Under the pieces are notes generated by a model. That model worked only from the letters and a program-made list of their open reading frames with translations. It searched no databases and had not been told where the DNA came from. Below are positions 1 through 23,445 of a stretch of 23,445 nt of DNA, piece after piece (the first letter of the stretch is position 1; each line of letters starts with the position of its first letter). Both the position numbers and the translations under genes were made by a program. This DNA is from a virus, in the IMG/VR virus record IMGVR_UViG_3300032285_004247, positions 1 to 23,445 of that record; one strand, written 5' to 3'.

Positions 1-14
1 CACAAACATTCTCC
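1..14. repeat. Left arm of 14-bp perfect inverted repeat
   Basis: CACAAACATTCTCC here is the exact reverse complement of GGAGAATGTTTGTG at 711-724. The two arms bracket the sigma-factor gene. This arm touches the window edge, so the repeat may be longer. A related CACAAAC directly abuts a DnaA box at 794-809. Confidence 0.85.
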
Positions 15-18
15 GAAG

Positions 19-39
19 TTATCCACAGGCTGTGGATAA
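19..39. promoter_or_regulatory. Pair of opposed consensus DnaA boxes
   Basis: TTATCCACA at 19-27 and its reverse complement TGTGGATAA at 31-39 are both perfect matches to the bacterial DnaA-box consensus TTATNCACA. They lie head to head with a 3-nt gap, so the pair can also form a hairpin. They sit downstream of the leftward sigma-factor gene. Three more perfect boxes lie at 801-845. Binding of host DnaA is inferred. Confidence 0.7.
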
Positions 40-59
40 GTGGGGGCTTTCGCCCCCAC
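40..59 (-). terminator. Hairpin terminator of the leftward early operon
   Basis: A perfect 8-bp stem (GTGGGGGC / GCCCCCAC) closes a 4-nt loop, read as GAAA on the leftward transcript (a GNRA tetraloop). It begins 6 nt past the stop codon of the sigma-factor gene. No U-tract follows, so it may be a weak intrinsic terminator or an mRNA 3'-end stabiliser. Confidence 0.5.
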
Positions 60-65
60 CTCACC

Positions 66-596
66 TCACGCCCCGACTAGTTGAGCCTTTAGTTGCTTCT
101 TTGCTCGGTTGCATCGGCTCATTACTGTACCGATTGCGATTCCTTGCGCTTCTGCGCACTCCTCATAAGTGAGCCCGTCGATTGTGATTAGTATGAAAGT
201 CTCACGGATTCCCTCATTAAGGGTAGAAAGTGCGTTTTCGATCTCTGGAGAGAATTCTCCTCGGATAACCTCTGCCTCTGCACTGCGAGCGCCTTGCGCG
301 TCTAGTGCTTGAGCAACGCATTCGTCATTGCTAAGGATACGCCCGTTACCCTTGCCGAAGAGTTGCACTGTTTTCTCCGCCTTGCGAGAGGAGAAGGTGT
401 AGGTCATGTTGCGTACTGTTGCGTAAGCATAGGCGCGGAAATTGTCATTCTCGGTGAACTCGCGCTCACTATTAAGTAGGCGGATAATCGCCTCCTGTAC
501 AATATCCTCGCCATTACTGCGGTTTAAGCGTGTCGCATAGCGTACTAATTCTGCGCGCAATTCTAGAATCTGCGCCTGTACTTTCTCGTTTTGCAT
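66..596 (-). CDS. ECF-like sigma-70 family RNA polymerase sigma factor
   Basis: The 176-aa product looks like an ECF-type sigma factor, which would redirect host RNA polymerase to phage promoters. Residues about 10-70 resemble region 2: DIVQEAIIRLL followed by an aromatic-rich FRAYAYATVRNMTYTF segment. Residues about 120-172 are a convincing region 4: a LSTLNEGIRETFIL helix, then a GLTYEECAEAQGIAIGTVMSR helix-turn-helix with a basic tail. The start at 596 is chosen because AGAAAGG lies 7 nt upstream. A GTG at 656 would add 20 residues but has no Shine-Dalgarno sequence. It is the last gene of the leftward operon and is bracketed by the 14-bp inverted repeat and DnaA boxes. Direct repeats at 634-690 lie just upstream and could regulate it. 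A sigma-like DNA-binding regulator that does not bind polymerase cannot be excluded. Confidence 0.82.
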   Translation of the reverse strand: MQNEKVQAQILELRAELVRYATRLNRSNGEDIVQEAIIRLLNSEREFTENDNFRAYAYATVRNMTYTFSSRKAEKTVQLFGKGNGRILSNDECVAQALDAQGARSAEAEVIRGEFSPEIENALSTLNEGIRETFILITIDGLTYEECAEAQGIAIGTVMSRCNRAKKQLKAQLVGA

Positions 597-633
597 TTTA
601 ATGCCTTTCTGTAGGTGTACCTGATTGAACGCC

Positions 634-690
634 ACTCTACCCGAATCTATTCCCACTCTCGAACTCTCGGCTAACTCTCAGGAAACTCTC
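634..690. repeat. Iteron-like direct repeats (AACTCTC, 11-bp period)
   Basis: AACTCTC occurs at 662-668, 673-679 and 684-690, exactly 11 bp apart, so about one helical turn. The core ACTCTC also occurs at 655-660, and a variant ACTCTA lies at 634-639. On the leftward strand they read GAGAGTT. They sit immediately upstream of the sigma-factor start and next to the hairpins and DnaA boxes. They could be replication iterons or operators for a regulator stacking on one DNA face. Confidence 0.6.
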
Positions 691-710
691 AGACACGCCC
701 GACCGCGTGG

Positions 711-724
711 GGAGAATGTTTGTG
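711..724. repeat. Right arm of 14-bp perfect inverted repeat
   Basis: GGAGAATGTTTGTG is the exact reverse complement of positions 1-14. It is followed directly by TTGACA (725-730) and the tandem hairpins. A small CACGC/GCGTG hairpin (694-709) lies just to its left. Confidence 0.85.
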
Positions 725-727
725 TTG

Positions 728-765
728 ACAAAGCCTTTGGCTTTGTACAAATGCTTCGCATTTGT
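728..765. other. Two contiguous perfect hairpins of identical geometry
   Basis: Hairpin 1 is ACAAAGCC-TTT-GGCTTTGT (728-746). Hairpin 2 starts at the very next base and is ACAAATGC-TTC-GCATTTGT (747-765). Each has a perfect 8-bp stem and a 3-nt loop, and both open with ACAAA and close with TTTGT. The first overlaps TTGACA at 725-730. There is no gene on either strand between about 660 and 847. A role as terminator, protein-bound operator or single-strand initiation structure is open. Confidence 0.75.
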
Positions 766-800
766 TTAATGGTGAGGATAGGGGGGCGGCCAACACAAAC

Positions 801-845
801 TTATCCACAAGGAGGGAAGCCCCTGTGGATAAAGCCTGTGGATAA
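801..845. promoter_or_regulatory. Cluster of three consensus DnaA boxes
   Basis: Perfect boxes are TTATCCACA at 801-809, TGTGGATAA at 824-832 and TGTGGATAA at 837-845, the last two in direct repeat 13 bp apart. A one-mismatch box (TTATCCACT) at 1105-1113 lies inside a coding region. With the pair at 19-39 this makes five perfect boxes within 850 bp. The last box abuts the stop codon of the 54-aa gene. Confidence 0.72.
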
Positions 846-846
846 C

Positions 847-1011
847 TTATCTTTCGTAATAGTTATCGTGCCACGCCTCGCGGTCATATTCTATTTCCGC
901 GTCTCGCGCTTCATAACCTTGCTTGAACCCGCGCTCACGGATAGTTTCATAGAGCATTGGGATTAAGAACGGGAGAATGAAGAGGCATACGCCCCACTCG
1001 AATGTAGTCAT
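847..1011 (-). CDS. 54-aa single-pass membrane microprotein
   Basis: No family is recognised. The N-terminus carries one hydrophobic segment (residues 6-21, GVCLFILPFLIPML). After it comes a charged tail rich in Arg, Glu, Asp and Tyr ending in WHDNYYER, so the protein probably sits in the inner membrane with a cytoplasmic tail. Its ATG overlaps the stop of the upstream 96-aa gene in an ATGA arrangement, which implies translational coupling. The coding sequence keeps a continuous frame up to a TAA that lies 1 nt from the last DnaA box. Membrane-anchored early phage microproteins often block superinfection or alter host envelope functions, but nothing here identifies a target. Confidence 0.65.
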   Translation of the reverse strand: MTTFEWGVCLFILPFLIPMLYETIRERGFKQGYEARDAEIEYDREAWHDNYYER

Positions 1012-1298
1012 TGGCTTAATCCTAGTAATTCGTCAATCGCAACCTTCTGCAATCGTCGGACATATTCGCTCACTGCCATATCGCGAGCAATTTGGATATC
1101 AGAGTTATCCACTTCACACTGCCAGCAAGCGCAATCGTAATCTACCCACATGTTCACGCCGTGGATACAGTGCTGCGGGCGAAAGCCTTGCTTATAGTAA
1201 TAGTCACATTCCTTGCGGTATTCCTCGCGCCGTTGGACTAGCCACTCACGCGCTTCTTTATATAGGGGATAGATTTCTTTAGCGATAATTGGTCGCAT
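1008..1298 (-). CDS. 96-aa Cys-rich putative zinc-binding protein
   Basis: The function is unknown. The N-terminal third (residues 8-35) is a charged amphipathic helix rich in Glu, Arg and Tyr. A metal-site candidate follows: C44-x-H46, then C56-x-C58-x2-C61 within the segment CIHGVNMWVDYDCACWQC. The C-terminus is again helical. The pattern C-x-HG...W-x-DY...C...CE is familiar from small actinophage proteins of unknown role (recollection, not searched). The start at 1298 is supported by AGAAAGG 8 nt upstream, the same ribosome-binding sequence used by the sigma gene. It is the middle gene of the leftward operon and overlaps the 54-aa gene by 4 nt. Confidence 0.75.
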   Translation of the reverse strand: MRPIIAKEIYPLYKEAREWLVQRREEYRKECDYYYKQGFRPQHCIHGVNMWVDYDCACWQCEVDNSDIQIARDMAVSEYVRRLQKVAIDELLGLSQ

Positions 1299-1321
1299 GA
1301 TTTATGCCTTTCTAAGAGAGA

Positions 1322-1346
1322 GGGGAGGCGCGCCTTGCGCCTCCCC
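1322..1346 (-). terminator. Strong intergenic hairpin in the leftward operon
   Basis: A perfect 10-bp GC-rich stem (GGGGAGGCGC / GCGCCTCCCC) has a 5-nt loop. It sits between the stop of the 106-aa gene and the ribosome-binding site of the 96-aa gene. No T-tract follows on either strand. It may be a partial terminator or a processing/stability element rather than a full stop. Confidence 0.5.
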
Positions 1347-1356
1347 CTACTTCTAT

Positions 1357-1677
1357 TCAGTTGTATTCGTCGTCATATTGTTCTTGCATTTGACGATTGA
1401 ACGCGAGCATGTCACTTTCACAAGAGAAGCATAGGGGGTGACCCTCGCTCATAATGTCGGCGCTTTCGTCCTCACAAGTGAAGCATATAGCGTCGGTAGG
1501 TACAGCCTCGCGGGCTTTTGCGCGTTGGGTCTTACAACCCTCCGCTTGAGAGTGATACGGGTAAGAGGCTCGCGCCTCAATACAGATGTCACATGGTACG
1601 ACTTCATTGGGGCTAACCCAATCGCACCCGAGCCCGTCTGTATGCCCGCAACAAGGATAATCCTCGCACATGGACAT
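1357..1677 (-). CDS. 106-aa double zinc-ribbon-like protein
   Basis: The protein is dominated by cysteines in two blocks. The N-terminal block opens MSMCEDYPCCGH, with a GCDW and later CDIC (residues about 4-33). The C-terminal block has CFTC ... CFSC (residues about 65-90), a classical CxxC-CxxC ribbon. The N-terminal CEDxPCCGH signature recurs in small actinophage proteins of unknown role (family recollection, not searched). The C-terminus is acidic. GAAAGG lies 7 nt before the ATG. It is the first clearly supported gene of the leftward early operon. It could be a nucleic-acid or RNA-polymerase binding protein, but no catalytic motif is visible. Confidence 0.75.
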   Translation of the reverse strand: MSMCEDYPCCGHTDGLGCDWVSPNEVVPCDICIEARASYPYHSQAEGCKTQRAKAREAVPTDAICFTCEDESADIMSEGHPLCFSCESDMLAFNRQMQEQYDDEYN

Positions 1678-1719
1678 AGATAGACCTTTCGTCTAGGTAG
1701 ATGGATTTCACACTATGGA

Positions 1720-1746
1720 ATTATCAAAGAACAAGCCCGATGTCAC
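1720..1746 (-). promoter_or_regulatory. Candidate promoter for the leftward operon
   Basis: On the leftward strand GTGACA (1746-1741, five of six matches to the -35 consensus) is followed after 15 nt by GATAAT (1725-1720, five of six to -10). This lies about 45 nt upstream of the 106-aa gene. The spacer is shorter than the optimum of 17, so the call is tentative. Confidence 0.3.
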
Positions 1747-1776
1747 GGCAACAATAGAACGCGACTCTGCCTCTAT

Positions 1777-1854
1777 CTATTCCCGAGACCCCCCGAGGGT
1801 TAAGTGACATGCGCCACAGGACGGGCACCAGGGCTTACGCACCATTTTCATCAT
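1777..1854 (-). CDS. Possible 25-aa CxxCxxC microprotein
   Basis: A short leftward frame encodes MMKMVRKPWCPSCGACHLTL and five further residues. The PWCPSCGACH segment (C10, C13, C16, H17) looks like a compact metal site. No Shine-Dalgarno sequence precedes the ATG (the upstream bases are C-rich), and start codons at residues 1, 2 and 4 are equally possible. It would be the first gene of the leftward operon. The rest of 1684-1937 shows only promoter candidates. Confidence 0.3.
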   Translation of the reverse strand: MMKMVRKPWCPSCGACHLTLGGSRE

Positions 1855-1902
1855 TATGGGGGAAGGCAGTAGCTTTTTTGAACGGGGGTCGCGCTTTGTG
1901 AA

Positions 1903-1931
1903 TTGACTGATATTGCCAGTAGGTGTACGGT
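1903..1931 (+). promoter_or_regulatory. Candidate promoter for the rightward microprotein operon
   Basis: TTGACT (1903-1908) and TACGGT (1926-1931) are separated by 17 nt. The -35 is near consensus, and the -10 fits the looser actinobacterial TANNNT. The first ATG (1938) is only 6 nt past the -10, so a leaderless transcript is possible. Confidence 0.42.
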
Positions 1932-1937
1932 GCGGTA

Positions 1938-2036
1938 ATGATTATTGGACTACTGACATACATCGTTGTAATCAACACGCTAGGAATCGCCTTCGGTATC
2001 TACGGCTATGGTTCCGCTAAGGGGTGGTGGAGATGA
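1938..2036 (+). CDS. 32-aa hydrophobic membrane peptide
   Basis: The peptide starts MIIGLLTYIVVINTLGIAFG and ends in a Gly/Tyr/Trp-rich, weakly basic tail (KGWWR). Almost its whole length is one membrane segment. It opens a run of four microproteins. Its TGA overlaps the next ATG (ATGA), indicating coupling. There is no Shine-Dalgarno sequence, consistent with leaderless expression from the adjacent candidate promoter. Function is unknown; early membrane peptides of this size are plausible exclusion or host-envelope effectors, but that is only inference. Confidence 0.5.
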   Translation: MIIGLLTYIVVINTLGIAFGIYGYGSAKGWWR

Positions 2037-2158
2037 GCAAAGTAGGAGTTAAAGGATATTGCAGTGAGTGTGGGTCGTGGGCAACCGATTGTAAGACTAT
2101 AATTGTCTATAGCATTCCAGAGAAGGTCTGCGAAGATTGTCTGGGGAAGTATGAGTGA
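2033..2158 (+). CDS. 41-aa zinc-ribbon microprotein
   Basis: The protein carries CxxC at residues 10-13 (YCSECG) and a second CxxC at 33-36 (VCEDC), with an extra Cys at 20. The linker is beta-prone, typical of a minimal treble-clef or zinc-ribbon knuckle. It starts within the stop codon of the 32-aa membrane peptide (ATGA) and its end overlaps the next gene by 8 nt. No catalytic residues are visible. It could bind nucleic acid, RNA polymerase or another protein. Confidence 0.62.
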   Translation: MSKVGVKGYCSECGSWATDCKTIIVYSIPEKVCEDCLGKYE

Positions 2159-2264
2159 TTTAACTGTTCTTTGCTTTGATTGCGGCGGTAGCTACAAGGT
2201 GCCCCAAGGAACGCCTAATCCAACACAGCATTGCCCAAGATGCGATAAAGGAGTTAAGCATTAA
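2151..2264 (+). CDS. 37-aa zinc-ribbon microprotein
   Basis: CFDCGG (C8-x2-C11) and HCPRCD (C28-x2-C31) form a textbook four-Cys zinc ribbon in only 37 residues, with a basic KGVKH end. The ATG lies inside the final codons of the preceding zinc-ribbon gene (ATGAGTGA overlap), so the two are probably translated in tandem. The function is unknown. Confidence 0.62.
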   Translation: MSDLTVLCFDCGGSYKVPQGTPNPTQHCPRCDKGVKH

Positions 2265-2310
2265 CCTATTTAACTTCTACTCTAGAATTAAGCTTAAGAA
2301 GGAGTCAACT

Positions 2311-2460
2311 ATGAGATGTAACGTATGCAATGGCCGTATAAAGCCAGAAGATGCTGTGCCGGTCTCAACCGCGCAGAAGTTCTCCCTGGAGCCATTTGAA
2401 TACTCAGCACTCGTCTGTGAAGATTGCGTAGAAGACGTCTTCGAGCTAGACCTAATCTAA
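2311..2460 (+). CDS. 49-aa zinc-ribbon protein
   Basis: CNVCNGRI (C3, C6) and LVCEDCVED (C36, C39) form a four-Cys ribbon, with an acidic C-terminus. The ATG at 2311 is preceded by AAGAAGGAG at a proper spacing. A longer frame from 2176 overlaps the previous gene and lacks a ribosome-binding site, so it is rejected. It is the third successive zinc-ribbon gene in this operon. A 10-bp palindrome TTAAGCTTAA (2288-2297) lies just before the ribosome-binding site. Function is unknown. Confidence 0.7.
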   Translation: MRCNVCNGRIKPEDAVPVSTAQKFSLEPFEYSALVCEDCVEDVFELDLI

Positions 2461-2644
2461 ACAACTTAATATTGGAACGCCCAACGTTGTTTCCTACGGG
2501 ATGCATAGGGCGTATGGGGTAACCCACGGTGGGGCAGCACACTAGTTCGACAGACTGCGTTGTTGTACCCGGGGCGCATCACGACTGATGTAGCCTCGGG
2601 ATAACTTCTTTGGTGTAAGGCGTATTTTTTTTTCTCGAAGCTGT
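2461..2644. other. GC-rich, structure-prone intergenic stretch
   Basis: No convincing gene lies here on either strand. Between about 2516 and 2576 a GGGTA / TACCC pairing encloses CCCA-CGG-TGGG and a GCAG...CTGC stem, and CATCA-CGAC-TGATG follows downstream. The pattern could be a folded leader or small RNA. A GTTCGAC at 2545-2551 recalls a tRNA T-loop, but no flanking 5-bp T-stem or acceptor stem fits. A T-tract (about 2627-2635) ends the stretch. Confidence 0.3.
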
Positions 2645-2650
2645 CATAAT
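2645..2650 (+). promoter_or_regulatory. Candidate extended -10, leaderless start
   Basis: CATAAT preceded by TGT (TGNCATAAT) is close to the extended -10 consensus TGNTATAAT. The ATG of the next gene (2658) starts 7 nt after it, where transcription would begin. There is no Shine-Dalgarno sequence. Both facts suit a leaderless mRNA, which is common in actinobacteria. Confidence 0.45.
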
Positions 2651-2657
2651 TCCTGGC

Positions 2658-2894
2658 ATGAGATTCGTAAGCTGGTTATGGGAGCAGTTGGATACCAGCG
2701 GCCCCTCCTCGACATTTGCAAAGATTTGCTGGGATGACGTTAATAATGGGTGCGCGCACGCAAAGTTTGACGCCAATCAATGGTTAAGCCATTTTAAAGA
2801 TAAACATTCTGAGAAGATTGACCTATTGACAGAGCTACTTCTTGCTACGTACTTAGAATACATGGGGGACTCTAGACATGCTAAAAAGATGTGA
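2658..2894 (+). CDS. Hypothetical 78-aa protein
   Basis: The protein has a W-rich N-terminus (MRFVSWLWEQLD), a central CWDDVNNGCAH segment and a helical C-terminal half ending in a Lys-rich KHAKKM-type tail. The helical layout and the order W..L...D..S..AK.....N faintly recall YozE SAM-like small domains, but this is weak. The start at 2658 fits the adjacent -10 element as a leaderless gene. Its end overlaps the next 29-aa frame by 17 nt. Confidence 0.62.
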   Translation: MRFVSWLWEQLDTSGPSSTFAKICWDDVNNGCAHAKFDANQWLSHFKDKHSEKIDLLTELLLATYLEYMGDSRHAKKM

Positions 2895-2967
2895 TTACTG
2901 TGACCATACTTTGGAGTATGGAATTTGCGAGTACGACGATTGCAAATGTATCTGTTGGAAGGGTTGA
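2878..2967 (+). CDS. 29-aa Cys-rich peptide
   Basis: A tiny frame encodes MLKRCDYCDHTLEYG and then CEYDDCKCICWKG. Six cysteines in 29 residues (CxxC, then a C-x4-C-x-C-x-C cluster) suggest a metal-binding knuckle. It overlaps the end of the 78-aa gene and stops 3 nt before the ATG of the ParB-like gene. GGGGGAC lies about 6 nt upstream as a ribosome-binding candidate. It is short enough to be chance, but the Cys density and position match the neighbouring zinc microproteins. Confidence 0.42.
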   Translation: MLKRCDYCDHTLEYGICEYDDCKCICWKG

Positions 2968-2970
2968 GAT

Positions 2971-3312
2971 ATGAATAAAAGCGAAAGCCAATGGCAGCAG
3001 CTTGACATGTTTCGTCCGGCAAAGGATTTTAAGAATTCTTCAAACATTGATGTTGAGTTTGAACACTTAGGCAACCCCAATAAAGACAAGAATGAGATTA
3101 AAAAAGAACACACAGCTTATAAAGTTAACACTGCTAAAAAATCTGGCCTTTACGAGTCTATTAAGAAAAAAGGTGTCCGAACTTCTGTATTTCTATCTCA
3201 CTCCAAGAGATTTGGTGAAATGGTATCTGATGGCGGACACAGAGTAGCTTCAGCAACAGATATCAACCCCAATATGTTAGTGCCGGTAGAGCACGGAAAT
3301 GATGTGCCATGA
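2971..3312 (+). CDS. ParB/Srx-like domain protein (113 aa)
   Basis: Residues 60-107 read SGLYESIKKKGVRTSVFL ... VSDGGHRVASA ... LVPVEH. This is the core of the ParB/sulfiredoxin fold, with its GxHR box at 88-91 and the downstream VPV strand. The preceding LDMFRPAKDF resembles the entry segment of phage ParB-like proteins. There is no helix-turn-helix, so it is not a full partition protein. Phage ParB-like proteins can be nucleases, NTP-binding proteins or small regulators. Translation is supported by GAAGGG upstream. Its stop overlaps the next start (ATGA). The N-terminal KSESQW recurs in the 62-aa protein at 7128. Confidence 0.72.
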   Translation: MNKSESQWQQLDMFRPAKDFKNSSNIDVEFEHLGNPNKDKNEIKKEHTAYKVNTAKKSGLYESIKKKGVRTSVFLSHSKRFGEMVSDGGHRVASATDINPNMLVPVEHGNDVP

Positions 3313-3566
3313 AAGACCCAGCATTAGGTCGTACACGAGCTGAGCGCGCACTAGGTGAAGGACACCCTGGTCGCACAAAGAAGACTGCAAAGAAAGCAGT
3401 TAAGTCGCCTTTTAAAAGCCAAAATCAAAAAAGCAAATTAGAAGAGTTAAGAGTTGTACATGTTGGTCAGTATGACGGGCCAAAGGCTTCCTATGGACGA
3501 TACAATGTATCTAAGACTGCATCTGATGGGTTGAACCGTCAGAAGCGCAATATGGACGCGAGGTAA
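3309..3566 (+). CDS. 85-aa basic protein of unknown function
   Basis: This highly basic protein has no family I recognise. The segment RTRAERALGEGHPGRTKKTAKKAVKSPFK (given in part) is Lys/Arg-rich, followed by a short ordered stretch (ELRVVHVGQYDGPKASYGRY) and a basic end. The composition suggests nucleic-acid or virion-DNA binding. The ATG overlaps the preceding stop (ATGA). It stops 3 nt before the next gene. Confidence 0.62.
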   Translation: MKDPALGRTRAERALGEGHPGRTKKTAKKAVKSPFKSQNQKSKLEELRVVHVGQYDGPKASYGRYNVSKTASDGLNRQKRNMDAR

Positions 3567-3569
3567 GTC

Positions 3570-4991
3570 ATGAAAGCAGCTATAGACGGTGGTGGTGGAA
3601 GTAACGTAGCAACAACGGGCGTTACTAAAGTTGGCGGCTCTACTCAATTTACATCTCTTGCAGTACCTACTGCAGTAAGTCCTATAGTACCTGTCTCTGC
3701 TGCACCATCCTCATCACCTACATCTTTTATTGGGCCTATTCCAGCTACAGCAACACGCACAGCTACTGGATACACAACTGCTTCAGGTACTTCGGTAAAC
3801 CCAAATCCTACACCAGCTTGGTCTGGTTCAGCTACTGCTGCTGATAACAATGCATCTAAACTTAATACTTCTATTTTAAACTCAACACCAAGCTCTGCTA
3901 GCTCTACTGTTACATCTTATTCACCAGCTACTACACTTGCCGGTACAGTTACAAAAACTACAGCTGCACAAAGAGCTGCGGCTTCCCAACAGTTTAAAGG
4001 TTTTTTAGGTGAGTTAACAGGAGTTCCTGCTGCAGGAAGATTAGCTACAGGTAGAAGCCCACGTATTGGAGCTAGTGTTCTTCCAGGAGCTGCTGCTAAA
4101 GCTGTTGGGGTGGGTCTTGATATTGCTAGTGCGGTTCCGGTAATTGGAGCAGCAGGTAAGGGGCTTGCTGCTGTAGGTGCTTTAGGAAAAACAGCTAAGG
4201 CTGTCGGAGCTGCTGACGCTGCACTAAAGGGAGGTAAAGCTCTTAAGGATGTAACTGGTACAAAAATAGCTCCTATTGCCGCAGCGGCTACCCTTGCAGT
4301 TTCCCCTGTAACCCATGCCGCATATGATGTTGGAAAAGCTACAACAGCTATTACTCAAACAGCTAAAGCCGGTAAAGCTGCAAAGACAATTGATACTTTT
4401 GTTCCAAGTGCCGCTAAAGCAGCTTCAAAAGAAACTTCTTCTATAGCTAAGTCAGTTGAAGCTGCACCTAAGAAAGTCTCTACTACAGAGTTTAGCGCAG
4501 CAACTAAAGCAAAAACCGCTGATGCTGTTGCTAAAGCAAAGACAGTATCTTCTGTTGTTACTGCAAGTAAAGCTGGAGCTTCAACTAATACAAAAGTAAA
4601 AGCTCCTACATCTACAGCGGATGCGGCTTACTATCAAGCAAAAGCTAACGATAATAAAACAAGTAACTTTAACAATGAAATAAATAAAAGTAAAGAGGGT
4701 AAGGGCGGCAGTAAAGTAGATAAACCAGGTACGGGCATTGATTATGGGTTTAAAGGTAAAAAAGCTGGAGACAACGATATTGTAAAAGCGCAGGATGGGC
4801 AAGCTGATGTTGTAAATGATGTTATTAATTATAAAAAACCTTTTGAGGCTAACCAAGTGTCTGATGGGGGCGATGGCGGTACAAATAAAGAGCCAACCCC
4901 TAAAGAAAAAGAAAAAACTAAAAAACGTCGTATCCCACACGTTAAGATAAAGGGTCAAGGCGGCCAGTGGAGACCGAGCTCAATTGTATGA
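3570..4991 (+). CDS. Large Ala/Thr/Ser/Lys-rich protein (473 aa)
   Basis: No known family is recognised. Residues 1-130 are a Ser/Thr/Pro/Gly/Ala-rich, probably disordered arm. Residues about 165-275 contain hydrophobic Ala/Gly-rich stretches (GVGLDIASAVPVIGAAGKGL and IAPIAAAATLAVSPVTHA) that could be membrane-active helices. The next 150 residues alternate Ala with Lys (AKAKTVSSVVTASKAG). The tail is charged, ending KKRRIPHVKIKG...WRPSSIV. Disordered arm plus glycine-zipper-like helices is a layout seen in some phage ejection or internal virion proteins, so that is one possibility; a cell-surface filament is another. It begins 3 nt after the preceding stop and overlaps the next start by 4 nt. 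Synonymous codon use is very A/T-rich. Confidence 0.72.
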   Translation: MKAAIDGGGGSNVATTGVTKVGGSTQFTSLAVPTAVSPIVPVSAAPSSSPTSFIGPIPATATRTATGYTTASGTSVNPNPTPAWSGSATAADNNASKLNTSILNSTPSSASSTVTSYSPATTLAGTVTKTTAAQRAAASQQFKGFLGELTGVPAAGRLATGRSPRIGASVLPGAAAKAVGVGLDIASAVPVIGAAGKGLAAVGALGKTAKAVGAADAALKGGKALKDVTGTKIAPIAAAATLAVSPVTHAAYDVGKATTAITQTAKAGKAAKTIDTFVPSAAKAASKETSSIAKSVEAAPKKVSTTEFSAATKAKTADAVAKAKTVSSVVTASKAGASTNTKVKAPTSTADAAYYQAKANDNKTSNFNNEINKSKEGKGGSKVDKPGTGIDYGFKGKKAGDNDIVKAQDGQADVVNDVINYKKPFEANQVSDGGDGGTNKEPTPKEKEKTKKRRIPHVKIKGQGGQWRPSSIV

Positions 4992-5176
4992 GTAAGACTA
5001 TTAAAGTTGCCGGTAAAGGCCACACTATTAAGAAGAATAAAAAAAGCGATGTTATCGTTGACCACGCTGGAAACATCGGAAAATACGATAAAATTAACCT
5101 TACTAAAAAAGCAGGCGCTAAAACTATTAAGCAAGGCGTAAAAGCTACAAGAGATTGGCATAAGAAAAATGGCTAG
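4988..5176 (+). CDS. 62-aa Lys-rich small protein
   Basis: The product starts MSKTIKVAGKGHTIKKNKKS and continues with a beta-prone DVIVDHAGNIGKYDKINL segment and a basic helix ending WHKKNG. The ATG at 4988 overlaps the preceding TGA (ATGA), which decides this start over an in-frame ATG at 4967. No family is recognised. It overlaps the next gene by 8 nt. It is one of many strongly basic small proteins in this operon. Confidence 0.66.
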   Translation: MSKTIKVAGKGHTIKKNKKSDVIVDHAGNIGKYDKINLTKKAGAKTIKQGVKATRDWHKKNG

Positions 5177-5432
5177 TGAAGCATGGCAGCGCAAAGCAGG
5201 TAAGAATAAAGAGGGCGGCCTTAATGAGGCTGGCCGTAAATCTTATGAAAGAGCTCACCCAGGCTCTGACCTTAAGCCACCTGTTTCTTCTAAAGAAGCT
5301 CGCCACTCCCCTAAAGCAGCTTCACGCCGTAAATCATTTTGCGCTCGTATGGGCGGCATGCCAGGGCCTATGATTGGTCCTAACGGAAAACCAACACGTA
5401 AAGCGCTTGCGCTTAGAAAGTGGGACTGCTAA
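5169..5432 (+). CDS. DUF6321-like phage protein (87 aa)
   Basis: The layout AWQRKAGKNKEGGLNEAGRK, then a Pro/Ser linker, then RRKSFCARMGGMPGPM and the end RKALALRKWDC is the signature I recall for DUF6321 proteins of marine and freshwater phages. The invariant-looking SFCARMGGM box sits at about residues 56-64 and ALRKWxC closes the protein. Its function is undescribed as far as I know. It is frequently next to other small Lys-rich phage proteins, as here. Two cysteines (in FCAR and the final C) may pair or bind metal. It overlaps its neighbours by 8 nt and 1 nt. Confidence 0.75.
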   Translation: MASEAWQRKAGKNKEGGLNEAGRKSYERAHPGSDLKPPVSSKEARHSPKAASRRKSFCARMGGMPGPMIGPNGKPTRKALALRKWDC

Positions 5433-5593
5433 TGGCTAAGAAAGTATGGGAAACCCCAGACCCAACAAAGAAAGACAAGAAGCTTTCACCAGCTAAGAAG
5501 TCCGCAGCTAAAGCACGCGCTAAGGCGGCTGGTCGTCCTTATCCTAACCTTGTTGACAACATGGCTGCTGCTAAGAAGAAGAAAAGCAAGTAA
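5432..5593 (+). CDS. 53-aa Lys/Ala-rich protein
   Basis: The gene is joined to both neighbours by TAATG stop/start overlaps. The product has an acidic-Pro start (VWETPDPTKKDKKLSPAKKS), an Ala/Lys/Arg helix, the phrase AGRPYPNLVDNMAAAKK and a poly-Lys end. The GRPYPNLVDN phrase looks conserved and may be a docking motif, since the rest is low complexity. It is probably a nucleic-acid- or virion-associated peptide (inference). Confidence 0.66.
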   Translation: MAKKVWETPDPTKKDKKLSPAKKSAAKARAKAAGRPYPNLVDNMAAAKKKKSK

Positions 5594-5886
5594 TGGCTGA
5601 GACAAAGAAGTTTGGTCCTTATAAGGGTAGCGACGCTAATGGCGGACGCCCTATTTACGTTTACAAGAAAAAAGTAGGCGATAAGTGGGTTACTACATCT
5701 AAGAATAAGGCACGTGCTGATTACGAGTCTAAGACTGGTAAGAAGCTCTCTAAGAACACAGATGTAGACCACAAGGATAATAACAAGAACAATGATGGAA
5801 AGGGAAACCTTCGCGCACTCAGTCATTCTAAGAACGTGGCTAAAGAGAACAAGCGTCGTGCTGGTAAGAAAGAGAACGAAAAGTGA
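5593..5886 (+). CDS. HNH-like small protein (97 aa)
   Basis: Residues 57-88 read DVDHKDNNKNNDGKGNLRAL followed by SHSKNVAKENKRR. This matches the D-H-x-D-x-N...N...NLR-x-L-S...N core of HNH/AP2-type phage endonucleases (D59, H60, N72, N81). The N-terminal half (YKGSDANGGRPIYVYKKK) is beta-prone. The usual first His/metal pair is not obvious, so nuclease activity is uncertain; it could be a DNA-binding relative. It is coupled by TAATG upstream and GTGA downstream. Confidence 0.7.
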   Translation: MAETKKFGPYKGSDANGGRPIYVYKKKVGDKWVTTSKNKARADYESKTGKKLSKNTDVDHKDNNKNNDGKGNLRALSHSKNVAKENKRRAGKKENEK

Positions 5887-6059
5887 TTAATCGCCATCAG
5901 GACGCTGCATCTAAGAGAGAAGAAGAGTTTCAATCTCAGGTACAGCAAGCGCGCCAAACACCAGGTGGTATGGAAACGGCTACACCTGAAGTACGTGAGG
6001 CAGCTACACGCCAGGCTAATTTTGCAGAACAACGTAAAAAGTATCTAGGAGGAATGTAA
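5883..6059 (+). CDS. 58-aa helical protein with GTG start
   Basis: A GTG start overlaps the previous stop (GTGA), and the frame runs to a TAA overlapping the next ATG (TAATG). The product is charged and helical: INRHQDAASKREEEFQSQVQ, then a TPGGMETATPEV turn and a second helix ending KKYLGGM. The last codons (CTAGGAGGAATG) carry a strong Shine-Dalgarno sequence for the next gene. It probably forms a short coiled coil. The family is unknown. Confidence 0.6.
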   Translation: MINRHQDAASKREEEFQSQVQQARQTPGGMETATPEVREAATRQANFAEQRKKYLGGM

Positions 6060-6550
6060 TGGCTATATATCGTAAAGGTGACGACCTAACTTCGTTACAG
6101 AACGCAGCTAAAGAGCAGAAGACTCAACGCCGTGAGGCTGGGCCTGTTGTTCGTGCGGCGGCTGGTCGTGCCCCTCTTTCTAATGCCATGGTTCGTCCTG
6201 ATAGCACAGCTTACAAAGTTGATTATGAAAAACCAGTATTAGCTAGCGGTAAACGCCAAACATCAGAAATTACTAACCACCCTGTTAGCGGAACTGTTGT
6301 TGCAGAGCGCGCAGCAAAGATGAAAGCAGAAGGTAAACTAGCTGAGCTACCTAGCCAAGGTAACCGTAAGCCTATGCCTGGTGGTAGCGGTGTTATTAAA
6401 GGCGGAGTGCTTCAAAAGAGCGCGCCTAAAAAGAAAGCTGCTGGAGCTAAAGATGTTCGTGCAGCTCTTAAGGGTGGCCATATTACAGCTGACGAAGCGG
6501 CTGACTTAAACAAGAAACTAATGACACCTTCCGTAAAAAAGAAGAAGTAA
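6059..6550 (+). CDS. 163-aa basic protein with C-terminal DVRxAL module
   Basis: The N-terminus is charged and helical (residues 1-35), the middle is an extended Pro/Gly/Ser-rich region, and the C-terminus is a short helical module, DVRAALKGGHITADEAADLN, with a KKKK tail. The same module pattern (DVR-x-AL-x4-I-x2-[DE]EA-x2-LN) closes the 153-aa protein at 10645-11106, so the two may be paralogues or share a partner. AGGAGG precedes the ATG. No enzyme motif is visible. Confidence 0.66.
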   Translation: MAIYRKGDDLTSLQNAAKEQKTQRREAGPVVRAAAGRAPLSNAMVRPDSTAYKVDYEKPVLASGKRQTSEITNHPVSGTVVAERAAKMKAEGKLAELPSQGNRKPMPGGSGVIKGGVLQKSAPKKKAAGAKDVRAALKGGHITADEAADLNKKLMTPSVKKKK

Positions 6551-6913
6551 ATGGCCAAGAAGGCTGCGGTTATATTTGACTTAAATAATACTCTTCGTAA
6601 GAAGAGCGGTAAGCCGCGCCATAATATTCTTGATAAAGCCAAGAAGGATGAAAAGAAAGAAGAAGTAATCGTGCTTAGCACTGAGAACGAAAAAGGTCGC
6701 AGTGAGGCTCGTAGCTGGCTTGATACCCATGGTATGAAAGAAGCTGAGCTTAAGATGCGCCCAAAAGGTGATGTAGAGCACGATGAAAAAGTTAAAGATA
6801 AAATACTTAAGCATAAGATAACACGACAGTTTAAAGTTAAAGAAGCGTACGACGACAAGCCTAAAAACGTTGAAATGTATAAATCAGAAGGTGTAAAGAC
6901 TAAACAGGTATGA
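6551..6913 (+). CDS. HAD/PNKP 3'-phosphatase-like protein with altered motif I
   Basis: The 120-aa protein resembles the phosphatase half of T4-type polynucleotide kinase, which removes 3'-phosphates from nucleic acid ends. Motif I is IFDLNNTL (D10 conserved, but the second catalytic Asp is N12), motif II is VIVLSTENEKGR, and motif IV is AYDDKPKNVEMYK (residues about 98-110). The linking segment EARSWLDTHGMKEAELKMRP matches the WL..H......L.MR element of the family. The D-to-N change at the general acid/base position, encoded AAT, should cripple or alter catalysis. No kinase or ligase domain lies nearby. It starts directly after the previous stop and overlaps the next start by 4 nt. Confidence 0.74.
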   Translation: MAKKAAVIFDLNNTLRKKSGKPRHNILDKAKKDEKKEEVIVLSTENEKGRSEARSWLDTHGMKEAELKMRPKGDVEHDEKVKDKILKHKITRQFKVKEAYDDKPKNVEMYKSEGVKTKQV

Positions 6914-7131
6914 AGATTTCTAAGAAGTACAAGTATCAAGCGCAATACCCTAATCGCGGTGTGTGGGACGTATTACACCCATCATATTTAACTATTGGCG
7001 GTTCTGGTTTAGTTGGTAACTTTGGCGCAGAATCACCTATGTCAAACACCGAAGAAGGTGCTAGTATGAACTCTGGAAGCGGCGCAGCAGCTGGCGCAGG
7101 CATCACGGGTACAGGAAGCGGGTTAGCATGA
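6910..7131 (+). CDS. 73-aa protein with Gly/Ala/Ser-rich tail
   Basis: The N-terminus is ordered (KYKYQAQYPNRGVWDVLHPS) and the rest is a Gly/Ser/Ala low-complexity tail (SGSGAAAGAGITGTGSGLA). No family is recognised. The aromatic head suggests a docking domain and the tail a flexible linker. It overlaps both neighbours by 4 nt (ATGA). Confidence 0.62.
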   Translation: MKISKKYKYQAQYPNRGVWDVLHPSYLTIGGSGLVGNFGAESPMSNTEEGASMNSGSGAAAGAGITGTGSGLA

Positions 7132-7316
7132 CAGACAAGCGCTCAGAAAGCCAATGGGATGGCGTTACTCCAGAAGGTATGGATTGGTCATGGACAGCAG
7201 AATCACAGAACGAACAAGCTGAACATCACCGCCGTCATATGAGAGAACCACGTCCTATGTCACGTGAAGAAGAAGATATTGAAAACTCTAAGCGCTCACG
7301 TGGGGAACGCCTATAA
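7128..7316 (+). CDS. 62-aa charged small protein with SESQW head
   Basis: The hydrophilic protein begins MTDKRSESQWDGVTPEGMDW and continues as a His/Arg/Glu-rich helix (EHHRRHMREPRPMSREEEDI). Its SESQW head is shared with the ParB-like protein at 2971, at DNA level as GAAAGCCAATGG. It is coupled upstream by ATGA and downstream by TAATG. The function is unknown. Confidence 0.62.
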   Translation: MTDKRSESQWDGVTPEGMDWSWTAESQNEQAEHHRRHMREPRPMSREEEDIENSKRSRGERL

Positions 7317-7504
7317 TGCAAACAGATGCTGTTCAACGCGTATGTACAGCATTAGATAGGTGTGACTCTTGTGGAGCAGGCGCAAGAGTTATCGTTACAT
7401 TTATCAACGGTGAGCTAATGTTTTGCGGACATCACGCTAAAGAAATGTCACGGGCACTCGTTGATAAATCAATTTCTATTTATGACCCGGATAATTACAT
7501 TTAA
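7316..7504 (+). CDS. DUF7455-like zinc-binding protein (62 aa)
   Basis: The sequence TALDRCDSCGAGARVIVTF, then INGELMFCGHHAKEMSRAL, matches the layout I recall for DUF7455, a small actinobacterial family: LDRCDxCGAxA...ELxFCxHH. C16, C19, C37 and H40 would form a CxxC/CxxH zinc site. Presence in a phage supports an actinobacterial host. The function of the family is unknown to me. It is the last gene of the Lys-rich operon and is followed by a perfect extended -10 promoter. TAATG couples it to the preceding gene. Confidence 0.75.
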   Translation: MQTDAVQRVCTALDRCDSCGAGARVIVTFINGELMFCGHHAKEMSRALVDKSISIYDPDNYI

Positions 7505-7506
7505 AT

Positions 7507-7515
7507 TGATATAAT
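7507..7515 (+). promoter_or_regulatory. Perfect extended -10 promoter
   Basis: TGATATAAT is an exact TGNTATAAT extended -10. No good -35 lies at 17 nt, which extended -10 promoters do not need. Transcription would start near 7522 and give a leader of about 23 nt containing GGGAGAGAG before the AUA start at 7545. Confidence 0.72.
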
Positions 7516-7544
7516 AGTCTTAACCTCACGGGAGAGAGACTAAA

Positions 7545-9341
7545 ATAAGACAACTGCGTTTATTCGCAGCATTATTTGTATTAACATCCGCAGCTTTTTT
7601 TCCAGCATTATTTGCAGAATCTGCTTACTCTACTTGCGTTAACACCGCTCAAGCTGCCGCCATTGCCGCAGCTGCTACACCTACGCTTGAAGGCGAAACT
7701 CCTACAGTAACTACTTTAGATACTTGCGGTGGTGATGACGTGTCATATCAAGTTCCGGTTACTACAACTGTTACTTTTGATGGTCAACAATACACTTCAG
7801 TATATGCGACTACAAATGCAGTAATTACATTTGGTCGCCCAGACAATACATATTGGACTTACCCGCAAACACCTTCTATATCTTTGTACAGCATGGACTG
7901 GTTTGTATACCCACAAGGACATGAAGATGAGCACCTTATTATTAATTCAAGTGACGGCGGCTTTCAAGTAGATATTTCAGCAAGGCCGTGTTGCAGCGGA
8001 GCCCCTATTAGTCGCTTAGGTGCCGCAACAAACATAATTATTACTGCGGCTATAAATACAGATGGAACTGTTGCTATTGTTTACGCTGTTACTGGGCCGA
8101 CCTATGATGGTCAAACAAGAACAGGTGTTCGTTTAAATGATGGAAGTATTGTTACTCTTGAGCAGTACGGCGTTGTTCACGTTGAGATTGCTCCAACTCT
8201 TGCTCCTGATGCAGGCGGGACAGTGATAACTCCTGAGCCTTCTGCGAGTCCTTCCGCAAGTCCAAGTAGTGAGCCCTCTCCTTCTCCTTCTCCGAGTCCT
8301 TCAGCTTCTCCATCCATACAACCAACACCAAGCCCAAGCCCATCACCAAGCCAAATACCAACTGAGACACCATCTCCTACTCCTTCCCCATCAGCTTCAC
8401 CGTCTGATAGTCCAACGCCATCTCCAACTCCGACACCCGAAGTAACGCCCGAGCCAAGTCCGACTCCAGCTCCTTCACCCGAGCCAACAATTCCTCCTGT
8501 GTTGCCTGAACCATCACCTACTCCTCCGCCTGCGCCTGAGCCTGTTGTTGCACCTGTTCAACCTTCTGTCGAGCCAGAGCCTTCAGTAACGCCGCCTGAG
8601 CAGCCTTCTCCAGCGCCTGAGCCGTCTCCGGAGCCATCTCCTGAGGTAGTTCCTGAGCCACAGCCTACTCCAGCTCCAGAGGCAGTTGAGGAGCCTGCTC
8701 CAGCCCCTGAGCCTCAACCAGAGCCACAGCCAGACCCAGAACTCGAACCTGCTCCGCAGCCAACTCCTGAACCCGTTCCTGCGCCTGCTCCAAAGCCTGA
8801 ACCAGCGCCCGCACCTGCTCCTGCACCTGAACCTCCAATAGTTCCGGGGCTTATTCCAAATAGCCCCGACCAATTATCAGATACTACACCAAAGGAAGCA
8901 CCTAAGGAAGTTTTAGTACCCCATACCCAAGTAGATAAGCCTGGTGTTGAAAACGGCGGTATTGAGTTCTTTGGTACTAAATCTGCCCCTCAAGTTGTTG
9001 GTGAGGATGGGAACTTAACTTTACCCGCCCCACCACCTGGCTCTGGTCTTCCAATCCCACCAGATGCAATTACAACTACAGATACTTTTATTGGGCAACC
9101 AGGTGGAACAACATTTAACGCACCTGATATTGCGGTTCCTGTAGAATTAGTACCTGTTGATGTACCCGCAGCATTAGATGTAATCCCTGGCGCTGGAGCA
9201 GCTGTTCAAGCTGTTAACCAAGCCTATGTAGCACTAGCCAATATCGGTAACGATATGTCTCCTATTACTCGTAAAAAAGCAAAGAAGATATTGGTTATCA
9301 CAACCGTGATAGCTGCAGTACGGAGGAGATTCGGTAGCTAA
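7545..9341 (+). CDS. Secreted Pro-rich protein with AUA start (598 aa)
   Basis: A typical signal peptide begins at ATA 7545: RQLRLFAALFVLTSAAFFPA, with probable cleavage near AESAYS. No ATG, GTG or TTG lies in frame between the stop at 7521 and the end of the signal peptide. GGAG at 7531-7534 is well placed for the AUA. The first in-frame conventional start is GTG 7740, which would discard the signal and an early Cys pair. Residues about 62-228 form a beta-rich domain with a CC motif. Residues about 230-435 are a Pro/Ser/Glu/Ala repeat linker (PEPSPSP types). Residues 436-598 are a Gly/Pro-rich domain ending in a basic, hydrophobic segment (KKILVITTVIAAVRRR). It precedes the lysis genes by a 1-nt overlap. 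A wall-spanning lysis aid or virion surface fibre are both possible. Confidence 0.68.
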   Translation: MRQLRLFAALFVLTSAAFFPALFAESAYSTCVNTAQAAAIAAAATPTLEGETPTVTTLDTCGGDDVSYQVPVTTTVTFDGQQYTSVYATTNAVITFGRPDNTYWTYPQTPSISLYSMDWFVYPQGHEDEHLIINSSDGGFQVDISARPCCSGAPISRLGAATNIIITAAINTDGTVAIVYAVTGPTYDGQTRTGVRLNDGSIVTLEQYGVVHVEIAPTLAPDAGGTVITPEPSASPSASPSSEPSPSPSPSPSASPSIQPTPSPSPSPSQIPTETPSPTPSPSASPSDSPTPSPTPTPEVTPEPSPTPAPSPEPTIPPVLPEPSPTPPPAPEPVVAPVQPSVEPEPSVTPPEQPSPAPEPSPEPSPEVVPEPQPTPAPEAVEEPAPAPEPQPEPQPDPELEPAPQPTPEPVPAPAPKPEPAPAPAPAPEPPIVPGLIPNSPDQLSDTTPKEAPKEVLVPHTQVDKPGVENGGIEFFGTKSAPQVVGEDGNLTLPAPPPGSGLPIPPDAITTTDTFIGQPGGTTFNAPDIAVPVELVPVDVPAALDVIPGAGAAVQAVNQAYVALANIGNDMSPITRKKAKKILVITTVIAAVRRRFGS

Positions 9342-9523
9342 TGCGACAATTCTTTAAAGATATTTCTAAAGATTTCTTTAGTGAAATCTGGACCTTTGTT
9401 GGTCTTTTCTCTGCGTGGCTTGTACTAACAGGTAGCGCAAAAACCGTTATCGGAAAAGTAACACTTGCATCATTCGTCGTATGGTGCATCACACTCAGAC
9501 TCAGAAACCCAGGAGATGAATAA
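9341..9523 (+). CDS. Two-TM holin-like protein (60 aa)
   Basis: The product has an amphipathic N-terminus (FFKDISKDFFSEI) and two probable membrane segments (WTFVGLFSAWLVLTG and VTLASFVVWCITLRL) joined by a short basic turn, then a charged tail RNPGDE. Small size, hairpin topology and position directly ahead of a second membrane protein and the CHAP endolysin suggest a holin or antiholin. TAATG overlaps join it to both neighbours. Holins have little sequence conservation, so the call rests on context. Confidence 0.62.
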   Translation: MRQFFKDISKDFFSEIWTFVGLFSAWLVLTGSAKTVIGKVTLASFVVWCITLRLRNPGDE

Positions 9524-9888
9524 TGAAGATGTTTGGAAACATTCTGCTAAGAATTGTTGCAGTATTTGCAGCTAGTGGTCTTGGCGTAATCGGTGCTGGC
9601 TCTATTGCTGGCATCTCAGTAATGAAAGCAGTAACAGTTGCTGGTCTTACAGCAGTAGCAGCAGTTGTTGAAAAGCTTGCTCGCGGCTTCATGAATGATG
9701 GTAAGCTTTCACTAGATGAAATCAACTCAGCATTTGCGGCAGTTGACGTCAACTCTAAGACAGCAGCAGACCTACAGGTTGAAGCTAACCAGACAGGTGT
9801 TGCTGTAACTATCGCCCCAACTGTAGGAAAGCCAGACGGACAGGTTCCAGAAGAGCACCCAGTAGACGAAGATTGGGATAAAAACTAA
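9523..9888 (+). CDS. Holin candidate with acidic tail (121 aa)
   Basis: Residues 1-52 are hydrophobic, forming one long or two closely packed membrane segments rich in Gly, Ala and Val (VAVFAASGLGVIGAGSIAG and MKAVTVAGLTAVAAVV). A conserved-looking MNDGKLSLDEINSAFAAVD box follows, reminiscent of EF-hand or dockerin loops, and then an acidic, Pro-rich tail. The layout matches actinophage holins I recall that carry a DGKLxxDEINxAF box. It lies between the 60-aa membrane protein and the endolysin with 1-nt overlaps. The two membrane proteins may form a holin/antiholin pair. Confidence 0.68.
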   Translation: MKMFGNILLRIVAVFAASGLGVIGAGSIAGISVMKAVTVAGLTAVAAVVEKLARGFMNDGKLSLDEINSAFAAVDVNSKTAADLQVEANQTGVAVTIAPTVGKPDGQVPEEHPVDEDWDKN

Positions 9889-10448
9889 TGGCAGACCAAG
9901 GCACAGTAGCTAAGCTAATTGAAGTTGCTACCGCAGAGCTAGGGACCATTGAAGGCCCTAAAGATAATGAAACAAAGTACGGCGCGTTCACCAAGGTTAA
10001 CTTTCAGCCATGGTGCGGCTCTTTCGTAATGTGGTGCGCGGACCAAGCTGGGGTAAAGGTCCCTAACACCGTTTCTACACCAGCAGGCGCTGCTGCATTT
10101 AAAAAAGCTGGGGCATGGATTGACTCAGATATTGCAGACCCAGAGCCAGGAGATATTGCCTATTTTGATTTCCCATCAGATGGCGTTGATAGAATCTCTC
10201 ACGTAGGTATTGTTGTCAAAGACAATGGTGACGGTACTGTGTGGACAATTGAAGGAAACACAAGCCCAGATAAAAAGGGCTCACAGCGCAATGGCGGACA
10301 GGTTTCTAAGAAGCTTCGCGGCTTTAAGAAGAACCCCAAGGGCGAAATGATTTCAATCGTAGGGTTTGGCCGTCCAAAGTTTAAAAACTCTACAACAGCC
10401 ACAGTCGCACCTGCTGCAAAGGCAGTCTGCCCAACTTGCGGTAAATAA
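9888..10448 (+). CDS. CHAP-domain endolysin (186 aa)
   Basis: Residues 1-160 form a CHAP amidase/endopeptidase that cuts peptidoglycan. The catalytic Cys is C43 in PWCGSFVMWC, the His is H105 in ISHVGIVV and the third residue lies in IEGN (N124). The GDIAYFDFP segment is typical of the fold. No signal peptide is visible, so export depends on a holin. There is no classical cell-wall-binding domain. The C-terminus is an Ala/Thr linker ending VCPTCGK, a possible zinc hook. It is coupled by TAATG to the holin candidate and to the following microprotein. Confidence 0.9.
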   Translation: MADQGTVAKLIEVATAELGTIEGPKDNETKYGAFTKVNFQPWCGSFVMWCADQAGVKVPNTVSTPAGAAAFKKAGAWIDSDIADPEPGDIAYFDFPSDGVDRISHVGIVVKDNGDGTVWTIEGNTSPDKKGSQRNGGQVSKKLRGFKKNPKGEMISIVGFGRPKFKNSTTATVAPAAKAVCPTCGK

Positions 10449-10543
10449 TGTACTTTCTGACCCACTTCACATTCCAAGGGACATTCTTAGTGACGCTAGT
10501 CGTTATTACCACCCTTGGAATGTGGTGGGCAGACCGTGGATGA
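10448..10543 (+). CDS. 31-aa membrane microprotein
   Basis: The peptide MYFLTHFTFQGTFLVTLVVI, with a TTLGMWWADRG end, is one membrane helix. Its ATG overlaps the endolysin stop (TAATG) and its end overlaps the next GTG gene by 8 nt. It may be a third lysis membrane component or an unrelated peptide. Its size and position in the lysis operon are the only evidence. Confidence 0.52.
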   Translation: MYFLTHFTFQGTFLVTLVVITTLGMWWADRG

Positions 10544-10655
10544 TAAAGAGCGCTTAAAGCGCTGGACGTGCGACCTATGCGGTAAAAGGTTTGTTGTGCC
10601 TGACTTAGCCCGACAATGCGAACAGAAACACTTAGACTTAGAGTATGAGCGCTGA
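10536..10655 (+). CDS. 39-aa C2CH zinc-finger protein, GTG start
   Basis: The product MDDKERLKRWTCDLCGKRFV (initiator GTG), followed by VPDLARQCEQKH and an acidic tail, carries CxxC (C12, C15), then C28 and H32. This is a compact C2-CH finger with a classic CGKRF knuckle. GTG 10536 is the start because an ATG at 10540 in another frame stops after five codons. It overlaps the previous gene by 8 nt and the next by 11 nt. DNA binding is plausible but not shown. Confidence 0.6.
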   Translation: MDDKERLKRWTCDLCGKRFVVPDLARQCEQKHLDLEYER

Positions 10656-11106
10656 ACTAAACGCAATAGGTAACCTTATAGCTGGGGTTAAAAAGTCCAC
10701 TGGAAAAGGTAAAGCTTCATTAAACAAATTAAGTAAAACAGCCGGTAAAACTGGCAAACGCATAAATGATAAAAAAGCTGCTGAAGCAAAAGCCAAAGAC
10801 CGTGCAGCCGCTGCTGAAGAAAAGCGCAAAGGCAAAGAAAACAAGACTTCAACATCAAAGCCAGCGTCTTCCGGAACAACAAAGAAAAGCGCCCCTAAAG
10901 GAAAAACCCCTAGGGTTGGCGACGTTAGGGAAGCTCTTGGTTCTAAGAAAATCTCTATTGAAGAGGCAATTAAACTAAATCCAAAGGGAACTAGTACCCC
11001 GCTTAGTAAGAAACCTTCTGATACTTTTACCCCAAAGTCTAATACAAAGAAAGCCACTCAGCCAGCTCTTCCGGGCATGAGCAAATCAAAAGTCATTAAG
11101 TCATAA
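10645..11106 (+). CDS. 153-aa Lys-rich protein with DVRxAL module
   Basis: Residues 1-90 are a Lys/Ala/Gly/Glu-rich, partly coiled-coil low-complexity arm (KKAAEAKAKDRAAAAEEKRK). Residues about 92-115 carry GDVREALGSKKISIEEAIKLN, matching the end of the 163-aa protein at 6059. A Ser/Thr/Pro/Lys tail ends PALPGMSKSKVIKS. It starts inside the zinc-finger gene and overlaps the next ATG by 1 nt. It is probably DNA- or virion-associated by charge (inference). Confidence 0.64.
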   Translation: MSAELNAIGNLIAGVKKSTGKGKASLNKLSKTAGKTGKRINDKKAAEAKAKDRAAAAEEKRKGKENKTSTSKPASSGTTKKSAPKGKTPRVGDVREALGSKKISIEEAIKLNPKGTSTPLSKKPSDTFTPKSNTKKATQPALPGMSKSKVIKS

Positions 11107-11270
11107 TGAAAAAGAAGCTACAGAGTATCAAAGCTTCGGTTACTTCTCCCGTTACTACTGGAGCCGCAAGCAGACAGTTTAGAGAGCGACTAACTCGAGT
11201 AGGAATTATTACTTCACCTGTAAAGGGTAAAGCTACTAACGCAAAGAATTGGAACAGATGGACGCCCTAA
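11106..11270 (+). CDS. 54-aa basic peptide
   Basis: The peptide MKKKLQSIKASVTSPVTTGA continues with a Arg-rich segment (RQFRERLTRVG) and ends KNWNRWTP. Its TAATG start is coupled to the Lys-rich protein upstream, and its end overlaps the next gene by 13 nt. Two SPV(T/K) phrases recur (residues 14-16 and 37-39). No family is recognised. Confidence 0.56.
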   Translation: MKKKLQSIKASVTSPVTTGAASRQFRERLTRVGIITSPVKGKATNAKNWNRWTP

Positions 11271-11425
11271 ACCGTAAACAAGAGTTTAAAGAGGGTGCCC
11301 CTGTACCTGCTCAAATAATTGATTCTCGTTTTGGCATACGTAATATGATTTTAAGTAATGAACGTTCTAGCGTAGCTGGATATCAAAACCCTGGTCGTGG
11401 GCAAAATGGAGAGCACCAAAACTAG
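11258..11425 (+). CDS. 55-aa small protein upstream of tail fibre
   Basis: The product starts MDALNRKQEFKEGAPVPAQI and ends in a Gly/Asn/Gln-rich tail (YQNPGRGQNGEHQN). It overlaps the preceding gene by 13 nt and is followed by a 63-nt gap with a strong TTGAAAGGAT ribosome-binding site for the tail fibre. No family is recognised. The weak start context leaves its status less certain than its neighbours. Confidence 0.52.
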   Translation: MDALNRKQEFKEGAPVPAQIIDSRFGIRNMILSNERSSVAGYQNPGRGQNGEHQN

Positions 11426-11488
11426 CGTTTACGCAGAAAATAAGCACCATTTGCTTTACCTTAGTAACTAGTAGTTGAAAGGATATCA

Positions 11489-13174
11489 ATGGCTTCCTAT
11501 CCCTCCCAAGTAGCGACTTTTCCCACACACGTTAATATCACTGAGATTATTGATGCGTCTCACCCTAATAATATTCAAGGTGAAGTTGTTGCTATTGAGT
11601 CCACCCTTGGTGTTGACCCAACTACCTCTACCACACCTAGCCCAAGCGGTACCTTTAACGGTACGTCTACAACTTTTAGTTCTTTAAAAGCGCGCATTGA
11701 TAATATTGAAACTGGCGTAGTATCTGACGCACATACTCAATATATTCGTAAAACTGGTGATACAGCTAACATTATTACACCAAGCGCCATTACTACTAAA
11801 GGCCTCATTGTTAAGGCTACTTCTGGTCAGACCGCCAATCTTCAAGAGTGGCAGACCTCCGGCGGAACAGCTACAACCTATATTAATGCCTCTGGTGCGT
11901 TGATTGGAACCGCATCCGGAAACGTTGCGCTATCCACTGTGACCGCTGCAGGTGACCTTATTATTGGTACAGGTTCTGGTACTGTAAGCAATCTTGCAAT
12001 TGGAACTAACGGACGCGCACTAGTTTCCAACGGTACAACTGCATCATGGCAGGTACCTACAGATACAACTAAAATTCCTCTTTCAACAGTAACAACTGCC
12101 GGAGACATTATTGTTGCTACGGGCTCAGGAGCGGTAACACGTGTAGCACTTGGAACAAACGGTCAGGTGCTCAAAAGTAACGGCACAACTACAGTGTGGG
12201 CCGACTCGGTACAAGGAACTACAGGCTCTCAAGGCACAACCGGTTTGCAGGGAACTACTGGTCCACAAGGCGTTCAAGGTATTCAAGGAACAACTGGCGT
12301 ACAAGGTACTCAGGGAACACTTGGTCTGCAAGGAACTACAGGAAATCAAGGAGTTGCTGGTGCTGTAGCAGCGCAAGGTATTCAAGGTACACAAGGCCTT
12401 ACTGGTTTACAGGGTGTTTTAGGACCACAGGGTGTAACCGGCTCACAAGGTATTCAAGGTACGCAAGGTATTGGTTACGTTGGGGTAACCTCAACAACAT
12501 TAGCTACTCCTGGCAATACAGGAACTATCACAATAACTACTAATACTCAGGGTGCTTTCATATCAGGCAACCGAGTTAGAGTTATTAATACCAGCTCTAA
12601 CTACTTTGAAGGCGTTGTTACAATCACTGGTGGTACAACCTTTGCTGTGGCGGCCGATTACAGCGTTGGAACAACTCAAGCTAGTAACTGGACTGTTGCT
12701 CTTGCTGGAAATATTGGTGTTCAAGGGGCTCAAGGTACTCAGGGAACCCAAGGTATTCAAGGTCTTCAAGGACTAAGCCTTCCAACACAAACAGGTAACG
12801 CTGGAAAATATCTTTATACCAACGGAACCTCTGTTTCTTGGTCAAATACAATCACTCCTATTAATGCTCAGACAGGCACCACTTACTCATTGGTAGCATC
12901 AGATGCGGATAGTTTGATTACAGCGTCTAACTCTTTAGCTCAAACTTACTCAATCCCTACAAATGCTTCTGTGCCTTTTCCTATTGGAACTTCAATTAAC
13001 GTTATTCAAATTAATTCGGGGCAGGTCACCATTACGGCAACTACCCCAGCTACTACAGTTATAGGCTCTACAGCTGCTACAGCAACCTCACCCAAACTAC
13101 GTACAACCTACTCTTCAGCAACTTTGCTCAAGGTTGGAACTGACTTATGGTACGTAATTGGAGATATTTCGTAA
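11489..13174 (+). CDS. Collagen-like tail fibre protein (561 aa)
   Basis: An N-terminal virion-attachment-like segment (MASYPSQVATFPTHVNITEI) leads to DAHTQYIRKTGDTA, a phrase common in phage tail fibres. Two copies of an about 41-aa module (LSTVTAAGDLIIGTGSGTV and LSTVTTAGDIIVATGSGAV, each ending NGTT-x-x-W) lie at about 11929-12201. A collagen-like Gly-x-Gln block follows at 12209-12480 (QGTTG, QGVQG, QGIQG types), then a beta domain and a second short collagen-like block at 12713-12780. A C-terminal domain of about 130 residues ends LLKVGTDLWYVIGDIS. It should trimerise and bind the host surface. Translation is supported by GAAAGGAT 5-6 nt upstream. The next gene starts in its stop codon. 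Confidence 0.86.
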   Translation: MASYPSQVATFPTHVNITEIIDASHPNNIQGEVVAIESTLGVDPTTSTTPSPSGTFNGTSTTFSSLKARIDNIETGVVSDAHTQYIRKTGDTANIITPSAITTKGLIVKATSGQTANLQEWQTSGGTATTYINASGALIGTASGNVALSTVTAAGDLIIGTGSGTVSNLAIGTNGRALVSNGTTASWQVPTDTTKIPLSTVTTAGDIIVATGSGAVTRVALGTNGQVLKSNGTTTVWADSVQGTTGSQGTTGLQGTTGPQGVQGIQGTTGVQGTQGTLGLQGTTGNQGVAGAVAAQGIQGTQGLTGLQGVLGPQGVTGSQGIQGTQGIGYVGVTSTTLATPGNTGTITITTNTQGAFISGNRVRVINTSSNYFEGVVTITGGTTFAVAADYSVGTTQASNWTVALAGNIGVQGAQGTQGTQGIQGLQGLSLPTQTGNAGKYLYTNGTSVSWSNTITPINAQTGTTYSLVASDADSLITASNSLAQTYSIPTNASVPFPIGTSINVIQINSGQVTITATTPATTVIGSTAATATSPKLRTTYSSATLLKVGTDLWYVIGDIS

Positions 13175-14142
13175 TGAGATTTATTGGGGTATTTGCTTCT
13201 AGTATTCTTAAAAAGATTACAGATACTTTCACACGTGCTAATACAACTACGGGATTAGGCTCTACGACTAGTGGGGCTGTGTGGAGCGCTACTCGCGGAA
13301 ATTGGTTTGTAAACACTAATCAAGCAAAAAGCGTTGATGCGGCGTCTACATACCCAGTAGCTACTGTTGATGCGGGAACTGTAAACCCCACTGTACTTTT
13401 AGATGTTGACACCAATAATGGTGTTGGTATTGCTTTTTGGGTGTCCGACAATCAAAACTGGTGGGGCGTACACCCTTGGCAAGACACCAATTATAGTTCG
13501 TCGTGTGCCGCATACTCTCAAGTATGCACATCTGCTTCTTATTATTCTGTATGTACCTCTTCATCTTACGGGTCCACTTGCACATCCCCTTTTTCAGGAT
13601 ATTCTACTTCTTGTAGTTCTTATGGATATTTTGCTTCTTGTAATGGTTATGGTTATGGCCGTAACTACGGTTCAGGCGGCGCATATTATGTAGCATGCAC
13701 TGCTGGCTATTCTCAACAATTTACTTGCACAGCCTACACCTCTGTTGCATATTCTGGTTGTTCTGCGTATGGTCAGACTTATTCTTGTGATGCGTATGGC
13801 CAATCTGGGACATGTACTGGCTACGGCTCATCATGTAACACTTACTCCCAAACGTCTTCCGCAGGAACTACGTACCTTAGACTTGTTAAATCTGTAACAA
13901 ACGTGGTAACTACAGTAGTTGACCAGGCTGTAACTGCAGCAATTGCCTCCCTTAAACTTGTTATATCAAATGGGGTTATTACAGCTAAAGCCTACTCTTC
14001 TACAGGGCAAGTTACTCAAACAGGTACAGACCTAGTTAACACCCCTACCACCCCCACAACAGCTACAAAGCATGGACTTGTTTTAGCTCCTGGAGGTTAC
14101 ACTCAAGGAGCTATTGCCGACAATTTAACTATAAGCATGTAA
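13174..14142 (+). CDS. Adhesin-like protein with Cys/Tyr-rich insertion (322 aa)
   Basis: Residues 10-104 and 232-322 look like two halves of one beta-sandwich (lectin/LamG-like): the first has GIAFWVSDNQNWWGVHPWQD, the second TTYLRLVKSV and the end GAIADNLTISM. Residues about 107-229 (nt 13492-13860) are a Ser/Gly/Tyr-rich insertion with 12 Cys, at 111, 118, 127, 136, 147, 156, 175, 185, 196, 205, 214 and 221, most about 9 residues apart in a Y-x-S-x-C pattern. This suggests a disulfide- or metal-linked loop array exposed on the virion for receptor binding. Its ATG overlaps the tail-fibre stop (TAATG), so the two are co-translated and probably act together at the tail tip. The start at 13174 is preferred to an in-frame ATG at 13147, which lies inside the tail-fibre gene. 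Confidence 0.74.
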   Translation: MRFIGVFASSILKKITDTFTRANTTTGLGSTTSGAVWSATRGNWFVNTNQAKSVDAASTYPVATVDAGTVNPTVLLDVDTNNGVGIAFWVSDNQNWWGVHPWQDTNYSSSCAAYSQVCTSASYYSVCTSSSYGSTCTSPFSGYSTSCSSYGYFASCNGYGYGRNYGSGGAYYVACTAGYSQQFTCTAYTSVAYSGCSAYGQTYSCDAYGQSGTCTGYGSSCNTYSQTSSAGTTYLRLVKSVTNVVTTVVDQAVTAAIASLKLVISNGVITAKAYSSTGQVTQTGTDLVNTPTTPTTATKHGLVLAPGGYTQGAIADNLTISM

Positions 14143-14150
14143 TTATCTAA

Positions 14151-14171
14151 TTACTGCAGTAAACTAAATAC
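14151..14171 (+). promoter_or_regulatory. 12-bp palindrome with AACTAAATAC motif
   Basis: TTACTGCAGTAA (14151-14162) is a perfect palindrome. It overlaps AACTAAATAC (14162-14171), which recurs exactly at 23098-23107, again upstream of a gene and also close to a palindrome. TTGAAAGGAAC then supplies the ribosome-binding site of the 83-aa gene. It is a candidate operator or phage promoter element. Confidence 0.4.
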
Positions 14172-14191
14172 TAACTTGAAAGGAACCACCA

Positions 14192-14443
14192 ATGTCAACA
14201 ACACCACCACGTCCGTTTAATGAGATACCTCCAGCAGAGCCTGTGGTATTGATGCCATATCACATTGCTTTTGTTATTGATGGTACGGTTCAACAGGTAT
14301 TTCACGTAGACGAGCGCCTTGCCTCAGTAATTTTGAGTAACCCTACTATTGTTCAGTGCGAGCACCCAGATGCTGGCGGACCTGAGCAAAATTGGACATA
14401 CGACGCGACTACAAATACATTTGCAAAACCAGTCGAGGGGTAG
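14192..14443 (+). CDS. 83-aa small protein after the adhesins
   Basis: The protein has a Pro-rich head (TTPPRPFNEIPPAEPVV), a beta segment MPYHIAFVIDGTVQQVFHVD, and an end with QNWTYDATTNTFAKP. The YDATTNTF phrase looks like the end of a small phage tail or baseplate accessory protein, where similar short modules read out a residue count. It could assist tail-fibre assembly, judged by position only. AAAGGAAC precedes the ATG by 7-8 nt. Confidence 0.62.
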   Translation: MSTTPPRPFNEIPPAEPVVLMPYHIAFVIDGTVQQVFHVDERLASVILSNPTIVQCEHPDAGGPEQNWTYDATTNTFAKPVEG

Positions 14444-14484
14444 TAACCTCTACTTACTCTAACCGCATTAATTAGGACTACTAG

Positions 14485-15180
14485 ATGAAGTTTACTCATT
14501 TTATACCATCAATTACTACATTTGATGACCCTCAGCCAACGGCTGCAAAAAGAAATGTTCCGCAGTGGTATAAAGACTCTGAGACTACTTATAAAAGCCC
14601 TGACGGTAAAGAGCATGCTGGTTTAAAAAGATGTTTTCCGGTACTGGACGCTTTAACCTCTGGTTTTATGTTACACACCTGGTGTGATATTAATATAAAG
14701 ATAACTTCTTCCGGGATGGTAGATATTAGTTTTTCTGAAAACGCGACTAGTAATCCTATTGATGAACGACTCGGGGATATCGGTCGTTTAATACCTAGAC
14801 CAGCAGGGCATAGAGATAACCATTTAGTTTGGACGCCAAAGTGGGGGTGGAAAACACCTCGCGGTTGGAGCACGTTAGTTACACACCCACTTAATAGATA
14901 TGACCTTCCGTTTACAACTATGGCCGGGATTATAGATAGTGACAAGTTTAATGCCCCTGGAAATCTTCCATTTTTTCTACGTGAAGACTTTGAAGGCGTG
15001 ATACCAAAAGGTACGCCCTTTGCTCAAGTATTACCTATGAAACGAGCGGATTGGTCAGCTGTTTACGACCCCGCACTTGAAGATTTGTCTGTTGCTCACG
15101 GTAATGAGGCGCGTTCACATGACAGATGGTATAAAACACAACTTTGGGTAAAAAAGAACATCTACGATAAGGACGCATAA
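14485..15180 (+). CDS. Conserved phage protein of unknown function (231 aa)
   Basis: The protein contains an AKRNVPQWYKDSE head, KRCFPVLDALTSGFMLHTWCD (in part) and a Pro/Trp-rich beta region, WTPKWGWKTPRGWSTLVTHP. It ends with a segment GTPFAQVLPMKRADWSAV. I recall similar proteins (x-x-IPEWYK ... K-C-x-P-x-x-D-x-LTSGY) in cyanophages and other aquatic phages, with no known function. The beta-rich centre could be a cupin-like barrel. The weak AGGAC upstream is the only ribosome-binding candidate. Its stop overlaps the glycosyltransferase start (TAATG), placing it in the sugar module. Confidence 0.68.
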   Translation: MKFTHFIPSITTFDDPQPTAAKRNVPQWYKDSETTYKSPDGKEHAGLKRCFPVLDALTSGFMLHTWCDINIKITSSGMVDISFSENATSNPIDERLGDIGRLIPRPAGHRDNHLVWTPKWGWKTPRGWSTLVTHPLNRYDLPFTTMAGIIDSDKFNAPGNLPFFLREDFEGVIPKGTPFAQVLPMKRADWSAVYDPALEDLSVAHGNEARSHDRWYKTQLWVKKNIYDKDA

Positions 15181-15965
15181 TGAAAAAAACAGATAAAGTA
15201 GTTATTGGGTGGATTGACCCAGGCACAGTACTTTCAGGGTTTGTAGCGCACGTTACTCAATTGTTGATTCACCGCAACGATAGAATCTCAGATGTAATTG
15301 TAACAAGTGGCCCTTACCTATCTTTAAATAGAAATCAAATGGTTGCTACATTTCTTCAAAGTGATGCTGATTGGCTTTTATCATTTGATAGCGACGTGTG
15401 TATCGGTGTAGATGACTTTGATAAATTAGTTGAGGCTGCTGATGAAAATAAACGCCCTATAGTGGGAGGTAAGTACTTTATTCCATTTAGTGGTGGAACT
15501 GAATTAGTTTTAGCGGCGCAGACGCTTAGACCAAATGCCGAACTTGAAGATTCTGGGGAGTGGCTTATTGACTACGAGCAGGATGTAATTATTGACAATC
15601 TTCATTCTATGGGCTCTGGGTATGTTCTTATTCATAGAGATGTGTTTCGCGCAATTCAATCAATTCATCCTCATAATCCGCTACCATGGTTTAAAGATGG
15701 GTGGAATAGTAAGTGGAACGATTGGGTAACAGAAGATATTAACTTTTACCAAAATGCTCGCAAACTTGGAATCAACATTGCTATACACACTGGGGCAGGT
15801 TCTAAGCACTTAAAGAGCTTTGCTGTTACAGAAACTCAGTTCTTGCAATTTAGAGGAAAAGTAGATGAGGATATAGCAGCACATAATGAGCGCTTCCACA
15901 ACCCTGGAGCCGTACATAAGCGGCGTACTTGGTGGTCTAAGGGTAAGAGGACCCAAAAACCATGA
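15180..15965 (+). CDS. GT-A fold glycosyltransferase-like protein (261 aa)
   Basis: The protein has the GT-A layout: an initial beta strand (VVIGWIDPG), residues NRNQMVATFLQSDADWLLSFDSDV with the DxD nucleotide-sugar motif D70-S71-D72, a GGKYF segment, SMGSGYVLIHRDVF (acceptor side), and WVTEDINFYQNARKLG with the catalytic ED pair. It presumably transfers a sugar from a nucleotide-sugar to an acceptor such as a virion protein, host glycan or DNA base; nothing fixes which. It lies directly before an RmlB-like dehydratase, which could modify its donor sugar, and overlaps that gene by 4 nt. Confidence 0.8.
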   Translation: MKKTDKVVIGWIDPGTVLSGFVAHVTQLLIHRNDRISDVIVTSGPYLSLNRNQMVATFLQSDADWLLSFDSDVCIGVDDFDKLVEAADENKRPIVGGKYFIPFSGGTELVLAAQTLRPNAELEDSGEWLIDYEQDVIIDNLHSMGSGYVLIHRDVFRAIQSIHPHNPLPWFKDGWNSKWNDWVTEDINFYQNARKLGINIAIHTGAGSKHLKSFAVTETQFLQFRGKVDEDIAAHNERFHNPGAVHKRRTWWSKGKRTQKP

Positions 15966-16996
15966 AGGTACTTTTAACAGGAGTTGGTGGCTTTGTAGGG
16001 CATCACACTCTAGAGCACATTATCCGAACAACTGATTGGGATATTGTAGTAACGGATAGTTTTCGCCATAGAGGACTAAGCTCACGAATGCGTGCTGTGA
16101 TTGATGGTAATCCTAATTTTTATGACCGTGTAAAAGTTATTACGCATGACCTAACAACGCCTATAGATGTGGTTACAGCTTTAGAGCTGGGAAACCCAGA
16201 TGTAATTATAAATATGGCTTCTGAATCGCATGTAGATAGAAGTATTGAGGTTCCTCGCCCTTTTATTGAAAACAATGTGGCTATAGCTTTGACTATGTTG
16301 GAATACGCTAGAACACTCCCTAATCTACAAGCTTTTATACAAGTAAGCACTGATGAGGTTTACGGGTCCGCTGAGGGCAAATATGCACATAAAGAGTATG
16401 ACGTTATACTCCCCTCCAACCCGTATGCTGCTAGTAAAGCTGCTCAAGAGGCAATTGCTATATCTTATTGGCGAACCTACGACTTACCAATCATTATCTC
16501 AAATACCATGAATATATTGGGAGAACGACAGGACGTAGAAAAGTTTATACCTATGACTATTAAAAAGCTTATGAATGATGAGCCTATATTAGTTCACGCA
16601 GATAAAGTGGACGGGGGCTGGGTATCCGGTAGTAGATTCTATCTTCATGCTAGGAATCAAGCAGATGCCCTTTGTTTTACTATTAAAGAGGCAACCTCTC
16701 GCAACCTTAAATACTCTCAAGGTCTTAAACGACCTACTCGTATACACGTAGTCGGTGAGCGCGAAGTAAAGAACGATGAGATGGTCAATCTTATAGCCAA
16801 GTCTTTAGGCAAAACCCCTGAGATTGAGTATACAAACTTTCACAGTTCTAGGCCGGGACATGATATGCGCTATGCCTTAGGCTCAGGGACTTTACAAGGT
16901 TGGGGTTGGGCTCCCCCTGTGCCATTAGAGGCTTCATTAGATAAAACTATAAAATGGACTCTTGAGCACATTGAGTGGCTATTGCCAAATGGATGA
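15962..16996 (+). CDS. RmlB-like dTDP-glucose 4,6-dehydratase (344 aa)
   Basis: This is an extended short-chain dehydrogenase. The Rossmann glycine motif is TGVGGFVG (G7, G10, G13). Substrate residues sit in MASESHVDRSIEVPRPFIEN. The catalytic trio T130-D131-E132 in STDEVYG is diagnostic of 4,6-dehydratases, and Y155-x3-K159 is in PYAASKAA. The family converts dTDP-glucose to dTDP-4-keto-6-deoxyglucose, the first step to rhamnose and other deoxysugars. The usual next-step genes (rmlC/rmlD) are absent in the window, so the host would complete the pathway or the substrate differs. It sits between a glycosyltransferase and a zinc-ribbon gene with 4-nt and 8-nt overlaps. The length equals that of typical RmlB. 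Confidence 0.85.
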   Translation: MKVLLTGVGGFVGHHTLEHIIRTTDWDIVVTDSFRHRGLSSRMRAVIDGNPNFYDRVKVITHDLTTPIDVVTALELGNPDVIINMASESHVDRSIEVPRPFIENNVAIALTMLEYARTLPNLQAFIQVSTDEVYGSAEGKYAHKEYDVILPSNPYAASKAAQEAIAISYWRTYDLPIIISNTMNILGERQDVEKFIPMTIKKLMNDEPILVHADKVDGGWVSGSRFYLHARNQADALCFTIKEATSRNLKYSQGLKRPTRIHVVGEREVKNDEMVNLIAKSLGKTPEIEYTNFHSSRPGHDMRYALGSGTLQGWGWAPPVPLEASLDKTIKWTLEHIEWLLPNG

Positions 16997-17222
16997 GATT
17001 AAACCAGTAAGGCCTTGGGACTTATTTATGGAAAAAGAAAGAGTCTCTGAAGAAATAGCCAAGGAACGACTTGCTATATGTAAAGGCTGCCCTGAGTATA
17101 TAAAGCTTACAAAACAATGTTTAAAGTGTGGATGCATAATGCCATTAAAAGCCAAACTACCTGACGCAAGTTGCCCGCTCCATAAGTGGTTCCCTGTACC
17201 TGACCAGTCTTCTGCTCTGTAA
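16989..17222 (+). CDS. 77-aa zinc-ribbon protein
   Basis: ERLAICKGCPEYIKLTKQC, then LKCGCIMPLKAKLP and SCPLHKW form a zinc ribbon: CKGC, CLKCGC and a later Cys. The end CPLHKWFPVPDQ and the pattern IC-x2-C...CGC-x-M...CP-x2-KW resemble a small ribbon protein often beside phage sugar genes (recollection only). The start at 16989 overlaps the dehydratase stop by 8 nt and is preferred to the in-frame ATG at 16962, inside that gene. It may be a cofactor for the sugar enzymes or an independent regulator. Confidence 0.68.
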   Translation: MDEIKPVRPWDLFMEKERVSEEIAKERLAICKGCPEYIKLTKQCLKCGCIMPLKAKLPDASCPLHKWFPVPDQSSAL

Positions 17223-17265
17223 CGACACTAGGGTTTTAAATAGAACTTTTGGTCTACCAAGACTA

Positions 17266-17336
17266 TATCTATCATAGATAGTAGAATTTTAACAATCCCC
17301 CAAGCGCACGGGATTGAATACCTAACATCTATAGAT
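17266..17336 (+). promoter_or_regulatory. Two related palindromes in the leader of a virion gene
   Basis: TATCTATCATAGATA (17266-17280) is a 15-bp palindrome and ATCTATAGAT (17327-17336) a perfect 10-bp one. They share the half-sites ATCTAT / ATAGAT and flank a region with TAGAAT (17282-17287), a possible -10. The second site ends 12 nt before the ATG and also precedes AGGAAAT. Repressor or activator binding is a plausible role, since the gene downstream looks highly expressed. Confidence 0.48.
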
Positions 17337-17348
17337 AGGAAATAAACA

Positions 17349-18659
17349 ATGGCAACAAATAACAACGGAACGCTGCTTGATTCCGCTGGAAACCCAGCAG
17401 TTGATTTCGTCTGGGGAAACATGGCTATCCAGCCAAACGACCAGCGTACAGAGACAGCCGCAGTTAACATCGGCGGAGGAACAGGCACATCTCAGGTTTC
17501 ATACAAAACAGCTACAGTAACAGCAGCTACAAGCAGCGGAAGCGGCGCCACAGCTATTATTACTTACACAGCTGCAAACACATTTAACGTAGGACAGCAG
17601 GTAACCATTACTGGGCTTACAACAACTGCTGCTAACCTAACAAACGCAACAATTAACACGCTCGTAGGCTCAGCTGGAGCTTACACAGGCTTTACAGTTC
17701 TAAGCACAGTTTCTGTATCTGATACAGCTCAGACAGCTGTAGCTAAGGTTGGAGACAACGTTCTTCCAGGAGTTGGCGCTGACTACGGTTGGGGCACAAC
17801 AACTGCTGTAACAGGCGCTCGTCTAGACTTTGCGGGAACTTCTGCATACTCAGGTTCAAACGTTATTGCTAACAAGACCGTTTATAGCAACCGTCACGAA
17901 ACTGTAGAAAGCGGATGGGCTGGATATCCAGGCTTTACCGCAGCTACAGGTAAGTACAACATTACACAGGTTGATGGGGACGGAACAACTGTTACTTATG
18001 CTTGCCAGAACTTCTTGAACGCAGGAGATACTGTAGATATCACAGGAGTTAGCGGATTTAACCTTACTTCAGCAACAGTTGCTAAGGCTACTCGTGACTA
18101 CTTCACAGTAACTAACTCAACAACTGGTTCACTTATTAATATCAATAACGGTATTGTACAGCGTTCAGATGCTCTTACAGCAGCTGATGGTTCATACGTT
18201 TCTGGTGTTGCTTACATTAAGGTACCTTCAATCCTTGGTCTCACAACCGCTCTTGGTCTTGATGCCCTTAAGGATGCTGGATTTGCTACAGCTAACATCA
18301 CAAATACAACTGGTGTTACAAACACAGCTACACAGCCTACACAGATTAACGTCACCACAACTACTGCAGCGACTGTAACTGTTTCCGGTGGAACAGGCAC
18401 ATGGCCAGTAGGTACTAAGGTAACTATCGCTACAGGTACAGGTATCCCAGCAGCACTTGTTGGAACTTGGACAGTAACTGGTGGTTCAGGAAGCACACTC
18501 GTTATCGCGGGTTCAGGCTGGACAGTTGCCGATACAGGCGCTATCACACCTGGTACAAAGCTTACTGGTGCTTCAGGAACAGTCAAGACACAATCAATTG
18601 CAGCAGGTACAGCTTCAACAGCTCTATCAGCTACAATCACAATGACATCTTGGGCTTAA
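17349..18659 (+). CDS. Repeat-domain virion protein with PASTA-like segment (436 aa)
   Basis: The Ser/Thr/Gly-rich protein is built of beta modules. Two similar units read NTFNVGQQVTITGLTTTAAN and NFLNAGDTVDITGVSGFNLT, each followed by an x-FTV strand. The segment VPSILGLTTALGLDALKDAG (residues 292-312) has the VPxxxGLxxxxAxxxLxxAGF outline of a PASTA repeat, a peptidoglycan-binding fold. A Gly/Thr-rich barrel (VSGGTGTWPVGTKVTI) ends the protein. Codon choice differs from its neighbours (more CAG, AAC, CTT), and it has its own leader and terminator, as expected of an abundant structural protein. A capsid decoration or major tail-type protein is possible. TAGGAAATAAAC provides the ribosome-binding site. 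Confidence 0.72.
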   Translation: MATNNNGTLLDSAGNPAVDFVWGNMAIQPNDQRTETAAVNIGGGTGTSQVSYKTATVTAATSSGSGATAIITYTAANTFNVGQQVTITGLTTTAANLTNATINTLVGSAGAYTGFTVLSTVSVSDTAQTAVAKVGDNVLPGVGADYGWGTTTAVTGARLDFAGTSAYSGSNVIANKTVYSNRHETVESGWAGYPGFTAATGKYNITQVDGDGTTVTYACQNFLNAGDTVDITGVSGFNLTSATVAKATRDYFTVTNSTTGSLININNGIVQRSDALTAADGSYVSGVAYIKVPSILGLTTALGLDALKDAGFATANITNTTGVTNTATQPTQINVTTTTAATVTVSGGTGTWPVGTKVTIATGTGIPAALVGTWTVTGGSGSTLVIAGSGWTVADTGAITPGTKLTGASGTVKTQSIAAGTASTALSATITMTSWA

Positions 18660-18683
18660 TAGCTTAAGAACAGCATTAAACAG

Positions 18684-18714
18684 AAGAGCCCCTGGTTACC
18701 CAGGGGCTCTTTTG
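18684..18714. terminator. Strong bidirectional intrinsic terminator
   Basis: A perfect 12-bp stem (AAGAGCCCCTGG / CCAGGGGCTCTT) with a TTAC loop is followed by TTTTG. It ends the virion-gene transcript. Read the other way it ends the leftward transglycosylase transcript, which stops 3 nt away (18717). Confidence 0.9.
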
Positions 18715-18716
18715 CT

Positions 18717-19256
18717 TTAGTACCAAGTATGTTTTTGCCAGAACTTCCACGCGCTACATGCGCCGTTCGGGTCAGCTGCGGTTCCGTATCGTTTTTCAAT
18801 ATAACGTAGTCCGTATTTAATCTGGAGCCGGGCGTCGGCTGTCTTTGTAACTTTATAGTTCCCCCAAGTAGAGGGTAAGAACTGCGCTATTCCGTAAGCA
18901 CCCGAGCTAAGATTCTTAGCTTTAGGGTTAAAGTGGCTCTCATGTGTCCACAGCGTACGTAAACAGGTCCAGTCTTTTACTTTCCAATCTTGTGAATAAG
19001 AGGTCAAGAAGGCAATGGCTTCCGCATCAAAATACTTTGAGTGGGGGCTAGCCAAAGCTGCCTTGGCCTGGGATTTAGTTGTTGTTACTTTCAGATGAGT
19101 CAGGCTGACCGTTATTGGTTTCTCCGGCAGAGCAGTGGCAGTTAGCGCACTTGCAGTTGGCGGCATCACCAGATGAGAGAACATTAAGACGAATGTCGTC
19201 CATATGATTCCTACTTTCTTTAGGTCAACGCTGAAGTTGATTCTGATATTAAGCAT
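18717..19256 (-). CDS. Secreted lytic transglycosylase (SLT-like, 179 aa)
   Basis: A signal peptide lies at residues about 14-38 (VGIIWTTFVLMFSHLVMPPT, AxA near TASALTA), so the protein is exported by the host Sec system. A linker follows, then a transglycosylase fold: catalytic E106 in LWTHESHFNPKAKN, the GAYGIAQFLPSTWGNY block (119-134) and IKYGLRYIEKRYG, ending ACSAWKFWQKHTWY. It cleaves the glycan strand of peptidoglycan. The start at 19256 has GAGAGGAGC 4-5 nt upstream; a longer frame from 19304 lacks a signal-peptide layout. It is the only leftward gene among late genes, with its own terminator. A TTGACA at 19339-19334 could be its -35. Possible host-derived gene (moron). Confidence 0.82.
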   Translation of the reverse strand: MLNIRINFSVDLKKVGIIWTTFVLMFSHLVMPPTASALTATALPEKPITVSLTHLKVTTTKSQAKAALASPHSKYFDAEAIAFLTSYSQDWKVKDWTCLRTLWTHESHFNPKAKNLSSGAYGIAQFLPSTWGNYKVTKTADARLQIKYGLRYIEKRYGTAADPNGACSAWKFWQKHTWY

Positions 19257-19362
19257 TTCTGCTCCTCTCAGTCGGCAAAGGAACCCATACGGCTCCTTAG
19301 TCATGTACTAGCAAACCAGAGAGTTACAGGGTATGTCAATTTGAACTACGCATGTTTACGTG

Positions 19363-19464
19363 TTTATTTATTTATTTATGTGTAGAATTGTATAAATTCG
19401 CATATTTTGGGATATTATTTGGATAACCATTCTGTTTATATTAAAATATACACACACAGAATGG
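19363..19464 (+). other. AT-rich intergenic region with TTTA repeats and nested hairpin
   Basis: TTTA is repeated four times at 19363-19378. CCATTCTGT (19427-19435) pairs with ACAGAATGG (19456-19464), and inside it TATATT (19437-19442) pairs with AATATA (19445-19450), forming one long hairpin that ends 6 nt before the ATG at 19471. No Shine-Dalgarno sequence is present outside it. TATTAT (about 19412-19417) is a possible rightward -10. Confidence 0.5.
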
Positions 19465-19470
19465 ATATAA

Positions 19471-19770
19471 ATGTCCGCAACAGATATAGCAACCATCATA
19501 GCCGCATACACAGGCGTAGCAGCAGTTATAGGCGGAATTGCCTGGAGACTATTTAAAACGGCTGTACGGCAGGCTGTAGAGGCTAACACAGCTACTATGG
19601 AAGAGCCAATCAATGAACTACGTCACAATGGTGGAAGTTCACTTCTAGACGTAGTAAAGCTTCAAATCCTACCTATTGTTAAAGAGCTACGCGAGAACCA
19701 GATAGTCATAGCTGATAGAGTTGCGCGCCTTGAAGGACGCTTCGAGCAGCATGTGGACGACGTAGAATAG
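19471..19770 (+). CDS. Membrane-anchored coiled-coil protein (99 aa)
   Basis: A single membrane helix lies at residues 5-28 (DIATIIAAYTGVAAVIGGIA), followed by a short Ala-rich helix. ELRHNGGSSLLDVVKLQI comes next, then a coiled-coil ending RLEGRFEQHVDD. The ELR-x-NGGSSL...LEGRFEQH pattern recurs in actinophage membrane proteins listed as holins or membrane proteins (recollection). It may be a late holin or a partner of the neighbouring transglycosylase. A hairpin ends just before the start; the only start context is weak (ATGGATATAA). Confidence 0.68.
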   Translation: MSATDIATIIAAYTGVAAVIGGIAWRLFKTAVRQAVEANTATMEEPINELRHNGGSSLLDVVKLQILPIVKELRENQIVIADRVARLEGRFEQHVDDVE

Positions 19771-19816
19771 CCCCTATAGCTTTTTTACTATATACTAAAT
19801 GCTTTAGGAGGAACTA

Positions 19817-20032
19817 ATGCTTACATGTGATAACTGTGCGCAAACCGCAGTTTATACCTGCGCGGACCCTGGTTTAAGCCCAATCAACTACTGTGCGGAT
19901 TGCCTTCCTGTTTGGTTGCATAGCCGAGCAGAAGCTGGTCATTTCCCACTAGCTGTGGTTGAAGCGCCAGTAGAAGACACACCTGCGCCTAAAACTAAGA
20001 AGAAGGCGGCGCCTTCAGATGAGAATAATTAA
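19817..20032 (+). CDS. 71-aa zinc-ribbon protein with acidic/Lys tail
   Basis: The N-terminus is a ribbon: LTCDNCAQTAVYTCADPGLS, then NYCADCLPVWL (C4, C7, C26, C29 and a fifth Cys at 15). A low-complexity tail follows (PVEDTPAPKTKKKAAPSDEN). The strong AGGAGG lies 5-7 nt before ATG, the best ribosome-binding site in the region, and CTTTAGGAG also precedes the 23152 gene. Its end overlaps the next gene by 14 nt. Confidence 0.7.
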   Translation: MLTCDNCAQTAVYTCADPGLSPINYCADCLPVWLHSRAEAGHFPLAVVEAPVEDTPAPKTKKKAAPSDENN

Positions 20033-20297
20033 TACTCAAGCTGTACAAGTACACCCAGTTCCAGATAAGTTAACTGCGCCAAAAGGCCCATTTCCACCAG
20101 AGCTAACTATAGGTCATTCTTTATCTGAACCTGAGATTGTTTACGACTATGATGAAGCTTATGCGGAAGATGGTTCAGGGTTTTTACCTGGCGCCACTGT
20201 GCAAAACAATTACAAACCTTTACGTTATCTAAGATGTTCTGTATGCTCTGAGCGTGTAATAGAGACGGAAACTGAACTTCATATTTGTGAGGAATAA
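20019..20297 (+). CDS. 92-aa protein with C-terminal Cys knuckle
   Basis: The N-terminal two thirds is a Pro-rich extended region (VHPVPDKLTAPKGPFPPELT) followed by acidic EPEIVYDYDEAYAEDG. The C-terminus CSVCSERVIETETELHICEE carries CxxC and H-x-C, a small zinc knuckle. It starts inside the preceding gene. A 6-bp hairpin, GAAGGC-GGC-GCCTTC (20002-20016), ends 2 nt before the ATG and would hide the ribosome-binding site, so initiation may rely on coupling. Its stop overlaps the next ATG (TAATG). The family is unknown. Confidence 0.64.
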   Translation: MRIINTQAVQVHPVPDKLTAPKGPFPPELTIGHSLSEPEIVYDYDEAYAEDGSGFLPGATVQNNYKPLRYLRCSVCSERVIETETELHICEE

Positions 20298-20884
20298 TGG
20301 GAAAGAAAAGAACTAGCATCCCGAGCTTAGACTCATTGCAGTGGAACGACCCTAAAAACAAAACCAATCTTCCTACATTTGATGAGGTGACATTTGGTCG
20401 CCAAGTTGAACAGCGAACAGCGCGTAATGAAAAACTTGCAGATAATTGGGATATTACTATTCCAAAAGACGTATCAGGATACGCAGATAATGAATTAGAT
20501 TCCGTTGGTGGTGAACTTATAACAGCGCCCACAACAAACCCTAAACGACCTCGCGCATTAACTATTGGATATAATCCAAACACACGGGCCCTCATCGTAG
20601 TGTTTAGAGATAACACTTGGTGGCAGTACAACGACGTCCCAGTTCACATGTGGATGGGGTTGAAGGACAGCGCTTCTACTGGAGAGTTCCTTAGGGTTGA
20701 AGGCCTTGATACTTGGCCTGATATGGGCCCAGCTGATTTAGATGCTATGTCTGCTGGAGTAAAAGCTCAGATATCTGAATCTGCGCAGACCGCTAACAAA
20801 ATGCAGAAAAGCAAGGCTTTATCAGAAAACCAGGTTAATATACAAAGCTTTACCGCAGAGGAGCTGTTTAAAGACTATCTATGA
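20297..20884 (+). CDS. KTSC-domain protein (195 aa)
   Basis: Residues 84-134 read KRPRALTIGYNPNTRALIVVF, then WWQYNDVPVHMWMGLKDSAS and TGEFL. This is the KTSC domain order: I-GY-x...L-x-V-x-F, Y-x-Y-x-VP, L-x-x-A-S-x-G. KTSC proteins are small and of uncertain function, sometimes joined to ribosome-linked or nucleic-acid enzymes. N-terminal residues 1-80 are charged and disordered-looking; the C-terminus is helical. It overlaps the upstream stop by 1 nt and the next start by 4 nt. No catalytic centre is known. Confidence 0.78.
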   Translation: MGKKRTSIPSLDSLQWNDPKNKTNLPTFDEVTFGRQVEQRTARNEKLADNWDITIPKDVSGYADNELDSVGGELITAPTTNPKRPRALTIGYNPNTRALIVVFRDNTWWQYNDVPVHMWMGLKDSASTGEFLRVEGLDTWPDMGPADLDAMSAGVKAQISESAQTANKMQKSKALSENQVNIQSFTAEELFKDYL

Positions 20885-21186
20885 AAACACTTGGACCACT
20901 ATATGTTGGAAGACTTGAGTACTATCACACAAAGCTATTACCTATTATTGAAGTTGGAACTACACAAGAGACTGAGATGCCTTACCGTCTTGGCAAGTGT
21001 TTAGTTTTTAGGGTACCCTTTACAAAACCTGGATATTACCTGGGGTTGTTCTACCATAACCCCCGACTTCACTGGGATGACAATGAAGCTATAGACGAGC
21101 TTCTTTTCAAAGCAATGTGGTCTAGGACAGCTTGGAAGCCTGAGGATGGGGATTACGATGAGATTTTTAAAGAAGAACAACACTAA
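20881..21186 (+). CDS. 101-aa protein of unknown function
   Basis: The product is beta-rich at first (LGPLYVGRLEYYHTKLLPII, KCLVFRVPFTKPGYYLGLFY) and helical/acidic at the end (EAIDELLFKAMWSRTAWKPE). No family is recognised. It overlaps the KTSC gene by 4 nt (ATGA) and the next gene by about 29 nt. It may form a complex with its neighbours, by position only. Confidence 0.62.
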   Translation: MKTLGPLYVGRLEYYHTKLLPIIEVGTTQETEMPYRLGKCLVFRVPFTKPGYYLGLFYHNPRLHWDDNEAIDELLFKAMWSRTAWKPEDGDYDEIFKEEQH

Positions 21187-21400
21187 CTGGGATAAGCCCT
21201 TTTCTGAAAAAGTGGCTAAAAGGGTATCTAAAATACCTACAGGTGAATTAGAACTGTGGGTAGACCAGTCTCTTACTGAGATAGGTCGTTGTTTATCTGG
21301 ATATCAAAGAAGCCGTGAAATGTTTTATTTAGATGAAGCTAGACAAGGTGCAGAAGCTCTTCATGCAGTAGTTGAGGAATTGCACAAGCGTATGCGCTAG
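21158..21400 (+). CDS. 80-aa helical protein before terminase
   Basis: The protein is mostly helical: FSEKVAKRVSKIPTGELELW, VDQSLTEIGRCLSGYQRSRE and YLDEARQGAEALHAVVEELH. I recall a similar LxxWxDQxLxEIGRxLxxxQRSxD pattern in actinophages, where it often sits before the terminase gene. The start at 21158 is chosen because GGGGATTACG precedes it at better spacing than for the ATG at 21146. It overlaps the preceding gene by 29 nt. A terminase small subunit or partner role is conceivable but not shown. Confidence 0.6.
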   Translation: MRFLKKNNTNWDKPFSEKVAKRVSKIPTGELELWVDQSLTEIGRCLSGYQRSREMFYLDEARQGAEALHAVVEELHKRMR

Positions 21401-21428
21401 TGTAAACTAAACTCGCCTCTCTTTCTCT

Positions 21429-21475
21429 CCCCCGTGGGGGGCATCAGACAAGTCTGGGTTTAACGACCCAGACTT
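21429..21475 (+). terminator. Tandem hairpins ending the accessory operon
   Basis: CCCCC-GT-GGGGG (21429-21440) is followed by AAGTCTGGGT-TTAACG-ACCCAGACTT (21450-21475), a perfect 10-bp stem ending in TTCTGTTT. The second is a good intrinsic terminator between the accessory genes and the terminase gene. Confidence 0.72.
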
Positions 21476-21502
21476 TCTGTTTACTCCTAAACTAGGGTCT
21501 AT

Positions 21503-23080
21503 ATGGAACACTTATTAGATGATGAAGAAGATGAGTTCATTCCGGATTTAGAAGAGACACCTCTACCGGATGATGAAGAGATTGAGCTTGATGAGCTCTC
21601 TAAAGAGTTTGTAAATAAACTTATTGACCGTTGTATTCAATTCATGGACGCCCTTGTAGGCCATAGCCTTCACCCATATCAGATGCCGTTAGCGCGTCGT
21701 ATTATCGAATCAGTTATCATTAATGATGGTGAAGAGGTAACCGCTCTTGCTGCACGTCAGTCAGGTAAGTCAGAAACTATTGCTAACACAGTGGCTACCC
21801 TTATGGTGCTACTACCGCGCTTAGCAAAGATGTACCCAGACCTGCTCGGTAAGTTTAGCAATGGCATTATGATTGGTATGTTTGCGCCAGTTGAGGGTCA
21901 GGTAGAAACTCTCTTTGGCCGTACAGTAAACAGACTTACATCAGAGCGCGCATTAGAGATTCTTGGCGACCCAGAGATTGATGACAATTTGGGTAGAGTG
22001 AGCGGCGTTAAGCGTAAGATTGTCTTAAAGAACTCAGGCAGTAGCTTGACTATGATGACAGCTAACCCTAGAGCTAAGATTGAATCTGAGTCGTTTCACC
22101 TTATTGTTATTGACGAGTGTCAAGAAGCTGATGACTTTGTAGTATCTAAGTCAATCTCTCCTATGTTGGCTTACTACTCAGGAACCATGGTTAAGACAGG
22201 TACACCTACAACAAGTAAGAACAACTTCTATAGGTCTATCCAATTAAACAAGCGCCGTCAGACTACTCGCGGTAAACGACAAAACCATTTTGAATGGGAT
22301 TGGCGTGAAGTATCTAAGGTAAACGCTAACTACGGTAAGTACATCAAAAAAGAAATGCTTCGCATTGGTGAGGACTCAGACGAGTTCCAGATGTCTTACA
22401 ACTGCAAGTGGTTGCTTGAGCGCGGTATGTTCATCACCTCCTCTATCATGGATGAGCTTGGTGATACATCAGCTGAGATTACTCGCGCTTGGCACCGTAC
22501 ACCTGTAGTAGTTGGTATTGACCCAGCACGTAAGCTTGACTCAACAGTTGTTACAGTAGTGTGGGTTGACTGGGATAGACCAGATGAGTTTGGTTACTTT
22601 GACCACAGAGTGCTTAATTGGTTAGAGCTTCAGGGTGATGACTGGGAAGACCAATACTTCCAGATTGTTAACTTCTTATCTAACTACGATGTGATGTACG
22701 TTGGGGTAGATGCCAATGGCGTGGGGGATGCAGTAGCTCAACGCCTAAAGATTCTATTACCTAGGGCTGAGGTAATCCCTCTTACGTCCAGCCAAAGCGA
22801 GCAGTCTAAGCGATGGAAGCATCTTAAAGCTCTGATTGACCGCCGAATGATTGGGTGGCCTGCTAACTCAAGAACACGCCGTTTAAGCTCATGGCGCCGT
22901 TTCTATCAGCAAATGACTGACCTAGAAACCAAGTTTACAGGCCCCAACTTCTTGGCGGCAGCCCCAGACGAAGCGCACGCCCACGACGACTTTGCTGACT
23001 CACTAGCTATTGCCTGCTCTCTAACCCTAGACCAGACAATGCCCTCGGTAGAGGTTACAAGTTCGCCATTCTTTAATTAA
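21503..23080 (+). CDS. terL: Terminase large subunit (525 aa)
   Basis: This is the packaging motor that translocates and cuts phage DNA. The ATPase half has a Walker A at residues 84-90 (ARQSGKS), a Walker B with catalytic D204-E205 in LIVIDECQE and a coupling motif KTGTPTTS (231-238). The nuclease half (RNase H-like) has D340 in VVGIDPARKLDSTVV, D403 in VGVDANGVGDAV and D495/D496/D499 in HDDFADSLAIA. The first 35 residues are very acidic (DDEEDEFIPDLEETP). The length fits TerL. The ATG has AGGG 5 nt upstream. A terminase small subunit is not recognised, although the helical 80-aa gene just upstream is a candidate. Confidence 0.95.
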   Translation: MEHLLDDEEDEFIPDLEETPLPDDEEIELDELSKEFVNKLIDRCIQFMDALVGHSLHPYQMPLARRIIESVIINDGEEVTALAARQSGKSETIANTVATLMVLLPRLAKMYPDLLGKFSNGIMIGMFAPVEGQVETLFGRTVNRLTSERALEILGDPEIDDNLGRVSGVKRKIVLKNSGSSLTMMTANPRAKIESESFHLIVIDECQEADDFVVSKSISPMLAYYSGTMVKTGTPTTSKNNFYRSIQLNKRRQTTRGKRQNHFEWDWREVSKVNANYGKYIKKEMLRIGEDSDEFQMSYNCKWLLERGMFITSSIMDELGDTSAEITRAWHRTPVVVGIDPARKLDSTVVTVVWVDWDRPDEFGYFDHRVLNWLELQGDDWEDQYFQIVNFLSNYDVMYVGVDANGVGDAVAQRLKILLPRAEVIPLTSSQSEQSKRWKHLKALIDRRMIGWPANSRTRRLSSWRRFYQQMTDLETKFTGPNFLAAAPDEAHAHDDFADSLAIACSLTLDQTMPSVEVTSSPFFN

Positions 23081-23097
23081 CGTTTAGCCTGAAATTT

Positions 23098-23134
23098 AAC
23101 TAAATACAGGTCAAACTTTACTTGAAGTACTTCA
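23098..23134 (+). promoter_or_regulatory. AACTAAATAC motif and 12-bp palindrome
   Basis: AACTAAATAC (23098-23107) repeats the motif at 14162-14171. TGAAGTACTTCA (23123-23134) is a perfect palindrome; the earlier site also carries a palindrome (TTACTGCAGTAA). CTTTAGGAG follows as the ribosome-binding site of the partial gene. It is a candidate late promoter or operator. Confidence 0.42.
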
Positions 23135-23151
23135 CACTTTAGGAGTTATAA

Positions 23152-23445
23152 ATGACAATCGCACCAGACCCAAAGTTCCCAGAACGTCCTGGCACTGTCT
23201 ACGACCGTAAGTTCTCACCTGCTACACCAGGTCAGCGCGGTCCACTACGTTTTGAAGAAGGCGTAGCAACAGATACAGATGTTCCAATGGAATTCACAAA
23301 TGGCGCAATGCAGGGATACATGCCTGCACCAGGCCGTCCAAACCGTAATCAGAATGTGTTTGAGAAGCTACCAGAAGAGACAATGCGTGAGCGTGCTCAC
23401 GTTGGTTCTGCAGCATGGGTAGAAGCTCCAGACCACCTTACTGAG
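23152..23445 (+). CDS. Partial conserved phage protein after terminase (98+ aa)
   Basis: The frame is open through the window end. The start MTIAPDPKFPERPGTVYDRK is followed by SPATPGQRGPLRFEEGVATD, PAPGRPNRNQNVFEKLPEET and MRERAHVGSAAWVEAPDHLT. I recall this protein type (RERAHVGSASWxDAP) in actinophages next to the terminase, as a virion-associated or unknown protein, but have no search to support it. CTTTAGGAG 7-8 nt before the ATG is a strong ribosome-binding site. It may lie just before the portal gene. The codon choice is rich in CCA, CGT and CAG, as in an abundant virion protein. Confidence 0.72.
   Translation, partial: MTIAPDPKFPERPGTVYDRKFSPATPGQRGPLRFEEGVATDTDVPMEFTNGAMQGYMPAPGRPNRNQNVFEKLPEETMRERAHVGSAAWVEAPDHLTE

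Follow-up and report, generated by a model that had tools for sequence, protein, structure and literature searches.

The five exact DnaA boxes at the left end of the window, the whole 23,445-bp stretch of DNA analysed here, look more like gene-control elements than like a replication origin or a switch for the adjacent sigma-factor gene, because the boxes of related phages belong to an intergenic cassette that is repeated throughout a leftward, presumably early-gene arm. We rate the chances as about even that the boxes are parts of this multi-copy regulatory cassette, in which host DnaA would serve as an operator or roadblock in the leftward arm. Our computed observations are the repeated architecture of the cassette, the covariation of its hairpin stem, the association of hairpin and box, their orientation and their genomic position. 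An earlier note on this DNA had read the boxes as a host-DnaA-dependent origin or as DnaA-linked control of sigma expression. The origin reading was weakened, and control by DnaA is now favoured in a broader form, as control of early transcription, while its sigma-specific form is disfavoured.

The window is a complete IMG/VR record of class linear and is probably a fragment of a dsDNA phage of ~96 kb. Its terminase (21503-23080) shares 53% identity with the terminase of Streptomyces phage BRock and 83-87% with those of a family of IMG/VR records with sizes up to ~100 kb; a search for a direct DNA match of the window to phage records returned none. The relation to BRock and a WhiB match in one relative (G041) make an actinobacterial host likely for the lineage. 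Four relatives of 95-98 kb, three of them with identical ends of 55-123 bp, were read end to end, using simple ORF calls as gene calls. Nearly all of their genes, including the structural genes and those for a DnaC-like loader, DnaB, primase, helicase and polymerase, run in one direction, and a single arm of small genes (~8-15 kb) points the opposite way, leftward. The window covers the end of this leftward arm (66-1677, leftward) and the beginning of the rightward genes. A long repetitive Pro/Ser-rich protein is encoded at 7740-9341; its N-terminal part recurs with 84% identity in the nearest relative, G001, and its C-terminal part is common to G041.

Exact copies of TTATCCACA/TGTGGATAA were found at 19-27 (+), 31-39 (-), 801-809 (+), 824-832 (-) and 837-845 (-), five within 845 bp and no sixth anywhere in the 23,445 bp. 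This agrees with the earlier note: 0.22 exact boxes are expected per window, and five were reached in 0 of 100 dinucleotide shuffles. With one mismatch allowed there were 9 sites against 5.7 expected, and 13 of 100 shuffles reached 9. The near-match to which the note had also drawn attention is present, but is probably due to chance, because one-mismatch sites sit at background level. The five boxes form two units rather than independent sites, two boxes in the 21-bp palindrome and three in the 45-bp group, 760 bp apart (Table 1). Positions 801-832 make up a second inverted box pair able to fold as a hairpin, positions 1-14 are the exact reverse complement of 711-724 (a 14-bp inverted repeat), and 16-31 are likewise that of 833-848. 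The clustering probably reflects DnaA-type binding sites, since box pairs 2-5 bp apart, tandem or inverted, recur in the relatives, near the 2-3 bp spacing preferred by E. coli DnaA (PMC11317965).

Table 1 Features of the window around the DnaA boxes and the two cassette copies
Feature	Position	Strand	Remark
Putative cut-off right arm CACAAAC (1-7) of a second hairpin cassette, with spacer ATTCTCCGAAG	1-18		reverse complement of 711-724
Palindromic box pair TTATCCACA-GGC-TGTGGATAA	19-39		identical 21-mer in 104 IMG/VR stretches
GC-rich hairpin GTGGGGGC-TTTC-GCCCCCAC	40-59	-	just past the sigma stop; folds with the box hairpin, z = -5.3
ECF-like RNA polymerase sigma factor, regions 2 and 4, 176 aa	66-596	-	Pfam PF08281/PF04542, PHROG 1740
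Four GAGAGT repeats (first three GAGAGTT), spacing 11, 11 and 8 bp	655-690	-	presumed sigma promoter region
Cassette 1 hairpin, arms GTTTGTGTTG (718-727) and CAACACAAAC (791-800)	718-800		minus-strand fold z = -5.3
Three DnaA boxes: 801-809 +, 824-832 -, 837-845 -	801-845		exact matches
Small leftward gene, 54 aa, ends at the boxes	849-1011	-	start kept, tail replaced in G001
Near-match TTATCCACT	1105-1113	+	one mismatch; within leftward gene 1008-1298

In the relatives, the cassette has a typical order in the direction of leftward transcription: stop of gene A, intrinsic terminator, hairpin, DnaA box TGTGGATAAC and start of gene B. The hairpin is 65-93 bp long; its ends GTTTGTGTTGG/CCAACACAAAC are fixed, and the sequence of its self-complementary stem varies. 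Gene B starts ~115-150 bp past the hairpin, the box is usually read as TGTGGATAA, and a conserved GTTATA or TGAACA motif often follows it. Terminators consisting of a GC stem and a T run are predicted directly upstream of most typical hairpins. The hairpin pattern GTTTGTGTTGG-N42..72-CCAACACAAAC, searched without requiring a box, occurred in 38 IMG/VR stretches, with up to five copies within ~4 kb, where by our own estimate well under 1 is expected; in prokaryotes it occurred in one contig among 257 Gb of GTDB genomes. That sole match (L243, 303-373, in Acetobacteraceae MAG contig CAITUP010000138.1) has no box nearby, and the contig may be a phage contig binned with its host. An exact box lay within 70 bp of the hairpin in 37 of 56 distinct hairpins, all selected by exact arm sequence (19 of 56 had no exact box); the number expected by chance is well below one. 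In 30 of the 37 boxed cases, the gene flanking the box read away from the hairpin.

The stem covaries strongly. Pairing held in 89.5% of cells compared with 71.9% after shuffling, and the covariation score was 0.443 versus 0.140 in shuffled stems (0 of 500 shuffles as high; slid registers, 0.07-0.12). Changes on both sides were seen in 14 of 22 stem pairs, and at positions 12-19 the pairing of an arm with its own partner was ~0.8, compared with ~0.3-0.5 when arms were swapped between copies. The hairpin is under structural selection. Among stem mismatches G-T was enriched (29% versus 18%) but A-C was not (11% versus 12%), which modestly suggests that the sense strand is what is selected, either as RNA or as single-stranded DNA.

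Several identities for the cassette were considered. Integron attC sites have the ends GTTRRRY and RYYYAAC; the cassette ends GTTTGTG and CACAAAC do not fit this consensus, and attC identity was rejected. Rfam gave no match above the gathering score at any hairpin in the window, L239, L202, L214 or L190. No clean consensus sigma-70 promoter was recognisable in the cassettes, and the distance from box to GTTATA varies (about 4 or 13 bp). GTTATAAATCTGTTA was rejected as a single fixed promoter motif because, at three mismatches and genome-wide, it was not clearly above the reversed control. In the literature, of which our coverage was incomplete, we found no description of the cassette, or of DnaA boxes as titration or intergenic elements of phages.

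The placement of the boxes follows the leftward arm. The four relatives of 95-98 kb carry 28 exact boxes; 24 of them fell in this arm, which accounts for 12.8% of the sequence (P = 5e-18), and 22 of these 24 shared one orientation with respect to the genes (P = 4e-5). Both P values are only indicative, because the maps that gave the box positions also served to set the limits of the arm. Most boxes of the terminase-bearing relatives lie ~16-27 kb upstream of the terminase. BRock has no such box cluster, and its Streptomyces-type boxes TTGTCCACA number only two, unclustered. A phage-encoded DnaA_C domain was found in none of 26 records (10 of 14 control genomes were positive), so any DnaA binding would be by host DnaA. 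The exact palindrome TTATCCACAGGCTGTGGATAA occurs in a wider set of viruses (104 IMG/VR stretches, of which L086-L165 are listed), in many cases with unrelated flanks; palindromic viral DnaA boxes are thus a wider and mixed class, since most of the 104 matches lack the cassette hairpin.

The two copies in the window are atypical: their boxes stand at the terminator side of the hairpin and are partly palindromes, and the long inner stem is absent. In copy 1 (718-845), whose layout is common to L200 and L207, the outer 10 bp of the hairpin fit the family, the long inner stem is not retained, and two small hairpins (728-746 and 747-765) are enclosed. Together with the GTTTGTGTT arm, the boxes of this copy form a terminator-like structure for leftward transcription, a hairpin on the minus strand (833-800) with the tail TTTGTGTTGG. 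Copy 2 (1-39), the left element, is cut, since the assembled contig begins at position 1. Positions 1-18 would be an arm of this second cassette, with the left arm off the contig, and their CAAAC-attc..-box order matches that of complete cassettes in relatives. The hairpin at 40-59 has no U tract and is probably the terminator of the sigma gene. The GAGAGT repeats may mark a second class of start region; GAGAGT-like repeats also adjoin hairpins in L212 (unboxed) and in L200 and L207 (boxed).

The sigma gene was absent from every relative searched, although the search of 40 relatives had no positive control and many records are fragments, and a degenerate search of IMG/VR found no relatives of the sigma factor. 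Because of this absence, the gene appears to be lineage-specific cargo between two cassettes. Control of sigma as the general role of the boxes was rejected, since relatives without the gene still carry boxes and hairpins, and the same finding weakens the proposed DnaA-linked control of sigma expression in the window.

The box spacing of 801-845 is repeated in G001 at 89-133. A 135-bp element is 98.5% identical between the two, and its only two substitutions both fall in the 4-bp spacer that separates box 2 from box 3. The adjoining gene at 849-1011 shares a 27-aa N-terminus (96% identical) with G001, and the rest is unrelated (window 848-930 versus G001 135-315); its tail has been replaced right up to the element in G001, which marks a recombination junction. 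The contigs of both the window and G001 start within the element, and those of G084 and L140 likewise have an end at one or close to it. The four contig ends suggest that the cassettes break assemblies.

A host-DnaA-dependent origin, where DnaA would oligomerise, open the DNA and hand over to the phage DnaC-like loader and DnaB, is in our judgement unlikely. It would suit the clustering of boxes in one conserved genomic region, and relatives that encode DnaB, a DnaC-like loader, primase and polymerase but no DnaA C-terminal domain. The hairpins could also act as priming sites, for which the R6K A-site is a precedent. The earlier note had proposed that an origin be checked by a GC-skew switch point, an AT-rich unwinding element and conservation in relatives. 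However, no global skew inflection was seen at the boxes of the four 95-98 kb relatives (on rotated maps the boxes lie at 6-14 kb and the global minima at 37-48 kb or 73 kb), although this is a weak test if the genomes are circularly permuted, and the cumulative skew of the window turns at ~1.5-1.75 kb, where gene direction changes. Among the window boxes there is no AT-rich unwinding stretch and no DnaA-trio (TAG-trio) run; the GC content of the box region is 0.49-0.52, that of window 1-1000 is above the window mean, and the lowest 60-bp value, 0.37, falls inside the hairpin. Boxes and hairpins do recur in relatives, but two of these, G075 and G070, carry 0 and 1 exact box, respectively. The boxes of relatives are, moreover, mostly spaced one per intergenic gap over 4-9 kb, with their orientation locked to gene direction, which also speaks against an origin. 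A far more origin-like cluster is present in another IMG/VR contig, 3300042505_000752 (G053, 129 kb), with ~16 exact DnaA boxes in 0.5 kb (115.4-115.9 kb).

The fixed orientation and position of the boxes beside the hairpins would also suit another protein, either phage-encoded or a different host regulator, that recognises the same 9-mer TTATCCACA in operator repeats resembling stoperators. Conservation extends to TGTGGATAAC-T, and intergenic operator-like repeats are common in actinophages (PMC3203893, PMC4351075, PMC7302621). Nevertheless, a full 9-bp DnaA consensus in tandem or inverted pairs 2-3 bp apart is what DnaA itself would need, and the same palindrome recurs in many other viral contigs with unrelated flanks, which leaves this regulator a doubtful candidate. 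We find it quite improbable that the 5-14 boxes of a phage genome, amplified by replication, sequester host DnaA and stop host initiation. Several relatives do carry many boxes, but several others have only 1-4, and titration leaves the hairpin, the fixed orientation and the one-per-gap placement unexplained. Hardly credible, finally, is a recombination module in which repeated hairpins let small genes shuffle and the boxes are passengers. The near-identical element shared with G001 beside an unrelated gene tail speaks for it, as do the position of the sigma gene between two cassettes and its absence elsewhere; against it, inner stems differ between copies, so that homology is limited to the ~11-bp ends, and a role in transcription is implied by how the boxes are oriented and where the terminators stand.

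If the boxes are instead parts of a transcription cassette, host DnaA would bind them through their match to the 9-bp consensus, although the preference of DnaA in the actual host, whichever it is, may differ. Bound DnaA could then act as an operator, an elongation roadblock or both, beside the terminator and the start region of each short unit. Transcripts would start after the box and the arm would be expressed early. The cassette would insulate neighbouring units and tie early-gene output to host DnaA, in a regulatory direction that we infer, and the hairpin of the sense strand, either in RNA or in single-stranded DNA, may work within an insulator or processing signal. We put forward only tentatively, as a possibility, the full proposal that a widespread environmental phage lineage sets a host DnaA site in a standard terminator-hairpin-box cassette before many of its leftward early genes and that the initiator regulates their transcription. 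If true, the host replication initiator directly regulates phage early transcription and couples infection to the replication state of the host. In an uncultured phage family, the analysis delineates a cis-element that is conserved, covaries strongly and is associated with DnaA boxes, and it offers a concrete way to test whether the initiator of host replication serves phages as a transcription factor. A further lesson is that perfect DnaA boxes clustered in a phage contig are not necessarily the sign of an origin, and that contig ends can fall at such cassettes.

Comparable repeats include the promoter-early stem-loops (PeSLs) of T4-type phages, reportedly described by Arbiol in 2010 and by Comeau in 2014. 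The cassettes are multi-copy, lie in gaps between small genes and are co-oriented with transcription, and the predicted terminators would provide the stem-loop terminator of a PeSL-like cassette. T4-type PeSLs are repeated intergenic terminator/promoter units among small shuffled early genes, as far as the account in PMC4503421 extends. Measured against that account, the cassettes are likewise repeated, intergenic, placed among small genes and oriented with transcription, but after the terminator they carry a distinct long hairpin, which covaries and has fixed ends, and then a DnaA box; they also show no sequence relation, come from an unrelated phage lineage and offer a candidate promoter only. 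The ESAS/SAS repeats of cluster K mycobacteriophages (PMC3203893) and cluster EF Microbacterium phages (PMC7302621) are also multi-copy intergenic repeats upstream of non-structural gene starts, and those of cluster K are inverted repeats with a variable centre. Cluster K ESAS have 17-bp arms with mostly 4-13 bp spacers and adjoin a 13-bp ribosome-site repeat (PMC3203893), whereas the cassette hairpin spans 65-93 bp and has as its partner a DnaA box that precedes the gene by ~115-150 bp; the 13-bp SAS GGGATAGGAGCCC is absent from the downstream sequences listed for the cassettes, and arm length and spacing differ. The 17-bp dyad repeats of cluster O resemble the cassettes in being intergenic, concentrated in a leftward gene arm and subject to deletion by recombination between copies, but differ in sequence, have fixed 7-bp arms, fall inside genes in about one third of cases and carry no long hairpin or DnaA box (PMC4351075). 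The double DnaA boxes through which DnaA acts as a transcription factor in E. coli are TTATCCACA-type pairs 2-3 bp apart in regulatory regions (PMC11317965); these are on the host chromosome, without a long hairpin and not in a repeated cassette. At lambda pO/oriLambda, host DnaA binds phage DNA next to promoters and a role in transcription has been reported (PMC3985674), but at a single locus at the origin, compared with one cassette per early transcription unit here. The cassette is thus a variant of known phage intergenic regulatory repeats, set apart by its long covarying stem and its DnaA box.
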